A stretch of 64,000 bases of DNA from Hymenobacter sp. PAMC 26628 (GTDB taxonomy: Bacteria; Bacteroidota; Bacteroidia; Cytophagales; Hymenobacteraceae), in assembly GCF_001562275.1 (NCBI RefSeq), contig NZ_CP014304.1, positions 4,898,001 to 4,962,000 of the forward strand, read 5' to 3'. This document shows, one piece after another, positions 1-64,000 of the stretch. The position numbers were made by a program, and so were the translations under genes. Positions within the stretch are counted from its first letter, which is position 1; the number at the start of each line of letters is the position of its first letter. Under the pieces are notes generated by a model. The model saw nothing but the letters and a program-made list of their open reading frames with translations, was not told the DNA's origin and did not search any database.

Positions 1-1160
1 TGCGCCGCGAAGGCTTCGCGGGGAAAATCGTGCTCGTGTCGGCCGACGGAAAAGCGCCCTACGACCGCACCAAGCTCAGCAAGCCCTACCTGGCGGGCAA
101 GGCCCAGCCGGCGGCGCTGCCCCTGCGCAAGCCGGACTTCTACGAAAAGCACCGCATTGATCTAGTGTTGAATACCCGCGCCACCGGCCTCGACCTGGCG
201 CGGCAGAAGCTGCAGCTCGAAGGCCAGCCGCCGCTGCGCTACGACCGGCTGCTGCTAGCCCCCGGCGGGGCCCCCAACCGCCTGCCCGGCTTGCCCGGCC
301 ACGGCCTGGCCGGCGTGCTGCCCCTGCGCACCCAGGCCGATGCCGACGCCATCCTGGCCGCCACGAAAGATGCGAAGCAGGTAGTGGTTATCGGCTCCAG
401 CTTCATTGGGATGGAAGCCGCCAGCAGCCTCGTGGGCGAAGGCCGCGCCGTGACGGTGGTGGCCCAGGACAAAGTGCCCTTTGCGCGGGTGCTGGGGCCC
501 GAAATCGGGGCTATGTTCCGGGCCCTGCACGAGGAGAAAGGCGTGCACTTTGAGGCCGAAGCCGAGGTAACGGCCCTGCTGGGCGAGGCCGGCCGCGTAA
601 CCGGCGTGCAGCTGAAAACCGGCCGCGTGCTGCTCGCCGACGCCGTGGTGCTGGGCATGGGGGTGCGCCCGGCCACCGAGTTTTTGCAAGTCGCTTTTCC
701 GCTGGAAAAAGACGGCGGCCTGGCCGTGGATGCCTACTTGCAAGCTGCCGAAAACGTGTACGCCGCCGGTGACATTGCCCGGTTTCCGCTGGGGCCCTCT
801 GGCGTGCCCACGCGCATCGAGCACTGGCGCGTGGCCCAGCAGCACGGCCGCACGGCGGCCCGCAACATGCTCGGCCAGCGGGAGGCCTACCGCGCCGCGC
901 CCTACTTCTGGACGCAGCAGTACGGCAAGAGCCTGCGCTACGCCGGCCACGCCGAAAAGTGGGACGAAATCATCTACCACGGCGAGGTGGCGAAGCAGGA
1001 TTTCCTGGCCCTGTACGTGCTGGACGGCCGCATCATCGCCGCCGCCAGCATGAACCGCGACGCCGACATGATCTACTTCGCCGAGCGCCTGGAGCAGGGC
1101 CAGCTGCCCGCCCCGACCGCCGTGCACGAGGGCATGAGCTGGGCCGTAGCCAACGACTAA
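1..1160 (+). CDS. AIF-type FAD/NAD(P)H oxidoreductase, 5' end outside window
   Basis: The gene is cut by the window edge: the frame is open from base 3 (residues RREGFAGKI precede the GTG at base 30), so the true start lies upstream. The product is a pyridine-nucleotide/FAD reductase of the ferredoxin-reductase or apoptosis-inducing-factor type, which moves electrons from NAD(P)H via FAD to an iron-sulfur partner. Visible motifs are PYDRTKLSK of the FAD half, the NAD(P) Rossmann loop VVVIGSSFIGMEAAS, the second FAD contact VYAAGDIA, and a reductase C-terminal domain containing FWTQQYGKSLRYAGHAEKW. That last motif resembles AIFM3-like proteins, which normally carry an N-terminal Rieske domain; whether one exists here cannot be seen. 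A terminator follows the TAA stop. Confidence 0.9.
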   Translation, partial: RREGFAGKIVLVSADGKAPYDRTKLSKPYLAGKAQPAALPLRKPDFYEKHRIDLVLNTRATGLDLARQKLQLEGQPPLRYDRLLLAPGGAPNRLPGLPGHGLAGVLPLRTQADADAILAATKDAKQVVVIGSSFIGMEAASSLVGEGRAVTVVAQDKVPFARVLGPEIGAMFRALHEEKGVHFEAEAEVTALLGEAGRVTGVQLKTGRVLLADAVVLGMGVRPATEFLQVAFPLEKDGGLAVDAYLQAAENVYAAGDIARFPLGPSGVPTRIEHWRVAQQHGRTAARNMLGQREAYRAAPYFWTQQYGKSLRYAGHAEKWDEIIYHGEVAKQDFLALYVLDGRIIAAASMNRDADMIYFAERLEQGQLPAPTAVHEGMSWAVAND

Positions 1161-1186
1161 CCAGGGCCCCACGCCGCGCAAGCGCA

Positions 1187-1218
1187 TAAAAAAACCGCCG
1201 GTAGGGGCGGTTTTTTTG
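1187..1218. terminator. bidirectional intrinsic terminator
   Basis: A stem AAAACCGCC / GGCGGTTTT with a short loop, flanked by A and T runs, lies between two convergent genes and can serve both strands. Confidence 0.8.
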
Positions 1219-1238
1219 TTTAGCCAAACGGGTGAGGG

Positions 1239-1754
1239 TTAGTCGCGGCCCCGGCCGTGCCCGCGGTCACCGTGGTCATTGTCGTGGCCACGGCCGCGGT
1301 CATCATCTTGGTCGCGGCCGTCGTTGTAGCCGGCGCGGTAAAGCTTCTTGGCCTGGCCGGGCGGCAAGCCCCGGTCGCGCACAATGACGCGGGTAGGAGC
1401 AGGGCGGTACACCACCGGGCGGTACCGGTCGCGGTGCGCCCCCACGTACGCCCACGGCTGGCGGCCGCGGTAGTCGAGCACCACCGGGTGGAACTGGTAC
1501 GGGTCGTAGCCGCTCAGCGCGGCCACCGGCAGCCACCGGCCGTTGCGCAGCACAATGTACTGCTGGGCCTGCAGGTCGTAGTAACCGTCAATCTCGGGGA
1601 TGTAGTAGTACTGGGCGCCCTGCGGCACGGCGGGGCCCCAAGCGGGCCGCCCAATGTTTACATTAACGTTGACCTGGGCCTGGGCGGCCGGGGCGGCGGC
1701 CAGCGCAAAACCGCTCAGCAAAGCGGCGCAAAAAGTGGTTTGAAGGAATTTCAT
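1239..1754 (-). CDS. secreted protein, paralogue of the next gene
   Basis: A 171-residue protein of unknown function with a clear Sec signal peptide (hydrophobic stretch then APAAQAQ, about residues 1-27). The mature part has a conserved core, PAWGPAVPQGAQYYYIPEID followed by GYYDL, a GRWLP strand and YDPYQFHPVV, ending in a charged Arg/Asp/His/Gly tail. The same core recurs in the neighbouring gene on the same strand, so the two are tandem paralogues that probably arose by duplication. I know similar proteins only as hypothetical exported proteins of Bacteroidota. Envelope or periplasmic location is inferred from the signal peptide only. Confidence 0.75.
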   Translation of the reverse strand: MKFLQTTFCAALLSGFALAAAPAAQAQVNVNVNIGRPAWGPAVPQGAQYYYIPEIDGYYDLQAQQYIVLRNGRWLPVAALSGYDPYQFHPVVLDYRGRQPWAYVGAHRDRYRPVVYRPAPTRVIVRDRGLPPGQAKKLYRAGYNDGRDQDDDRGRGHDNDHGDRGHGRGRD

Positions 1755-1838
1755 GGCGTTTGGACGGTAAAACGTGTAGTTGGTTTAAAAATTAAGTGAT
1801 GGGCACGGCGCCCGCTGCCGTATTTAGCGCGTTAAACC

Positions 1839-2723
1839 CTAGCGGCCGCCGCGGCCGGGTCCCCGGCCGCCACCATCGCCGCGGCCGCCCTGCGGCCCCT
1901 GGCCCCCACCGCCCTGGGGCCCCCGGCCGCCACCGTCGCCGCGGCCTGGGCTCCCGCCAATTTGCGGGCCTTGGCCGCGGCCACCCTGGGGCCCTGGGCC
2001 TGCCCCGCCGCGGCCCGGGTCGAAGCCGCCGTTGCCGCGGCCGCCCTGTGGGCCTTGGCCGCCGCGGTTATCGGAGCCGGGGCCGCCGCCGGGGTACTGG
2101 CCCCCGCGGTTGTCAAAGCCACCGCCCCGGCGGTCGTCGTGGTCCCCGTGGTTGCCGCCGTAGTCCCCGCGGTTGCCGCCGTAGCCCCCGCGGTTGTCAA
2201 AGCCGCCGCGGTGGTCGTCGTAGTTCCCCCCACGGTTGTCGAAGCCCCCGCGGTGTTCGTCGTAGCCGCCGCGGTTGCCGTAGCCGCCGCCGTAGCCGGG
2301 GCGCACCACCACGCCGGGGCGGCCGTAGCCGGGCCGGCCGGCGTAGTACCCACCGCCGCCGCCGCCGTAGGGCGCGTAGGGGCGGTAGGCGTAGTGGGCG
2401 TGGTAATATTCGCCTTGCAGCCAGGGCTGGTTGCCGCGGTAGCCAATCACGACGGGGTGGAACTGGTAGGGGTCGTACCCGTAGAGCTCGGGCAACGGCA
2501 CCCAGTAGCCGTCTTGGTACACAAGGTATTGCTGCGTGTAGAGGTCGTAGTAGCCGTCAATTTCGGGGATGTAGTAGTACTGCGTGCCGTAGGGCACCTG
2601 GGGCCCCCAGGCCGGGCTGCCGATGTTGACGCTGACCCCCACCTGGGCGTGGGCGGCCGGGGCGGTCAGCAAAGCAAACGCACTTACCAGGGCGGCACCG
2701 ATGAACTTAGGGAAGGCTTTCAT
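1839..2723 (-). CDS. secreted Gly-rich protein, paralogue of the previous gene
   Basis: 294 residues from the ATG that gives MKAFPKFIG; an upstream in-frame start would add only seven residues before the signal peptide. The signal peptide ends near APAAHAQ. The core (PAWGPQVPYGTQYYYIPEID, GYYDLYTQQY, YDPYQFHPVVIGYRG) matches the preceding paralogue. It is followed by about 170 residues of low complexity dominated by Gly, Arg, Asn and Asp, with repeats such as GGFDNRGG and GPQGGRGQG. Such a tail is probably disordered and may bind polyanions or form surface material; this is inference. The repetitive DNA makes this region prone to length change. Confidence 0.75.
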   Translation of the reverse strand: MKAFPKFIGAALVSAFALLTAPAAHAQVGVSVNIGSPAWGPQVPYGTQYYYIPEIDGYYDLYTQQYLVYQDGYWVPLPELYGYDPYQFHPVVIGYRGNQPWLQGEYYHAHYAYRPYAPYGGGGGGYYAGRPGYGRPGVVVRPGYGGGYGNRGGYDEHRGGFDNRGGNYDDHRGGFDNRGGYGGNRGDYGGNHGDHDDRRGGGFDNRGGQYPGGGPGSDNRGGQGPQGGRGNGGFDPGRGGAGPGPQGGRGQGPQIGGSPGRGDGGGRGPQGGGGQGPQGGRGDGGGRGPGRGGR

Positions 2724-2973
2724 AACGAGGGAGAAAAAAGGCAAGGGGCGAGACGCTAACGGTGGCGCCTGCCTAATAGATGCAAGGCAAATGCCAGGTT
2801 ATCCGGCCGCGTTCGGCCGCGGGCCAAACAATCGACCAACGGGCCCAAACCCCTGGCGTACCGGGCCCCTAAAAATTTGCGGGCACAAATGGCCACGGTT
2901 TGGGGTTGTGCCCCTGCGCGCCGCGGGCGGCGGGGTTTTGCTGCAAAGCCCAGCCGCCGGGCGGCGTTTCCCG

Positions 2974-2981
2974 TACTTTTG
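2974..2981 (+). promoter_or_regulatory. TACTTTTG -7 element of uvrA
   Basis: Bacteroidota-type TAnnTTTG element 25 bases before the uvrA start, followed by a small GCGGA/TCCGC hairpin. The rest of the 283-base gap upstream holds GC-rich DNA with no recognisable gene. Confidence 0.6.
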
Positions 2982-3006
2982 CGGACTTATTCCGCTGCTC
3001 TTCCGC

Positions 3007-6000
3007 ATGGCCAAAAAAAACTCGGCTACTTCCGTCGCCCCAGCTCCCAAAGTGGCGGCTACCTCGTTGAAAAAGAAACTAGCAGGCGTCATTACCGACG
3101 CCGCCGGGGCCCCCGGCAGCCAGCCCAGCGCTGCCGGCCTAGCGGTGGCTTTGCAGCACCAAACGCCCGAAACCCTGCCGCCCGCCGGGGCTTCTGCTGG
3201 GGGCCCCACGGGGCTGCCCGCGCCGCGCCCCTTCGACGCCCCGTTCATCGAGGTGTACGGCGCGCGCGAGCACAACCTCAAAAACGTGAGCGTGCAGATT
3301 CCGCGCAACCGGCTGGTGGTGTTCACGGGCATTTCGGGCTCGGGCAAGTCCAGCCTGGCCTTCGACACGATTTACGCCGAGGGGCAGCGGCGCTACATGG
3401 AAACGTTTTCGGCCTACGCCCGCTCCTTCATGGGGGGCCTGGAGCGGCCCGACGTGGACAAGATTGAGGGCCTCTCGCCGGTCATCAGCATCGAGCAGAA
3501 AACCACCTCGCGCAACCCGCGCTCCACGGTGGGCACCATCACCGAAATCTACGATTTCCTGCGCCTACTCTACGCCCGCACGGCCGAGGCCTTCAGCTAC
3601 GCCACCGGCGCGAAGATGATCCGGCAGTCCGACGACCAGATCATCAACTACATCCTGCGGCACTACGACGGTAAAAAGCTCGTCGTGCTGGCGCCCGTGG
3701 TGAAAGGCCGCAAGGGCCACTACCGCGAAGATTTCCAGAAGATTGCCAAGCTGGGCTTCACCAAAGTGCGCGTCGATGGCGAGCTGCTTGACATCACGGC
3801 CAAGATGCAAGTGGACCGCTACAAAATCCACGACATCGAAATCGTCATCGACCGGCTCGTAGTAAAGGAGGAAGACCGCTTCCGCCTCAGCGGCTCGGTG
3901 CAGAACGCGCTGACCCACGGCAAAGGCACCATGCTGGTGCTCGACCCCGACGCGAAGGGCGAAACCAAGGGCGAGAAGGGCAAGCCGCAGTTCTTCTCGC
4001 GCTTCCTCATGGACCCCGCCACCGGCATTGCCTACGACGACCCGGCGCCCAACACGTTCAGCTTCAACTCGCCTTACGGGGCCTGCCCCACCTGTAACGG
4101 CCTGGGCGAGGTGCAGGAAATCACGGAGGAGGCCGTGCTGCCCGACCGCAAGCTGAGCATCAGCCGCGGCGGCATTGCGCCGCTGGGCGAGTACCGCGAC
4201 ATCTGGATTTTCCAGCAGCTCCAGCTCATCGTCAAGAAGCACAAGGCCACCCTGAACACGCCGCTCGAAAAGCTGCCCGAGGAGCTGCTCCAGCGCCTGC
4301 TGCACGGCATTTCGGAAGATGAGGCCGACGACAGCAAAACCGTGTACTCGGAGCCGTTCGAGGGCCTCATCCCGTTCCTGCGCCGGCAGATGGACTCGGA
4401 GTCGGACAACATCCGCGAGTGGATTGCCCAGTACGCCCAGGCCCAGCCCTGCCCCGAGTGCCAGGGCTACCGCCTCAAGAAGGAAAGCCTGCACTTCAAG
4501 CTGGCCGGCCAGCACATCGGCGAGCTATCCACGATGGACCTGACCGAGCTAGCCGCCTGGTTTGAAGGCGTGGAAGACCGCCTGAGCGAGCGCCAGAACG
4601 TCATCGCCCGCGAGCTGCTCAAGGAAATCCGCAAGCGCATCGGCTTTTTGCTGGAAGTGGGCCTCGACTACCTCAGCCTGCACCGCCCGGTGCGCACGCT
4701 CAGCGGCGGCGAGAGCCAGCGCATCCGCCTCGCCACCCAGATTGGCACCCAGCTGGTGGGCGTGCTTTACATCATGGACGAGCCCAGCATTGGCCTGCAC
4801 CAGCGCGACAATGAGCGCCTGATCAAGGCCTTGCAGCACCTGCGCGACATCGGCAACTCGGTGATTGTGGTGGAGCACGACAAGGACATGATCATGCACG
4901 CCGACCACGTGCTCGACATCGGGCCCGGGGCCGGCATCCACGGCGGGTACATCGTGGCCAGCGGCACGCCGCAGGAAATTTTCAACTCCGGCTCGCTCAC
5001 CTCGCAGTACCTCAGCGGCCAGAAGCACATCGAGCTGCAAAAGAAAAAGCGCAAGGGCGAGGGCACCGAGCTGGTGCTGAAGGGTGCCAAAGGCAACAAC
5101 CTCAAAAACGTAACCCTGAAGGTGCCGCTAGGCAAGCTGGTGGCCGTCACGGGCGTATCGGGCTCGGGCAAAAGCACGCTCATCCACGACACGCTGTACC
5201 CGATCCTCAACCAGCACTTCTTCAACGCCAAGCGCGAACCGCTGGCCCACGGCGGCATCGAAGGGCTGGAGCTGCTGGATAAGGTGATTGAGGTGGACCA
5301 GTCGCCCATCGGCCGCACGCCGCGCTCGAACCCCGCTACTTACACCGGGGTGATGACCGAAATCAGGGCCCTGTTCGCGGAGATGCCGGAGGCGAAAATT
5401 CGTGGCTACGGCCCCGGGCGCTTCTCGTTCAACGTGAAGGGCGGGCGCTGCGAAACCTGCGAGGGCGCCGGCATCCGCACCATCGAGATGAACTTCCTGC
5501 CCGATGTGCACGTGCCCTGCGAAACCTGCAAGGGCCGCCGCTACAACCGCGAAACGCTGGAGGTGCGCTTCAAGGGCAAGTCCATCACCGACATCCTCGA
5601 CATGACGGTGGAAAAGGCGGTGGACTTCTTCGAGTTCCAGCCCCGCATCCTGCGCAAAATCAAGACCCTCAACGAGGTGGGCCTGGGCTACCTCACCCTG
5701 GGCCAGCAGGCCACCACCCTCAGCGGCGGCGAGGCCCAGCGCGTGAAGCTGGCCACCGAGCTCAGCAAAAAGGACACCGGCAAGACGTTCTACATCCTCG
5801 ACGAGCCCACCACCGGCCTGCACTTCGAGGACATCAACCACCTGGCCGCCGTGCTGCAAAAGCTGGCCGACAAGGGCAACACCGTCCTCATCATCGAGCA
5901 CAACCTGGACCTGATCAAGGTGGCCGACCACGTCATCGACATCGGGCCCGAGGGCGGCGGGGGCGGCGGCAGCATCGTGGCCCAGGGCACGCCTGAGCAA

Positions 6001-6078
6001 GTAGCCAAGAGCGGAAAGGGCCACACCAGCCGCTTCCTGGCCGAGGAGCTGCGCACCAGCAAGTACGCCACAGCCTAG
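3007..6078 (+). CDS. uvrA: excinuclease ABC subunit A
   Basis: UvrA, the ATP-dependent DNA-damage sensor of nucleotide excision repair, acting as a dimer that loads UvrB. It has 1023 residues from the ATG that gives MAKKNSATS. The frame is open further upstream, but that extension lies before the TACTTTTG promoter. Domains: Walker [10 protein letters not shown] near residue 107, first zinc-binding pair CPTCNG near 360 and CPECQG near 480, signature LSGGESQR near 565 with Walker B YIMDEPS, second Walker [10 protein letters not shown] near 717, second zinc module CETCEG/CETCKG near 815-840, signature LSGGEAQR near 905 and YILDEPTTG. About 80 low-complexity N-terminal residues (Ala/Pro/Lys rich) precede the conserved [14 protein letters not shown], an extension beyond the usual length. 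The stop TAG is directly followed by GGCCCC. Confidence 0.98.
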
Positions 6079-6121
6079 GGCCCCTAAAGTTCCGGCGTGC
6101 CAGCCGGCAATTCTGGAAAAT

Positions 6122-6191
6122 AGGTAATACGGGCAACCAAAAGCTACCAATTTTAATAAGAATTGGTAGCTTTTGGTTGCCCGTATTACCT
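6122..6191. repeat. perfect 31-bp inverted repeat, probable fic operator
   Basis: Two 31-base arms, perfectly complementary, flank the 8-base spacer TTAATAAG (arms 6122-6152 and 6161-6191). Each arm contains GGTAGCTTTTGG and GGGCAAC in inverse order. It lies between uvrA and fic and its length and symmetry exceed a typical terminator. An operator for autoregulation by the winged-helix Fic protein downstream is an inference; a terminal remnant of a mobile unit is an alternative. Confidence 0.8.
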
Positions 6192-6195
6192 TTGT

Positions 6196-6234
6196 CAAAA
6201 GTTACCAATTAATAACAAAAATGGTAGCTTTTGG
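6196..6234. promoter_or_regulatory. second, degenerate copy of the fic operator half-sites
   Basis: CAAAAGTTACCAATT and, 12 bases on, ATGGTAGCTTTTGG form an imperfect inverted pair made of the same half-site as the perfect palindrome just upstream. The second half-site ends 4 bases before the preferred fic start codon, so protein bound here would block transcription or translation start. Confidence 0.6.
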
Positions 6235-6238
6235 CAAC

Positions 6239-7594
6239 ATGAACATCGAAGCCCCGCCAGCGATTAACTTCTCAGCTTTCGGACCTGAAGAATTGATGCG
6301 CTACTTCACCAATAAAGAAATCAATGCAGTAGTGCGGAAGGCCAACTACGAATACTTGTACTGGGCCGAATTGAAGCGCCAAAAGCTGCCCGCCGGCTTC
6401 GTCCCGGGGCCCGTGTGGCTACTGGCTAAAAACAGCCGACTAGGCAACCTGCGCGACCTCTCCGTACCGGGCGTGCCGGGCTGCCGATTTAGCTACCAGG
6501 TAACCGAGCCCACGCTGGAAAAGCTGCACCGCTTCGATTTGTATATGGGCGGTATTATGCAGACGGACAGCATAATACCGGCCGATGACCGGACCCGATA
6601 CCTGGTGGGCTCCATCATGGAGGAGGCCATTGCCTCCAGCCAGCTCGAAGGCGCCGCTACTACCCGGGAGGTAGCCAAAGATATGCTGCGGAAAAAGCGT
6701 AATCCGCGGAATGCTTCGGAGCGCATGATTTTCAATAATTACCAGACTATCCAGTACATTCTGGAGCAGAAGGAGCAGGCGTTGACCCCGGAAATGCTCT
6801 GCCAGATTCAGGCGCGTATGACGCAGGGCACCCTGGAAAATCCGGAGCACGAGGGGCGCTTTCGCCTGAATGACGAGGTGCGGGTAGAGGATTTTACGAC
6901 TGGTGAAGTGGTCCACATTCCACCGCCCCACCAGCACCTGCCCGAGCTGCTGCGCTGGTACTGCGCCCTAGCCAACGACGAAGTGCCGGACCAGCACGGC
7001 ACGCCCGGCTCGTTCATTCACCCCATTGTGCGGGCCTCCATCCTGCACTTTCTCATCGGTTACATTCACCCTTTTGTCGACGGCAATGGGCGCACGGCCC
7101 GGGCAGTTTTCTACTGGTATCTGCTGCGGAAAGGGTACTGGCAATTAGAGTATATGTCAATTTCGCGCATCATTCATAAGTCGGCCTCCCAGTATGCTCG
7201 CGCCTACCTCCATACTGAATATGATGGCAACGACCTGACCTATTTCATTAATTATCAAGTAAAAACGCTCGACTTGGCATTTACCAGCCTCCAGCAATAC
7301 ATCGAGCGTAAAGTGGCCGAAAAAAAGCAGCTGCGTAGCTTTCGGCAATTCGATCAGTTCAACCAGCGGCAAGTAGCCATTCTGCAAGAGTTGATGACCG
7401 ACCCGGACGCCATTTGGACGATTCGGGAAGTGCAACACCGATTCGGAGTGGTATACGACACTGCCCGTACCGACCTGATGCACCTCGAAAGCTTAGGCTT
7501 ACTTGATAAGCGCCGCGAAGGCAAAGTCAAGATTCTGTATCTGCGCGCGGAGAACTTTGACGAAGTGGTAGCTGGGTTGAAGGGCGGCCGGTGA
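6239..7594 (+). CDS. Fic family protein with C-terminal winged helix
   Basis: 451 residues from the ATG giving MNIEAPPAINF (ATG 6221 is an alternative). Fic enzymes transfer AMP or other nucleotide parts to target hydroxyls. The active-site loop HPFVDGNGR starts near residue 277, with all catalytic residues of HPFxxGNGR present. An inhibitory-helix motif SSQLEG at 133-138 fits [S/T]xxxE[G/N] located N-terminal to the Fic core, as in self-inhibited class II Fic proteins. The last 80 residues (IWTIREVQHRFGV, TARTDLMHLESLGLL) look like a winged helix-turn-helix. The gene uses more A/T-ending codons than its neighbours and stands alone behind its palindrome, which suggests horizontal transfer. 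No separate antitoxin gene is seen. Confidence 0.93.
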   Translation: MNIEAPPAINFSAFGPEELMRYFTNKEINAVVRKANYEYLYWAELKRQKLPAGFVPGPVWLLAKNSRLGNLRDLSVPGVPGCRFSYQVTEPTLEKLHRFDLYMGGIMQTDSIIPADDRTRYLVGSIMEEAIASSQLEGAATTREVAKDMLRKKRNPRNASERMIFNNYQTIQYILEQKEQALTPEMLCQIQARMTQGTLENPEHEGRFRLNDEVRVEDFTTGEVVHIPPPHQHLPELLRWYCALANDEVPDQHGTPGSFIHPIVRASILHFLIGYIHPFVDGNGRTARAVFYWYLLRKGYWQLEYMSISRIIHKSASQYARAYLHTEYDGNDLTYFINYQVKTLDLAFTSLQQYIERKVAEKKQLRSFRQFDQFNQRQVAILQELMTDPDAIWTIREVQHRFGVVYDTARTDLMHLESLGLLDKRREGKVKILYLRAENFDEVVAGLKGGR

Positions 7595-7667
7595 TGGCCA
7601 ACCACGCCACCGAATTAGGGCCCCCAAAGACCCTGATGGCCATGCGCCGCTAAATTTATTTCCTGGG

Positions 7668-7700
7668 AAAGCCCGTTGTGCGCCGCGCAGCGGGCTTTTT
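7668..7700 (+). terminator. terminator-like hairpin after fic / before sigma gene
   Basis: AAAGCCCG / CGGGCTTT arms with an inner GC-rich pairing, followed by five T. It most simply ends fic transcription. A TAAATTTA element just upstream leaves open that it lies in the leader of the sigma operon. Confidence 0.65.
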
Positions 7701-7798
7701 GTGTGAAATGGGGCCCCGGCGGAAAAAAATAATTGCTGGGTTAACCAACCTTTCCCTCGCCAGCCGGCACTTTGGGCCAACGAATAAAAAACCGGTCC

Positions 7799-8341
7799 GT
7801 GCCCGACTCGCCGCCCCACCTGCTTCCCGAAGAACAGCGCCTGCTGGCCGGCTGCCTGGCGCACGACCGCCAGGCGCAGTACCAACTGTACCAGCGCTAC
7901 AAAACGGCCATGTTTTCGGCCGCCCTGCGCCTGCTGGGCGGCGACCACGCCCTGGCCCAGGATGCGCTGCAAGATGCCTTCGTGGAGGTGTTCCAGCAGC
8001 TGGCGGACTTCCGGCAGGAGTCCACGCTGGGGGGCTGGGTGAAAACCATTGTGGTGCGGCAGGCCCTGCGCACGCTGCGGCGCGCCCACCGCATGGAGGT
8101 GTACGACCAGGACCGCCACCCCGAGCCCCTGGTGGCCTGGCGCGACAACCTCACCGGCGAGGCCTTGGAGCGGGCCATCGGCGAGCTGCCGGCCGGCTAC
8201 CGGGCCGTATTCTGCCTGGTGGAGGTGGAAGGCTACGCCCACCGCGAGGTGGCCGCGCTGCTCGCCATCAGCGAGGGCACCAGCAAGTCGCAGCTCCACC
8301 ACGCCAAGCGCCTGCTGCAACAAAAACTAAAGCACCTCTAG
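7799..8341 (+). CDS. ECF-type RNA polymerase sigma factor
   Basis: An extracytoplasmic-function sigma-70 factor of 180 residues from GTG. A TTG at 7772 would add nine residues but overlaps a CACTTTGG promoter-like element, so GTG is preferred. Region 2 reads QAQYQLYQRYKTAMFSAALR with the acidic DALQDAFVEVF; region 4 reads ELPAGYRAVFCLVEVEGYAH followed by the HTH helix VAALLAISEGTSKSQLHHAK. It directs polymerase to stress or envelope genes; targets are not visible. It heads a tight operon: two bases separate it from the next gene, a probable anti-sigma factor. Confidence 0.93.
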   Translation: MPDSPPHLLPEEQRLLAGCLAHDRQAQYQLYQRYKTAMFSAALRLLGGDHALAQDALQDAFVEVFQQLADFRQESTLGGWVKTIVVRQALRTLRRAHRMEVYDQDRHPEPLVAWRDNLTGEALERAIGELPAGYRAVFCLVEVEGYAHREVAALLAISEGTSKSQLHHAKRLLQQKLKHL

Positions 8342-8343
8342 CT

Positions 8344-9048
8344 ATGAGCCCAAAGCCCGACACGCCCGAGGACGGCCATGCACACCTTCGGCGAGCCATT
8401 GCTAACCTGCCGGCCCACGCGCCGGCCCCGGCCACCTGGCCGCGCATCGAAGCCCAACTGGCCGCCGACGAAGCCCTGGCGCGCGCCGTGCCCGCGCTGC
8501 CCCAGCACGAGCCCGCTGCCGCGCTCTGGGGCGTCATCGCGGCCCGGCTGGACGCTGCGGAACCCGTTGCCGCGCAACCTAGCCGGGGGCCGGTGGCGCA
8601 GGGGCCCCCGGCCGTGGTGCGGCCCCTGTGGCCCGCCCGCGCCGGGCGCCGGGTGCTGGCCGTGGCGGCCAGTGTGCTGCTGGTGCTGGGGGTGTGGTGG
8701 CAGCAGCGGCCGGCCCCGGGGGCCCCAGCGGTGGCGCTGCACGAAACGCTTTCGTTCAGCGAAGAACCCGGGGCCCCAGCGCCCGCCCTGGCCCCCGGGC
8801 CCGACCCGCTGGACCGGCAAGGACAGGCTTTCATCGATTCGCACTGCTCGGCACTGCCAGCGGTGTGCCAGTCGGGTGCGTTTCGCTCGCTGCGCACGCA
8901 ACTGGCCGAGCTGGAAACCCAGCAGGCGCAGCTGCGCCGCGACACCCGCCGCTTCGGCACCTCGCCCGAGCTGCTGCGCGAGCAGGCGCGGCTCGTCACG
9001 CTGCACGCCAGCATTACCCGCGAACTGGTTCAATTGCTTATCTCATGA
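8344..9048 (+). CDS. probable membrane anti-sigma factor
   Basis: 234 residues. The N-terminal ~95 residues are cytoplasm-like, Ala/Pro/Leu rich with LPAHAPAPATWPRIEAQLAA, followed by one transmembrane segment (VLAVAASVLLVLGVWW, around residues 103-118). The outer part ends in a Gln/Leu/Arg-rich coiled-coil stretch (LRTQLAELETQQAQLRRDTR). Position straight after an ECF sigma gene and single-span topology argue for an anti-sigma factor that holds the sigma factor at the membrane. No ZAS motif (HxxxCxxC) is present, so the assignment rests on context. The next gene starts inside its stop codon (ATGA). Confidence 0.75.
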   Translation: MSPKPDTPEDGHAHLRRAIANLPAHAPAPATWPRIEAQLAADEALARAVPALPQHEPAAALWGVIAARLDAAEPVAAQPSRGPVAQGPPAVVRPLWPARAGRRVLAVAASVLLVLGVWWQQRPAPGAPAVALHETLSFSEEPGAPAPALAPGPDPLDRQGQAFIDSHCSALPAVCQSGAFRSLRTQLAELETQQAQLRRDTRRFGTSPELLREQARLVTLHASITRELVQLLIS

Positions 9049-9986
9049 GGCTAATTATTAATGCATTGAATCGGCAATGGTGGCGGCTGGGGCCCCTGGT
9101 GGCCGCCCTGTTGGGGCTGCTGCCCGCCGCCCAGGCCCAGCCGAAAGTGCAGGTGGTGACGCGCACGCTGGCGCAAACCTGGCGCTGCCCGCCGGGCATG
9201 GCCGTGCGCATCCGGGCCGAGAAAGCAACGGTGCTGGTGCGGGGCTGGGACCAGCCCACCGTGCAGGTAACGCTGCGCCTCAGCGCCCGGCACCCCGAGC
9301 GGGCCGTGGCCGAGCAGGACCTGCCCGCGGCTGGCTACCGCCTCCAGCAAAACGGCAACGCCCTGGACCTGGTCAACTTCTTCACCTTGCCCGCCGGGGC
9401 CCCGGCCGTGCGCGCCGACCTGCGGGCCGAGTACACGGTGTGGATGCCCGCTGGTAACCCCCTGCAAGTGGTGAATGCCTACGGCCAAACCACGCTGGCC
9501 GACCTGAGTGGCCGGCAAGCGCTGGAGCAAAGCTTCGGGCAAATCACGCTGCGTAACCTGCGCGGCACCCTGGCCGCCACCGTGCGATACGCCGACCTGA
9601 CGGCCACCAACCTGCTGGCCGACTTCACCTGCGAGGCTAACAAATCGGCGGTGCTGGTGCTGGGGCTGGGCGGCAAGTGCTTCGTGCGCAACTACTACGG
9701 CAGCGTGCGCGTGCAGCCCACGGCCGCCCTGCGCCGCCTCACGGTGGAAGCCGACCGCACGGAGGTCGTCATTAGCGCGCCGCAGCCCGAGCTGTTTGCC
9801 TACCAGCTCAGCACCCAGGAAGGGGCCCTGACCCTGCCGCCGGCCTACGCCGCCGCCCGCAAAGGGTCGGCGAGCCGGGCCTCGCTCTCGACGGACGCCG
9901 CGGCCAACGCCCGCCCGCTGGTGCGCGTCAGTACCTCCTACGCCCCCCTCAGTTTGCAGACCCTGCCGCTGCCGGCCACCTTATAG
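9045..9986 (+). CDS. exported adhesin-like (DUF4097-type) protein
   Basis: 313 residues, overlapping the preceding gene by ATGA, so translation is probably coupled. A signal peptide (LVAALLGLLPAAQAQ) leads into a region rich in short beta strands with regularly spaced N, T and V residues (YGQTTLADLSGRQALEQSFG, then QITLRNLRGTLAATVRYADL), as in DUF4097-like putative adhesin repeats that fold as a parallel beta-helix. Proteins of this kind are commonly encoded beside ECF sigma/anti-sigma pairs in Bacteroidota. Function is unknown; a role in sensing or responding to envelope stress is inferred from the operon only. Confidence 0.75.
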   Translation: MRLIINALNRQWWRLGPLVAALLGLLPAAQAQPKVQVVTRTLAQTWRCPPGMAVRIRAEKATVLVRGWDQPTVQVTLRLSARHPERAVAEQDLPAAGYRLQQNGNALDLVNFFTLPAGAPAVRADLRAEYTVWMPAGNPLQVVNAYGQTTLADLSGRQALEQSFGQITLRNLRGTLAATVRYADLTATNLLADFTCEANKSAVLVLGLGGKCFVRNYYGSVRVQPTAALRRLTVEADRTEVVISAPQPELFAYQLSTQEGALTLPPAYAAARKGSASRASLSTDAAANARPLVRVSTSYAPLSLQTLPLPATL

Positions 9987-10011
9987 CCTTCCTTCCTCCC
10001 TTTCCTAGCTC

Positions 10012-11475
10012 ATGCCTTACCACTACTCTCTGCTCGGCCGCCTTTTGCTTGGGGCGGGCTTGCTGGCCGGCCCGGCCCTGCGCGCCGGGGCCTAAACCGT
10101 GCCCGCCGACACCACCCACCTGCAGTACAGTGAGGAAGTGGCCACCCCGCCGGCCACCGATGCGCCGCTGCGCGTGCAGCGCGAAGAACGCAGCCTCTGG
10201 AAGTTGGGGCTGAACAACTTCCTGCCCGGGGCCCGCTCCTTGGGCGACGATACCTACTACACCCGCTACGGCTTGCACCTGGCCTACGAGCGCAAGCTGA
10301 GCCGCCCGGCCTTTTCGGTGCTGGGCGAGGTGAGCCCGGCCATCACTCACTTCCGGCTCGGCAATAGCGGCGACTTGCGCCAGGCCCTGAGCGTGCGGGC
10401 CCAGGTGGGAGCGCGCTACTACCACAACCTGGAGCGCCGGTTGCGCCAGGGCCGCAGCGCCGGCAACTTCTCGGCCAACTACCTAGCGCTGGCCGTGGGC
10501 GCGGGCCTGGGCCGGAACGCGCACGAAACGCCGTTCTACCTCTTTACCGCTCCCCGCGGGGGTGTGGCTGCGTTCGACGCGGCGCTGCTCTACGGGGTGC
10601 AGCGCCGCCTGGGCCGCTCCGGCTTCGTAGATGCCAATGTAGGGGTGACGGGCCTAGTGTCAACCTCGTCGGTGCTTAGCCGGGTGGACTTGGGCGGCAG
10701 CCTGCGCGTGGGCCTCGTGCTGGGGGCCCCGCCAGTAGCCTACCTGGCGCGCCTTGCGCCCGTTGGTGAAGTCGTGACGCTGCGGCCACGTTTCTACGCC
10801 GGGGCGCAGGTGGGCTTGTATGAATACCGGATGCAGTATTCGGCGCAGAATCCTTACCCGCCGACTACTGTGAAGGTTTCTCCCAATGAAACTCAAACGG
10901 CTAACTACCAGGAATATTTTGGGCACGGTTACGGGCCTTATAGCCAGACGGTAACGTCGTTCCCATTGCCCTATATCTACGTGGGCTACTACGTGGCCCC
11001 GCGCCTGGCCGTGCAGCTTAGTGTGCAGCGCGAGGTAGATATTAGCCGGGAATATGGCGTCGTTCTCAGCACGCCCCAAGGGGTTTTTACGGTGCCTAAC
11101 CGTGTGGATAGCCGGCGGGAACTGGCCTTGCCAGTGCTGCTGCGCTACTCGCTCACGGCCGACTTCCGGCATCAGTTGCAGTTCGAAGCGGTGGGCGGCC
11201 TAGTGCCCTTGTGGTCATCGATAGACTTCCGGGAATACCTGATTGTCAACCGTCAAGCTACCGACCAGGAAACACTCCGGGTACAGGTTAGCACCTTTGG
11301 CCTCCACGCCACCGCGGGGTTCACGGCCAGCTATGGGTTTGGCCGCCGCCGCCGGGTGCAGGTCACGGCCGAAGGGGTGCTCAACAAAGATGTGCGCACC
11401 ATTCTCCGCGACGGCCGGGAAGATTTACAGGGTGGGACCAGTATAGGGCTGCGCTACCGCTTCGGCTACCGGTAG
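10012..11475 (+). pseudogene. outer-membrane beta-barrel-like protein gene with in-frame TAA after the signal peptide
   Basis: An ATG at 10012 opens a 27-residue signal peptide (MPYHYSLLGRLLLGAG, LLAGPALRAGA), then TAA at 10093-10095 stops it. The same frame continues without interruption for 458 residues from GTG 10099 to TAG 11475. At that point a signal-peptidase site followed by Gln would be expected, and CAA to TAA is a one-base change. The downstream part has alternating aromatic and small residues and many short beta strands (YYTRYGLHLAYERKLS, FGLHATAGFTASYGFG) typical of outer-membrane barrels. Either the gene is inactivated, or only an unexported form is made from GTG, or the base is a sequencing error. 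It follows the sigma operon by 25 bases and could be its last member. Confidence 0.7.
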
Positions 11476-11528
11476 GGCCCCGGGGCCCGGTGGCCAACCA
11501 GCCGGTGCGCCGGCGCGTAGGCCCCCGT

Positions 11529-11804
11529 ATGATGCCCAACGCCTCCAAGCCGCGCCCCAACTACGACCAGCAGCAGCTGGCCGCCTTCCGCACCCGCATG
11601 GCCAACGAGCGCACCTTGCTCACGTACGTGCGCACCAGCCTGGCGCTGGTGGCGTTTGGGCTGGCGCTGTTGCAGCTGCACCCCGAGCGGGGTGGGCGGC
11701 TGGGCTACAGCGCGTTGGCCACGGCGGGCGCCATGCTGGTGGTGGGCTGGCTGCGCTTCCGGGCGCGCCGCCGCGAGATTGAGGGCTGCCGGGTACCCGG
11801 CTAG
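11529..11804 (+). CDS. DUF202 (YidH-type) small membrane protein
   Basis: 91 residues from the ATG giving MMPNASKPRP; a GTG at 11490 is an alternative start. The motif FRTRMANERTLLTYVRTSLA is diagnostic for the DUF202 family, and two hydrophobic segments follow (LVAFGLALLQL and YSALATAGAMLVVGWLRF). Family members are small inner-membrane proteins of unknown function. It shares its stop codon bases with the convergent downstream gene: the four bases CTAG contain TAG on both strands. Confidence 0.85.
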   Translation: MMPNASKPRPNYDQQQLAAFRTRMANERTLLTYVRTSLALVAFGLALLQLHPERGGRLGYSALATAGAMLVVGWLRFRARRREIEGCRVPG

Positions 11805-12499
11805 GCGGTGGCTGCCGGGGCCCCCGCCGGGGCGTGCAGCGCCTCGTGCCGGGCCAGCCGGCGGCGGTAGCGGCGCCCATAAAGCGCCATTAGCGGGAAG
11901 ATGGCAACCAGGGCCAGCCGGGACAGCACGTAGAAGCCCAGCAGCATCAGCACCAGGCTGGCCGTGAACGCGGCCACCGATACCAGCGGCCGCAACAAGT
12001 CGAGGTCGGGGTGGTGCCGGTGCTCGGGGCGGGTGATGCCGTGGGCCGGGTTGCGGATGTAGGCTTGCAGCCCCACCTGCATGAGAGCCGTGAAAAGAAC
12101 GCTGAAGCAATACAAGACCCACGGCGTGGCCAGCAGGGGGTACTCGCCCTGAAACGCGGCCGTGAAGGGCATGAGCACGATACTGAGCAGGAACAGGATG
12201 TTCAGCCAAATCAGCCCGTTGGTGTACTGGTACACGTAGCGGAACACGCGGTGGTGCGCTGCCCAGTAGATGGCGATGACGAAAAACGCCACAAAAAAGC
12301 CCACGAACCGCGGAATTAGGCGCAGCACGGCGTTCACCACCTCCGTTTCCGAGTGCACTTTGTGCAGTTCGGGCACCTTTATCTCGATGGCCAGCAGCGT
12401 GATGGCGATGGCAAACACGGCATCGGTGAACAAAATCAGCCGCTCCAGCTGGAACTCGGTGCGGTCGTGGTGGTGCAGGGCGGTGTCGGGATGGGCCAT
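11801..12499 (-). CDS. TMEM175/DUF1211-type potassium channel-like protein
   Basis: 232 residues from the ATG giving MAHPDTALHHHD; a TTG four codons upstream is less likely. The first helix LERLILFTDAVFAIAITLLA holds the F(S/T)DAVFAI signature of the TMEM175 family, whose bacterial members are tetrameric six-helix potassium-selective channels. About six hydrophobic segments can be counted, ending in a basic tail (YGRRYRRRLARHEAL). The N-terminus carries a HHHD run. A TACTTTAG promoter element lies 21 bases upstream. Transport substrate is inferred from the family. Confidence 0.87.
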   Translation of the reverse strand: MAHPDTALHHHDRTEFQLERLILFTDAVFAIAITLLAIEIKVPELHKVHSETEVVNAVLRLIPRFVGFFVAFFVIAIYWAAHHRVFRYVYQYTNGLIWLNILFLLSIVLMPFTAAFQGEYPLLATPWVLYCFSVLFTALMQVGLQAYIRNPAHGITRPEHRHHPDLDLLRPLVSVAAFTASLVLMLLGFYVLSRLALVAIFPLMALYGRRYRRRLARHEALHAPAGAPAATA

Positions 12500-12520
12500 A
12501 AGCGAGGGCAAGCGGATGGG

Positions 12521-12528
12521 CTAAAGTA
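12521..12528 (-). promoter_or_regulatory. TACTTTAG -7 element of the TMEM175-like gene
   Basis: TAnnTTTG-like element on the minus strand, 21 bases from the start codon. Confidence 0.5.
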
Positions 12529-12551
12529 GGGCCCCGCGGAAAATTAGCCCA

Positions 12552-12582
12552 CAAAAAAGCCGCTGCCCAATGGACAGCGGCT
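12552..12582 (-). terminator. intrinsic terminator of DUF4142 gene
   Basis: Arms AGCCGCTG / CAGCGGCT with a 9-base loop; on the minus strand the stem is followed by a U run. It lies 25 bases after the stop of the upstream DUF4142 gene. Confidence 0.8.
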
Positions 12583-12606
12583 CAAATAAGCAGCACGATT
12601 TGCTGC

Positions 12607-13227
12607 TTACATCTTCATTTTATCGCCGGACTTGGCCATGCTGTCGTGCTGCTGGATAGTGGGCAGCGTTTTGGAGGCGAAGGCCTTGGTGTCGGCCTGC
12701 TTACCGTTGGCAATTTCGCTCTGGAACAGGGCCACCGTCTTGTCGTGGTCGGTCACCATCTGGTCCATGTACTTTTTCTCCAGGTCGGGGCCCGACATTT
12801 TCAGCATGGCCTCGCGGATGGTCTGGTGCTCCGCGTCCATCATGCCCTTCAGCTTCACGCCGTGCGCTTTGGCAATGGGCGTCAGCTCGGCGCCGGCCTT
12901 GGTGTGGTCGGCAATCATTTTATTGGCGTAGGCTTTCACGGTGGGCGACGGATTTTTCGTCAGCACCACTTTGCTCAAGCCCATCTCGTTGTGGCCGCCT
13001 TCGTCGACTTTGGTGATGAAATCAGCATCGCTCATGGGCGGCATGGCGCCGGCGCCGGGGGCCCCGGCAGTAGCTGCCGTGTCGGTGGTGTTGGCCATCG
13101 GGGGGGCGGCATTTTCGGTGGCCGGCGTGGTGGCCGGCTGGCTGGCGGTGGCGGACTTGTCGGCGCTGTTGCAGGCGCTGAAGGCGAGCAGGCCGGCGGC
13201 GAAGGTGGGCAGGAGGGAACGGTTCAT
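12607..13227 (-). CDS. DUF4142 lipoprotein
   Basis: 206 residues from the ATG giving MNRSLLPTF. The lipobox LLAFSAC places a lipidated Cys at residue 19. A Ser/Thr/Ala/Pro linker follows, then a four-helix DUF4142 domain (FITKVDEGGHNEMGLSKVVL, AYANKMIADHTKAGAEL, YMDQMVTDHDKTVALF) rich in His and Met. Related domains resemble ferritin-like bundles, but metal binding is not established. It is one of two adjacent DUF4142 genes on the same strand, each with its own lipobox. Periplasmic side of a membrane is the likely site. Confidence 0.87.
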   Translation of the reverse strand: MNRSLLPTFAAGLLAFSACNSADKSATASQPATTPATENAAPPMANTTDTAATAGAPGAGAMPPMSDADFITKVDEGGHNEMGLSKVVLTKNPSPTVKAYANKMIADHTKAGAELTPIAKAHGVKLKGMMDAEHQTIREAMLKMSGPDLEKKYMDQMVTDHDKTVALFQSEIANGKQADTKAFASKTLPTIQQHDSMAKSGDKMKM

Positions 13228-13320
13228 AAGAAAAAGGGAAAGAAGGAAAAAACAAGTGCCTATCATACGCTAATGCCGCGCGTGGGTTGGCCTAATGGAC
13301 TTTTCGCCAAATGGTTGAGC

Positions 13321-13911
13321 TTACTTTTCGACCGCCTCCTGGGTAGCTTCGGCTTCGGCTAGCTGGTCGCGCACCGGTTGGCCGTAGCGGGCTGCAAACG
13401 CGCGGATGTCGCCGTCGTAGGCCTCCTTTTCCATGTTGCCGAAGGCGTCGCGGTCCTTCTTCAGGGCCCTCACCACGGTTTCGAGGAGCTGCTTGTCCAT
13501 GGCCGGGCCCGCCAGCTTGGCCACCTCGTGGTAGGCGGTTTGCTCGTCCTGGCCCATGTCGGCGGGTACGGCCAGCTGCTTGGCGGCCGCCAGGGTACGC
13601 AGGGCCCCCAGCGCTTCGAGGCGGCTTTGCAGCAGGCGCGGGCCGTAGGCGCGCAGGGCCACGGTGGAGGCCTTGGCCTGGGCCAGCTTGGCCAATTCCT
13701 GCTCCAATAGGCTGTTACTAGCCGTTTTTACCAGGAAGTCGGCGTCGGCCAACTGCTTTTTCGTGATGGCGGCGCCCTTGATTTTTTCCTCGTTCTGGGC
13801 CCGGGCGGCGTCCACGGGCGCATCGGCAGAGTTGGAATTGGAGGAGCAGGCCAGCAGGCCCGTCAAAGCCAGTAGTGGCAGCCGGTGCAGAATTGTAGCC
13901 GAGAGCAGCAT
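13321..13911 (-). CDS. second DUF4142 lipoprotein
   Basis: 196 residues from the ATG giving MLLSATILHRL. Lipobox LTGLLAC, then a short Asn/Ser/Ala spacer and a DUF4142-like helical domain (KKQLADADFLVKTASNSLLE, LRAYGPRLLQSRLEALGAL). It is more divergent than the neighbour: the His-rich positions are mostly replaced by Ala, Leu and Lys, so any shared ligand is doubtful. About 90 bases separate it from the first copy. Confidence 0.8.
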   Translation of the reverse strand: MLLSATILHRLPLLALTGLLACSSNSNSADAPVDAARAQNEEKIKGAAITKKQLADADFLVKTASNSLLEQELAKLAQAKASTVALRAYGPRLLQSRLEALGALRTLAAAKQLAVPADMGQDEQTAYHEVAKLAGPAMDKQLLETVVRALKKDRDAFGNMEKEAYDGDIRAFAARYGQPVRDQLAEAEATQEAVEK

Positions 13912-13991
13912 GGGGCAGGGGAAAAGCTGCGGCAACGCCGCCGCAGCCGGTTCAGCCTATACGCCAAACCCTGGGGCCCCGGCCGCTTTTT

Positions 13992-14792
13992 CTATTGCCC
14001 TGTAAAGACAGGTTTGCGTTTTTCGGCGAAGGCAGCCACGCCCTCGCGGTAGTCGGCCGTGGCGCCCGCCAGTTCCTGGCAGTGCGCCTCGTAGTCCAGC
14101 ACCTCGTCGAGGGTGGCCGTAGCCGCCCTGTTCAGCATCTGCTTCAGCAGGCCGATGCTGCGGGTGGGGGCCCCGGCGTAGCGCGCGGCCAGGGCGTAGG
14201 TGGCTGCGTCGAGCTGGTCGGGGGCCACTACCTGGTTCACCAGGCCCAGGCGCAACGCCTCCTCGGCCGGCACTTTCGAGCCCAGCGCGCACAGCTCAAA
14301 CGCTTTGAGCGTGCCCACCAGCCGCGGCAAAAACCACGACGAACCCGAGTCGGGCACCAGCCCGATGTTGATAAATGCCTCCATCAGCGAGGCTTCGGTG
14401 CTGGCTACCAGCGCGTCGCAGGCCAGGGCCAGCGAGCAGCCGGCGCCCGCCGCCACCCCGTTCAACCGCCCAATGATGGGCTTGGGCAGCCCCCGCATGG
14501 CCCGGATGATGGGGTTGTAGCGCTGGTGCAGCGAGTCGTGGAAGGAGCGGGGCGGGCCCCCGGCGGCCTCCGCCTCCTTGGCTGCTTTCAGGTCCTGCCC
14601 CGAGCAAAAGGCGCGGCCGGCGCCGGTGAGCACCACGGCCCGCACGGCGGCGTCGCGCGCCACCTGCTGCCAGGCGTCTTGCAGCTCGTAGCTCAGCGCG
14701 TCGTCGAAGGCGTTGAACACCTCGGGCCGGTTGAGGGTGATGGTGGCCACGCCGTCGGGGCGCACGTCGTAGAGCAGGCGGGTGTAGGTCAT
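13992..14792 (-). CDS. enoyl-CoA hydratase/isomerase, PaaG-like
   Basis: 266 residues of the crotonase fold, acting on acyl-CoA thioesters in fatty or aromatic acid breakdown. Start at the ATG giving MTYTRLLYDV; residues read upstream of it come from a repeat element. The oxyanion-hole segments are AFCSGQDLKAAKEA (about residue 65) and GVAAGAGCSLALACD (about 112), and MEAFINIGLVPDSGSSWFLP holds the Asp seen in 1,2-epoxyphenylacetyl-CoA isomerase PaaG at the second catalytic position, where hydratases have Glu. No other phenylacetate genes are nearby, so the substrate is uncertain. Confidence 0.88.
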   Translation of the reverse strand: MTYTRLLYDVRPDGVATITLNRPEVFNAFDDALSYELQDAWQQVARDAAVRAVVLTGAGRAFCSGQDLKAAKEAEAAGGPPRSFHDSLHQRYNPIIRAMRGLPKPIIGRLNGVAAGAGCSLALACDALVASTEASLMEAFINIGLVPDSGSSWFLPRLVGTLKAFELCALGSKVPAEEALRLGLVNQVVAPDQLDAATYALAARYAGAPTRSIGLLKQMLNRAATATLDEVLDYEAHCQELAGATADYREGVAAFAEKRKPVFTGQ

Positions 14793-14796
14793 TTTA

Positions 14797-14938
14797 ATTA
14801 ATGTGAAAGATGTGGCAATGTGGGAGATGTGAAAATGTGGGGAATAAGAAAGTGAAGCTGCGGACACAAAACGAGCGGAAATGTATCGTCTCATCCTTCC
14901 ACATTTCCACATTCAACTCACATTTCCACATTTAATAA
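14797..14938. repeat. ATGTGG-type intergenic palindromic element, copy 1
   Basis: Left part carries iterated ATGTGAAA/ATGTGG units; the right part carries their complements (CCACATTTCCACATTCA, CACATTTCCACATTTA). The element fills the gap between the crotonase gene and ispD and runs into the last codons of ispD. Two similar elements occur after glmS and upstream of the GH3 gene. Confidence 0.75.
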
Positions 14939-15625
14939 AGCTTCGGCCACCAGCAAATCTTCCGGGGTCGTGATTTTCAGGTTGCGGTAGTCGCCCTCCA
15001 CCAATTCCACCCGGCAGAGGTCGTCCACCACGCTGGCGTCGTCGGTGAAGGTGGGCAGCTCGGGCATGGCGTAGGCGCGGCGCAGCAGGTCAATCTCGAA
15101 GGTTTGGGGCGTTTGCATCAGGCGCAGGCGGCTGCGGTTGAGAGCCGATGAGCCGTGCTGCGACAGGGTGCGCACCGAGTCCTTAGGGGCCACGGCGGCG
15201 GCGGCGGCGGCGTGCTGGGCGGCGGCGGCGTAGGTGCGCGCCACCACGGCGGTGCTCACCAGCGGGCGCACGCCGTCGTGCACGGCCACCAGGCCATCGG
15301 CGTGGCCGGCCAGGGCCCCCAGCCCGGCCTTCACCGAGGCCCAGCGCGTGGGCCCCCCGGCCACCAGCCGGTGCGGAATGGCCACGCCGTGTTCGGCACA
15401 AATGGCCCGCCAGGTGGCCAGCTGGTCGGCGGGCAGCACCACGATGATTTCGGCCACGTCCAACGCTGGCTCGGCGAAGCGGCGCAGCGTGTGCAGCAGC
15501 ACCGGGGCCCCCCGCAGCAGCAGAAACTGCTTGGGCATGCCCGCGCCCATGCGCGTGCCCGTGCCCCCGGCCACGAGGATGGCGTAGCGCGGCGCGGCGG
15601 TTTGGGAGGAGAAAGGAGCAGGCAT
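14918..15625 (-). CDS. ispD: 2-C-methyl-D-erythritol 4-phosphate cytidylyltransferase
   Basis: 235 residues from the ATG giving MPAPFSSQTA. IspD joins CTP to methylerythritol phosphate in the MEP isoprenoid route, feeding carotenoid and quinone synthesis. The nucleotide loop is VAGGTGTRMGAGMPKQFLLL; VHDGVRPLV, then DSVRTL and QTPQTFEIDLLRRAY follow in family order, with TDDASVVDD near the C-terminus. The final codons AAT GTG GAA ATG TGA are part of an ATGTGG-type repeat, so the C-terminus and stop were supplied by the element. Confidence 0.95.
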   Translation of the reverse strand: MPAPFSSQTAAPRYAILVAGGTGTRMGAGMPKQFLLLRGAPVLLHTLRRFAEPALDVAEIIVVLPADQLATWRAICAEHGVAIPHRLVAGGPTRWASVKAGLGALAGHADGLVAVHDGVRPLVSTAVVARTYAAAAQHAAAAAAVAPKDSVRTLSQHGSSALNRSRLRLMQTPQTFEIDLLRRAYAMPELPTFTDDASVVDDLCRVELVEGDYRNLKITTPEDLLVAEALLNVEM

Positions 15626-15634
15626 AAAGTGTTT

Positions 15635-15710
15635 GTAGCGTGGACTCTGCGAGTCCGCGAGTTGAACGGTTATCGGCACCACTGTAGCTAAAGTCCGCGC
15701 TACAGTGGTG
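15635..15710. repeat. compound inverted repeat upstream of ispD
   Basis: Outer arms GTAGCGTGGACT (15635) and AGTCCGCGCTAC (15692-15703) differ by one base; GGACT/AGTCC pair inside the left part; and CACCACTGTAGC / GCTACAGTGGTG (15677-15688 and 15699-15710) pair perfectly. The nested pairings suggest another dispersed palindrome type. Confidence 0.65.
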
Positions 15711-15777
15711 CAAAAGAAAAGGCCCAGCCGCAAAAACAGCCGAGCCTTCACTCATTCAATCATGCCCAAATTACACT

Positions 15778-16827
15778 TTACAGAATCAGCATGGCGTCGC
15801 CGTAGCTGAAGAAGCGGTACTTCTCCTTGATGGCCTCCTTGTAAGCTTCCATCAGCAGCGGGTAGCCGGCGAAGGCGGCCGTAATCATGATGAGCGTGCT
15901 CTCCGGCAGGTGCAGGTTGGTGAGCAGGCAGTTGGCGATTTTAAATTCGTAGGGCGGGAAGATGAACCGGTCGTTCCAGCCTTGGGTGGGCTTCATGCGG
16001 GCGTTGGCCGACACCGACGATTCCATGGCCCGCAGCGTGGTGGTGCCGATGGCGCACACGCGCTTCTTGGCGTCCAGGGCTTTGTTGACGACGGCGCAGG
16101 CCTCGGGGCCCACGATGAAGTTCTCGGAGTCCGTTTTGTGCTTGGTCAGGTCCTCCACGTCCACCGTGCGGAAGGTGCCCAGGCCCACGTGCAGCGTCAC
16201 GGCCGCCGTTTCGATGCCCTTGATTTCCATGCGCTTCATTACCTCGCGGGTGAAGTGCAGGCCGGCCGCGGGCACGGCCACCGCGCCGATGTTCTCGGCG
16301 TAGATGGTCTGGTAGCGCTCCTTGTCGGCGGGCTCGGTTTCGCGTTGCAGCGTTTCCTTCGGGATGGGCGTCTCGCCCAGCTCGTACAGGGCCTTGCGGA
16401 AGTCCTCGTCCGAGCCGTCAAACAAAAACTTGATGGTGCGCCCGCGCGAGGTGGTGTTGTCGATGACCTCAGCCACCATGTCGCTTTCGCCGAAGTACAG
16501 CTTGTTGCCAACGCGGATTTTCCGGGCCGGGTCCACCAGCACGTCCCACAGGCGCAGCTCCTTGTTGAGCTCGCGCAGCAAAAATACCTCAATCGTGGCG
16601 CCGGTCTTTTCCTTGTTGCCGTACATGCGGGCCGGAAAAACCTTGGTGTCGTTGAGCACGAAGGTGTCGCCTTCGGTGAAATAATCGAGAATATCTTTGA
16701 AGCCGCGGTGCTCAATTTGGCCGGTGGCGCGGTGCACCACCATCAAGCGGCTGTCGTCGCGGTTGCGGGCCGGGTGCGTAGCAACTAGCTCCTGGGGGAG
16801 TTCAAACTTGAACTCGTGCAATTTCAT
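15778..16827 (-). CDS. queA: tRNA preQ1(34) S-adenosylmethionine ribosyltransferase-isomerase
   Basis: QueA transfers and isomerises the ribosyl group of S-adenosylmethionine onto preQ1-modified tRNA in queuosine synthesis. 349 residues from the ATG giving [11 protein letters not shown]; an ATG two codons upstream is equally open. Family motifs: [40 protein letters not shown] (about 210), [29 protein letters not shown] and [12 protein letters not shown] at the end. A TACTTTTG promoter element lies about 47 bases upstream. No other queuosine genes are adjacent. Confidence 0.97.
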
Positions 16828-16873
16828 GGCCATCCGGGCAGTATTAGGGGGAAGTTAACGAAATTTGGGAACG

Positions 16874-16881
16874 CAAAAGTA
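16874..16881 (-). promoter_or_regulatory. TACTTTTG -7 element of queA
   Basis: Bacteroidota-type element on the minus strand, about 46 bases before the queA start. Confidence 0.6.
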
Positions 16882-16964
16882 CGGCTTTTTTCGGGAAGAA
16901 GTTAACGGGCAGCCAGTGGCCCCCCCGGTAGGGTTCCCGGGGTCCCGGCTTTTCGCGCCCGCGC

Positions 16965-16972
16965 TACCTTTA
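16965..16972 (+). promoter_or_regulatory. TACCTTTA -7 element, four bases from the permease start
   Basis: The element ends four bases before the ATG of the downstream permease. With the usual -7 spacing transcription would begin at or next to the A of ATG, so the mRNA may be leaderless. Confidence 0.55.
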
Positions 16973-16976
16973 CCCC

Positions 16977-18236
16977 ATGCTCGCCCTGCGCCTCACCTTC
17001 GAAAGCCTCCGTTTTGCTTGGGACGCCCTGCGGGGCAACGTGCTGCGCACGGTGCTCTCGCTGCTGGGCGTCACGGTGGGCATTTTTGCCATCATCGCCG
17101 TATTCGCCGTCGTCGATTCGCTGGAGGCCAACGTGCGCCACAGCATGGACTTCATCGGCGACAAGGTGATTTACGTGGGCAAGTGGCCCTGGAAGTTCGA
17201 CCCCACCCGGCCCTGGTGGAAATACTTCAACCGGCCCGTGCCCACCGAGCGCGAGTTCCGGGAGCTGCAAAAGCGCCTGGGGCCCAACAACAAGGGCGTG
17301 GCCATCTTCGTAGCCAGCGGCGGCAATACCCTCAAAGCCGCCGTCAACTCGGTGGCCGACTGTGCTTTGCAGGGCGTGAGCTACGATTACCGCATCATTA
17401 GCAACGTGCCCGTGGAGGACGGCCGTTACTTCACGCCCCAGGAAATGGCCGACGGCCGCCCCGTGGCCATCATCGGGGCCACCATCGCCGAAAACCTTTA
17501 CCCGCAGGGCCACGCCCTGGGCCAGGAGTTCAAGGTGCGCGGCGCCAAGTTCACGGTCATCGGGGTGATGAAAAAGGAGGGCAAGAACATGCTCGACACG
17601 CCCAGCAACGACGCCAACTGCCTGATTCCGTACGGGGCCTTCGCCAAGCTGTTTGCCCTGAGCGCCACCGGCATGGGGGGCCCCAGCCCGTCGCTCGGCG
17701 TGAAGGGCCGCGACGACGACCCCGGCCTGCTGAACCTGGAGTACGAGATGCAGGGCGTGATGCGCAACATCCGCGGCCTCAAGCCCCGCCAGGAAGACAA
17801 CTTCGCCCTGAACCGCCCCGAAATGATTGCCTCGGCCATCGGCAAGCTTTTCGACATCATCGGGGTGGCGGGGGCCGTTATCGGCTCGTTCGCCATTCTG
17901 GTGGGCGGCTTCGGCATCGCCAACATCATGTTCGTGTCGGTGCGCGAGCGCACCAGCATCATCGGCATCCAGAAGTCGCTGGGGGCCCAGAACTTCTTCA
18001 TCCTCTTCCAGTTCCTGTTCGAGGCTGTGTTTCTGTGCGTGATTGGCGGCGGGCTGGGCATCCTGCTGGTCTGGCTCATCACGCTGGTGCCGCAAGACTA
18101 TTTGCCGCTGTTCCTCTCGGGCGGCAACGTGGCGCTGGGCCTGCTCGTGTCGGTGGGCATCGGCATTTTGGCCGGCATTGTGCCCGCTATCATTGCCGCC
18201 AACCTCGACCCCGTGGAGGCCATCCGGGCCAAGTAA
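16977..18236 (+). CDS. MacB-like ABC transporter permease
   Basis: 419 residues: N-terminal helix (VLSLLGVTVGIFAIIAVFAV, about 25-44), a large MacB_PCD periplasmic domain (about 45-285), and three C-terminal helices of the FtsX fold (IIGVAGAVIGSFAILVGGFG, FLFEAVFLCVIGGGLGILL, LGLLVSVGIGILAGIVPAI). The motif ERTSIIGIQKSLGAQ between helices and NLDPVEAIRAK at the end are typical of MacB/LolE-like mechanotransmission permeases. No ATPase gene is adjacent, so its partner lies elsewhere. Substrate unknown; lipoprotein, toxin or drug handling are all possible. Confidence 0.9.
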   Translation: MLALRLTFESLRFAWDALRGNVLRTVLSLLGVTVGIFAIIAVFAVVDSLEANVRHSMDFIGDKVIYVGKWPWKFDPTRPWWKYFNRPVPTEREFRELQKRLGPNNKGVAIFVASGGNTLKAAVNSVADCALQGVSYDYRIISNVPVEDGRYFTPQEMADGRPVAIIGATIAENLYPQGHALGQEFKVRGAKFTVIGVMKKEGKNMLDTPSNDANCLIPYGAFAKLFALSATGMGGPSPSLGVKGRDDDPGLLNLEYEMQGVMRNIRGLKPRQEDNFALNRPEMIASAIGKLFDIIGVAGAVIGSFAILVGGFGIANIMFVSVRERTSIIGIQKSLGAQNFFILFQFLFEAVFLCVIGGGLGILLVWLITLVPQDYLPLFLSGGNVALGLLVSVGIGILAGIVPAIIAANLDPVEAIRAK

Positions 18237-18264
18237 TTGAGGGCCCTATAATGTGATAAAAGAC

Positions 18265-18384
18265 CGTCATGCTGAGCGCAGCGGAGCGGAGTCGAAGCAT
18301 CTCTCCCGCAGCAGTAAACCAATCGATTAGAATAGTTGAGCAGTAGAGATGCTTCGACTCCGCTGCGCTGCACTCAGCATGACG
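18265..18384. repeat. GTCATGC-type palindromic element, copy A
   Basis: 120 bases with 40-base arms beginning CGTCATGCTGAG, complementary apart from about three mismatches, and carrying the core GAAGCATCTC and CCCGCAGCAGTA. It fills the gap between the permease and rfaE2. Two more copies sharing arms and the CTGCTGCGGG core occur at 38.1 and 41.7 kb. Confidence 0.85.
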
Positions 18385-18406
18385 TTCAAAAATAACGTTT
18401 ATACCC

Positions 18407-18886
18407 ATGTGGACGAAAGATAAAATCCTGACCCTGGACCAGCTACCGGCCAAATTGGCCGAGTGGCGCGCCGCCGGCCGGCCCGTGGTGTTCACCAACG
18501 GCTGCTTCGATTTGCTGCACCTCGGGCACGTCGATTACCTAGAGCAGGCCCGGCACCTGGGCGGGGCCCTGGTGGTGGGCCTGAACACCGACGCCTCGGT
18601 GAGCTGCCTCAAGCCCGGCCGGCCGCTGCAAGACGAGCAGGCCCGGGCCCGCATCCTGGCCAGCCTGGCCTTCGTGGACGCGGTGGTGCTCTTCGGCGAG
18701 CCCACGCCGCGGGCCCTCATCGAGGCGGTGCGGCCCGACGTGCTGGTGAAGGGCGACGATTACGCCATCGACGGAATTGTGGGCCACGAATTCGTGTTAA
18801 ATAACGGCGGGCAAGTCCTCACCGTGCCGCTCGTGCCGGGCTACAGCACCTCGCGCATCGTGGAGAAAATCCGGCGCGGCGCCTAG
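18407..18886 (+). CDS. rfaE2: D-glycero-beta-D-manno-heptose 1-phosphate adenylyltransferase
   Basis: 159 residues, the stand-alone nucleotidyltransferase half of HldE/RfaE, which makes ADP-heptose for lipopolysaccharide. The HIGH-like motif is FTNGCFDLLHLGHVDYLEQA (about 29-48), VGLNTDASV and DVLVKGDDY follow, and the C-terminal GYSTSRIVEKIR matches the ISSTxI motif position. The kinase half (RfaE1) is not in the window. A GTCATGC-type repeat occupies the upstream gap and ends only 22 bases before the start. Confidence 0.95.
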   Translation: MWTKDKILTLDQLPAKLAEWRAAGRPVVFTNGCFDLLHLGHVDYLEQARHLGGALVVGLNTDASVSCLKPGRPLQDEQARARILASLAFVDAVVLFGEPTPRALIEAVRPDVLVKGDDYAIDGIVGHEFVLNNGGQVLTVPLVPGYSTSRIVEKIRRGA

Positions 18887-18964
18887 CCGGATTGGACCCT
18901 AATTTGCTCCGCTACCTGGGGGTCCCGGGGCCCTAATCATTCGTTTTCCTAATTCCATTTTGCC

Positions 18965-19633
18965 ATGTTTATCCTTCTGATTCTGTTGATGGCCGTGAGC
19001 TGGGGCATTCAGTGGCGCCTGCGCAGCAAGTTCAAAAAGTACGCCCAGGTGGGCTTGCAATCGGGCCTCACCGGGGCCCAAATTGCCGAGCTGATGCTGG
19101 CCGACCACGGCATTACCGACGTGCGCATCGAGAGCGTGGAGGGCAGCCTTAGCGACCACTACAACCCCGCCACCAAAACTGTGAACCTGAGCGAAGGCGT
19201 GTACGCCGAACGCAGCGCCGCCGCCGCCGCCGTGGCCGCCCACGAATGCGGCCACGCCGTGCAGCACGCTACAGCGTATTCCATGCTCCAGTTCCGCTCG
19301 GCCATGGTGCCGGCCCTCAGCGCCGTGTCGCGCTTCATGCCGATGATCCTGCTGGCGGGCGTCCTGATGCTGCGCTTCAACGCCATTCCGCTGCTGGTGG
19401 GCATCGCCTTGTTCGCGCTGGCTACCCTGTTCTCGTTCGTTACGCTGCCCGTCGAGTTCGACGCCTCGCGCCGGGCCCTGGCTTGGATGGACAAGCGCGG
19501 CGTGGTGACCGTGCAGGAGCACGCCATGGCCAAAGACGCCCTCTGGTGGGCCGCCATGACCTACGTGGTGGCGGCCATCAGTTCGCTGGCCACGCTGCTC
19601 TACTACGTGATGATTTTTATGCGCCGCCGCTAG
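18965..19633 (+). CDS. YugP-like zinc membrane protease
   Basis: 222 residues with one N-terminal helix (FILLILLMAVSWGIQW), the zinc motif AAHECGHAVQHATAY (HExxH-like with HECGH, about residue 92) and two to three C-terminal helices. The order is that of the neutral zinc metallopeptidase family represented by Bacillus YugP (PF04298). A probable third ligand lies in VEFDASRRAL. Physiological substrates of the family are unknown. A strong terminator follows. Confidence 0.88.
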   Translation: MFILLILLMAVSWGIQWRLRSKFKKYAQVGLQSGLTGAQIAELMLADHGITDVRIESVEGSLSDHYNPATKTVNLSEGVYAERSAAAAAVAAHECGHAVQHATAYSMLQFRSAMVPALSAVSRFMPMILLAGVLMLRFNAIPLLVGIALFALATLFSFVTLPVEFDASRRALAWMDKRGVVTVQEHAMAKDALWWAAMTYVVAAISSLATLLYYVMIFMRRR

Positions 19634-19658
19634 TTTTTGCGGCCGGTTTCGCCTTCGG

Positions 19659-19694
19659 TAAGCCCCGGTTCTGCGCAGCAGGGCCGGGGCTTTT
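19659..19694 (+). terminator. intrinsic terminator after YugP-like gene
   Basis: Arms AGCCCCGG / CCGGGGCT, 15-base loop, then TTTT. Confidence 0.75.
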
Positions 19695-19737
19695 GCGTGG
19701 GCCAACGCCGGGGCCCTGGGGCCCGTTAAGGCTGGGT

Positions 19738-20031
19738 ATGAGCGATTCTCCCACGCTATTGCTGCGCGTAGCCGCCGCTTGGGCCGTGCCCGGCCTGGGC
19801 CTACTGGCCCTGCCCGCTGGCCCCGACGGGGCCCTGCGCGCCCACGCCCTGCATACCGCCCTGCCCATCGAAGCCCGCCTGCCTGGGGGCCCCACCGCCG
19901 GCGGCACGGCCACGGTGGAGGAGATTGAGCGCGAAGGCGTAGCCTCCTACGGCCTGCTGCTGGACCTGGGGGCCCTAGTGACGGTGCCGCCGGGCACCGA
20001 AATATGGCAAATGCCGGACCCGCCGCTGTAG
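19738..20031 (+). CDS. hypothetical protein
   Basis: 97 residues from ATG, not recognised. The first 25 residues are hydrophobic (LLLRVAAAWAVPGLGLLALP) and could be a signal anchor. The remainder is acidic and Gly/Pro rich, with IEEIEREGVASY-like sequence and TVPPGTEIWQMPDPP at the end. Codon use matches the neighbours (strong C/G third positions), supporting a real gene. It stands between a terminator and an AT-rich gap, so it is probably monocistronic. Confidence 0.5.
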   Translation: MSDSPTLLLRVAAAWAVPGLGLLALPAGPDGALRAHALHTALPIEARLPGGPTAGGTATVEEIEREGVASYGLLLDLGALVTVPPGTEIWQMPDPPL

Positions 20032-20099
20032 TAAAACGATTGCCACTAGCCCCCGTCCGTTCGCAGCGGGGTGCCGGCGGCCAGGCCTTAGTCGTCTCA

Positions 20100-20165
20100 G
20101 CAGGAAGCAGTATTTTTTGACATTTAGTAGGATTAAATAAATATTGTATAATATATATTAACTAC
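20100..20165. other. AT-rich island upstream of LuxR regulator
   Basis: About 60 bases of nearly pure A/T (TTTTTTGACATTTAGTAGG, then ATTGTATAATATATATTAAC) interrupt GC-rich DNA. TTGACA and TATAAT are both present but 24 bases apart, too far for a standard promoter. It may be an upstream promoter region or bend. Confidence 0.4.
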
Positions 20166-20251
20166 TTTGGGGCGTCTTTTCACTCACAACCGCCAGGCGC
20201 TGCCACTTTGCTGGCGCGGAGCCGCAGCGGAAAAGCTTCCTTGCCTTTGCG

Positions 20252-20872
20252 ATGACTGTTTCTCCTCCGGCGGTCCTGCTCGTGGCCGCGCCTAGCCTGC
20301 TGCGGCAGGGCCTGTTGGGGCTGTTGCGCCAGCGGTGGCCCCAGCTGCTACTCACCCTCACCGCCGACGCCACGCAGGTGGCCGCGCTGGTGGCCCGCCG
20401 CCCCTTCGGCGCGCTGGTGCTCGACGGGGCCCTGCCCGGGCTGGCGCTGCCCCGCCTGCTGGCCCAGGTGCGCCAGGTGCGCCCCGCCCAGCGCCTGCTG
20501 GTGCTGGCCGATGCCCGCCAACCCGCCCCGCCAGAGGGGCCCGGCCTGCCGCTGGTGCTGCCCCGCCACGTGCTGCCCCAGGCCTTGGCCGCCGCCCTGG
20601 CCCCTTGGCTGGAAGACGCTGCCAACTCCGCCAGCGGGCCGGCCGCCGTGCGCCCGGCCCGGGCCCCCGCGGTGGCCACCGGCTTCAGCCCCCGCGAGCT
20701 GGAAGTGCTGCGCTTGGTAGTGGACGACTACTGCAACCGGGAAATTGCCGGCCACCTCTACCTGAGCGTGCGCACCGTGGAAAGCCACCGCCGCGCCCTG
20801 CTCCAAAAATCGGGGGCCCGCACGCTGGTGGGGCTGGTGGCGTGGGCCCTGCGCGCGGGCATGGTGACGTGA
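20252..20872 (+). CDS. LuxR-type response regulator-like transcription factor
   Basis: 206 residues. The C-terminal half is a clear LuxR/NarL helix-turn-helix (FSPRELEVLRLVVDDYCNRE, IAGHLYLSVRTVESHRRALL). The N-terminal ~125 residues have a receiver-like hydrophobic pattern: VLLVAAPSLLRQGLLGLLRQ, then LVLDGALPGL with the only candidate phospho-acceptor Asp. The acidic pair normally found near the N-terminus is missing (AAPS), so phosphorylation is doubtful and the receiver may be degenerate. No histidine kinase is adjacent. Targets unknown. Confidence 0.83.
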   Translation: MTVSPPAVLLVAAPSLLRQGLLGLLRQRWPQLLLTLTADATQVAALVARRPFGALVLDGALPGLALPRLLAQVRQVRPAQRLLVLADARQPAPPEGPGLPLVLPRHVLPQALAAALAPWLEDAANSASGPAAVRPARAPAVATGFSPRELEVLRLVVDDYCNREIAGHLYLSVRTVESHRRALLQKSGARTLVGLVAWALRAGMVT

Positions 20873-21031
20873 CGATTAGCAACTGCGGGGCCAGGTATTC
20901 GGTAGAAGGCGGTGTTTTGCAGCATAATTCGCTTGTCCCGTCGGTGCTGGTCTAACGTGGAGCGCCGCGCCGGGGCCCGTGCTGGGTAAAGGGGGATTAA
21001 TTTTTTCTCGACGCATCATGCCAACAAAAAA

Positions 21032-21991
21032 ATGCTAGCGGCTGCGCTCAAAAGTGCCGCCGCTCAGGCCCAGCAGGTGCTGGCGCTGCGCGACCAAGCC
21101 CTGCAAACCCGGCAAGCCGTGCTGAAAAAGCGCGCCAACCAACCAGCCGGCGCGCGCCTGGCAACGCGGGCCCCGGCCCCCGCGCTGCCGCCCGCGGCGC
21201 AGGCGTTCGTCGCCGCCTTTGGGGGCCTGCCCAGCGCCGGCATCTTGGTGGCCGAGGGCGACTCGTGGTTTGACTACCCGGGCACCGACATTCTAAAGCA
21301 ACTCGAAAACCAGCACGGCTTCGAAGTTGAATCGGTGACGCACCGGGGCGACCCCGTGGAGGCCATGGCTTACGAGGGCGGCCAGCTTCAGGCCTTTGCC
21401 CGCACCCTGGAAAACGTGCTGCTGCGGCGCGGGGTACTGCCGCGGGCCATTCTGCTTTCCGGCGGGGGCAACGACGTGGCCGGCACCGACTTCCACGTGC
21501 TGCTGAACCACGCCGAATCGGCGGCGCCGGGCCTGAACGAAACCATCGTCCGGGGCCTCATCGAAGAGCGGCTGCAAGCGGCCTACGTCAACATTCTGGC
21601 CACCGTGACACACATCTGCGTGGCGCGCACGGGCCAGCCGCTGCCCATCCTACTGCACGGCTACGACTACCCCGTGCCCGACGGCCGGGGCTTCTGGGGT
21701 GGCTGGGGCCCCTTGCCCGGCCCGTGGCTGGCCCCCGGCTTCGAGCAAAAAGGCTACCACGACCTGGTGCAGCGCAAAGCCCTGATCCGGCAGCTCATCG
21801 ATGCCTTCAACGTGATGCTGGCCGAGGTAGTAGCCCGGCCCGAATTTGCCCACGTGCAGTACGTGGACCTGCGCGGCACCCTGCCCACCGACGGCGCCTA
21901 CCGCAACTGGTGGGCCAACGAGCTGCACCCCAGCCCCAAAGGCTTCGGCCGCGTGGCCGACCGGTTTGCGGCGCTGCTGGTGCCGGCGTAG
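21032..21991 (+). CDS. SGNH/GDSL-type hydrolase
   Basis: 319 residues. Block I is AEGDSWFDYPG (catalytic Ser, about residue 76), the block with Asn is LLSGGGNDVAG and the C-terminal Asp/His pair is in ANELHPSPKGF, replacing the common DxxH by ELHPS. Start is the ATG giving MLAAALKSAA; another ATG 14 bases upstream reads only MPTKKC before TAG, and the run of seven A between them means one extra base would fuse the two. No signal peptide is seen, so it is probably cytoplasmic. The N-terminal 55 residues are Ala/Gln rich and helical. The stop is TAG followed by GGCCCC. Confidence 0.82.
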   Translation: MLAAALKSAAAQAQQVLALRDQALQTRQAVLKKRANQPAGARLATRAPAPALPPAAQAFVAAFGGLPSAGILVAEGDSWFDYPGTDILKQLENQHGFEVESVTHRGDPVEAMAYEGGQLQAFARTLENVLLRRGVLPRAILLSGGGNDVAGTDFHVLLNHAESAAPGLNETIVRGLIEERLQAAYVNILATVTHICVARTGQPLPILLHGYDYPVPDGRGFWGGWGPLPGPWLAPGFEQKGYHDLVQRKALIRQLIDAFNVMLAEVVARPEFAHVQYVDLRGTLPTDGAYRNWWANELHPSPKGFGRVADRFAALLVPA

Positions 21992-22102
21992 GGCCCCCGT
22001 TACTGGCTTGCCACGCCGGTGCCGGGCCCTGCGCGGGCAGCAAGTAGCCGCCGGGCCCCTCCTGTCGACATCGTTTGTTCTCACCCTCAATATTTTGTCG
22101 CC

Positions 22103-22618
22103 ATGAGAAAATGTGTCCTCTTTCTGCTCGCCGCCGCTGGCTGGTGCGGGTTCAGTAGCTGCGCCGGCTACCGAATCAAAAAAGTCGACGCCGCAGACAC
22201 CACTACCGAAGGCCTGCGCTACTGCCGCTCGGCGCCCTACCTGTTGGTGAGTTCGGTGAGCACCCCGGCTGCAGAAACTGCCGCCGCCACGGTGGCCTAC
22301 CAAGTAGTGTATCTGCCCGACCCGGCCCAGACCTACGTCATCCAGCGGCACGGCGGGCTAGGCACCGTCAACGTCACGGCGGCTCTCACCGAGAGCGGGT
22401 TGCTCACCCAATTTGGCGGCGCCACCGATTCAAAGGTGCCTAACCTCATCACGGCCATCGGCGGCGTCTTGCCCAGCGTGACAGGCTTAAAAGTGCGGGC
22501 TCAGGAGAATGGGGCTTCCGCCGTGCCCGCGCCGCGGCTCTACAAAATATTGTTCGAGGCGGGTAATGCGGCCGGTATTAGGCTCGTGGAAGTTCAGACA
22601 GGCACTGCCAGTAAATGA
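22103..22618 (+). CDS. lipoprotein of unknown function
   Basis: 171 residues from the ATG giving MRKCVLFLLAAAG. Lipobox GFSSC followed by AGYRIKKVDAAD. The mature part has YLLVSSVS and a long beta-rich stretch, VAYQVVYLPDPAQTYVIQRH, then GGLGTVNVTAALTESGLLTQ. Not recognised as a named family. It follows the SGNH hydrolase by about 110 bases on the same strand and may belong with it. A TATTTTG element ends five bases before the start. A convergent terminator follows. Confidence 0.7.
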   Translation: MRKCVLFLLAAAGWCGFSSCAGYRIKKVDAADTTTEGLRYCRSAPYLLVSSVSTPAAETAAATVAYQVVYLPDPAQTYVIQRHGGLGTVNVTAALTESGLLTQFGGATDSKVPNLITAIGGVLPSVTGLKVRAQENGASAVPAPRLYKILFEAGNAAGIRLVEVQTGTASK

Positions 22619-22645
22619 GTTATCGCCCGCTTTTAGGCGCGTAGC

Positions 22646-22681
22646 AAAAAAATAGCGCGAACCGGGTAGGTTCGCGCTATT
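22646..22681. terminator. strong terminator between lipoprotein and ettA
   Basis: Perfect 13-base arms AATAGCGCGAACC / GGTTCGCGCTATT with a 5-base loop. On the minus strand the stem runs into seven U, so it mainly serves ettA, but it lies between convergent genes. Confidence 0.85.
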
Positions 22682-22712
22682 GCGTTGGTGCACCGGGTGG
22701 CTCCTTGGGGCC

Positions 22713-24377
<1,665 letters not shown>

Positions 24378-24567
24378 GGGCAGGGACGAAAGAAGGAAAA
24401 GGGGAACGGAAAAAACAAAGAACGGCAGCCCGCCCGGTAAACCGGCCCGCCCGGGGCCCCATGCCAGGGCAAGTTGTGTTTCCCGCGCGGCCGTTTTCAC
24501 GTAAACTTGTAATTTCTGGCCGTTTCGTGCGGCCACTGCCCTTCTTATTGCCTCAAATTCCTGCCTG

Positions 24568-24575
24568 TACTTTTC
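24568..24575 (+). promoter_or_regulatory. TACTTTTC element two bases from the DUF349 gene start
   Basis: TAnnTTTG-like element almost abutting the ATG, consistent with a leaderless transcript. Confidence 0.45.
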
Positions 24576-24577
24576 TT

Positions 24578-25894
24578 ATGGAACCAACCGACCACTTGCT
24601 GGCTGCCGCGCAGCGCTTCGGCTACGTGGCCGACGGCGAAGTGTGGCTGCGCCCGGTGTTGGGCCAGCCCGCCCGCCGCGTGGGCCTGGTGAAGGAGTCG
24701 GACGCCGACGCCCTCACTTACTTCGCCCGTCGCTTCGAGGCCTTCCAGGCCAAAGTCGACGAGCTGCTGGACCGCATGGCGGCCAGCGACAACCAGGGCT
24801 CCTTCCTGATGAAGGTGCTGCACCTCAAGGAGCAAACCCTAGCCTTCGACGCGCTGGGCGACTTTGCGGCCCTGCGCCACCGGCTGGAGGCCGCCGAGGC
24901 CGCCGTAGCTGTGGGCGTGGCCCGCAACCGCGAAAAAAACCTGGCCACCAAAATCGGCTTCGTGGAAGAGGCCGAAGCCCTGCGCGAGAGCGTGGAGTGG
25001 GTGTCGGCCAGCGAAAAAGTGAAGGACCTGCGCCAGGGCTGGCTCAAAACCGGGCCCGTGGACAAGGCCCGGGCCGACGAGCTGGAGGCGCGCTTCCAGG
25101 CCGCCATCCAGGTGTTTTTCGACCGCCGCCGCGCCTTCCAGGCCGATAAAAAGGCCATGGCCAACCGCGCCGTGAACCGCTACCGCGACCTGGTGCTGCA
25201 AGCCGAGCAGCTCAAAGATTCGCCGCAGTTCGAGGTGGCCTCGCGCCAGCTCAAACAGCTCCAGCAAACCTGGCGCGAAGTGGGCGGCAACCTGCCCAAA
25301 AAGCAGGCCGCCGAGCTGTGGTCGCGCTTCCGCGGGGCCAACAATTACTTTTTCGAGCGCCTCAAGCATCATGTGGAAAGCCAGCGCGCCGCGGGGCCCC
25401 ACGCCGGGGCCCCCGGCTCGCCCGAGGAGCTGCTGGCCCGCAAGCGCGCCTTGGCCGAGCGCGCCGAGGCCCTGCTGAACGTGGCCCCGCAGGAAGCCAT
25501 CCAGCAGGCCAAAAACCTGCAAACCGAGTGGAAGCAAGTGGGCACCGTGCGCGGCGAGGAGTCGGACCGCATCTGGCAGCGCTTCATGTTGGCCTGCGAC
25601 AAAGTATTCGAGCTGAGCGCCTTGGAGTACCACCTGCGCAAGCGCCCGCTGCCCGAGGGCGGGGCCCCCGGCGGGCGGGCCCAGTTGCGGGCCGCTGCCC
25701 TACGCGAGCTGCTAATAACCGACGCCGAGGAGCTGGAAACGCTACGCGGCAACTTCGACAACCTGGCCGCCACGCCCGCCAACGAGGGGTTTCGGCAGCT
25801 GCTGCAAACCAAAATTCGCTCGCTGGAGCGGAAAGTGCGCACCAAAAACGATTTGATTGTGCTTTTCGACCAACAGGCCCGCAAACTGGCTTAA
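24578..25894 (+). CDS. DUF349 domain protein
   Basis: 438 residues from the ATG giving MEPTDHLLAAA; a longer open frame upstream precedes the promoter element. Highly helical, with two or three DUF349 repeats marked by KVKDLRQGWLKTGPVDKARA, LKQLQQTWREVGGNLPKKQA and AKNLQTEWKQVGTVRGEESD, each a W..(V/T)G motif followed by a WxRF-type helix. Proteins of this kind are common in Bacteroidota; function is not established. No signal or membrane segment, so cytoplasmic. It is divergent from ettA. Confidence 0.88.
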   Translation: MEPTDHLLAAAQRFGYVADGEVWLRPVLGQPARRVGLVKESDADALTYFARRFEAFQAKVDELLDRMAASDNQGSFLMKVLHLKEQTLAFDALGDFAALRHRLEAAEAAVAVGVARNREKNLATKIGFVEEAEALRESVEWVSASEKVKDLRQGWLKTGPVDKARADELEARFQAAIQVFFDRRRAFQADKKAMANRAVNRYRDLVLQAEQLKDSPQFEVASRQLKQLQQTWREVGGNLPKKQAAELWSRFRGANNYFFERLKHHVESQRAAGPHAGAPGSPEELLARKRALAERAEALLNVAPQEAIQQAKNLQTEWKQVGTVRGEESDRIWQRFMLACDKVFELSALEYHLRKRPLPEGGAPGGRAQLRAAALRELLITDAEELETLRGNFDNLAATPANEGFRQLLQTKIRSLERKVRTKNDLIVLFDQQARKLA

Positions 25895-25960
25895 CTTTTG
25901 ACTGCGGTTTACGTTGGCGGAAACGCGAAGCTTCTACCGTATTTATTCGGGCTTTGCGCC

Positions 25961-25968
25961 TACCTTCG
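25961..25968 (+). promoter_or_regulatory. TACCTTCG -7-like element of DUF2795 gene
   Basis: Element 25 bases before the start; the same TACCTTCG variant precedes the phosphorylase gene at 50.3 kb. Confidence 0.45.
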
Positions 25969-25993
25969 CTCAACTCTTTATTTTCCTTTTACT

Positions 25994-26215
25994 ATGTACT
26001 GGACCCTCGAACTGGCCTCCTACCTGGAAGACGCCCCTTGGCCCGCCACCAAAGACGAATTGATCGACTTCTCCATCCGCTCGGGCGCGCCCATGGAAGT
26101 GGTAGAAAACCTCCAGGGCCTGGAAGACGACGGCCAGCCCTACGAGAGCATCGAGGAAGTGTGGCCTGACTACCCCACCAAGGAGGATTTTATGTTCAAC
26201 GAGGACGAATATTAA
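25994..26215 (+). CDS. DUF2795-type small acidic protein
   Basis: 73 residues from the ATG giving MYWTLELASYL. Strongly acidic, containing PATKDELIDFSIRSGAPMEV then VENLQGLEDDGQPYESIEEV and YPTKEDFMFNEDEY. The sequence fits the DUF2795-like small proteins that are very conserved in Bacteroidota; no function is known. It has its own TACCTTCG promoter-like element and is followed by an AT-rich palindrome. Confidence 0.85.
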   Translation: MYWTLELASYLEDAPWPATKDELIDFSIRSGAPMEVVENLQGLEDDGQPYESIEEVWPDYPTKEDFMFNEDEY

Positions 26216-26218
26216 GGT

Positions 26219-26318
26219 AATTAAAAATTAAAAATGACGAATTAAAAATTCGTGCTAAAAAGAATGATTTGCTCTCTTTAGCGCAAATTTTTAATTCTTC
26301 ATTTTTAATTTTTAATTC
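26219..26318. repeat. AATTAAAAATT-type AT-rich palindrome
   Basis: The left arm (TAATTAAAAATTAAAAATGA, 26219 on) and the right arm (AATTTTTAATTCTTCATTTT, then TAATTTTTAATTC) are imperfect complements around a 30-base centre. It directly abuts a perfect GC-rich hairpin. Confidence 0.7.
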
Positions 26319-26382
26319 AAAAAAGGAAGGAGTAGGGCCCCGGGTTTCGCCAGAAACCCGGGGCCCTACTCCTTCCTTTTTT
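26319..26382. terminator. perfect 30-bp hairpin overlapping the end of crtY
   Basis: Arms 26319-26348 and 26353-26382 are perfectly complementary around a 4-base loop, with A6/T6 outer ends and a GGGCCCCGGG inner part. It can terminate transcription on either strand. The crtY stop codon and its last four codons lie in one arm. Confidence 0.85.
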
Positions 26383-27592
26383 GCCCCGGCCGGCCGCGCA
26401 GCACGTGCCCGATGGAGCGCAGGAAGGGCCCCGGGGCCACCGAGTGCATCACCCGCAGGTTGTCGGCCCAGCTAGTGGTTTCGTCCAGGAACCGGAAGAT
26501 GCGGTCCACCGGGTTGCGGGCGAACAGCTGCCGGAAAATGTCGCGCGTGGTTTCGCCCCGGCGCCGCATGATGTCGAGCAGCAGCGTGTCGAAGAGGTGG
26601 AATTGCCACCGGTCACCGGTAGCGTCGGCGGGCAGCCGGCCAGTGGTGGCCAGTGCGGCCACCAGCCGCGCCGAGTGCGCCTGAATGCGTTTAAACGCGT
26701 AGCCCGTGCTGGGCTTGGCCCGCCCGCCGCGCGTGCCCAGGTTGACGATGTGGGCCCCCAAGCGGGCTGGTAGCGGGTGGTCGGTCATCGGGATGGCGCC
26801 GGCCTCTTCGGCCACCACGCGGTATTGGCCAGCGGCCAGGCCCAGCGTATGCTGCAAGTAATCAGTAATATGGGTTTCGTATTCGGCCTTGGGCAGCGGC
26901 GTTTCCGAGAACAGTGTGTACTCGACCAGGGCCCGGCGCGGGCCAAACGGCAGCACGTAGATGAACCGCGCCTCGTGGTGCTGGGGCCCCCGGAAATCCA
27001 TGAATTCCACCACGGCCGGGTCGAATGCGTCGGCGTCGGTTTCTACCTCCCAGCCCACGAAGTGCTGCAACAGGTAGCGGTGCTTGGCAGGGTTCCGGAC
27101 CATTTTGGGCGGGCGGCTGTCGAAGCCGTAGCAAGCCGTGGCGATGCCGGCGCTGCCGTGGGCGCGCACGCCGGTGGGCGTGTTGGCCAGCTCGTCCACG
27201 GTGCCGCGTTGCAGCGTAAAGCGCGGATTGGCGGCCAGGGCCTGGCGCACGAAGCGGTAGAAATCCAGCCCCCGAATCATCTGGTAGCGGTAGGGGCCCA
27301 GGCCGATGACGCGCTCGAAACCCGGGCTGCGGAACGCAATGTGGTGCCACTCGTGCGCCACCACGGCCTCGAAGGGGTGCGGCTCGGCCGTCCAGAACGA
27401 CCAGGTGCGGTCGTTTTGGTCCTTGGCCTCGGGCTCGATCAGCAGCACGGTTTTGTCGGCCAGCCGCGGCTCTTGGCTAAGGTGGTAGGCCAGGCTGAGG
27501 CCCGCCGCGCCGCCGCCCACAATGAGGTAATCCGTCTGAACCACGGATTTTTCGGATTTATCAGATGGGTCGGATTTCGGAGATGGCAGCAT
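26366..27592 (-). CDS. crtY: lycopene beta-cyclase
   Basis: 408 residues. Lycopene cyclase forms the beta rings of carotenoids in the membrane. The dinucleotide fold is DYLIVGGGAAGLSLAYHLSQ at about residue 20, then NDRTWSFW, the conserved cyclase motif, GFDSRPP, FMDFRGPQ, FIYVLPFGPRRALVEYTLFS, AIPMTD and NLGTRGGRAKPSTGYAFKRI. The first 16 residues (MLPSPKSDPSDKSEKS) read through a copy of the GGATTTATCGG-type repeat, so the ancestral start may be the GTG at V17. The last codons and stop lie in a hairpin. A CACCTTTG element lies about seven bases upstream of ATG. Confidence 0.93.
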   Translation of the reverse strand: MLPSPKSDPSDKSEKSVVQTDYLIVGGGAAGLSLAYHLSQEPRLADKTVLLIEPEAKDQNDRTWSFWTAEPHPFEAVVAHEWHHIAFRSPGFERVIGLGPYRYQMIRGLDFYRFVRQALAANPRFTLQRGTVDELANTPTGVRAHGSAGIATACYGFDSRPPKMVRNPAKHRYLLQHFVGWEVETDADAFDPAVVEFMDFRGPQHHEARFIYVLPFGPRRALVEYTLFSETPLPKAEYETHITDYLQHTLGLAAGQYRVVAEEAGAIPMTDHPLPARLGAHIVNLGTRGGRAKPSTGYAFKRIQAHSARLVAALATTGRLPADATGDRWQFHLFDTLLLDIMRRRGETTRDIFRQLFARNPVDRIFRFLDETTSWADNLRVMHSVAPGPFLRSIGHVLRGRPGQKRKE

Positions 27593-27625
27593 GGGAAGGC
27601 AAAGGTGGGACGGTGCGCGACAAAC

Positions 27626-27653
27626 AAAAAGCCGGGCCCTAAGGACCGGCTTT
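27626..27653 (-). terminator. terminator-like hairpin between the LOG gene and crtY
   Basis: AAAGCCGG / CCGGCTTT arms; on the minus strand followed by a U run. It lies about 95 bases after the LOG-family gene. Confidence 0.6.
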
Positions 27654-27748
27654 CGGTAGCGTTAATCGGTAGCGTTAAGCAGATGCCCGATAAAAACCGC
27701 CGGTTAAAAAATCAGCGGAATCATGGTTAATCGCGACTAATCAGTGAT

Positions 27749-28627
27749 TTAGAAGTTCGGCGAGAGCGAGTATTTGTGGTAGAAGTCGTCGATGATTTTC
27801 ACGGCTTCGCTGGCGTCGTCCACAATCTGAATCAGGTTCAGGTCTTCGGCCGAGATGTTGTGCTCCTGGCTGAGCATCACGTCGGTAATCCACTCAAACA
27901 AGCCGTTCCAGTAGGCCGAGCCCACCAGCACGATGGGGAAGCGGCCGATTTTCTTGGTCTGGATGAGCGTGATGGCCTCAAACAACTCGTCGAGCGTGCC
28001 GAAGCCGCCGGGCATGCCCACGAAGGCCTGGGCGTACTTCACGAACATCACCTTGCGCACGAAAAAGTAGTCGAAGTTGATGCACTTGTCTTGGTCGATG
28101 TAGATGTTGTGGGTTTGCTCGAAGGGCAGCTCGATGTTGAGGCCCACCGACTTGCCGCCCTCGGCGCGGGCGCCCTTGTTGCCGGCTTCCATGATGCCGG
28201 GGCCCCCGCCGGTGATGACGCCGTAGCCGTGGCGCACCAGCTTCGAGGCAATTTCCTCGGCCAGCTGGTAGTATTGGTTGTCGGGCTTGGTGCGGGCCGA
28301 GCCAAAGATGCTCACGCAGGGCCCGATTTTGGACATCTTCTCGAAGCCCTCTACAAACTCGGCCATCACCTTGAAAATCTGCCAGCTGTCGGCGATTTTA
28401 ATCTCGTTCCAGTCCTTGTCCACGAAGGCCTTGCGTAGGCGCTGCTCGTCGTCGACGGCGACGCCGGTTTGGCCCTGGCCGTGGGCCTGCTCGCGCATCT
28501 CGGTGATGGAGGTCAGCTTATCGTCGTTGACGTTGGGCTGCTTGATGGTTTTGCCGCTGCCGGCGTTCTGGATGTCGTCGGCCAGCTTGGTTTTGCTGGT
28601 CTTAGGCGCTTTTTTAAGGTCAGACAT
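27749..28627 (-). CDS. LOG/TIGR00730 family Rossmann-fold protein
   Basis: 292 residues from the ATG giving MSDLKKAPKTSK. LOG-type proteins release the ribosyl phosphate from nucleotide 5'-monophosphates, the activity known for cytokinin-activating enzymes, though many bacterial members are uncharacterised. Motifs are VSIFGSARTKPDNQYYQ, YGVITGGGPGIMEAGNKGA and the nucleotide-binding MPGGFGTLDELFEAITLIQT. The first ~90 residues are charged and low complexity, longer than the core family. The leader contains a GC hairpin with a U run between its TACTTTTG element and the start. Confidence 0.9.
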   Translation of the reverse strand: MSDLKKAPKTSKTKLADDIQNAGSGKTIKQPNVNDDKLTSITEMREQAHGQGQTGVAVDDEQRLRKAFVDKDWNEIKIADSWQIFKVMAEFVEGFEKMSKIGPCVSIFGSARTKPDNQYYQLAEEIASKLVRHGYGVITGGGPGIMEAGNKGARAEGGKSVGLNIELPFEQTHNIYIDQDKCINFDYFFVRKVMFVKYAQAFVGMPGGFGTLDELFEAITLIQTKKIGRFPIVLVGSAYWNGLFEWITDVMLSQEHNISAEDLNLIQIVDDASEAVKIIDDFYHKYSLSPNF

Positions 28628-28655
28628 ATAAACAGGGTGGGAGGAGGAGCAAAAG

Positions 28656-28680
28656 AAAAACCGCCCCGCGGGCGGGGCGG
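28656..28680 (-). terminator. terminator-like hairpin in the leader of the LOG gene
   Basis: Arms CCGCCCCG / CGGGGCGG with a 4-base loop, then five U on the minus strand. It lies downstream of the TACTTTTG element and upstream of the start codon, so besides ending the upstream gene it could attenuate the LOG gene. Confidence 0.6.
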
Positions 28681-28681
28681 C

Positions 28682-28689
28682 CAAAAGTA
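28682..28689 (-). promoter_or_regulatory. TACTTTTG -7 element of the LOG gene
   Basis: Element directly preceding a terminator-like hairpin, about 55 bases from the start codon. Confidence 0.6.
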
Positions 28690-28754
28690 GGGCGTCAAAG
28701 TTACCGAATTGTTACCGGAAAATGGCCGTTGTGCCGGTTCGGCATTTAGGGCTC

Positions 28755-29780
28755 CTAAGCCGCTTCGGCGGCCACCGCCCGGCCCGTGCGCCCGGCCTGC
28801 ACCATGCTGAGGGCGAAGCTGATGCCGCCGAGCAGCACCACCAGCAGCGTTTGGGCCCCGTGTACCACCAGGGCGTAGGCAATGCCGGCCTCCAGGCCCA
28901 CGCCGTAGGCCACCAGCGTGCTCTGCACCATCACGTGGAAGGGCCCGATGCCGCCCGCCACCGGCGCGGCCATGCCAAACGCCCCGAAGGTGAGCACCGC
29001 TAAGCCCGCCCGCAGGCCCAGCTGGTCGGTTTCGGGAAAGCAGAAAAACGCCAGGTAATCCATCAAAAAGTACACGCCCCACGTGAAGGCCGTGTGCGCC
29101 AGGAACACGCCCTTGCGCTCCATCCGCCAGATGCTGAACATGCCCGCCAGCATGCCCTTGGCAAACACCACGGCCCGGGCAAACAGGCGGTGCTGGCGCA
29201 GCCGCTCCAGGTTGCGCACCAGGGCTCCGACGGCCAGCGCCAGCAGCAGCACCGCAATGCTGGCGGCCCACAGCAGGGGCGTACGGTTGCGGGCCAGGGC
29301 ATCGAAGCGCCCGCCCAACACTTTGTCGGTCACGAAAGTCCAGAACGTGTGGAAGTCGAGCAGCAGCGTGGCGGCCAGCAGCGAGGCCAGCACCAGCACG
29401 TCAATCACCCGCTCGGTCACGACCGTGCCCAGCGACACCTCGACCGGCACGCGGCTGGTACGCCGCAGCACCGAGCACCGGATGACCTCGCCCATGCGCG
29501 GCAGCACCAAGTTGGCCAGGTAGCCCACCATCATGGCGTGGTACACTTCCCAATAGGCGGTTTTGTGCTGCGAGGCGGTGAGCTGCATCTGCCAGCGGTA
29601 GGCCCGGCTGAAGTAGCCCAGCGCTGAGAGCAACATGGTGAGGCCCAGCCAGAAGTAATTGGCCGTGCGGATGTAGTGGCCGATGCGCGAGAGGTCCTGG
29701 CCCCGCACGGCGTACGCCATCAGGGCCCCCGACACGGCCAGCAGCAGGGCGTACTTAAGGATGGTGAAGAGGAGCTTCAA
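28755..29780 (-). CDS. YbhN/UPF0104-type lysylphosphatidylglycerol synthetase-like membrane protein
   Basis: 341 residues from TTG (no in-frame ATG near the start). Seven to eight hydrophobic helices. Family motifs YFSRAYRWQMQL, YLANLVLPRMGEVIRCSVLR and APVAGGIGPFHVMVQSTLVA match the flippase-like UPF0104/LPG-synthase transmembrane domain. No cytosolic transferase domain is attached, so lipid flipping or an unknown membrane role is more likely than aminoacylation. It follows panC-panD on the same strand, an arrangement I recall from other Bacteroidota. Confidence 0.88.
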   Translation of the reverse strand: MKLLFTILKYALLLAVSGALMAYAVRGQDLSRIGHYIRTANYFWLGLTMLLSALGYFSRAYRWQMQLTASQHKTAYWEVYHAMMVGYLANLVLPRMGEVIRCSVLRRTSRVPVEVSLGTVVTERVIDVLVLASLLAATLLLDFHTFWTFVTDKVLGGRFDALARNRTPLLWAASIAVLLLALAVGALVRNLERLRQHRLFARAVVFAKGMLAGMFSIWRMERKGVFLAHTAFTWGVYFLMDYLAFFCFPETDQLGLRAGLAVLTFGAFGMAAPVAGGIGPFHVMVQSTLVAYGVGLEAGIAYALVVHGAQTLLVVLLGGISFALSMVQAGRTGRAVAAEAA

Positions 29781-29857
29781 GGCTTGGTGGTTGGCTAATA
29801 GCTGGTGGCCGTTGGCTTTTTGTTAAGGCGTCTTTGAGAAGCTAACAGCTAGAAAAC

Positions 29858-30205
29858 CTATACCAGGCGGTTGTGCTCGTTGGGGAAGATGACGGTGGGG
29901 CGGTGGGCCCGGGCGTCGGCAAAGTCAATCTGGGCGTAGGAAAAGATGATTACCACGTCGCCCAGGGCCACCTGGCGGGCGGCGGGCCCATTGAGGCACA
30001 GCGTGCCCGTGCCCCGCTCGCCGCGGATGGTGTAGGTTTCGAACCGGGCCCCGTTGTTGACGTTGACGACCGTTACCTTCTCGTTTTCCACCATGTTGGC
30101 CGCGTCCAGCAGGTCCTCGTCAATGGTGACGCTGCCCACGTAGTGCAGCTCGGCCTGCGTGACCGTAACGCGGTGGATTTTGGATTTCATCACCTCGATG
30201 TACAT
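29858..30205 (-). CDS. panD: aspartate 1-decarboxylase
   Basis: 115 residues from the ATG giving [12 protein letters not shown] (an ATG two codons earlier is possible). PanD makes beta-alanine for pantothenate and CoA. The self-cleavage site Gly24-Ser25 is in HYVGSVTID, where Ser becomes the pyruvoyl cofactor; [20 protein letters not shown]-like [12 protein letters not shown] and [10 protein letters not shown] follow in order. It follows panC, but has its own TACCTTTG element. Confidence 0.97.
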
Positions 30206-30256
30206 CGCCATAAACGGGAAAGCTGGAATTGGACAAAAGGGTAGGATTTGGGGCCG

Positions 30257-30264
30257 CAAAGGTA
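30257..30264 (-). promoter_or_regulatory. TACCTTTG -7 element of panD
   Basis: Consensus element on the minus strand between panC and panD, about 50 bases before the panD start. Confidence 0.6.
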
Positions 30265-30286
30265 CGCCGCCGGCCGGCGGGGCCCC

Positions 30287-31147
30287 TCATTCCCCCGCGC
30301 CGCCGTCCACCACCACGTTGTCGATGAGGCGCACGCCGCCCAGGTCGGCGGCCAGGCACAGCACCACGGCCCGGCCGGGGGCGTAGGCGGCCAGCGGCTG
30401 CAAGGTGGCCGCATCGGCCACGGCGAAGTACTCCAGCACTATTTCGGGGCCCCGGGCCAGGGCGGCTTCGGCTTCGGCCTGTACCTGGGCGGGCGGCACG
30501 GCCTGGCGTACCTGCGCGGCGGCGGCGGCCAGCGCCTGGTGCAGCTGCGGTGCGGCGGCGCGGGCTTCGGGGCCCAGGCGGCGGTTGCGCGAGGACATGG
30601 CCAGCCCGTCGGCCTCGCGCACCGTGGGGAAGGCCACGATTTCGAGGTCGAACGACAAGTCGGCCACCAGCTGCCGCACAATGGCCACCTGCTGCCAGTC
30701 TTTTTGCCCAAAATAGGCCCGGTGGGGCCGTGCCGCATGGAAGAGCTTGCTCACCACCGTGGCCACCCCGTTGAAGTGGCCCGGCCGCTGGGCCCCCTCC
30801 ATCACCCGCTCCAGGGCCCCGAAGTCGAAGCGTAGCACCGCCGGCTGGGGGTACATTTCTTCGGCACTGGGCAGGAAGGCGGCGGTGCAGCCGGCGGCGG
30901 CCAGCAGGTCGGTATCGGCCTGGAGCAGGCGCGGGTAGAGGCGGTAGTCGTCGGGGTTGTTGAACTGCGTGGGGTTGACGAACACGGTGGCCACCACGGC
31001 GTCGCACTCGGCACGGGCGGCGGCCACCAGCTGGAGGTGGCCGGCGTGCAGGGCCCCCATGGTGGGCACCAGGCCCAGGCGCTGGCCGGCGCGGCGCGCG
31101 CTTTCGACAAAGGCGCGCAACTCGGCCAAGGTAAAAAATATCTGCAT
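30287..31147 (-). CDS. panC: pantoate-beta-alanine ligase
   Basis: 286 residues from the ATG giving MQIFFTLAEL; an open frame further upstream crosses the divergent promoter region. PanC condenses pantoate and beta-alanine with ATP. Motifs: LVPTMGALHAGHLQLV (HIGH-type), FVNPTQFNNPDDYRLYPR, YFGQKDWQQVAIVRQLVADL and SSRNRRL. Divergent from the GT5 gene; panD lies immediately downstream, so the two last steps of beta-alanine use are linked. Confidence 0.97.
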   Translation of the reverse strand: MQIFFTLAELRAFVESARRAGQRLGLVPTMGALHAGHLQLVAAARAECDAVVATVFVNPTQFNNPDDYRLYPRLLQADTDLLAAAGCTAAFLPSAEEMYPQPAVLRFDFGALERVMEGAQRPGHFNGVATVVSKLFHAARPHRAYFGQKDWQQVAIVRQLVADLSFDLEIVAFPTVREADGLAMSSRNRRLGPEARAAAPQLHQALAAAAAQVRQAVPPAQVQAEAEAALARGPEIVLEYFAVADAATLQPLAAYAPGRAVVLCLAADLGGVRLIDNVVVDGGAGE

Positions 31148-31210
31148 GGAAAAAAGGCCCGTTAGCCGAGCCCTGGGGAGGAGGGGGTTGAATTTCTGCC
31201 CAAAATTGTG

Positions 31211-31218
31211 TAATTTTG
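31211..31218 (+). promoter_or_regulatory. TAATTTTG -7 element of the GT5 gene
   Basis: Element followed within three bases by a GGCCAT/ATGGCC hairpin and a T-rich run, then the start codon at 31266. Confidence 0.6.
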
Positions 31219-31221
31219 TGC

Positions 31222-31249
31222 GGCCATCGTATGGCCTTTTCATTTTTTC
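31222..31249 (+). terminator. terminator-like leader hairpin of the GT5 gene
   Basis: GGCCAT / ATGGCC with a 3-base loop, followed by TTTTCATTTTTTC. It is in the leader, not after a gene; no plus-strand gene precedes it. Confidence 0.5.
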
Positions 31250-31265
31250 TTTTAAATCCACCTGT

Positions 31266-32078
31266 ATGTCGAAGTTGCGCATCCTTTACGCGGCCACCGA
31301 AATTGACCCTTTTCTGAACACGACGAAGGTGGCAGAGCTGCTGCGTCGGCTGCCCGCGGGCATGCAGGAAATGGGTTGTGAGATTCGGATTTTCGTGCCC
31401 CGTTTTGGCATCATCAACGAGCGCAAAAACCGGCTGCACGAGGTGGTGCGCCTCTCAGGCATTAACATCGCCGTGGGCGACGACGAGAAGCCGCTGGTCA
31501 TCAAGGTGGCCTCCATCCCGACGGCCAAGCTGCAGGTGTACTTCATTGACAACGAGGATTACTTCCACCGCAAGTCGGCCCTGGTGGACAAGGACGACCA
31601 CTTCCACGCTGACAACGACGAGCGCGCCATCTTCTTCTGCAAGGGCGTGCTGGAAACGGTGAAGAAGCTGGGCTGGTCGCCGAACATCGTGCACTGCTCG
31701 GACTGGATGACGGGCCTGATCCCGCTCTACCTGAAAACAACTTACAAAAAAGACCCGGTGTTCAAAGATGCCAAGTCGGTGTTTTCGATCTACAACAACG
31801 AGTTCCTCGACAAATTCGAGGGCAACATCCTGGAGAAAGCGAAGATGCTCGACATCGACGACCAGATGCTGAACTCGCTGAAAACGGCCGATTTCAGCGG
31901 CTTCGTGAAAATCGGCATGGACTACGCCGACACCGTGGTACGCTCCGACGAGGACTTCTCCGACAACCTCAACGGCATGTTCCAGGAGTACGCCTCGCGC
32001 AAGACGCTAAGCCAAGTGGCCACCGACGAGAACTTGCATTCTTCTTACCTGGCCCTCTACAACGAGCTGGCTAACTAA
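31266..32078 (+). CDS. stand-alone GT5 glycogen/starch synthase N-domain protein
   Basis: 270 residues. It corresponds to the N-terminal GT5 catalytic domain of glycogen synthase only (ILYAATEIDPFLNTTKVAEL; DKDDHFHADNDERAIFFCKG; SPNIVHCSDWMTGLIPLYL; SVFSIYNNEF), and the sugar-nucleotide-binding C-terminal GT-B half is absent. KVAEL replaces the KTGGL motif that binds ADP-glucose, with TGG lost, so glycogen synthase activity is doubtful. The gene is complete, with its own promoter and terminator. Such short forms next to panC occur in other Bacteroidota as far as I recall, so truncation is probably ancestral and not a recent break. Confidence 0.88.
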   Translation: MSKLRILYAATEIDPFLNTTKVAELLRRLPAGMQEMGCEIRIFVPRFGIINERKNRLHEVVRLSGINIAVGDDEKPLVIKVASIPTAKLQVYFIDNEDYFHRKSALVDKDDHFHADNDERAIFFCKGVLETVKKLGWSPNIVHCSDWMTGLIPLYLKTTYKKDPVFKDAKSVFSIYNNEFLDKFEGNILEKAKMLDIDDQMLNSLKTADFSGFVKIGMDYADTVVRSDEDFSDNLNGMFQEYASRKTLSQVATDENLHSSYLALYNELAN

Positions 32079-32118
32079 GCAGCCAGGGGCCCCGGTCAAC
32101 CTCTTGGTAAGCTGCAAT

Positions 32119-32149
32119 AACAAAGCAGCGTGTGGCTGCGGCCTTTGTT
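32119..32149 (+). terminator. terminator of the GT5 gene
   Basis: AACAAAGCAGC / GCTGCGGCCTTTGTT, imperfect stem, followed by a run of T. Confidence 0.65.
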
Positions 32150-32342
32150 TTTTTATCTGCTAATTATCAGCTGGTTGCTTGGTAAAGAAGGCGTAATGTT
32201 GGGCCCTGGGGGCCCGCCAATACCCAAAAAACAGTAGCTTCGCCTTTCATTGCTTTGCATTGCTCGTGAACTGCGCTGTATTTGTACTTAACGTTAGCTG
32301 TTTCCCGCGGCATTCGCTTTGCCTTGCGCAGAGCGTGTAGCG

Positions 32343-32351
32343 TAAATTTTG
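32343..32351 (+). promoter_or_regulatory. TAAATTTTG -7-like element of glmS
   Basis: Element placed four bases before a terminator-like hairpin in the glmS leader. Confidence 0.5.
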
Positions 32352-32354
32352 CGT

Positions 32355-32395
32355 CGGCGGCCTGTCCTTTTCCTGGATGGGCCGCCGGCTTTTTT
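32355..32395 (+). terminator. terminator-like hairpin in the glmS leader
   Basis: Arms CGGCGGCC (32355-32362) and GGCCGCCG (32380-32387) followed by six T, all downstream of the promoter-like element and 36 bases before the glmS start. A glmS ribozyme core is not evident. Confidence 0.55.
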
Positions 32396-32431
32396 CCTAG
32401 GAACCTTTCAATTATTTAACGTTTTACTACT

Positions 32432-34270
32432 ATGTGCGGCATCGTTGCGTACCTGGGCTACCGTCAGGCCTGCCCCATTATCCTCAAGGGCCTGCACCGG
32501 CTTGAATACCGCGGCTACGACTCGGCCGGCGTGGCCCTGATGAACGACGGGGAGCTGAACGTGTACAAGAAAAAGGGCAAGGTGGCGGAGCTGGAAAACT
32601 ACATCGCCGAGAAGGACACCCACGCCCGCGTGGGCATGGGCCACACCCGCTGGGCTACCCACGGCGAGCCCAACGACACCAACGCCCACCCGCACTACTC
32701 GACTTCGGAGCGGATTGCCATCATCCACAACGGCATCATCGAGAACTACGCGGCCCTGAAAACCCACTTGCAGCAGCAAGGCCACGAGTTTCATTCGGAC
32801 ACTGACACGGAGGTATTTGTCAACCTGATTGAGGAGATTCAGACTCAAAACCACTGCAACCTGGAGGAAGCTGTGCGCCTGGCCCTGCACGAAGTGGTGG
32901 GGGCCTACGCCATCGTGGTGATGAGCCGCGACGCCCCCAACCAGCTCATCGCCGCCCGCAAAGGCTCGCCGATGGTGATTGGCATCGGCGACGGCGAGTT
33001 CTTCATCGCTTCCGACGCAACGCCCATCATCGAGTACACCAACGAAGTGGTGTACGTGAACGACTACGAGATTGCCATCATCCGCGACGGGCGGCTGGAG
33101 CTACGCAGCAAGGAAGACGTGGAGCAGACACCCTACATCCAGAAGCTGGAAATGGAGCTGGACAGCATCGAGAAGGGCGGCTACGAGCACTTCATGCTGA
33201 AGGAGATTTTCGAGCAGCCGCGTTCCATCATGGACTCGATGCGCGGCCGCCTGGAAATGAACGCCGGCCACCTGAACATGGGCGGCTTCCGGGCCTACGA
33301 ACAGAAATTTGTGAACGCCCAGCGCATCATCATCGTGGCGTGCGGCACCTCCTGGCACGCCGGCCTCGTGGCCGAGTACCTGCTCGAAGACCTGGCCCGC
33401 ATCCCGGTGGAGGTGGAGTACGCTTCGGAGTTCCGCTACCGCAACCCCGTTATTACGGAACGCGACATCGTGATTGCCATTTCGCAGAGCGGCGAAACGG
33501 CCGACACGCTGGCCGCCATCGAGCTGGCCAAGAGCAAGGGCGCCACCATCTTCGGCATCTGCAACGTAGTGGGCAGCAGCATTGCCCGCGCCACCGACGC
33601 CGGGGCCTATACCCACGCGGGCCCCGAGATTGGGGTGGCCAGTACCAAGGCATTCACGGCCCAGGTAACGGTGCTGACCCTGTTGGCCATGCTGATGGGC
33701 CAGAAGCGCGGCACCCTCACCGACACCAAGCTGCGCGAGCTGATGGTGGAGCTGGACACGATTCCGGCCAAGGTGGAGCAGGCCCTGAAGCTGGACGACG
33801 AGATCCGCGGCATCGCCGCCATGTTCTGCGACGTGCCCAACTTCTTGTACCTGGGCCGTGGCTACAACTTCCCGGTGGCGCTGGAAGGGGCCCTCAAACT
33901 CAAGGAAATCAGCTACATACACGCTGAAGGCTACCCGGCCGCCGAGATGAAGCACGGCCCCATTGCCCTCATCGACGAGAACATGCCGGTGGTGGTCATC
34001 GCCACCCGCGACAGCTCCTACGAGAAGGTGGTGAGCAACATCCAGGAGGTGAAGGCCCGCAAAGGCCGCATCATCGCCGTGGTCACGGAGGGCGACGACG
34101 TGATCCGCGGCATGGCCGAGTTCGTCATTGAGGTGCCCTACACCTCGGAGGCCCTGGTGCCGCTCGTGTCGGTCATCCCGCTGCAATTGCTGAGCTACCA
34201 CATCGCCGTGATGCGCGGCTGCAACGTGGACCAGCCCCGCAACCTGGCCAAGTCGGTGACGGTGGAGTAA
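32432..34270 (+). CDS. glmS: glutamine-fructose-6-phosphate aminotransferase
   Basis: 612 residues. GlmS makes glucosamine-6-phosphate for peptidoglycan and LPS. The glutaminase N-terminal Cys2 follows Met (MCGIVAYLGYRQ); RYDSAG-like YRGYDSAGVAL, GHTRWATHGEPND and NAHPH follow. Two SIS domains: ACGTSWHAGLVAEYLLEDLA with ISQSGETADTLAAIELAKSK, and LGRGYNFPVALEGALKLKEI with EGYPAAEMKHGPIALID. Ends with the typical DQPRNLAKSVTVE. Full length, no frameshift. Confidence 0.98.
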   Translation: MCGIVAYLGYRQACPIILKGLHRLEYRGYDSAGVALMNDGELNVYKKKGKVAELENYIAEKDTHARVGMGHTRWATHGEPNDTNAHPHYSTSERIAIIHNGIIENYAALKTHLQQQGHEFHSDTDTEVFVNLIEEIQTQNHCNLEEAVRLALHEVVGAYAIVVMSRDAPNQLIAARKGSPMVIGIGDGEFFIASDATPIIEYTNEVVYVNDYEIAIIRDGRLELRSKEDVEQTPYIQKLEMELDSIEKGGYEHFMLKEIFEQPRSIMDSMRGRLEMNAGHLNMGGFRAYEQKFVNAQRIIIVACGTSWHAGLVAEYLLEDLARIPVEVEYASEFRYRNPVITERDIVIAISQSGETADTLAAIELAKSKGATIFGICNVVGSSIARATDAGAYTHAGPEIGVASTKAFTAQVTVLTLLAMLMGQKRGTLTDTKLRELMVELDTIPAKVEQALKLDDEIRGIAAMFCDVPNFLYLGRGYNFPVALEGALKLKEISYIHAEGYPAAEMKHGPIALIDENMPVVVIATRDSSYEKVVSNIQEVKARKGRIIAVVTEGDDVIRGMAEFVIEVPYTSEALVPLVSVIPLQLLSYHIAVMRGCNVDQPRNLAKSVTVE

Positions 34271-34273
34271 AAG

Positions 34274-34394
34274 GGATGTGAAAATGAGGGGGAATGTGGG
34301 GGATGTAAAAATTGATGGATTCTCGTCAATTTTCGCATCCCGACATTCCCCCTCATTTTTACATCTCTCACATTCTTCCCATTTTCACATTTAA
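34274..34394. repeat. ATGTGG-type palindromic element, copy 2
   Basis: Left part GGGATGTGAAAATGAGG, GGAATGTGGGGGATGT; right part CGACATTCCCCCTCAT, TACATCTCTCACATTC, CCATTTTCACATTT. Fills the entire gap between glmS and ridA. Confidence 0.75.
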
Positions 34395-34397
34395 GTA

Positions 34398-34781
34398 ATG
34401 CCCCACCAAATCATCCTCACTGATCAGGCGCCCGCGCCGATTGGGCCCTACAGCCAGGCCGTGCGCGCCGGCAATACCGTGTACGTGTCGGGCCAGATTC
34501 CGCTGGACGCGGCTGGCCAGCTCGTGCCCGGCGACGTGGCCGCCCAGACCCACCAGGTGCTGAAGAACCTAACGGCCGTGCTGGCCGCGGCGGGTTTGCA
34601 GCTTACCGACGTGGTGAAGTGCAGCATTTTCGTAAAGGACCTGAGCCACTTCGCCACCATCAACCAGGTGTACGGCACGTACTTCGCCGATGCCACCGCG
34701 CCGGCCCGCGAAACCGTGGAAGTGGCCCGCCTGCCGCGCGACGTGGAAGTGGAAATCTCCTGCATCGCCGTGGGCGCATAG
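34398..34781 (+). CDS. ridA: RidA family reactive intermediate deaminase
   Basis: 127 residues. RidA hydrolyses reactive 2-aminoacrylate enamines. Signature blocks: APAPIGPYSQAV, VYVSGQIPLD, DVVKCSIFVKDLSHFATINQ with the Arg of PARETVEVARLPRDVEVEIS. Stop TAG followed by GGCCCCC. The start codon lies three bases after an ATGTGG-type repeat. Confidence 0.96.
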   Translation: MPHQIILTDQAPAPIGPYSQAVRAGNTVYVSGQIPLDAAGQLVPGDVAAQTHQVLKNLTAVLAAAGLQLTDVVKCSIFVKDLSHFATINQVYGTYFADATAPARETVEVARLPRDVEVEISCIAVGA

Positions 34782-34859
34782 GGCCCCCGGCCATACGAAA
34801 CAGGGCCCCGGGCGCGTTGGGCAACGGATTCATTCTTAACCCTCTCACGCCCTGCTTTC

Positions 34860-35051
34860 ATGAAAGAACTTGGACTCTTACTGCTGCTCGTCGGCCTGAT
34901 TTCGCTGGTGCTGCCGCTGATTAACCCCAACGTGCAGTACGTTTTTTTGCAGTGGATTAATAACTGGGGGCCCAACGCGGCCTGGGCCATCCGGGGCGGC
35001 ATCACGCTGCTGGGCCTCGTACTGTGGCGCGTGGGCGGCCGGCGCGGCTAG
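34860..35051 (+). CDS. small two-helix membrane protein
   Basis: 63 residues: helix one LGLLLLLVGLISLVLPLI, a short loop with NPNVQYVFLQWINNWGPNAA, helix two GGITLLGLVLWRVGG, basic C-terminus. Similar tiny membrane proteins are frequent in Cytophagales; function unknown. The gene overlaps the 3' part of the convergent alpha/beta hydrolase frame by about 170 bases. Confidence 0.7.
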   Translation: MKELGLLLLLVGLISLVLPLINPNVQYVFLQWINNWGPNAAWAIRGGITLLGLVLWRVGGRRG

Positions 35052-35873
35052 CCGGCGTGGATGCAAACCATTGGTAGCCAAGTCCACGATTTGCATAACT
35101 ATTGTCGGCGCGAGAAAAATCTCATGGCCTTGCCCTGGCAGCTCCAGTAGCTGGGCCGCCACGTGGTGCTTTCGGAGCGCGGCCACGTACCGCCGGCTGT
35201 ATGCGGGCAGGGCCAATGGGTCGACCAACCCCGTAACGACCCGCACGGGCAAGCCAGGCCGCACCTGGCCTGCCATGTCCTGTGGCGAGAGGAGGGGCAC
35301 CGGTAGCCACCACAAGGGGTTGAGCTGCTGCCAAGACATGTGCCGACGGAAAGCTGGCACGTCGCACGGACAAGCCACCAGCAGGGCCCCATCGACCAGT
35401 AAAGGGTAGCGGCCCAGCACCGCCCCTGCCAGTACGGCTCCGCCCGAATGCCCGACCAAAATCACTTGGCGGGCATGGTAGCGTCGGCGCAGCGCTTTCA
35501 CGGTTGCGGCCACCGCCTCCACGGCAGCGGGAGTATAGTTGTCACCGATGGTCAGGCCGCGGGTGCCAGGCGAGTGGTGCCCAGCCGGGTCGGCATAGCC
35601 CGGTCGCAGCAGGCCCACCGCCACTACGTCGGGCGCGGCCTGGGCCACCTGCTGGGCCAGCCAGTATTGGTAGCTCGGCCGGTGCAAGGGCGCATCGCCA
35701 TGCAGCACAACGACCAACACGGGCGTGGCCGTGCGGTGAGCGCTGCCGTAGGCTTGGCCATAAAGCAGCACCGACGGAGGGGCTGGCCACCAGGATTGGG
35801 CCCAGGGCCAAGCCAGTCCGCCCACCACGAATAAAAATACCAGGCCCGTCCGCTGCCAGTTTCTGTTTTTCAT
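34878..35873 (-). CDS. alpha/beta hydrolase with antisense 3' extension
   Basis: 331 residues. Signal anchor GLVFLFVVGGLAWPWAQSWW at the N-terminus, then an alpha/beta hydrolase: LVVVLHGDAPLHR (oxyanion region), nucleophile elbow VILVGHSGGAVLAGA, acid region VTGLVDPLALP and catalytic His in GQGHEIFL. After about residue 275 (IVDLATNGLHPR) the sequence becomes low complexity, and the last ~58 codons are antisense to the small membrane gene. The original stop was probably lost, giving a run-on C-terminus. Substrate unknown; exported or membrane-anchored. Confidence 0.78.
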   Translation of the reverse strand: MKNRNWQRTGLVFLFVVGGLAWPWAQSWWPAPPSVLLYGQAYGSAHRTATPVLVVVLHGDAPLHRPSYQYWLAQQVAQAAPDVVAVGLLRPGYADPAGHHSPGTRGLTIGDNYTPAAVEAVAATVKALRRRYHARQVILVGHSGGAVLAGAVLGRYPLLVDGALLVACPCDVPAFRRHMSWQQLNPLWWLPVPLLSPQDMAGQVRPGLPVRVVTGLVDPLALPAYSRRYVAALRKHHVAAQLLELPGQGHEIFLAPTIVMQIVDLATNGLHPRRLAAPAAHAPQYEAQQRDAAPDGPGRVGPPVINPLQKNVLHVGVNQRQHQRNQADEQQ

Positions 35874-35960
35874 ACTCGCAAAGAAGGGAACACGCCGGCT
35901 CTCTCAGCCGGTGGCTGGCACCTTGGTGGACCCGGCGCGGCTAGCCGGTGCCCCCGGCCT

Positions 35961-35968
35961 TACCTTTG
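35961..35968 (+). promoter_or_regulatory. TACCTTTG -7 element of gltX
   Basis: Perfect consensus element, two bases before a 10-bp hairpin and seven T, then the gltX start at 36011. Confidence 0.65.
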
Positions 35969-35970
35969 CG

Positions 35971-36004
35971 GCGCGTTCCGGCTTTGGCGGAACGCGCTTT
36001 TTTT
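35971..36004 (+). terminator. terminator-like hairpin in the gltX leader
   Basis: Arms GCGCGTTCCG and CGGAACGCGC, loop GCTTTGG, then seven T. It lies between promoter and start codon; the gene upstream is on the other strand and points away, so it cannot be that gene's terminator. Confidence 0.75.
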
Positions 36005-36010
36005 AGTGAT

Positions 36011-37564
36011 ATGACCGAGAGAAACGTTCGGGTGCGCTTCGCGCCTTCGCCCACGGGGCCCCTGCACATCGGCGGCGTGCGCACCGCTTTGTACAACTAC
36101 TTGCTGGCCCGCAAGCTGGGCGGCACCATGATTCTGCGCATTGAGGACACCGACCAGAACCGCTTCGTGCCCGGCGCCGAGCAGTACATCCTGGAAGCCC
36201 TGGCCTGGTGCGGCATTGTCATTGACGAGGGCGTGGGCGTCGGGGGCCCCCACGCGCCCTACAAGCAGAGCGAGCGCAAGCCCATGTACCGCCAGTACGC
36301 CGACCAGCTCATCGCCGACGGCTTTGCCTACTACGCCTTCGACACGCCCGAGGAGCTGGACGCCATGCGCGCCCGCTTGCAGGCCGCCAAGGTTCCCAAC
36401 CCGCAGTACAACAGCATCACGCGCACCCAGATGCGCAACTCGCTGACCCTGCCCGAGGACGAAACCCAGGCCCTGCTCGACGCCGGCACGGCCTACGTCA
36501 TTCGCCTGAAAGTGCCCCGCAAGGAGGAAATCCGCTTCCAGGACATGATCCGCGGGTGGGTGGTGGTGCACTCCAGCGCCGTGGACGACAAGGTGCTGAT
36601 GAAGTCGGACGGGATGCCGACCTACCACCTGGCCAACATCGTGGACGACCACCTGATGGACATTTCGCACGTCATCAGGGGCGAAGAGTGGCTGCCCTCG
36701 GCGCCGCTGCACGTGCTGCTGTACCGCTACCTGGGTTGGGAAAGCACCATGCCGCAGTTTGCCCACTTGCCGCTGCTGCTCAAGCCCGACGGCACGGGCA
36801 AGCTCAGCAAGCGCGACGGCGACCGCCTGGGCTTCCCGGTGTTCCCGCTGGAGTGGCACGGCATCGACGGCGAAACCGGCGAGCCCACCGTCAGCCGCGG
36901 CTACCGCGAAGACGGCTACCTGCCCGAGGCGCTGGTGAACTTCCTGGCCTTTTTGGGCTGGAACCCGGGCACGGCGCAGGAAATTTTCTCGATGGACGAG
37001 CTGATCGAAGCCTTCGCCATCGACCGCGTGAGCAAGTCGCCGGCCAAGTTCGACCAGAACAAGGCCAAGTGGTACAACGAGCACTACCTGCGCGCCAAGC
37101 CCAACGCCGAGCTGGCGCCCTACCTGCTGGAGGCCCTGGCCGCCCACGGCCTGAGCTGCACCCCCGAAAAAGCCGCGCAAATCGTGGGCGTGATGAAGGA
37201 GCGCGTGAGCTTCCCGCAGGATTTCTGGCAGGAGGCCAAGTACTTTTTTGACGCCCCGATGGAGTACGACGCCACAGTGGTGGCCAAGAAGTGGACCCCC
37301 CAGGTGGCCGATGCCCTCGCCGCCTACGCCGACGCGTTGCCTGGGGCCCCCATCGCCTCGGCTGAGGGCCTCAAAAACCTCTTCAACCAGACCGTGGAGG
37401 CCCAGGGCCTCAAGCCCGGCCAGGTGTTGCAAGCCCTGCGCGTGGCCGTAACCGGCGCCGCCGCCGGCCCCGACCTGTTCGAAACCCTCGTCATCCTCGG
37501 TACCGACGAGGTAGCCGGCCGCCTGCACACCGCTGTGGAGCGCCTGGGGGCCCCGGCCGCGTAG
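36011..37564 (+). CDS. gltX: glutamyl-tRNA synthetase
   Basis: 517 residues from the ATG giving MTERNVRVRFAPSP; upstream open frame crosses the leader hairpin. Class I synthetase: HIGH form HIGG in SPTGPLHIGGVRTALYNYLL, RIEDTDQNRFV, the KMSKS form KLSKRDGDRLG near residue 265, and the anticodon-binding C-terminal domain (GLKNLFNQTVEAQGLKPGQV). Charges tRNA-Glu in the cytoplasm. Confidence 0.98.
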   Translation: MTERNVRVRFAPSPTGPLHIGGVRTALYNYLLARKLGGTMILRIEDTDQNRFVPGAEQYILEALAWCGIVIDEGVGVGGPHAPYKQSERKPMYRQYADQLIADGFAYYAFDTPEELDAMRARLQAAKVPNPQYNSITRTQMRNSLTLPEDETQALLDAGTAYVIRLKVPRKEEIRFQDMIRGWVVVHSSAVDDKVLMKSDGMPTYHLANIVDDHLMDISHVIRGEEWLPSAPLHVLLYRYLGWESTMPQFAHLPLLLKPDGTGKLSKRDGDRLGFPVFPLEWHGIDGETGEPTVSRGYREDGYLPEALVNFLAFLGWNPGTAQEIFSMDELIEAFAIDRVSKSPAKFDQNKAKWYNEHYLRAKPNAELAPYLLEALAAHGLSCTPEKAAQIVGVMKERVSFPQDFWQEAKYFFDAPMEYDATVVAKKWTPQVADALAAYADALPGAPIASAEGLKNLFNQTVEAQGLKPGQVLQALRVAVTGAAAGPDLFETLVILGTDEVAGRLHTAVERLGAPAA

Positions 37565-37583
37565 GTTTAGATAACCCTTGCCC

Positions 37584-37619
37584 AAGGCCGCTCCGTATGC
37601 ACTACGGCGCGGCCTTTTT
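37584..37619 (+). terminator. terminator after gltX
   Basis: AAGGCCGC / GCGGCCTT with inner CCGTA/TACGG pairing, then five T. Confidence 0.75.
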
Positions 37620-37672
37620 GCTTGGCAACGGGCCCCGTGCTGCCCATTTCCCGCTCCTCACTTCCGACCCTC

Positions 37673-38038
37673 ATGGCCAAGAAACCCGTCAAGCCCAAAA
37701 AAGTGGCCCCCGACCCCGACAAAAAAGCCCGCGTGCACAAGGAGCTGGAGGGCTTCGAAATTGGGGTGAACCCGCTGGGCGAAATCACCTCCAACTACAG
37801 CATCGAGCAGATTAACCAGTTTCTGGGCCGCCACGTGCGCGACAAGAAGCTGGTGGACCGCGCCGGGCAATTCGGCGAGAAAACCGAGGACGACGAGGAC
37901 TTGGCCCCTGAGCCCGAAGAAACTGACGAAGACTTCATGAAGCGCACCAGCCGCGAGGCCAAACGCAAAAAATCCGTGGGCGACGACGCGGCCGAAGCCG
38001 CCGAAACCCGCGGCGAGCTGCCCGCCACCGACGAATAG
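37673..38038 (+). CDS. hypothetical acidic protein
   Basis: 121 residues from the ATG giving MAKKPVKPKK. A Lys/Pro-rich start, a central conserved-looking segment LEGFEIGVNPLGEITSNYSI then EQINQFLGRHVRDKKLVDR, and a Glu/Asp-rich disordered tail (EDDEDLAPEPEETDEDF). Not recognised beyond being a small cytoplasmic Bacteroidota protein. The stop is TAG followed by GGCCCC. Codon use fits the genome. Confidence 0.75.
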   Translation: MAKKPVKPKKVAPDPDKKARVHKELEGFEIGVNPLGEITSNYSIEQINQFLGRHVRDKKLVDRAGQFGEKTEDDEDLAPEPEETDEDFMKRTSREAKRKKSVGDDAAEAAETRGELPATDE

Positions 38039-38084
38039 GGCCCCGGGGCGTGACCTTTCTGGTAGCAAGCTGGCTATCAAAGCC

Positions 38085-38172
38085 GTCGTGCTGAACGCAG
38101 TGGAGCATGTCTTCCACGCAAGTAATTCTATTTACTGCTGCGGGCGAGATGCTTCACTGCGTTCGGCATGAC
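38085..38172. repeat. GTCATGC-type palindromic element, copy B
   Basis: Arms GTCGTGCTGAACGCAGTG and CACTGCGTTCGGCATGAC with core ACTGCTGCGGGCGAGATGC. Placed between two convergent genes. Confidence 0.8.
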
Positions 38173-38203
38173 CGTGCATTTCTTGCGCCTATTGGATAGG
38201 CCC

Positions 38204-38710
38204 CTATTGCACGGGGCGGGCTTCAACGAGTTGGCCGTTTTTGTAGATTTCGGTGGTGGTGAGGCGGCCGCTCTGGTACACGTCGGTGGCGGTGTGGCTG
38301 CCGTTGGTGTAGGTTTCGACGGCCCGCACCTGGCCAGTTTCCGTGTAGCGCGTCCAGGGCCCAAACCAGTAGAAACGGGCTCCTTTGGCACCGGTCAGCC
38401 ACTGGGCCTTGCCGCGGCGCTCCACCTGGCCGCCCGGGTACCAGTACGTGACCTCGCAAAAGCCCTCGCGGCCGTAGCGCTCGGTTTGGGCCAGGGCCCC
38501 GGTGGGCCCGTAGTAACGGAACGTGCCCACGGGCCGGCCGTGGCGGTAGCGCCCCGCCGTGAACGGCTGGGTGCGGGCGGCCTCATCGTAGTAGGTGCGC
38601 CAGCGGCCTTGGCTGCGGCCGTGGCGGTCGGTGCGGTTGGCGGCGGGGCGGTTACTGGCGCAGGCCCCGCACAATAATAAACTCAGCAAGAGTAAGCTAC
38701 GGCAAGGCAT
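38204..38710 (-). CDS. YwqK/MORN-like lipoprotein
   Basis: 168 residues from the ATG giving MPCRSLLLLSL. Lipobox LLLCGAC. The mature part has repeated G-x-W/F-x-Y-Y/T-G type strands (RSQGRWRTYYDEAARTQPF, GRPVGTFRYYGPTGAL, REGFCEVTYWYPGGQVERRG, TETGQVRAVETYTNG) as in MORN-like/YwqK antitoxin-type repeats. Such proteins are common in Bacteroidota; the toxin-antitoxin label of the family is not supported here since no partner gene is near. Confidence 0.78.
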   Translation of the reverse strand: MPCRSLLLLSLLLCGACASNRPAANRTDRHGRSQGRWRTYYDEAARTQPFTAGRYRHGRPVGTFRYYGPTGALAQTERYGREGFCEVTYWYPGGQVERRGKAQWLTGAKGARFYWFGPWTRYTETGQVRAVETYTNGSHTATDVYQSGRLTTTEIYKNGQLVEARPVQ

Positions 38711-38830
38711 GGGCAGGTCAATTGGCGGGAAAGTAACGACGGCAAAATACAACTAATTTTTTAGTTGAAACGCACCAAGGGCGGAAATTATTGCGCCGCC
38801 GGGGCCCTGGCGCCGGGCGGGGCGGGCGGT

Positions 38831-38838
38831 TACCTTTG
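38831..38838 (+). promoter_or_regulatory. TACCTTTG -7 element of the AIM24-like gene
   Basis: Consensus element 33 bases before the start codon. Confidence 0.6.
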
Positions 38839-38871
38839 CCGCCGGCCGCGCACCAGCCGGCCCCCGCCGCC

Positions 38872-39654
38872 ATGCACTCGCACGACGTAGACTACCGCAT
38901 CCTGGGCACCGACATCCAGGTGCTGGAAATTGAGCTGGACCCCAACGAAACCGTGGTGGCCGAAGCCGGCGCCATGGTGTACATGGAGGAAGCCATTGCC
39001 TTCGAAACCAAAATGGGTGACGGCTCCGAGCCCGACCAGGGCGTGCTAAGCAAGCTGTTCTCGGCCGGCACGCGGCTGCTCACCGGCGAGTCGCTGTTTC
39101 TCACGCACTTCACGCACCGCGGCAGCTACGGCAAGAGCAAAGTGGCGTTTTCGGCGCCGTACCCGGGCACCATCATCCCGCTCGATTTAGGCACCCTGCC
39201 CCAGGGCCTCATCGTGCAGAAGGACGGCTTCTTGGCCGCTGCCAAGGGCACCAAGATGAGCCTGCACTTCAACCAGAAATTTGGCTCCGGCCTGTTCGGC
39301 GGCGAGGGCTTCATCCTCCAAAAGCTCACCGGCGATGGTAAAGCCTTCGTGCACGCGGGCGGCACCATCATCGAAAAGCGGCTGAACAACGAGCTGCTGC
39401 GCGTGGACACCGGCTGCGTGGTGGCCTTCGAGCCCAGCTTGGACTTCAGCGTGGCCCGCGCCGGGGGCCTGAAATCGATGATTTTTGGGGGCGAGGGACT
39501 GCTATTGGCCACGCTGCGCGGCACCGGCCGCGTGTGGCTGCAATCCATGCCCGTCAAAAAGCTCATTCAGGCGCTGGCCCCCAGTGGCGGCAACGCCCGC
39601 AAGGAAAGCGGCAGCGTGCTGGGGGGCCTGGTGGGCGGCTTGTTGGACGAGTAG
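38872..39654 (+). CDS. TIGR00266/AIM24 family protein
   Basis: 260 residues from the ATG giving [12 protein letters not shown]. Beta-rich family with motifs [89 protein letters not shown] and a Gly-rich end ([10 protein letters not shown]). AIM24-like proteins include a mitochondrial assembly factor; bacterial members have no fixed role. No signal peptide; cytoplasmic. Confidence 0.92.
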
Positions 39655-39682
39655 CGCCGGGGCTGGGGCCCCACCGGGCCGG

Positions 39683-39904
39683 CTAGCGGGGCTGCTCGAA
39701 CGACGACGGCCGGTCGGCCAACTCGTTGCTACGAATCGATTGCGCCAGCAGCACGCCGACTACGCCCACCACCACAGCTATTGTAGCAGCTAATACCCAC
39801 AAAAAACGGCGGTTTTCGAGGCCATCGGCAGGGCGGTTGCGCTGGGCGGCCTGGCGCCAGCGGCGCGAATCGCGGGGGGGACGGGGAGGGGAGAGGGTGG
39901 GCAA
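39683..39904 (-). CDS. putative single-span membrane protein
   Basis: 73 residues from TTG. Basic, Pro/Arg-rich N-terminus (PPRPPRDSRRWRQAAQRNRP), one transmembrane helix (FLWVLAATIAVVVGVVGVLL), short polar tail. The charge distribution fits a real type II membrane protein, but the start is non-ATG and no homologue is recognised. Confidence 0.4.
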   Translation of the reverse strand: MPTLSPPRPPRDSRRWRQAAQRNRPADGLENRRFLWVLAATIAVVVGVVGVLLAQSIRSNELADRPSSFEQPR

Positions 39905-40073
39905 GGGAAGATAGGATAAGAAGTAGAGTAACCGAACTAGGCACCGGTTGTCAGAAAGACAACAGAATCATAAAAATAAATCCCGGAAATATCCATTAGC
40001 GTAACAGCTGTTAGGCAATTACTTACGAACAAATATATAGCCCGGATTGCATCGCTGCAAACTGTGCTCCGTC

Positions 40074-41624
40074 CTACGCCGGGGCCCCGGCGGCCACGGC
40101 CAGCACCTGCTCCAGCACGGCCCGCGAGTTCAGCAAGCGGGGTACTTTGTGCTGGCCGCCGAGCTTCCCCTGGCCCGCCAGCCAGCGCGCAAACGTGCCC
40201 GGGGGCAGTACCCGCAGCAAGGGCGGGGCCAGGGCCAGGTCACGGTGGCGCTTGGCGTCGTAGTCGGAATTGACGCGGCGCAGCGTGGCGTCGAGCACGG
40301 CCACGAAGCGGGCGGCGTCGGGGGCGGGGGCCCCGGGGGCCAGCTCCACGGCCCACTCGTGGCCGCCGCTTTGCACCTGCCCACCGGGCCCCGCGGCGAA
40401 GTACACCGGCGCCGCCGTGAAGTCGTGCACGCGGCAGCCGGTGGCGTGGCTGGCGGCGGCCACGGCGGCCTCGGCGTTCTCAATCACCACCTCCTCGCCA
40501 AAGGCGTTGAGGAAGTGCTTGGTGCGCCCCGTAATGCGCAGCCGGTAGGGCCCTAGGCTGGTGAAGCGCACGGTATCGCCCACTACGTAGCGCCACAGAC
40601 CAGCGTTGGTGCTGATAACCAGGGCGTAGGGCTGGCCCAGTACCACCTCGTGCAGCGGCACGGGCCGGGGGTCGGGCGCGTCCCACTGGGCGGCGGGCAG
40701 GAACTCGTAGTAGATGCCGTGGTCGAGCAGCAGCAGCAGGTCTTCGCTGTAGGGCTGGTCTTGCAGGGCGAAGTAGCCCTCGGTGGCGTTATAGATTTCC
40801 AAATACTGCATCTGGGGCCCCGGGATGAGCTGCCGGAACAGCTCGCGGTAGGGCCCAAACGCCACCGCCCCGTGCAGAAACAACCCCAGGTGCGGCCACA
40901 CCTGGGTGATGTCGGCGGCCCCGGCCAGCTCCACCACGCGGCGCAGCAGCAGCAGCATCCAAGTGGGCACGCCGGCCAGCACGCGCACGTCTTGCCGCAA
41001 AGCGTGCCGGGCGATGCGCTCCACCTTGTCGTGCCACTCGCCGAGCAGGGCCAGCGGCAGGGGCGGGGTGCGCAGGCTTTCGGCCCAGGCTGGCAGCTGC
41101 TGCATAATCAGCGCCGACACGTCGCCGACCCGCGAGGCCGGCTCCTGGGGCCGGAACGGGTTGGGGGCGTGCGTGCCACCCAGCGAGAGCGTGCGCCCAG
41201 CCAGCAGCCGGTGCCGCGGGTAGAGAAAAGTGCTGAGGGCCAGCATGTCGCGCCCGGCGCGGTAGTGGCCCTGGCGCAGGCTCTCGGGCGTCACGGGCAC
41301 GAACTTGCTGCGGGCGTTGGTGGTGCCGCTGCTCTGGGCAAACCACTGCGGGCGGCCGGGCCACAGCACGTCGGGGGCCCCGCGCAGCACGCGTTCCAGC
41401 GCCGGGTACAGCTGCTCGTAGGTGCTCACCGGCACGCGCCGGGCAAACTCGGCTGCCCCGGGGCCCTCGGCAAAGCCGTAGCGCCGGCCCCACTCGGTGC
41501 CTTGGGCGCGGCGCAGCAGCTCGCGCAGCACGCGCGCCTGCACGGCGTGCGGCTCGGCCCGCACCCGCGCCAACCGGGGGCGGCTCTCAAGCTGCACGGC
41601 GGCGGACAGGAGCTGGTCGAGCAC
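40074..41624 (-). CDS. GH3 auxin-responsive promoter family protein
   Basis: 516 residues from GTG. GH3 enzymes are acyl-acid adenylating ligases (ANL fold) joining amino acids to carboxylic acids; bacterial members are largely uncharacterised. Motifs: the ATP loop WFAQSSGTTNARSKFVPVT (about residue 95), GVPTWMLLLLRRVVE, LEIYNATEGYFALQD and the late adenylate motif LGPYRLRITGRTKHFLNAFG. The C-terminal cap (HEWAVELAPGAPAP, LNSRAVLEQVLA) is complete. Upstream gap is filled with two nested repeat elements. Confidence 0.93.
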   Translation of the reverse strand: MLDQLLSAAVQLESRPRLARVRAEPHAVQARVLRELLRRAQGTEWGRRYGFAEGPGAAEFARRVPVSTYEQLYPALERVLRGAPDVLWPGRPQWFAQSSGTTNARSKFVPVTPESLRQGHYRAGRDMLALSTFLYPRHRLLAGRTLSLGGTHAPNPFRPQEPASRVGDVSALIMQQLPAWAESLRTPPLPLALLGEWHDKVERIARHALRQDVRVLAGVPTWMLLLLRRVVELAGAADITQVWPHLGLFLHGAVAFGPYRELFRQLIPGPQMQYLEIYNATEGYFALQDQPYSEDLLLLLDHGIYYEFLPAAQWDAPDPRPVPLHEVVLGQPYALVISTNAGLWRYVVGDTVRFTSLGPYRLRITGRTKHFLNAFGEEVVIENAEAAVAAASHATGCRVHDFTAAPVYFAAGPGGQVQSGGHEWAVELAPGAPAPDAARFVAVLDATLRRVNSDYDAKRHRDLALAPPLLRVLPPGTFARWLAGQGKLGGQHKVPRLLNSRAVLEQVLAVAAGAPA

Positions 41625-41632
41625 GGGGTTTA

Positions 41633-41868
41633 TTTAATGTGGGGAATGTGAGAAGGTGGAGATGTGGGGGCCACTGTGTCTAAGTGCTATGAGCCACTTG
41701 ATAAATCACCAAGCAGTCATGCAGAGCGCAGCCGAAGCATCTCTACTGCGCCACTAATTATGGAGTTTCTGCTGCGGGAAAGGTGCTTCGCTGCGCTCTG
41801 CATGACCGCCTGAGTGCCCTGGATTTCCCACATCTTCATATTTCCACATTCTTCACATTTAAAAAGAA
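41633..41868. repeat. ATGTGG-type palindromic element, copy 3, interrupted
   Basis: Left arm TTTAATGTGGGGAATGTG and GATGTGGGGG; right arm TTTCCCACATCTTCATAT, TTCCACATTCTTCACATT, TAA. About 150 bases separate the arms and contain a GTCATGC-type element, consistent with insertion of one element into the other. Confidence 0.75.
41716..41806. repeat. GTCATGC-type palindromic element, copy C
   Basis: Arms GTCATGCAGAGCGCAGC and GCTGCGCTCTGCATGAC, core GAAGCATCTC and TCTGCTGCGGGAAAGGTGC. It sits inside an ATGTGG-type element. Confidence 0.85.
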
Positions 41869-41869
41869 A

Positions 41870-42601
41870 TCACACGTTGCGCTTGAGCTCGAAATTTTTG
41901 CCCAGGTACACGCGGCGCACGGTTTCGTCGCCGGCCAGGTCTTCGGCGGTGCCGGCTTTGAGGAGCTTGCCTTCGAAGAGCAGGTAGGCGCGGTCCACGA
42001 TGCTGAGGGTCGAGTTCACGTCGTGGTCGGTGATGAGCACGCCGATGTTGCGGTGCTTGAGCTTGGAGACGATGCCCTGGATTTCCTCGGTGGCGATGGG
42101 GTCGACGCCCGCAAAGGGCTCGTCGAGCAGCACAAACTTGGGGTCGACGGCCAGGGCCCGGGCAATTTCGGTGCGCCGCCGCTCGCCGCCGCTCAGCACC
42201 TTGCCCAGGTTTTTGCGCACGTGGGTGAGGCTGAACTCGTTGAGGAGCTCCTCCACCTTGTCGAGGCGCGCTTTTTTGGGCATGTCGGTCATTTCCAGCA
42301 CCGCCAGGATGTTTTCCTCCACGCTCAGGTCGCGGAACACGCTGGCCTCCTGGGCCAGGTAGCCCACCCCGAGCCGGGCCCGCTGGTAGATGGGCATGTT
42401 GGTAATCTCCGTGTTATCCAGGAAGATGCGGCCGCCGTTGGGCTTCACCATGCCCACCATCATGTAGAAGCAGGTGGTTTTGCCGGCACCGTTGGGCCCC
42501 AGCAGCCCCACAATTTCCCCCTGCTCCACGGTCACGCTCATGTCGTTGACGACGGTGCGGGCCTTGTATTTTTTGACGAGGTGGTCGGCGCGGAGAATCA
42601 T
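41870..42601 (-). CDS. lptB: LPS export ABC transporter ATP-binding protein
   Basis: 243 residues from the ATG giving [12 protein letters not shown]. LptB powers extraction of LPS from the inner membrane with LptFG. Walker [19 protein letters not shown]-loop [20 protein letters not shown], signature [15 protein letters not shown], Walker [16 protein letters not shown] and switch [17 protein letters not shown], all diagnostic of LptB. Divergent from the CruF-like gene. Confidence 0.96.
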
Positions 42602-42688
42602 GCCCGCAAAGGTCGGCCACAGCCGCCGAAAGGAACCGGCCGGCATTTGCGCTAATTTTGCTGGGGCCCCCGGGCCCGCCGTAATTTC

Positions 42689-42697
42689 TACCCTTTG
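42689..42697 (+). promoter_or_regulatory. TACCCTTTG element three bases from the CruF-like gene start
   Basis: A close variant of TAnnTTTG almost touching the ATG at 42701; a better-spaced TAATTTTG occurs at 42653. Either could be used. Confidence 0.45.
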
Positions 42698-42700
42698 CTG

Positions 42701-43369
42701 ATGTCTGATACTTTCCCGCCACTGGCGGCTAATGCCACCCGGCTGCGGGTGGCGCAGGGGCTGGTGCTGCTCTTCCACGCCACGGGGCTGGTGGGGCTAC
42801 TGTTCTCGCACGACCCCGGGTTTTACCTCCGCTTCACGCCCCTTACCTTGCTGCTGAGCGCGGCGCTGCTGCTGGCGTTTCAGCCGGAGCGCAACGCGTC
42901 GTTCTGGCAATTTTGCCTCACTGTGGGCCTGCTGGGCTTCGCGGCCGAAGTGGTGGGCGTGCACACGGGCAAGCTGTTTGGCAACTACGCCTACGGCGAC
43001 ACGCTGGGGCCCAAGTGGCTCGACGTGCCCCCGCTCATGGGGCTCAACTGGGTGCTGATGACCTACTTGGCCGGCGTGCTGGCCCACCGCCTGCCCCTGG
43101 GCGAGCTGGGCCGCACCCTGGTGGCGGCTGGGCTAATGGTAGGCTTCGACCTGTGCCTGGAGCTGCCCGCCGGCCGCTACGACTTCTGGCACTGGACGGC
43201 GGGCGTCATCCCGTTCCGCAACTTCCGCGACTGGTTCATCCTCGCCTGCCTGGCCCAGATGCTGTTCAACCGCGCCCGCTTCGCGAAAAGCAATGCCCTG
43301 GCGCCGCTGCTCTACGCGGTGCAGCTGCTGTTTTTCTTCGCCCTCGAATGGCTGGGCCCCGGCAAATAA
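42701..43369 (+). CDS. CruF-like carotenoid biosynthesis membrane protein
   Basis: 222 residues from the ATG giving [11 protein letters not shown]. Six to seven hydrophobic helices, with the conserved segments [20 protein letters not shown] and [20 protein letters not shown], then [18 protein letters not shown]. This pattern fits the carotenoid 1',2'-hydratase family (CruF, DUF422). It would add water to the acyclic psi end of carotenoids, matching lycopene cyclase elsewhere in the window, although the two genes are 15 kb apart. Confidence 0.85.
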
Positions 43370-43371
43370 CT

Positions 43372-43532
43372 GCCGGTGGTAGCTGGCTGGGGCTGCCGGC
43401 TTTTCGCCGGCTATCCAGTAATCTATGCTTCGTTGAGCCGCTGCCCAGCACCCGTTACGGCCCTTTCAATCCAGATTAACGACTACCGGGCAGCCGGCGA
43501 AAAGCCGGCAGCCCGGGCCAGCTACTACCGGC
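43372..43532. repeat. 161-base palindromic element with 41-base arms
   Basis: Left arm 43372-43412 begins GCCGGTGGTAGCTGGC, right arm 43492-43532 ends GCCAGCTACTACCGGC; the two differ at only a few positions and each holds an inner GCCGGCTTTTCGCCGGC hairpin. Fills the gap between the CruF-like gene and the arylesterase. Confidence 0.85.
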
Positions 43533-43566
43533 ACCTCCGGGGCCCCCGCCGCGTTAATAAAAATGT

Positions 43567-44157
43567 ATGAAGAACATTCTTTTTTTCGGCGACAGCCTCA
43601 CCGCCGGCTACGGCCTGCCCGCGGCCGCCAGCTTCCCCGCCCTCGTTCAGCAAAAAATAGACGCGGCGCACCTGCCCTATAAAGCCCTTAATTACGGTGT
43701 GAGCGGCGACACCAGCGCCGGCGGGCGCGCCCGCCTGGCCGCCACGCTGGCCCGCCAGCCCGCCGACGTGTTTGTGCTGGCCCTGGGCGCCAACGACGGC
43801 ATCCGGAGCGTGCCCGTGCCCGACACCAGCGCCAACTTGCAGGCCATTTTGCAAGCTGTGCGGCAGCAGTTTCCGGCGGCGCAGCTGGTGGTGGCCGGGC
43901 TGGAATTCCCCTTCAATATCAGCCCGCTGGGCAACCACCGGTTGGTGCGCTACGCCGCCGAGTTCAAGGCCCTGTTCCGGCCGCTGGCCCAGCAGTTTGG
44001 GGCGGCTTTCGTGCCCTTTCTGCTCGAAGGTGTGCTGGGCCACCGCGACCTGAACCTGGCCGACGGCGTGCACCCGAACGCGGCCGGCCAGCAAATCCTA
44101 GCCGACAACGTGTGGGCCGTGCTGGGGCCCCTGCTGGAAGCCGCGGAGCGGGCCTGA
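43567..44157 (+). CDS. SGNH arylesterase/lysophospholipase (TesA-like)
   Basis: 196 residues. Blocks I to V of the SGNH hydrolases are complete: FFGDSLTAGYGL (Ser10), YGVSGDTSAGG, ALGANDGIR (Asn) and DGVHPNAAGQQI (Asp/His). The sequence is close to the TesA/arylesterase group but lacks a clear signal peptide: the first residues MKNILFFGDS run directly into the first strand, so it is probably cytoplasmic in this form. Substrate is inferred only. Confidence 0.92.
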   Translation: MKNILFFGDSLTAGYGLPAAASFPALVQQKIDAAHLPYKALNYGVSGDTSAGGRARLAATLARQPADVFVLALGANDGIRSVPVPDTSANLQAILQAVRQQFPAAQLVVAGLEFPFNISPLGNHRLVRYAAEFKALFRPLAQQFGAAFVPFLLEGVLGHRDLNLADGVHPNAAGQQILADNVWAVLGPLLEAAERA

Positions 44158-44288
44158 GCGCCGGTTGAATGCGTTGATCCGAACCAGGGGCCAGCCTTGA
44201 AAAGCAGGCTGGGGCGCGCGCGAAAACCTTCGAACCAAGCGGCCAACTAAGTCACACAAAGCCCGTTATAGGGGCCTCAACCCAATTT

Positions 44289-45467
44289 ATGGAACCCGAG
44301 CCGCGCAAATTACCCCTTCGTTTTTACGAAATTGACTTACTACGCTTCCTGGCCGCGCTGAGCGTGGTGCTGTACCACTACACGTACCGGGGCTACATGG
44401 CCGACCACTACAGCCCGGTGCCGTTCGTGGGCATCGGGCGCGTCACCAAGTACGGGTACCTGGGCGTCGAACTGTTCTTCATCATCAGCGGCTACGTGGT
44501 GCTGCTCAGCGCCCAGGGCAAAACGGTGCGGCAGTTTTTTCTCTCCCGCGTCACGCGCCTGTACCCGGCATTTTGGGCGGCCTGCACGCTCACGTTTCTG
44601 GTCGAGCGCCTGTGGGGCCCCAGCGCAGCCGGGGCCCCGGTGGCCGCCGGCCTGCACCCCACCGCGGGCCAGTACCTGGCCAATATGACGATGCTGCACG
44701 GCTTCTTCGGGGCCCCCGACCTCGACACGGCCTACTGGACGCTGACGATTGAAATTGCCTTCTACTTCGTTGTCTCCCTGCTGATTGCCTTTCGGCTCCT
44801 GCGCCACCTCGACCTGGTGCTGCTGCTGTGGCTGCTGTACGTGGACCTGGCCGGGGCTGCGCCCGTGGCCAGCCCGTTCGCGTACTTGTTCTTCCCGCAG
44901 TACGCCCCGTACTTCATCGCGGGCATGCTGTTCTTCCGGTTGCAGCAGCCCCAGGGCCGCACTTGGCTGCGCTACGTGCTGCTGGCGGTGGCCTTCCTGC
45001 TGGCGCTCCGCAGCAGCGTGGCGCGCGCCGGCGACGTGGCGGCGTACTTCCACGACCCGACGGCCTGGCAAGTGGGCGTGGGGGCCGTGGCGGCGTTCTT
45101 CTTGATCTTCTACCTGGTGGCCTTCCGCAAAATCAGCCTCGGCCGCTTCCCCTGGCTGGCCCGGCTGGGGGCCCTCACGTACCCGCTCTACCTCATCCAC
45201 GGCAACATTGGCTTCGTGGCGTTTCACCGCCTCGGCCCGTTCGTCAACAAATACGCGCTGCTGGGCGGGGCCCTGGCCGGGGCCCTAGCGGCGGCCTACG
45301 CCATCCACACGCTGGTCGAAAAACGCCTCAGCAAGCAGCTGGGAACCCACGTGAACGCCTGGCTGACGCGCCTCGACCAAGGCGCTGAAGAAACAATTCT
45401 CAGCAAGCCCGCGGAACGCCTGAGCACGGCCAGCCAACCCCCCGCGTCCCCGCGCGCCGCGCGCTGA
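44289..45467 (+). CDS. acyltransferase family 3 membrane protein
   Basis: 392 residues with about ten transmembrane helices. The first-helix motif YEIDLLRFLAALSVVLYHYT and YLGVELFFIISGYVV, SRVTRLYPAFWAACTLTFLV are typical of acyltransferase-3 (OafA/NolL-like) proteins that O-acylate sugars of surface polysaccharides. The C-terminus (ERLSTASQPPASPRAAR) is disordered and cytoplasmic. No polysaccharide locus is adjacent. Confidence 0.9.
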   Translation: MEPEPRKLPLRFYEIDLLRFLAALSVVLYHYTYRGYMADHYSPVPFVGIGRVTKYGYLGVELFFIISGYVVLLSAQGKTVRQFFLSRVTRLYPAFWAACTLTFLVERLWGPSAAGAPVAAGLHPTAGQYLANMTMLHGFFGAPDLDTAYWTLTIEIAFYFVVSLLIAFRLLRHLDLVLLLWLLYVDLAGAAPVASPFAYLFFPQYAPYFIAGMLFFRLQQPQGRTWLRYVLLAVAFLLALRSSVARAGDVAAYFHDPTAWQVGVGAVAAFFLIFYLVAFRKISLGRFPWLARLGALTYPLYLIHGNIGFVAFHRLGPFVNKYALLGGALAGALAAAYAIHTLVEKRLSKQLGTHVNAWLTRLDQGAEETILSKPAERLSTASQPPASPRAAR

Positions 45468-45521
45468 AACGGGCGGCGCGCGGGTAGGCCCCGCTTGAGT
45501 CCCTGCTGTGAGGGAAACCGG

Positions 45522-46229
45522 CTAGGGCTGCGGGGCTTTCGAAACGTAGAGCACGCCGTTCTGCTCGCCGCAAAAAGCAAAGTTTTCCCGGCGGCCGCAA
45601 AGCGCGGCCGAGGCCGCCACGTACAGCCGCGACTTGGCGTCGAAGTACAAGCTCGTGATTTGGTGGTCTTTGGGCAAGCGCAGTTGGCGGCCCGCAGAAG
45701 ATTTGACGCCCACCGTTTCGACGTAGTTGCTGGAAGAGCTTGGGCTGGTTGGCGTCAACAAAAGGTCGACGCTATACTCCGTGCCCGACAGCGCCGCGGC
45801 GCGGTTGCGGGCCACCCGGAGGTCAGAACCGCTGCGTCTCCAGTCGTGGTACGGCCTCCAGGTGAGCCCCTGGTCGAGGCTGAAATAGTTTGGACCAACG
45901 GCGTAGGCGGCCCCATCGGGCGCGCCTAGGGTTTCGGCCGATAAACTTATGAGCGAGTCTTGGCGCTGGGCGAAGCCAACTACTTTAAGGTTATTCTTGT
46001 AATCCCCTTTTTTCCACGTCTTGCCGCGGTCGGTAGTTTGGTAAACGGCGTAGCCCGTTGTGATAACCAGCGTCCCGTCGAGGTCGCCGGCAACCGCTTC
46101 GACGGCCCGGTCGTCGGGGGCCCTTAGCGCGTACCAGTCGGCGTATTCCGGCTGCACAGGGTCTGGAGAATCTTTGCGGCACGCGGCGAGGGTCAGGAGC
46201 AGCGCACTGGCTAGTAGCAGGGTTTTCAT
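45522..46229 (-). CDS. lipoprotein with BNR-like beta-propeller repeats
   Basis: 235 residues from the ATG giving MKTLLLASALL. Lipobox LTLAAC. Contains sialidase-type BNR boxes YQTTDRGKTWKKG and FSLDQGLTWRPYHD (S/T-x-D-x-G-x-T-W), suggesting a partial beta-propeller with only two clear blades. A late motif ALCGRRENFAFCGEQNG has two Cys that may form a disulfide. Function unknown; probably surface or periplasmic. Confidence 0.78.
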   Translation of the reverse strand: MKTLLLASALLLTLAACRKDSPDPVQPEYADWYALRAPDDRAVEAVAGDLDGTLVITTGYAVYQTTDRGKTWKKGDYKNNLKVVGFAQRQDSLISLSAETLGAPDGAAYAVGPNYFSLDQGLTWRPYHDWRRSGSDLRVARNRAAALSGTEYSVDLLLTPTSPSSSSNYVETVGVKSSAGRQLRLPKDHQITSLYFDAKSRLYVAASAALCGRRENFAFCGEQNGVLYVSKAPQP

Positions 46230-46461
46230 AGCTGGGCAGGGCAAGGTGGAAGAGCTGGCTGTGAAGATAGTATGAGCTGTTGGTAAGGTGCCGGCTGGGT
46301 CGCCGTTACCGCTCGCGGCAGCAACTTGGGCACGCGGAGTCCTGAGGAGAAACCGTCAGGGTTGCACCGGGCCCCCGTGGGGGCCGGGTTAGATTTGGCT
46401 TTACTTTGTGCGGCCTGAATTGGGCCTCTGTTGAGTGGGGCGCTGCTGGAAAATTAACCGC

Positions 46462-47862
46462 TTAATCAACGACGGTAGCCTTAGGCCGGGCCCGCCATTC
46501 GGCCCACAGGCCCAGCAGTAGCTCGGTGGCCAGCACCAGCACAGCAAACGGTAGGAGCCACGCCACCCGGGCTTGCAGGCGGTCGTACACGTTGGCCACG
46601 GCCCCGGTCGCGAAAGCGTTGGACACCAAGGCCGTGCCCACCAATGCCAGCCAGGATGCCGCGCCGGGCCCCAGCCGCCACCGCACCGCGCGGCTAGCCA
46701 GGCCGCTCAGGCCGGCCACCACCGCTAGCAGGTAAGCCAGCCCGGCCCGCTCGTTAATCCCGCCAAAACCAAGCTGCCCGTAGCTCTGCATCGACGACAG
46801 GTAGGCCTTCAATTCGTAGGGGTAGCTGCGCATGGGCCAGTAGGGGGAGGTGTTTTCGCGGTACGGGATGAGGCCGTCGCCTAAGCTCACGTGCGTGAGT
46901 TGGCGCAGCGTGGCCTGTACGGCCGTCCAGGCCAGGGCGGGGTAGTAGCGCGGCGAGCGCAACACGCGGCCAATGATGTAGCTGTACTCGTCGCGGGTGG
47001 CTTCCATACCGCCCGCCAGTAGCATGGGCGTATCGGTTTTCCACATGAAGCCCATCGCGTCGTCGGGCAGCTTGCTGCGGTATTTGCACAGGCTGTAGTT
47101 GTTGGGGCCATTGCATTCGCGGTCGAGGAACCGCTCCAGTACCCCCGACTCGTTGAGGCGGGCCATCAGGAAGGCCGGCGAAGCCCGCACGATGGTGAAG
47201 CCCCCGCCTAGCGCGGCATGCAGCGCGGGCAGCGCCACCCAGCCCGTCAGCGTCACGGCCAGGACTAGGGCCCAACGGCGCGGCCGCAGCCGCGCGGGGC
47301 CCACCACCGGGGCCCGCCACGCAACCAGGCCCGTTACTATTACTATTAAATTGAAAGAGAGCAGATTGGATGAGTGCACCAGCTCCGCTAGGAAGGCCAC
47401 CGCCAGCCAACCTGCCTGCTCTCGGCCGCTGCGGCACCGGCCCAGCAGCACCAGCCCCAGCGCCAGCACCCCGATGGCCGTAAAGATGTCGGGCATCAAT
47501 TGGGAGCTGAACCACGACACGCCCGTGGCCCAAACCACTAACACCAGCAGGGCCAGGCGGCCCGCCGGGTGCGCCAGCCGCGGCGCAAACTCCCGAACGT
47601 AGCGCAGCAGCAACCCTCCCAGCAGCAGGCACTGCGCAAACACCGCGCACCACAGCGACCACCCCCACAAGCTAGTGGCCCGGATGAATAAACCGTAGGT
47701 AACGGGCCGGTCAATGGGCACGGTCAGGTCCAAGGAACTGACGAGGTAAGTGCCCGTGTCGGACGTAACCAGCGGAAACCCGTTGTAGAGCGCCGCCTGC
47801 AACAGCACCAAGCCGGCTAGCAGTGGCCACATCGCCCTGGTCCAAAAAGTAGAACTAAGCAT
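46462..47862 (-). CDS. polytopic membrane protein of unknown function
   Basis: 466 residues with roughly ten transmembrane helices. Near the N-terminus is a soluble loop YNGFPLVTSDTGTYLVSSLD then RPVTYGLFIRATSL, seen in a family of bacterial membrane proteins I cannot name. A large loop in the centre carries ECNGPNNYSLCKYRSKLPDD (two Cys), GFMWKTDTPMLLAGGMEATR and YYPALAWTAVQATLRQL. The architecture recalls GT-C glycosyltransferases (acidic residue in the first loop), but this is only suggestive. Confidence 0.75.
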   Translation of the reverse strand: MLSSTFWTRAMWPLLAGLVLLQAALYNGFPLVTSDTGTYLVSSLDLTVPIDRPVTYGLFIRATSLWGWSLWCAVFAQCLLLGGLLLRYVREFAPRLAHPAGRLALLVLVVWATGVSWFSSQLMPDIFTAIGVLALGLVLLGRCRSGREQAGWLAVAFLAELVHSSNLLSFNLIVIVTGLVAWRAPVVGPARLRPRRWALVLAVTLTGWVALPALHAALGGGFTIVRASPAFLMARLNESGVLERFLDRECNGPNNYSLCKYRSKLPDDAMGFMWKTDTPMLLAGGMEATRDEYSYIIGRVLRSPRYYPALAWTAVQATLRQLTHVSLGDGLIPYRENTSPYWPMRSYPYELKAYLSSMQSYGQLGFGGINERAGLAYLLAVVAGLSGLASRAVRWRLGPGAASWLALVGTALVSNAFATGAVANVYDRLQARVAWLLPFAVLVLATELLLGLWAEWRARPKATVVD

Positions 47863-47952
47863 GATTTACTTTTTATGCAATCAATTGATTAATAATATAA
47901 AAAAATAATAAATGGGTATTTCGGCGTTGGCTTTTAGGTCATTGTTCCCGTC

Positions 47953-48867
47953 CTAAAACAAGCTGCCCTGCACCGCCTGCGGGATGATGGCCGGTGGGGC
48001 CATCGCGATGCCGGTCAGCTCCTTCATGCGGGCCAGGAAGTGCTGCGTCCAGACGGGGGCGTGGCGCACGTCGCGCTGGTGAATGAAGAAGTAGGCCGCG
48101 TGCAGGCCCTGGGCGTACCAGGCGGCCAGGCGTTCGGCCCAGGCGTCGGCGCGCTGGTAGTCGGTGCTGTGCAGGCCGTGGCCGTTGAAGCGCACGAAGG
48201 CCGTGGGCGTGGTCAGGCGCATGGGCAGCACGTCGCGCCGCCCGGCCACGTCCGTGATAACCAGCGTCTTGTTCAGGGCTTCCAGCGTGGCAAACACGGC
48301 GTCGGCCAAGCCGCGGTCGGCAAACCAGCGGGGGTGGCGCAACTCCACGGCCAGCGGCACGGCGGCGGGCCAGTCGAGCAGGAAGCGCTCCAGCCGCGGC
48401 AGGTGCTCGGGGCCCAGGTGCGGCGGCAGCTGCAAAAAGGCCCAGCCCAGCGCGGGGCCCAGCTCCTCGATGGCCCGGGCGAAAGGCACCACCAGGTCGT
48501 CGGTTTGGAACAACTCGCGCTCGTGGCTGATGCTGCGCGGCAGCTTTGGGCAAAACTTGAAGCCAGGGCCCACCGCCGCGCGCCAGCGCCGCACGGTGGG
48601 CGCGTCGGGAATGCGGTAGTGGGTGGTGTTCAGCTCCAGGCTGTTGAACTGCCGGGCGTAGTAGTGCAGGTACTCGGGCTCCTTGATGCCGAGCGGGAAG
48701 TACGAGCCCAGCCAGTCCTTGTTCGTCCAGATGGGGCAGCCCACGTACAGGGCCGGCGGCCGGGGCTGCGCCGGGCGGGCGCGGGCCAGCAGCGGGGCCG
48801 TGTCGGGGTGGTCGGGGGGCAGGCCAAAGTTGACGTAGCGCGGGTCGGGCAAGCGGCCAAAATCCAT
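47953..48867 (-). CDS. DUF72 family protein (YecE-like)
   Basis: 304 residues from the ATG giving MDFGRLPDPRYVN; the start is four bases after a TACCTTTG element. DUF72 proteins form TIM barrels. Motifs YVGCPIWTNKDWLGSYFP, FNSLELNTTHYRIP, FKFCPKLPRSISHE, AVELRHPRWFA and FVRFNGHG match the family. Function is not established. The N-terminal 45 residues are an extra Pro-rich extension. Confidence 0.9.
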   Translation of the reverse strand: MDFGRLPDPRYVNFGLPPDHPDTAPLLARARPAQPRPPALYVGCPIWTNKDWLGSYFPLGIKEPEYLHYYARQFNSLELNTTHYRIPDAPTVRRWRAAVGPGFKFCPKLPRSISHERELFQTDDLVVPFARAIEELGPALGWAFLQLPPHLGPEHLPRLERFLLDWPAAVPLAVELRHPRWFADRGLADAVFATLEALNKTLVITDVAGRRDVLPMRLTTPTAFVRFNGHGLHSTDYQRADAWAERLAAWYAQGLHAAYFFIHQRDVRHAPVWTQHFLARMKELTGIAMAPPAIIPQAVQGSLF

Positions 48868-48871
48868 GGGG

Positions 48872-48879
48872 CAAAGGTA
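48872..48879 (-). promoter_or_regulatory. TACCTTTG -7 element four bases from the DUF72 gene start
   Basis: Consensus element whose distance to ATG predicts a leaderless mRNA. Confidence 0.55.
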
Positions 48880-49250
48880 GGGCCGGGGCCCCGTGGGGCC
48901 CCAGGGGCATGGGCTCTGGCCCACCGGCCTAAGCCTTAAAGTGGCACTTCAGGCATTACAAATAAAAGCTGACATGTGCAACCCGGCAAACAGCTAAGAG
49001 CGGCTGCCAAGGCCAAAATTTTGCACCCGCCGCATAATCTTATTTCGTGATATGGACCCCCCAGTGGACCGGATTTTTGAAAAGTAGGTTTCCCAGCGCC
49101 TTAAGCGCCTTTTGATTTTTAGTAAACGGATGAATTTTGTGCAAGTTTTCTGTAAAAAGGACAATTCTTGAGCTAGTTGGCTTGGCAGCGGGGTTCCAAT
49201 TCTTAGCATGCCCTAGGCGGAGCGGGTAATTTTGACTCATTCACCACCCT
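48880..49250. other. 371-base intergenic region, no supported gene
   Basis: Divergent gap between the DUF72 and RlpA genes. GC falls markedly after 48950. A minus-strand frame of 71 codons (48994-49209) is Arg/Lys/Ser rich with no family resemblance. A GCGCCTTAAGCGCC palindrome near 49097 is the only local structure. It may be a decayed gene. Confidence 0.5.
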
Positions 49251-50120
49251 ATGCCATCGATGCAATTATTTCGTAGTCCTGCTTCCGCCTTCGTTTTACT
49301 CTTATCATTACTGTTGAGCTTGCCTAGCTCGGCCCGCACCAAGCGGTCGGTCCGGGTGCGCCGCGCTGCTCACACCCACATGTGCAAGCATGTGCTGGAG
49401 CCCCACGAGGTTAGCACCAACATGGTGCTCCGCGGCCGGGCGTCTTGGTACGGCAAGTATTTCCAGGGAATGGAAACGGGGAACGGGGAGCGCTACAACC
49501 GCTTTGCCTACACCTGCGCCCACAAAACCCTGCCCTTCAACACCCGCCTGCGGGTAACCAGCGTGCTCACCGGCCACTCGGTGGTGGTGCGCGTGAACGA
49601 CCGGGGCCCCTTCCGTCACCGCCGCATCATCGACCTGAGCGAAAAAGCCAGCCGGGAACTGAACCTGCAAGAGTTGGGCGCAACCACCATCGTGGCCGAA
49701 GTAGTGGCCCCTGAAACCCCCCTGGGCCCCACCACGGCCCCCGACAACCTGCTGGCCCTGTGCCTGGGCGACCCGCACCCCCACGCCCCGTTCACGACCT
49801 ACACCGTAGCCCCCGCCGCTGCCGAAGCGGCCCCAGTGGTTGCCGCCGCGCCCGTGGCGGCGCCAGTAGCAGCCCCAGTCACGTTTGAAGTGCAGGTGGG
49901 CGAGTTTGCCACGGCCGCCGATGCGCAGTCGGTGCTGGCCAAAATCCAGGCCCTCGACCCCAACGTGCACGTGGAGCTAGCCAACGACCTGCTCGACGGC
50001 CGCCAGCGCAGCCGCGTGCTCGTGGGCACGTTTGGCGAGCGGCCCCAGGCCGAGGCCGTGCGCCGCTGGCTGCTGGTCTGGGGCATCGGCGGGCAAGTGC
50101 GCGAAGTGGCGCTGCGCTAA
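49251..50120 (+). CDS. rlpA: RlpA-like septal ring lytic transglycosylase
   Basis: 289 residues. Signal peptide LFRSPASAFVLLLSLLLSLP, then a double-psi beta-barrel with RGRASWYGKYFQGMETGNGE, the catalytic-type VNDRGPFRHRRIIDLSEKAS, and a C-terminal SPOR-like peptidoglycan-binding domain after an Ala/Pro/Val linker (FEVQVGEFATAADAQSVLAK, RVLVGTFGERPQAEAVRRWL). No lipobox Cys is seen, so it is soluble periplasmic and not a lipoprotein. RlpA cleaves glycan strands lacking stem peptides at the septum. Confidence 0.9.
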   Translation: MPSMQLFRSPASAFVLLLSLLLSLPSSARTKRSVRVRRAAHTHMCKHVLEPHEVSTNMVLRGRASWYGKYFQGMETGNGERYNRFAYTCAHKTLPFNTRLRVTSVLTGHSVVVRVNDRGPFRHRRIIDLSEKASRELNLQELGATTIVAEVVAPETPLGPTTAPDNLLALCLGDPHPHAPFTTYTVAPAAAEAAPVVAAAPVAAPVAAPVTFEVQVGEFATAADAQSVLAKIQALDPNVHVELANDLLDGRQRSRVLVGTFGERPQAEAVRRWLLVWGIGGQVREVALR

Positions 50121-50188
50121 GCGTTGCCGCCGGTTGCATACCTTATATATATGGTATCCGTCGCAGAATAACCAGAATGATAACAGGG

Positions 50189-50225
50189 GCGGCAACTGGA
50201 TAAAGCATCCGGTTGCCGCTTTTTT
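50189..50225 (+). terminator. terminator after rlpA
   Basis: GCGGCAACTGGA / TCCGGTTGCCGC arms with one mismatch, followed by six T. Confidence 0.8.
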
Positions 50226-50272
50226 GCGCGGCCGTGCGCACATTGCGGCCGCGTGGGGCCCCGGCCCGCGGC

Positions 50273-50280
50273 TACCTTCG
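50273..50280 (+). promoter_or_regulatory. TACCTTCG -7-like element of the phosphorylase-like gene
   Basis: TAnnTTTG variant 30 bases before the start. Confidence 0.45.
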
Positions 50281-50310
50281 TTCCTCTTCTTCACCCCCAC
50301 TAGTTCTTTC

Positions 50311-51960
50311 ATGGAATTCACGTTTAAACCCTACGCGCCCGCGGCCAAGTACAAGCAGGCGGCAGCGTACTTCTCAATGGAGTTTGCGCTCGACCAAGCG
50401 CTGAAAACCTACTCCGGTGGCCTGGGCTTCCTGGCCGGCTCGCACATGCGCTCAGCCTACGAGCTGAAGCAGAACTTGGTGGGCATCGGCATTTTGTGGA
50501 GCTACGGTTACTACGACCAGGGCCGCAACCCCGACCAGACCCTGCGCGTGGACTACACGCAAAAGAGCTATTCTTACCTGCAAGACACGGGGCTGCTGTT
50601 CCCCATCACCATTCACGGGGCCGATGTGCACGTGCGGGCCCTGTACCTGGCCCCGGAGGTGTTCGGTACGGCGCCGATGTTCTTCCTGACCACCGACATT
50701 CCGGAGAACGACTACATCTCGCGCACCATCTCGCACCACCTCTACGACCCGGACGCGGCGGCGCGCGTGGCCCAGGCCATCCTGCTGGGCGTGGGCGGCG
50801 GCAAGCTGCTCGACGTGCTGAACCGCCAAACCGACGTGTACCACCTCAACGAGGGCCACGGCCTGCCGCTGGCGTTTTACCTCTACGAGAAGCACGGCCG
50901 CAAGCTGGCGGAGGTGCAGAAGCGCCTCGTGTTCACGACGCATACGCCCGAGCTGGCCGGCAACGAGGAGCGCCCCATGAAGCTACTCACCGACATGACC
51001 TTTTTCGGGCCCGTGCCGGAAGAAGAAATCCGCCGGGTGGCCCGCCTCGACGGCACTACGCTCAACTACACCCTCACGGCCCTGCGCTTTGCGCGCCGCG
51101 CCAACGCCGTGAGCAAGGTGCACGGCGAGGTGGCCAACGAAATGTGGGGCCACTACGAGGGCATTTGCCCCATCATCCCCATCACCAACAGCCAGAACGG
51201 CACCTACTGGCGCGACCCGCAGCTGGCCGGGGCCCTAAAAAGCAAGGACGACGCGGCGTTGCTGGCCCGCAAGCGCGAGCTGAAAAAGGCGTTGTTCAAG
51301 GTGGTGGCCGACCAAACCGGCAACGTCTTCGACCCGGACGTGCTGACCATCGTTTGGGCCCGGCGCTTCGCCGCCTACAAGCGCGCCGACCTGATCCTGC
51401 GCCACTTCGAGCGGTTTGTGGCCCTGGCCACCAATGCCAAGCACCCGATTCAGGTGATCTGGGCCGGCAAGCCGTACCCGCTCGACCACGGCGCCATCGG
51501 CGTGTTCAACAGCCTGATCACGCGCACCAAAAACCTGCCCAACTGCGCCGTGCTCACCGGCTACGAGTTGGAACTGTCGGCCGAGCTGAAGAAGGGCTCC
51601 GACGTGTGGCTGAACACGCCCCGCTACCCACGCGAAGCCAGCGGCACCAGCGGCATGACCGCCGCCATGAACGCCTCGGTGAACCTGAGCATCGCCGATG
51701 GCTGGATCCCGGAGTTCATCCGCGACGGCGAAAACGGTTTCGTCATTCCCCATTCGCCAGTGGACCAGCCCGACGACGTGAAGGACGACGCCGAGGCCAC
51801 TGCCCTGCTCGACGTGCTCGAAAACCACGTGCTGCCGCTCTACTACGACCAGCCCAAAAACTTCCTGAAAGTAGTGAAAACCGCCATGAAGGACGTCGAG
51901 CCCGTGTTTGAGAGCACCCGCATGGCCCGGGAGTACTACGAGAAACTGTATAAAATCTAG
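50311..51960 (+). CDS. alpha-glucan phosphorylase-like GT35 protein, PLP lysine replaced
   Basis: 549 residues from the ATG giving MEFTFKPYAPAA, the short form of glycogen phosphorylase. AAYFSMEFALDQALKTYSGG, NEGHGLPLAFYLYEKHG, VFTTHTPELAGNEERP, IVWARRFAAYKRADLILRHF, IQVIWAGKPYPLDHGAIGVF and LNTPRYPREASGTSGMTAAM are in family order. In the pyridoxal-phosphate motif EASGTSGMKAA the Lys is Thr (residue 450), so the normal Schiff base cannot form at that place. Phosphorylase activity is therefore uncertain; a retaining glycosyltransferase without PLP is an alternative. Immediately followed by a long inverted-repeat element. Confidence 0.88.
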   Translation: MEFTFKPYAPAAKYKQAAAYFSMEFALDQALKTYSGGLGFLAGSHMRSAYELKQNLVGIGILWSYGYYDQGRNPDQTLRVDYTQKSYSYLQDTGLLFPITIHGADVHVRALYLAPEVFGTAPMFFLTTDIPENDYISRTISHHLYDPDAAARVAQAILLGVGGGKLLDVLNRQTDVYHLNEGHGLPLAFYLYEKHGRKLAEVQKRLVFTTHTPELAGNEERPMKLLTDMTFFGPVPEEEIRRVARLDGTTLNYTLTALRFARRANAVSKVHGEVANEMWGHYEGICPIIPITNSQNGTYWRDPQLAGALKSKDDAALLARKRELKKALFKVVADQTGNVFDPDVLTIVWARRFAAYKRADLILRHFERFVALATNAKHPIQVIWAGKPYPLDHGAIGVFNSLITRTKNLPNCAVLTGYELELSAELKKGSDVWLNTPRYPREASGTSGMTAAMNASVNLSIADGWIPEFIRDGENGFVIPHSPVDQPDDVKDDAEATALLDVLENHVLPLYYDQPKNFLKVVKTAMKDVEPVFESTRMAREYYEKLYKI

Positions 51961-52177
51961 ACCACGGATTTATCGGATTAAACGGATTTTTCGGATTTTG
52001 GGGACGATTCAGGGCCCCAGGACCGCCGACGATTCAATCGCGGATTGAATTCTTACCTATGATTTAACGGAACATTGTTAATTCTTTTTACAAAAAAAGC
52101 TGCCTCAACGGGCAGCTTTTTTTGTAAAAATCGTCCCCAAAATCCGATAAATCCGTTTAATCCGATAAATCCGTGGT
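51961..52177. repeat. 217-base element with 50-base terminal inverted repeats
   Basis: Ends 51961-52010 and 52128-52177 are inverted copies of each other with about two mismatches in 50 bases (ACCACGGATTTATCGGATTA at the left end). The inside has a 20-bp hairpin terminator (about 52086-52130). It starts on the base after the phosphorylase stop and ends 11 bases before the SRAP gene. A fragment of the same repeat occurs at the start of crtY. Confidence 0.85.
52086..52130. terminator. 20-bp hairpin inside the inverted-repeat element
   Basis: TTTTTACAAAAAAAGCTGCC and its complement around a short loop (TCAACG). Works on both strands as a terminator. Confidence 0.75.
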
Positions 52178-52188
52178 TCAGATAAATT

Positions 52189-52851
52189 ATGTGCGGCCGC
52201 TACACCTTCATCACCCCCGCGCCGGCGGCCGAAAAGCGCTTCGGCGCCGCTTTCGACGCGCCGGTGCCGGCCACTTACAACGCTGCGCCTTCGCAGCAGT
52301 TGCCCATCATCACGAACGCCGCGCCCGGCCGCATCCAGCTGATTCCCTGGGGATTGGTGCCCAGCTGGAGCCGTGACCCGGCTGCGGGGCCCAAACCCAT
52401 CAACGCCCGCGCCGAGACGCTGGCCGAGAAGCCCAGCTTCCGGCAGCTGCTGGCGCGGCGGCGCTGCCTGGTGCTGGCCGACAGCTTTTTTGAGTGGCAG
52501 TCGCTGCCCGCGGGCAAGGTACCGCACCGCATTTTGCTGCGCGACGAGGCGCCGTTTGCCTTCGCCGGGCTGTGGGACGAATGGCTCGACCGCGCCACCG
52601 GCGAGCTGCGCCCCACCTTCACCATCGTCACGACCGAGCCCAACGCCCTGATGGCCACGCTGCACAACCGCATGCCCGTCATCCTGCCGGGCCCCGATGC
52701 CGAGCGCGCTTGGCTTGACGACGGCCTCGGGCCCGCCGCCCACCAGCAGCTGCTCGTGCCCTACGATGCCGCCGCTATGCGCGAATACGAAATCACGAAG
52801 CGCGTGAACTCGCCGGCCCACAACGACCCCGAGGTGCTGGCCGCCGCGTAG
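52189..52851 (+). CDS. SRAP domain protein (YedK/HMCES-like)
   Basis: 220 residues. Cys2 right after the initiator Met (MCGRYTFITP) is the residue that cross-links to abasic sites in single-stranded DNA. YNAAPSQQLPII, LIPWGLVPSW, INARAETLAEKPSFRQLL, the catalytic Glu in DSFFEWQ and the His in TTEPNALMATLHNRMPVIL complete the family signature. It shields abasic sites during replication and may act as a DNA-protein cross-link enzyme. Confidence 0.95.
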   Translation: MCGRYTFITPAPAAEKRFGAAFDAPVPATYNAAPSQQLPIITNAAPGRIQLIPWGLVPSWSRDPAAGPKPINARAETLAEKPSFRQLLARRRCLVLADSFFEWQSLPAGKVPHRILLRDEAPFAFAGLWDEWLDRATGELRPTFTIVTTEPNALMATLHNRMPVILPGPDAERAWLDDGLGPAAHQQLLVPYDAAAMREYEITKRVNSPAHNDPEVLAAA

Positions 52852-52875
52852 CCCGCCGGGGCCCCAAAGAGCGCG

Positions 52876-53364
52876 CTAGAAGTGCGTGCCCTCGCCCAGG
52901 CCCTGCTGGATGATGCGGAAGGCCGGATCGTTGGGCTTTAGTGCCTTGCGTAGCTGGGTTTTGGCCTGCACGAAGTGCGGCCGGGCGTCTACGAGCTGCC
53001 CCAATTGCATCGACAGAATGCCCGCGTACAGGTGCAGGTAGCCCTGCGCCTTGGGCGTGGGCGGGGCCGTGGGCAGCCGGCTGATGAAGAACGCCAGCAG
53101 GGCCGGGGCGGCACTTTCTGCTTCGTAGATGCCCATAAGGTCGGTGTACACTTGCTCGTCGTTCGGGTTTAGCCGAAACAGCCGGTCGGTGAGGGCCGGC
53201 GCCTGGGGCGAATGGGCCGCCACGGCCGCCGCCACCTCGCTTTTGAGGGCCGCGTAGGGCCCCGCGAATGCCGCGGCGGGCGGCGGGGCCCCGGGCGTTT
53301 GGGCCCAGAGCGAAGCCGGGGCCCCGGCCAATAGCAAACCAACAACAAGCAAGGCAGCGCGCAT
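52876..53364 (-). CDS. secreted TPR-like protein
   Basis: 162 residues from the ATG giving MRAALLVVGLLL; the longer open frame upstream is antisense to the next gene's start region. Signal peptide ending near LWAQ. The rest is helical with TPR-like features: DRLFRLNPNDEQVYTDLMGI and YLHLYAGILSMQLGQLVDAR, then HFVQAKTQLRKALKPND. No family name is recognised; probably periplasmic. Divergent from the acyltransferase gene. Confidence 0.72.
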   Translation of the reverse strand: MRAALLVVGLLLAGAPASLWAQTPGAPPPAAAFAGPYAALKSEVAAAVAAHSPQAPALTDRLFRLNPNDEQVYTDLMGIYEAESAAPALLAFFISRLPTAPPTPKAQGYLHLYAGILSMQLGQLVDARPHFVQAKTQLRKALKPNDPAFRIIQQGLGEGTHF

Positions 53365-53569
53365 ATTCAAAGGGAAAAGACTGGGGCAATTGGGCCAGCA
53401 AGTAACCACCGGCGCGCCACAAGTGGCCCAACCACTGGCACTGCCGCTGGTTGCTAACTCCGGCCTTGGGTGATGTAAAAACAAAAAAATCAGATACTTA
53501 TGTGTGCATGAAACCCCCGGCGGCAGCCTGGCCTGGCACAATGGCCAGCGGCACCGTATTTTGCTGCCT

Positions 53570-54955
53570 ATGCTGGCCTACCACATCATGAAGCCCATCG
53601 TGCAGGCGTCGCTGCGCGTGTTTTTCCGGCGCGCCGAGGTGCGCCACCGCAAGCGCCTGGCGCTGCCGGGGCCCCTGCTGCTGGCCGTGAACCACCCCAA
53701 TACCCTGATGGACCCGCTGCTGGTGGCCGCGCACATGCCCCGGCCGGCGGCCTTTCTGGCCAAGAGCACGTTCTTCAAAAACCCAGTGTCGAAGGTCCTG
53801 TTTGAATCGGTGAACTGCCTGCCCATCTACCGCCGACAGGACGCCGAAGCGGCTGCCGCCGCCAGCGGCCGGGCCCTGAACGCCGCTGAGCTCCACGCCC
53901 AAAACGAGGCCGCCTTCGGCAAGTGCTACGATTACCTGGAGCGGGGCCGGGCCATCATGATTTTCCCCGAAGGCATCAGCCTGAACGAGCGCAAGCTGCG
54001 CCCGCTCAAGACCGGTGCTGCCCGCATCGCGCTGGGGGCCGAGGCCCGGCATGGCTTCCGGCTGGGCCTGCACGTGCTGCCCGTGGGCATCAACTACTTC
54101 GACCCCACGCGGTTCCGCTCCGACGTGCTGCTGAACGTAGCCCCGCCAATTCGGGTGGCCGACTACGCCGCTGCTTACGCCGCCGACCCCGACGCCGCGG
54201 CCGACGCCCTCACCGCCGCCATCCGCCAGGCGCTGGAGCGGCGGCTCGTCATCAGCCGCGACGCGGCCGGCGACGCCCTGGGCCAGCAAATCGAGCGCAC
54301 GTTCGGCGACCACCTCAACCCCGACGACGACCCCGACACACTCTACGACAACTTCCAGCTCGGGCGCACGCTGCTGCAAGCCGTGGCCTACTTCGAGCAG
54401 CACGACCCCGCCCGCTTCGCCGCCGTACGCACCCAACTCGCCGACTACCTGGGGGCCCTGCACCGCCATGGCCTCGACGACGCCGCCCTCGACGAGCAGC
54501 GCCGAGGCCGCCTGGCCGGCCTCGTGAACCTGGCCCTGGGCCTGCCCGTGTGGCTGTATGGGGCGCTGAACAACTACCTGCCCTACCGGCTGCCGGCAGT
54601 CGTGGCCACGCGCATTACGCCCACCGAGCCCGAGTTTCGGGCGGCGGTGATGATGGGGGTGGGGCTGGTGCTGTTTCCGCTTTTCTACGGCTTGCAGGCG
54701 GCAGCCGTCCAGCACTGGCTCACGCACCGCTGGTGGCTGACGGCACTGTACGTGCTCAGCCTGCCCATCAGCGGCTTCTACGCCCTGGGCTACGGGGCTG
54801 AGTTGGCGGCCCGGCTGCGGCGGCTGCGGGCGTTGCGGCTGTTCCGGCAAGCGCCGGCGGTGGGGGCGGGGCTGCTGGCCCAGCGGGCGGCCATCGTGGC
54901 GGCCCTGGAGGCGGCGCGGGTGCGCTACCTCGGGGCCCCGGCACCACCGGCTTAG
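53570..54955 (+). CDS. PlsC-like glycerolipid acyltransferase
   Basis: 461 residues from the ATG giving MLAYHIMKPIVQ; an ATG six codons on is also possible. The catalytic motif NHPNTLMDPLLVAAHMPRPA (H and D of the acyltransferase HX5D type), then IFPEGISLNERKLRPLKTGA and GINYFDPTRFRSDV. Two to three C-terminal helices (LALGLPVWLYGALNNYLPY, VGLVLFPLFYGLQAA, YVLSLPISGFYALGYG) anchor it in the membrane. It adds acyl groups to glycerol phosphate or related lipids. Longer than PlsC, as typical for Bacteroidota. The stop TAG is followed by GGCCCC. Confidence 0.88.
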   Translation: MLAYHIMKPIVQASLRVFFRRAEVRHRKRLALPGPLLLAVNHPNTLMDPLLVAAHMPRPAAFLAKSTFFKNPVSKVLFESVNCLPIYRRQDAEAAAAASGRALNAAELHAQNEAAFGKCYDYLERGRAIMIFPEGISLNERKLRPLKTGAARIALGAEARHGFRLGLHVLPVGINYFDPTRFRSDVLLNVAPPIRVADYAAAYAADPDAAADALTAAIRQALERRLVISRDAAGDALGQQIERTFGDHLNPDDDPDTLYDNFQLGRTLLQAVAYFEQHDPARFAAVRTQLADYLGALHRHGLDDAALDEQRRGRLAGLVNLALGLPVWLYGALNNYLPYRLPAVVATRITPTEPEFRAAVMMGVGLVLFPLFYGLQAAAVQHWLTHRWWLTALYVLSLPISGFYALGYGAELAARLRRLRALRLFRQAPAVGAGLLAQRAAIVAALEAARVRYLGAPAPPA

Positions 54956-55015
54956 GGCCCCGGGGCCCCCGCGGGCTGCCCGGTTGCTGCACCTGTTTTA
55001 CCAATTACTGATTCT

Positions 55016-55990
55016 ATGATTTACGGCATGTGCTTCGATGGCAGTGTGGTGCGGGGGCGGGGCGACGACGGCCGCCCGCTGCACTTTTCCAACACCCGCG
55101 CCACGGGCCACGTCGAGCACCTGGAGATGCACTACGCCCGCGCCCGCCAAATGGGCCTGACGTGCTTCCGCGACACGGTGCTGTGGGACGAGGCCCGCCG
55201 GGGCCCCGACTATGCCTGGCTCGACCGGCTGAGCGCCGTCGGCCTCGGGCAAATTGAGCTGGTAATCAACCACTATGCCCTGCCGGAGTGGATTGACGAG
55301 GTCATGTTTTGGGACGGCCGGGCCGCGGCCGCGATGCACGACTTGGCGTTTCAAATTGCCCGGCGCTACCGGGGCGCGTTCCGCAGCTACAACGTGGGCG
55401 TAGAATTGGGCATTTGGACGGATTGGATTGCGGCCCCCCAAAGCCGCCAGTGGCCCTTCGGTGGCCGCAGCTGGTGGGAGGTGTACCGGCAAACCAGCGC
55501 CATCACCATCGCCATTGCCCGGGGCCTTAAGGCCGGCGACCCCGCCTGCCGCACGGCCATGAGCGAGCCCTGGGGCTGGGACGCCGCCGTGCCCTACGCC
55601 GACCAGGCCCGGCCCTTCGCCACCGTGCTGGGCTGGCCCGACGCCGTGGCTGTGGCCAACGACTGCCACACCTGGCAGCAGGGCCATGCCAGCTTGCTCG
55701 ACGTGGTGGGGCTGAATATTTACTTCGACCACGACCTCCCCGCCCTGCTAGCCGCTGCGCGTCAACTATTCCCAGGTAAAGCCGTAGTGGTGGCCGAAAC
55801 GGCCAACGTCTACCGCCCCGACTGCCACCCGCCGGCGCTGTGGTGGGCCAAGTTTGAGGCCCTGGGCGAACCGGCGCTGGAAGTAAATTGGAGCCCGGGC
55901 CTCGCCGTGCTCACCCACGAGCTGGGCGAGCCCATGGCCGGCAATTTGCTCGACGCCGACGGCACCCAGCACTGGCATCGGCTAGATTAG
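55016..55990 (+). CDS. TIM-barrel glycoside hydrolase-like protein
   Basis: 324 residues, no signal peptide. Sequence pattern of a clan A glycosidase: LTCFRDTVLWDEARRGPDYA, LVINHYALPEWIDEVMFW, YRGAFRSYNVGVELGIWTDW with the acid-base candidate Glu, MSEPWGWDAAVPYA, VVGLNIYFDH and the nucleophile-like VVVAETANVYRPDC. I cannot place it in a numbered GH family from memory. It follows the acyltransferase by 60 GC-rich bases (GGGGCCCCCGCGGGC) and could be co-transcribed. Confidence 0.65.
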   Translation: MIYGMCFDGSVVRGRGDDGRPLHFSNTRATGHVEHLEMHYARARQMGLTCFRDTVLWDEARRGPDYAWLDRLSAVGLGQIELVINHYALPEWIDEVMFWDGRAAAAMHDLAFQIARRYRGAFRSYNVGVELGIWTDWIAAPQSRQWPFGGRSWWEVYRQTSAITIAIARGLKAGDPACRTAMSEPWGWDAAVPYADQARPFATVLGWPDAVAVANDCHTWQQGHASLLDVVGLNIYFDHDLPALLAAARQLFPGKAVVVAETANVYRPDCHPPALWWAKFEALGEPALEVNWSPGLAVLTHELGEPMAGNLLDADGTQHWHRLD

Positions 55991-56062
55991 GATGTTAGTT
56001 GTTCGTTATCAGCTGCTTGAGCTAATTCTAGGAACTGCTTGCCATCAACGAACGACCAAAAA

Positions 56063-57355
56063 CTACCCCAGCAGGGCCCCCGCCGCCAGCGCCCCGCCCA
56101 CCAGTACCACGGCCGGCACCCGCTCCCAGAGCAGCAGCAGGAAGGTGGTGCCCACCAGCAGCGGGTTCAGGGGCACGGCGGCGATGGGGCCCAGGTGCCA
56201 GTGCCAGGGCAGGGCCAGCAGGCGGTCGGGGAGGGGGTGGTAGAGCAGCAGCGTGGCGGCGCACACCAGCCCGGCGCTCACGGCGTTGATGCCTTCGAGC
56301 GAGGCCTTCACCACGCGGTACTGCCGCAGCCGCGCCCAGAAGCGCAACACAAAGAAAATCAAGAATGTACCCGGCAGGAAGATGCCCGCCGTGCCCACCA
56401 GGGCCCCCAGCACCTGGCCGGTGGTGCCGCTGCCCTGCCCTCGCATGGCCAGGGCCCCGATGTAGGCGGCGATGGAAAAATTGGGCCCCGGCATGAGCTG
56501 CACCACCCCCAGCCCCGACAAAAACTCAGGCGCTGTGAGGTAGTGCTTGAACTCGACGAACTCGGCGAACAGCAGCGGGGCCAGTACTTGCCCGCCCCCA
56601 AACACCAGCGAGCCGTTGCGGTAGAAGTTTTCGAACAGCCGTACCGGCAGCCAGTGCGTGTAGTGCCCCAGCAGCGCCGCGCCCACCAAAATGCCCAGCC
56701 AGAGCAGAAAATTGGCCCACTCCACTTGCAGCGGCTTCTTCTCGGTTTCGATAGTGTGCTTGCGGTAGCGCGCCGTCGTCACGGCGCCGCCGGCCAGCAG
56801 CAGCACCGGCAGCACCCACGGCAGCTGGAAGAAATAGGCCAGCATGGCCGAAGCCACCGTGAGGGCCACCGCCGTTTTGGTCTGAATCACCTTTTCCCCG
56901 ATTCGGTAGGCCGAAAACGCCACGAAGCCCACGGCCACCGGCTGCACAAACTGCACCAGCGCCGCCACCCGTTCGGAATTCAAGTGACTGAGGGTGAGAG
57001 CGGCCAGCGTCATCAGCACCGTGGCCGGCAGCACCCACACCAGCAGCGTGAGGTAGGCCAGGTTGGGGCCCCCCAGCCGGTAGCCAATCACGGTCACGGT
57101 TTGGGTGGAGGTGGGCCCCGGCAGCAGCGCGCACAGGGCCTGCAGCTCCAGCAGCTCGGCGGCGCTGAGGTAGCGGCGCTTCTCCACCAGCAGCCGGAAC
57201 ATCATGGCCAGGTGCGCCGAGGGCCCCCCAAAGGCCGTGCAGGCCAGCGCGGCCACGTCTTTCAGGAAAATGAAGTTCCGCGTCCGGCGCAGGCGGCGCC
57301 CGCCCCGCCGCAGCGGCACAGGAAACAAACGGGGAACGGGGGGCGGGGGCGGCAC
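56063..57355 (-). CDS. chrA: chromate transporter, long-chain CHR type
   Basis: 430 residues from GTG. Two homologous CHR domains, each with a GGxxAHL/GGGQV and PGP motif: FGGPSAHLAMMFRLLVEKRR with LCALLPGPTSTQTVTVIGYR, and LVFGGGQVLAPLLFAEF with VVQLMPGPNFSIAAYIGALA. Around 12 transmembrane helices. The family exports chromate or related oxyanions, conferring resistance in some bacteria; in others function is unknown. A basic linker (TARYRKHTIETEKKPLQ) joins the two halves. Confidence 0.93.
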   Translation of the reverse strand: MPPPPPVPRLFPVPLRRGGRRLRRTRNFIFLKDVAALACTAFGGPSAHLAMMFRLLVEKRRYLSAAELLELQALCALLPGPTSTQTVTVIGYRLGGPNLAYLTLLVWVLPATVLMTLAALTLSHLNSERVAALVQFVQPVAVGFVAFSAYRIGEKVIQTKTAVALTVASAMLAYFFQLPWVLPVLLLAGGAVTTARYRKHTIETEKKPLQVEWANFLLWLGILVGAALLGHYTHWLPVRLFENFYRNGSLVFGGGQVLAPLLFAEFVEFKHYLTAPEFLSGLGVVQLMPGPNFSIAAYIGALAMRGQGSGTTGQVLGALVGTAGIFLPGTFLIFFVLRFWARLRQYRVVKASLEGINAVSAGLVCAATLLLYHPLPDRLLALPWHWHLGPIAAVPLNPLLVGTTFLLLLWERVPAVVLVGGALAAGALLG

Positions 57356-57420
57356 GAACGGGCGGGAATGACGGGCTTCGAAGATAGCGGCCCTCCGCCG
57401 CTGGCCGGCCGGGGCCCCAC

Positions 57421-57454
57421 AAAAAAAGACCGCCCGGGGCCCCGGGCGGTCTTT
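57421..57454. terminator. perfect 30-bp palindromic terminator
   Basis: AAAGACCGCCCGGGG and its complement meet with no loop bases (57425-57454). On the minus strand it is followed by seven U and lies 23 bases after the dioxygenase stop. Confidence 0.8.
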
Positions 57455-57476
57455 GGCAAAACGGCAGAAAAGATAA

Positions 57477-58454
57477 TTATTTCTTCTTCAAGCCCAACTC
57501 AATCAGGCGCTCGTTCAGGAATTCGCCGGCCGTGATGTCGGCTTCTTTTTTGGGATTGTCGGGCGTCACGCAGTGCGCCAGGGCGGCCAGGCTCATTTCC
57601 GAGCGCGGGTGCATGAAGAACGGGATGCTGTAGCGCGAGGTGTTCATTTTCTCGCGCGGCGGGTTCACCACCCGGTGGATGGTGCTGCGCAGCACGCCGT
57701 TGGTGAGGCGCTGGAGCATGTCGCCCACGTTCACCACAATCTGGTCGGGCAGGGCCGTAATGGGAATCCAGTGGCCGTCGCGGCGCCGCACTTGCAGGCC
57801 GTCGGCGCTGGCGCCCATTAGCAAGGTAATCAGGTTGATGTCGCCGTGCTCGGCAGCGCGCACCGCGTCGGCGGGCACGGCGTCGGGGTCCTCAATCGGG
57901 AAGTAGTGGATGGGCCGCAGGATGCTGTTGCCGTGGCGCACCTTGTCGTCGAAGTAGTTTTCGGGCAGCTCCAGGTACAGGGCAATGGCGCGCAGCACGT
58001 CCTGGCCAGCGGCCTCCAGCGTACGGTAGGCGGTGAAGGTGCTGTCGTGGAAGCCAGGCACTTCCGCGGGCCAAATGTTGTCGGGGTACTCGCCCTTCAC
58101 GGGGTCGGTGGCGTCGTCCACCTCCTGGCCCACGTGGTAAAACTCCTTGAGGTCGCCGGTGTTGCGGCCCTTGGCGTGCTCCTTGCCTTTGCTAATGTAG
58201 CCGCGCTGGCCGGCCAGCTCCGGCTTTTCATAGGCCTGCTTGGCTGCGTCGGGGAGCTGGAAAAACGCCTGCACATTGGCGTACAGTTCCTTGGTTTGCG
58301 CGTCGTTGAGGCCGTGGTTTTTCAGGGCCACGAAGCCGATGCTTTGGTACGCTTCGCCGAGCTGCTGCACAAAATGGGCTTTGCGCTGCGGGTCGCCGGA
58401 GCGGAAATCAGCGAGGTCGAGGGACGGAATCTGGTCCAGGAGCCGGTCTTGCAT
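57477..58454 (-). CDS. isopenicillin-N-synthase-like 2OG-Fe(II) dioxygenase
   Basis: 325 residues from the ATG giving MQDRLLDQIPSL. DIOX_N-like N-domain (IPSLDLADFRSGDPQRKAHF, IGFVALKNHGLND) and the double-stranded beta-helix with the iron ligands H and D of AAEHGDINLITLLMG, the second His in LRSTIHRVVNPP and the 2-oxoglutarate Arg in SRYSIPFFMHP (RxS). All iron and cosubstrate residues are present. Substrate unknown; no beta-lactam genes are near, so the name reflects fold only. Confidence 0.9.
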   Translation of the reverse strand: MQDRLLDQIPSLDLADFRSGDPQRKAHFVQQLGEAYQSIGFVALKNHGLNDAQTKELYANVQAFFQLPDAAKQAYEKPELAGQRGYISKGKEHAKGRNTGDLKEFYHVGQEVDDATDPVKGEYPDNIWPAEVPGFHDSTFTAYRTLEAAGQDVLRAIALYLELPENYFDDKVRHGNSILRPIHYFPIEDPDAVPADAVRAAEHGDINLITLLMGASADGLQVRRRDGHWIPITALPDQIVVNVGDMLQRLTNGVLRSTIHRVVNPPREKMNTSRYSIPFFMHPRSEMSLAALAHCVTPDNPKKEADITAGEFLNERLIELGLKKK

Positions 58455-58680
58455 GGCCAAAAATCAGAGAATGAAACGAATGAAGAAAAATGCGGTCCGG
58501 CTTGGCCAGGGAGGTCAAAAGCGGGCCGCAAGGTAAGAAACTGGCGGCGCTGGCGGTTGGTTTCAAAGCTAGCTGCGTCCGCGAATGCCAAAGTATTGCG
58601 TTATTCGTGCAGATATTGCTTGCTGCGCGCCCGTTCTTTCGCCTTTTGCACTTTTCTGATAAACACCGTACCGCATTCCT

Positions 58681-59553
58681 ATGAAAAACCGCTTAGCCTC
58701 CTGGTTGCCCACCGGCCTGCCGCTGGCCCTGGGCCTGCTCGCCGCCACGGCCTGCGACACCAGCCGCTCGTCGACCGACGCCGCAGCGTCGAACAGCAAC
58801 GTGCCCACCACCACGCCTACCGCCGCCCAAAGCAGCGCCATGGGGGCCAATGCGATGGAGAAAAACGGCATTCGCCTTACGCCGTTCAACGATTCGCCCA
58901 AGTTCCCGGAGGCGCAAATGCGGCTGGTGTCGCCGCCATCCGGCGCCACCATGCCCAGCGGCGAGGTGCGCTTCAACTACCAGATTAGCAACTTCATCCT
59001 CACCAAAATGAGTGGGGGCCCCGAGATGGCCCAGATGGCTAACTCAGCCAAGGGCCAGCACATCCACAACATCGTGGACAACCAGCCCTACACCGCCCAC
59101 TACGAGACCTCGTTCACCAAGCCCATCGCCGACGGCCAGCACGTGGTGCTCTCGTTCCTCTCGCGTTCCTACCACGAGAGCCTGAAGCAGCGCGGCGCCT
59201 ACGACCTGCGCATCGTCAACGTGGGCAACGCCCCCGCCCCGGCCGAGCCGATTATCGACGTCAACAAGCCCAACCTGTTTTACAGCCGGCCCAAGGACAC
59301 GTATTCAGGCGCCGATGCCAAGAGAATCATGCTCGATTTTTACCTCGTGAACACCACCCTCGACTCGGGCGGCAACAAGGTGCGCGCCACCATCAACGGC
59401 ACCGAGTTCATGATCGACAGGTGGGCCCCCTTCCAGATGGAAGGCCTGCCCGCCGGCGAAAACACCGTCAAGCTCGAGCTGGTCGACAACAGCGGCACCC
59501 TACTCCCGGGGCCCTACAACTCGGTTACCCGCACCTTCACGGTAGCCCCGTAA
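58681..59553 (+). CDS. lipoprotein of unknown function
   Basis: 290 residues. Lipobox LLAATAC, then a Ser/Thr/Ala spacer and a beta-rich C-terminal part: LVSPPSGATMPSGEVRFNYQ, then GQHIHNIVDNQPYTAHYE with two His near a strand, HVVLSFLSRSYHESLKQRGA and IDRWAPFQMEGLPAGENTVK with LELVDNSGTLLPGP. The pattern recalls periplasmic sandwich proteins, possibly metal or phosphopeptide-binding, but I cannot name a family. A terminator follows. Confidence 0.78.
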   Translation: MKNRLASWLPTGLPLALGLLAATACDTSRSSTDAAASNSNVPTTTPTAAQSSAMGANAMEKNGIRLTPFNDSPKFPEAQMRLVSPPSGATMPSGEVRFNYQISNFILTKMSGGPEMAQMANSAKGQHIHNIVDNQPYTAHYETSFTKPIADGQHVVLSFLSRSYHESLKQRGAYDLRIVNVGNAPAPAEPIIDVNKPNLFYSRPKDTYSGADAKRIMLDFYLVNTTLDSGGNKVRATINGTEFMIDRWAPFQMEGLPAGENTVKLELVDNSGTLLPGPYNSVTRTFTVAP

Positions 59554-59577
59554 CGCGGGTCAGCCAAGTCCCTTACT

Positions 59578-59611
59578 AAAAATCCCGTCCTTGTCGGCGG
59601 GATTTTTTTGT
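59578..59611 (+). terminator. terminator after lipoprotein gene
   Basis: AAAAATCCCG / CGGGATTTTT with a 10-base loop and further T. Confidence 0.85.
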
Positions 59612-59643
59612 GCCCATTTAGGGCCTCAAGTATCCGGGCCCCG

Positions 59644-59650
59644 TACTTTG
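59644..59650 (+). promoter_or_regulatory. TACTTTG -7 element four bases from mcrB
   Basis: TAnTTTG, one base shorter than consensus, ending four bases before the ATG of mcrB; suggests a leaderless mRNA for the defence gene. Confidence 0.5.
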
Positions 59651-59654
59651 CCGC

Positions 59655-60965
59655 ATGGCCACCGCTGCTCCCGAACCCGTCGTTTCTGCCGTTGTGCCGC
59701 TGCTCACCCGCGAGCTGGTGCTGCGCGCGCTGCGGCAAATCGACCGCGCCGGCGCTACGCTGCCGCCCAGCACCGTATACGAGTTGGTGTACCGCAGCCG
59801 CCGCTACCCGCCCCGCGCCGTGGCCGAGTGGGCCCACCGCCTGGCCACCGGCGACGCCGCCGCGCGCTGGCCCCACCCCGCCGGCACGCCCACCAACGCC
59901 GTGCTTGAGGCCCTCGACTTCACCATCAGCACCAAGCGCCCCGTGCTGGCCCCCGGCCACGCCAACGATGCTGCCGAATCGGCTGACGGCCTCTACCTCG
60001 GGGGCCCCGAACCGGCCACCCCCACGCCGGCCGCCGAGCCCGCGGCGCCGTACGCGCCCGCCGGGCCACCCCCCGTGCCCGCCGAACCCTACACCAAGGC
60101 CGAGGCGCTGGCCGAGCTGCTCATGGCTGAGGATGAGCTGGATGCCGCCTTGGCCGGCCTGGCCCGCCGCCGCAACCTGCTGCTGCAAGGGCCCCCCGGC
60201 ACGGGCAAAACCTTTCTGGCCCGGCGGCTGGCCTGGCTGCTGCTGGGCGCCCGCGACGAGAGCCGCCTGGAGCTGGTGCAGTTCCATCCCAGCTACGGCT
60301 ACGAGGATTTTGTGCTCGGCTTCCGGCCCGACGACCGGGGCCAGTTCCGGCTGGTGCCGGGCGTGCTGCCGCTGCTGTGCCAGCGCGCCGCCGCCGACCC
60401 CACCCGGCCCTACGTACTGCTGATTGACGAGCTGAACCGGGGGCAGGTGGCGCGCATTTTTGGCGAGTTGCTGGGCTTGCTCGAAGCCGACAAGCGGGGC
60501 CCCGCCCACGCCCTGCGCCTGCCCTACGCCCCGCCCGAAGCCCCGCGCTTCTTCGTGCCCGAAAACCTGTTTGTCGTCGCCACCCTCAACCTGGCCGACC
60601 GCTCCCTGAGCCCGCTCGACTACGCCCTGCGCCGCCGCTTTGCCGTGGTGGAGCTGCGGCCACAGTTTGGGGCCCCGCTGCGGGCGCTGCTGGCCGCCCA
60701 CGGCGTACCCGGGGCCCTGGCCGAACGCCTCACCGCCCGCCTCACCGCCCTCAACCAAACGATAAGCGACGACCCCGGCCTGGGCCCCGATTTTGTCCTG
60801 GGCCACAGCTATTTCGTGCCGCCGCCCGGCCCGCTGGCCGCGCCCGCGGCGTGGCTGCGCCTCGTCATCGACCAAGAAATAGGGCCCCTGCTGGCCGACT
60901 ACTGGCGCGACGAGCCCGCCACGGCCGCCGCCCAGCTGCGCAAGCTGCGGGGTCTATCTGGGTAG
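59655..60965 (+). CDS. mcrB: McrB-type GTPase subunit of a modified-DNA restriction system
   Basis: 436 residues. The C-terminal AAA+ domain has all McrB marks: Walker A LLQGPPGTGKTFLARRLAWL (about residue 175), VQFHPSYGYEDFVLGFRP, Walker B YVLLIDELNRGQVARIFGEL and NLADRSLSPLDYALRRRFAV (the NxxD GTP-specificity region and Arg finger). The N-terminal ~100 residues (STVYELVYRSRRYPPRAVAE, GTPTNAVLEALDFTIS) resemble a small DNA-recognition domain with a Y-x-LVY-x-x-RRYPP motif found in other restriction proteins; a Pro/Ala linker joins it. McrB binds modified DNA, and GTP hydrolysis moves the complex while McrC cuts. The McrC gene is not next, but 2.4 kb downstream. Confidence 0.9.
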   Translation: MATAAPEPVVSAVVPLLTRELVLRALRQIDRAGATLPPSTVYELVYRSRRYPPRAVAEWAHRLATGDAAARWPHPAGTPTNAVLEALDFTISTKRPVLAPGHANDAAESADGLYLGGPEPATPTPAAEPAAPYAPAGPPPVPAEPYTKAEALAELLMAEDELDAALAGLARRRNLLLQGPPGTGKTFLARRLAWLLLGARDESRLELVQFHPSYGYEDFVLGFRPDDRGQFRLVPGVLPLLCQRAAADPTRPYVLLIDELNRGQVARIFGELLGLLEADKRGPAHALRLPYAPPEAPRFFVPENLFVVATLNLADRSLSPLDYALRRRFAVVELRPQFGAPLRALLAAHGVPGALAERLTARLTALNQTISDDPGLGPDFVLGHSYFVPPPGPLAAPAAWLRLVIDQEIGPLLADYWRDEPATAAAQLRKLRGLSG

Positions 60966-61134
60966 TGGGAGGTAGGGGCCCTGGGCCGCGCTGCCGAACG
61001 CGGGGGAGGGCCTTTACAAAGTCCTTCCAGAATCTCGGGACTCTCTGGGTCCGGGAAGCAGCTGCCAATAGCCAATTTTTACATTGTAAGCGCGACTTTT
61101 TGCAACATGTGAAAACCTATGAAACAGGTTGTTA
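60966..61134. other. mcrB-distal junction of the inserted segment
   Basis: 169 bases of transition: GC-rich DNA of mcrB gives way to AT-richer DNA near 61070. No terminator and no gene is seen. A CCTTTACAAAGTCCTTCCAG stretch has no obvious match on the far side of the insert. Confidence 0.4.
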
Positions 61135-61914
61135 TTACAAAGGTGCCCTGCTATTTTCGTGTTGATACCAGTTTGCCAATTGGCGGTGAACCGTCTGCTC
61201 CGAAGTGGTATCCGCTAATAATTGCCGATACGTCATCTTTTTTACGTCCAAGCAATAGGTGGTAAGAATAAGGTAGTTAGCGTATTCACGGCTTGCGTTG
61301 GTACTGTCGGCTAGCGTAATACCCCATTCGTGCGGTGTTGCTTGCGCCGCTTGGTTTAATTGCCGGATCTGTTGGCGCAAAGGGGGGCAGTTGGGGCCCC
61401 GGCGAGCGACGTACTCCGCGTAGCCTTCCCATTTCCACGTCGGGTAGCGCGCTACTGGGTTTGACTGCCAGAAACCCAGCCGACGCACCTGGTAACAATG
61501 GGTGGCTTCGTGGGCTAGTAGCTGAACCAGGTTCCATTTGTAGCCATTCAGGTACAGGTAATTAGCTGCAGGGTTAGCTTCTCCGCTGAGCACAACGTTA
61601 TGGTAGAAACCCCACGCAAACGCGGGGCCCCACAGCTTTTCTATGAGGTTGGGGTACCGCGACCCATCGTTCAAGCAGATGTTCAGGCGTAGGGTCGAAT
61701 CAAAGCAGCTACTTTGTTGAACTATGGTGCGCACTTGTTCCAAACGGGGCAGTAGCGCCGGGTCCAGGGAGCGGTTGTGGTAGATGACGTAGTGGGCCGT
61801 TGCCGTTCGATTCGCGTATAAGAGCCCAGGATTCAGCAACAACAAGGCAAATACCAGGCTCAGCAAAGCGCCGGAAGTCAGGAGCGAAAACGTCCATTTC
61901 TTGCGCGTACTCAC
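61135..61914 (-). CDS. gluzincin-type metallopeptidase-like membrane protein
   Basis: 259 residues from GTG. N-terminal signal anchor (SLLTSGALLSLVFALLLLNP), then an extracytoplasmic domain with the zinc motif LLAHEATHCYQVRRLGFW (HExxH) and, about 25 residues on, KWEGYAEYVARRG, giving the third ligand Glu of gluzincins. Four Cys in the mature part could form disulfides. It overlaps the upstream oxidoreductase gene by four bases (GTGA), so translation is probably coupled. Lower GC than the genome and opposite strand to mcrB/mcrC suggest separate origin. Confidence 0.78.
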   Translation of the reverse strand: MSTRKKWTFSLLTSGALLSLVFALLLLNPGLLYANRTATAHYVIYHNRSLDPALLPRLEQVRTIVQQSSCFDSTLRLNICLNDGSRYPNLIEKLWGPAFAWGFYHNVVLSGEANPAANYLYLNGYKWNLVQLLAHEATHCYQVRRLGFWQSNPVARYPTWKWEGYAEYVARRGPNCPPLRQQIRQLNQAAQATPHEWGITLADSTNASREYANYLILTTYCLDVKKMTYRQLLADTTSEQTVHRQLANWYQHENSRAPL

Positions 61915-63029
61915 GCCAAAGTAATTTTTCGGCCCGTGTGAGCCGCCCGGTAGATGGCTTCTATTACCCGCATGTCTTTGCGGCCTTCCTCGCCGGAAAT
62001 ATGGACGGGCAAAGGCTTGTTAGCCAAGATGTGCTGGGCAATGTCATCCAGCTGCGCCGCCTGTTGGTTGACCACGGGAAAATTAAACGCGGCCCGGCTG
62101 GTCCGGCCTTTGAAAGGCCCGTAGCTGAGGGCGGGCTCCAACTCAAAATAGCCCTCGTCGGCGGAGGCAAAGAAGCGGTCAACGTTGCAGTTCGACGTGC
62201 TGGAGGAGGTGCAGATGGCCCCGCTGGGGAAATAGAGCTGCCACGTAATATTTTCTTCCACTTCTTTGAACAGTGCGGGCATGGTAACGGGCCCGATCTG
62301 CGCCGTGACGGCCACCGGTTCTTCACCCAGCACGTAGCGGCCGCTTTGCACGCAGTATACCCCTAGGTTCATGAGGGGCCCCCCGCCGGCCAGCGCTTTG
62401 TTCAAGTGCCAGTCGTCTGGGCTTATCCCTTCCAACCGGTAGCCTAACGAAGCCTCCATGAGCCGCACCTGCCCGAAGATCTTGTCTTGGCCCAGCCGTT
62501 TTAATTCAATGTGGTGGGGGTCGTAGTGCAGCCGGTACCCAACTGCTAATTGTACCCCCGCCTTTTGGCAGGCGTCAATCATTTCCCGGCAGTCCTGCTC
62601 CGTGAAGGCCATCGGTTTTTCCACGATGACGTGCTTACCCGCCTTGGCGGCCCGGAGGACGTATTCTTTGTGCAACCCGTTGGGGAGGGTTATGTACACC
62701 AAATCAATGTCTGGATTGCGGCTGAGCTGGTCGAAGGTTTGGTAGGTATAGCTGTTTTTGTCCGGTATGCCATACGCCCGCTGCCACTCAGCCGCCTTGG
62801 CGGGGGTGCCCGTCACAATGCCCGCCAGGCGGCAATATTGCGACGCCGCCAGCCCACCTTTGAGCACGTTGGCGTAGCGGCCCAAGCCACAGAGCGCAAT
62901 ATTCAGTCGTTGCTTATCCTGCACATTCGCGCGTTCCGGTGTCATCGAGACGAGGGAAGGCAACGTAACCGCGGCCCCCAATCCCCAGCCCATTTGCTCG
63001 ATGAATGTGCGTCTTGAATAAGTGCTCAT
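61911..63029 (-). CDS. Gfo/Idh/MocA family oxidoreductase, Tat-exported
   Basis: 372 residues. A twin-arginine signal (YSRRTFIEQMGWGLGAAV) directs it to the periplasm folded. The NAD(P) Rossmann domain has NIALCGLGRYANVLKGGL, ITLPNGLHKEYVLRAAKAGK with HVIVEKPMAF (catalytic EKP Lys), and the sugar-binding domain VGYRLHYDPHHIELKRLG, AGGGPLMNLGVYCVQSGRYV. A glucose-fructose oxidoreductase-type reaction with tightly bound cofactor is likely. Lower GC and an overlap with the peptidase gene point to a transferred two-gene unit. Confidence 0.9.
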   Translation of the reverse strand: MSTYSRRTFIEQMGWGLGAAVTLPSLVSMTPERANVQDKQRLNIALCGLGRYANVLKGGLAASQYCRLAGIVTGTPAKAAEWQRAYGIPDKNSYTYQTFDQLSRNPDIDLVYITLPNGLHKEYVLRAAKAGKHVIVEKPMAFTEQDCREMIDACQKAGVQLAVGYRLHYDPHHIELKRLGQDKIFGQVRLMEASLGYRLEGISPDDWHLNKALAGGGPLMNLGVYCVQSGRYVLGEEPVAVTAQIGPVTMPALFKEVEENITWQLYFPSGAICTSSSTSNCNVDRFFASADEGYFELEPALSYGPFKGRTSRAAFNFPVVNQQAAQLDDIAQHILANKPLPVHISGEEGRKDMRVIEAIYRAAHTGRKITLA

Positions 63030-63343
63030 GCAGTGAGGGCTTTAGTTGCGCTAAAAAGTAGATGAAGTTTGACTGGTGCGGCCTTCAAAACTATGGATTT
63101 AAATGGTCACCCAGCTTTGCGCGGAATGCTGGTAAGTACAATTTCACATGCGCTGGGCGTAGCAGATGCAGTTACTGAGACGCGCTTTTAAGCAAGCCCA
63201 ACCTTTGGATAAAGTCCCCGAAATGTCGTGTTTTTGTATTTCGGGAGGGCCTTATTTTGTTAGTGGCAAAGCACTTCCCTGCACGAATACCAGGCGAGCC
63301 GCGCAGCCTTCCGTAATCTAACCAGCCGCTTCCCACCGCCCAC
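63030..63343. other. 314-base gap between the oxidoreductase and mcrC
   Basis: Divergent promoter region. A CCCGAAAT / ATTTCGGG hairpin with a 13-base T-rich loop (about 63217-63246) and a TTATTTTG element (about 63250) are the only structures; the rest shows no gene. Confidence 0.45.
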
Positions 63344-64000
63344 ATGGCTCCCACCGTTCCGCTCGCTACGCTCTACTACCTGCTGTGCTACGCCTGGAAC
63401 CGCTTGCCCGAGCCGGCCGACTGGGCCCCGGGCGGCGCCGCGCCCTTCCACCGGCCGCTGGAGCTGCTCACGCAGCTGCTGCTGCAAGCCACGCGCCGGC
63501 TGCTGCGCACGGGCCTGCCGCTGGCCTTCGAGGAGCACGAGGAGGTGCTGGGCACGCTGCGCGGGCGCGTGGCGCTGGGGGCCTCGCTGGCGCGGGGGCT
63601 ATTGCCGCAGGGCCGCGCCGTGTGCCGCTTCGTGGAGCTGGGGCCCGATGCGCCGCTGGCCCGCCTGTTGGCCGCCACCCTGGCTGCGCTGGCCGCCCGC
63701 CCGGCCCTGCCCGTGGCGCTGCGGCGCGAAGTGCAGCACCTGCGGCGGCGGTTGCCCGGGAGCCTGGCGCTGGCCCCGGCCGGGGCCCCATCATCCGAAC
63801 TATTTGGGGCCCTGCGCCAGCAGCGGTGGGGGGGCGAGGCGGCGTTTGCCCTGCACTTGTGCGAGCTGGTGTGGCGGCACGCGCTGCCCGCGCCCGGGGC
63901 CCCGGGCCGGGGCCGGGTGCTGGATTTTCGGCGCGACGAGCCGCTGATGGCGCGGCTGTTCGAGCAGTTTGTGCGCAACTTCTACCGGCGTGAGCAGCGG
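63344..64000 (+). CDS. mcrC: McrC-like subunit of a modified-DNA restriction system, 3' end outside window
   Basis: 219 residues are visible from the ATG giving MAPTVPLATLYYLL; the frame is open to the window edge, so the C-terminal nuclease part is missing here. The McrC N-terminal signature is clear: LYYLLCYAWNRLPEP, PLELLTQLLLQATRRLLRTG, the GRVALGASLARGLLPQGRAV segment followed by CRFVELGPDAPLARLLAATL, and, close to the end, PLMARLFEQFVRNFYRREQ, which precedes the PD-(D/E)XK domain in McrC proteins. McrC is the nuclease that works with McrB. Base composition is as in mcrB, not as in the genes between them. Confidence 0.85.
   Translation, partial: MAPTVPLATLYYLLCYAWNRLPEPADWAPGGAAPFHRPLELLTQLLLQATRRLLRTGLPLAFEEHEEVLGTLRGRVALGASLARGLLPQGRAVCRFVELGPDAPLARLLAATLAALAARPALPVALRREVQHLRRRLPGSLALAPAGAPSSELFGALRQQRWGGEAAFALHLCELVWRHALPAPGAPGRGRVLDFRRDEPLMARLFEQFVRNFYRREQR

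Follow-up and report, generated by a model that had tools for sequence, protein, structure and literature searches.

The mcrB–mcrC spacer of a Hymenobacter branch as a probable exchange slot for unrelated genes

McrB and McrC normally come from one operon with mcrB first, and a census of the system found that intervening genes "occasionally" part the two (PMC11090510). How, then, did an oxidoreductase gene and a peptidase gene come to lie on the opposite strand between mcrB and mcrC in Hymenobacter sp. PAMC 26628? The window, by which we mean the whole 64,000-nucleotide stretch analyzed here (G000:C2:4898001-4962000), belongs to a 5.37-Mb genome (G000), and the genus was sampled as 120 species with one genome per species. 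A preliminary description of the window had placed forward mcrB and mcrC genes on either side of a reverse oxidoreductase–peptidase pair, a layout that was confirmed by profile searches and coordinates, with both mcr genes intact:

59655-60965, plus strand: mcrB, AAA+ GTPase subunit, 436 aa, intact, a core gene of the genus
60966-61134, no strand: left part of the spacer, compared by blastn with G048, G049 and G011
61135-61914, minus strand: PEP, 259 aa from a GTG start, putative gluzincin-like metallopeptidase with a membrane anchor
61911-63029, minus strand: GFO, Gfo/Idh/MocA oxidoreductase with a twin-arginine signal, 372 aa
63030-63343, no strand: right part of the spacer, compared by blastn with relatives
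63344-64000, plus strand: first part of mcrC (whole gene 63344-64405, 353 aa, intact)

The gap of 2378 bp holds two reverse genes, so that the subunit genes are not adjacent as they usually are in McrBC, and the GTG start of PEP overlaps the GFO stop by 4 bp. Homology to G048, G049 and G011 continued from mcrB into the spacer as far as about 60995-61082, beyond which the sequence was replaced; on the right side, the homology of relatives picked up again at about 63281-63343. The end of mcrC at 64405 lies past the window (G000:C2 from 4961344 to about 4962402), and the sequence completed from the genome contained no stop and no frameshift.

Profile matches and motifs identified both subunits. 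McrB matched AAA_5 of Pfam (E=2.8e-20) and, at E=1.2e-67 but without reaching the equivalog cut-off, the McrB model of NCBIfam (NF008457), and it carried the Walker A motif GPPGTGKT and the NxxD signature NLAD that mark the AAA+ GTPase subunit. The frame at 63344, which the preliminary description had taken for McrC, is McrC: it scored 63.2 bits against PF10117 (cut-off 23.9), matched NF007277 at E=8e-67, again below the equivalog cut-off of the model, and contained a PD-(D/E)xK nuclease motif (D-x-K, LDTKYY). Walker A and NxxD were kept in 113 of 118 loci and the D-T-K motif of McrC in 111 of 118, according to an automated reading in which a contig end or a wrongly placed start explains some of the absences. 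The pair thus resembles the Type IV McrBC of E. coli K-12, where McrB, an AAA+ protein carrying Walker A and NxxD motifs, is encoded upstream of a PF10117/D-x-K McrC. No Pfam domain scored at E<=0.001 in the N-terminal region of McrB (residues 1-160), where a domain that binds modified bases would be expected. The pair differs from typical McrBC in that the subunit genes are repeatedly separated, and in that McrBC, elsewhere a patchy defence gene, is here a universal pair at a fixed locus. A PF10117 match, indicating a McrBC-family gene, was present in 120/120 genomes of the genus, and an orthologue was found in each genome queried with the McrC protein of the window, including 8/8 of a sister genus. 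The orthologue occupies two fixed loci, by clade: in the first clade the genes that follow it encode a sigma factor and an HtrA-like protein, and in the second they are TldD/PmbA-like (51-56 of 59 loci). McrBC is core, single-copy as an orthologue and positionally fixed genus-wide, which is unusual among restriction systems. In two near-identical genomes, G073 (L182) and G072 (L183), mcrC was broken and the reading of mcrB was also disturbed, which may mean that the core pair is in decay in both.

The preliminary description had offered insertion into an operon as one explanation of the layout and had suggested that related genomes be compared. Because the two genes directly adjoin each other in 10 outgroup genomes, and because a close relative, G093, whose McrC is 88% identical, has an 88-bp spacer with no passenger gene, we conclude that the operon was split by insertion. 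The median mcrB–mcrC spacer was 600 bp inside the branch to which the window belongs, as opposed to 77-87 bp in the rest of the genus, and spacers of at least 300 bp were found in 23 of the 33 loci of the branch, which have dioxygenase and U290 genes as neighbours, versus 6 of 85 in the remaining genus. Ten of the 33 branch spacers were empty. The four-gene order of the window is not general either, being intact only in this genome, with a decayed copy in G048. Two genomes beyond the branch carry other inserts between mcrB and mcrC (L131, L123).

The preliminary description did not see that the contents of the spacer are exchanged: at this slot, relatives of G000 hold ten other kinds of gene, unrelated to one another. 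Passengers were present in 23 of the 33 branch genomes and were of ten unrelated kinds, in either orientation:

G000, the window: GFO and PEP pair, intact
G018 (McrC 96% identical over a fragment): APH-type kinase
G048 (McrC 96%): PEP, the remnant of a GFO gene, and a gene for an outer-membrane beta-barrel protein
G049, H. nivis (McrC 93%): lipocalin
G011 (McrC 90%): DUF5071 protein
More distant members, 4 genomes: CarboxypepD_reg-like proteins
More distant members, 3 genomes: SMI1/KNR4 proteins
More distant members, 4 genomes, one of them with a broken gene: F143, a 143-aa protein
More distant members, 4 genomes: TM88, an 88-aa membrane protein
More distant members, 2 genomes: OMP184
More distant members, 1 genome: zinc-ribbon/membrane gene, broken

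Five kinds were forward and six reverse, showing no orientation bias. Occupancy is not strictly single, because G048 has two units, PEP with the GFO remnant and the outer-membrane protein.

On a 35-tip tree built from six flanking proteins, the content of the slot changed at least 16 times, compared to 4 times for the spacer between a chromate transporter gene and the dioxygenase gene, which served as a control and which has received an insertion of ~1.2 kb in four branch genomes (L044, L113, L117, L047). The other nearby spacers gained no gene in the branch genomes, their lengths being about 200-350 bp (dioxygenase–U290), about 130-350 bp (U290–mcrB), about 470-730 bp (mcrC–sigma factor) and about 35-150 bp (sigma factor–HtrA). 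Among ~60 adjacent gene pairs of a 73-kb region compared with G049, just two other spacers differed by >300 bp. Two loci that are nearly identical in the tree, L038 and L083, carried different passengers (OMP184 and F143, respectively), with mcrB about 90-98% identical per 100-bp interval up to its stop, the identity as far as that stop being about 95% overall, and mcrC 83-100% identical after its start. Variable content between ancestrally contiguous core genes, as observed here, is one mark of a hotspot of the type described by Oliveira et al.

Part of this pattern could be mimicked by differential loss, if the spacer had formerly contained more small genes in a row, of which the lineages kept different members. 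Such old residence would be consistent with the span of the recurrent families (TM88, F143, SMI1/KNR4, CarboxypepD_reg-like and OMP184) across the branch at 50-75% protein identity. However, in none of the spacers examined did two recurrent families, or remnants of two, occur together; spacers were short in the outgroups and in the other clade; and the near-identical sisters L038 and L083 would require independent large losses. We consider differential loss quite unlikely. A mobile element or a small integron-like unit that integrates site-specifically, with the mcrB or mcrC end as its target, would account for the fixed position of the slot, and the GFO remnant of G048 is interrupted by a palindromic REP-like element (L165). 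Yet no integrase, transposase or attachment-type repeat was found in the spacer, and we regard such integration as very improbable. The direct repeats sought on the flanks of the insert came down to a single 11-bp candidate (61004-61014 and 63243-63253), which was rejected as a target duplication: its left-flank copy was not conserved in relatives. The REP-like element of G048 had no copy within the window; similar palindromes occur in some short spacers elsewhere (L066, L048).

We therefore favour, as the probable explanation, a single-occupancy exchange slot between mcrB and mcrC in this branch, with GFO and PEP as one passenger and recombination as the means of replacement. McrBC began as a close-set operon whose spacer opened in this branch of Hymenobacter, and the comparison of genomes shows that the spacer content was replaced repeatedly thereafter, by unrelated passengers that came singly. 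The whole spacer was probably swapped by homologous recombination through the conserved 3′ end of mcrB and 5′ end of mcrC, a route already proposed for hotspots devoid of mobile elements (Oliveira et al. 2017, PMC5635113), and the donor DNA would have come from other Hymenobacter. In pairs with the same passenger, the likeness of the mcrC start exceeded the expectation from the rest of mcrC by 0.024 (permutation p=0.0002); this small excess is a suggestive signal of exchange, because the shuffled labels leave out part of the shared ancestry and relatedness is only partly controlled. No donor, recombination tract or vehicle for the exchange was identified. Exchange may have been helped by tolerance for a separately expressed mcrC; a search of 29 spacers for a Bacteroidota-type promoter (TTTG/TTG-N-TAnnTTTG) ahead of mcrC gave no match.

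GFO matched PF01408 (E=7.8e-27) and PF22725 (E=5.4e-18), both over the cut-off, and thus combines the Rossmann NAD-binding domain with the C-terminal domain of Gfo/Idh/MocA proteins; its N-terminus carries the twin-arginine sequence SRRTF. PEP had no family in Pfam, NCBIfam or PADLOC and no solid PDB match by sequence. Its HExxH motif and a downstream glutamate were invariant across 23 relatives (H135, E136, H139, E163/E167), and the best PDB folds for its AlphaFold2 model (mean pLDDT 93) were those of ColG/ColH collagenase and of M61, M1 and M4 enzymes, all gluzincins. With HExxH, a third glutamate ligand and a predicted zincin fold, PEP is a putative gluzincin metallopeptidase. The predicted fold is nearest to bacterial collagenase peptidase domains, and PEP represents an unnamed, membrane-anchored, gluzincin-like family of Bacteroidota with no Pfam or NCBIfam model. 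The genome collection contained 46 other loci of the family (L203-L248), nearly all from Bacteroidota, of which only that of H. nivis had an adjoining GFO.

The preliminary description had read the lower GC of the pair as a sign of transfer. The contrast itself is real, with 0.74 for mcrB, 0.75 for mcrC, 0.585 for GFO and 0.54 for PEP against a window mean of 0.645, but it is no proof of foreign origin, because mcrB and mcrC themselves lie ~10 points above the mean and because a second, resident copy of the pair is low in GC as well (0.60 for GFO and 0.575 for PEP). This second pair, also intact, lies at G000:C2:4321313-4323201 (L164), is 88% (GFO) and 79% (PEP) identical to the slot copies, has genes for an ABC-transporter ATPase and an esterase-like protein next to it, and is syntenic with the pair of G049 (H. 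nivis S9.2P). Base composition thus gives no support to the idea of a transferred unit. For PEP, dS was 0.60 between the slot copies of G000 and G048 and 0.59 between the resident copies of G000 and G049, compared to 1.17 between the slot and resident copies within G000. Judging from these distances, the ancestor of G000 and G048 probably already held GFO and PEP in the slot, and the slot pair probably parted from the resident pair earlier still. If the branching is right, GFO and PEP were replaced in G018 and G049; this branching is weakly supported and is not resolved in the 35-tip tree. The G048 slot retains PEP, with only a C-terminal piece of the decayed GFO. The pair in the slot would either stem from an older duplication of the resident pair or have come from a related species.

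Could the passengers be functional accessories of McrBC, swappable proteins that modulate it, inhibit it or act as partner effectors, in the sense of "guilt by embedding"? The recurrent passengers in the slot form their own subfamilies, a pattern not strongly expected of a wholly neutral site, and TM88, known from five genomes, is slot-located in four of them. SMI1/KNR4 and DUF5071 proteins are frequently linked to immunity or toxin loci, which also speaks for an accessory function. In other defence operons, moreover, the genes found inside frequently serve defence themselves (PMC12255303). By contrast, six of the 11 passenger kinds lie on the opposite strand, and most passengers encode ordinary proteins of the envelope or of metabolism (lipocalin, porin-like, Gfo/Idh/MocA, CarboxypepD_reg-like). 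PADLOC gave no defence model for GFO, PEP, F143, SMI1/KNR4 or TM88. Empty spacers are common, and McrBC is under purifying selection where they occur. Finally, recurrent co-occurrence of the pair with McrBC, raised as a possibility in the preliminary description, was not observed: McrBC lay within about 6 kb of PEP relatives in 0/46 loci. An accessory role is therefore unlikely on our assessment, and the earlier reading of the pair as cargo gained support. GFO and PEP probably have no role in defence; their sequences and the predicted fold point to a separate job in the envelope for a Tat-exported sugar-type oxidoreductase and a membrane-anchored peptidase.

Between G000 and four relatives with differing spacers, dN/dS was 0.20-0.25 for mcrB and 0.10-0.24 for mcrC, and values of 0.08-0.20 were obtained in two other pairs, showing that both subunits, on the two sides of the insert, are under purifying selection. 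McrBC presumably still restricts DNA here. It is also conceivable, if rather improbable, that the slot is a tuning site, where the passenger sets the McrC:McrB level or supplies a swappable partner (TM88, F143, SMI1/KNR4); exchange of passengers would then alter the behaviour of a core restriction system.

Both split McrBC systems and defence operons with other genes inside them are already known. Like the hotspots of Oliveira et al. 2017 (PMC5635113), the exchange slot varies in content while the core genes on its two sides are conserved, turns over fast and has no integrase; unlike them, it is very small, holds a single passenger and parts two subunit genes that are both obligate for the same enzyme. 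Those hotspots were delimited within a species, by an excess of transferred genes over 95% of simulations on its pan-genome; the slot was seen across species and judged by local spacer controls. Strain-variable extra genes also occur between restriction subunit genes in Campylobacter type I R-M loci, which contain variable ORFs (rlo; PMC2610378), and between hsdS and hsdR, where DarTG2 occupies a site that has been named as a possible hotspot of recombination (PMC12255303). Whereas those inserts are often defence or toxin genes, the slot holds mostly ordinary envelope and metabolic genes. A literature search found no paper linking Hymenobacter with McrBC, which is weak evidence with most subscription journals outside the search, and no account of genes, most of them unconnected with defence, being exchanged one by one between a pair of obligate subunits.

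Since most of the embedded genes here resemble plain cargo, the locus calls for caution with "guilt by embedding", by which embedded genes are called new defence genes. The branch offers a repeated natural experiment in which unrelated genes come and go between the obligate subunits of a genus-wide restriction enzyme while the enzyme is kept. That McrBC is core and fixed in place throughout the genus raises the question of whether, besides defence, it may have a house-keeping role in Hymenobacter.
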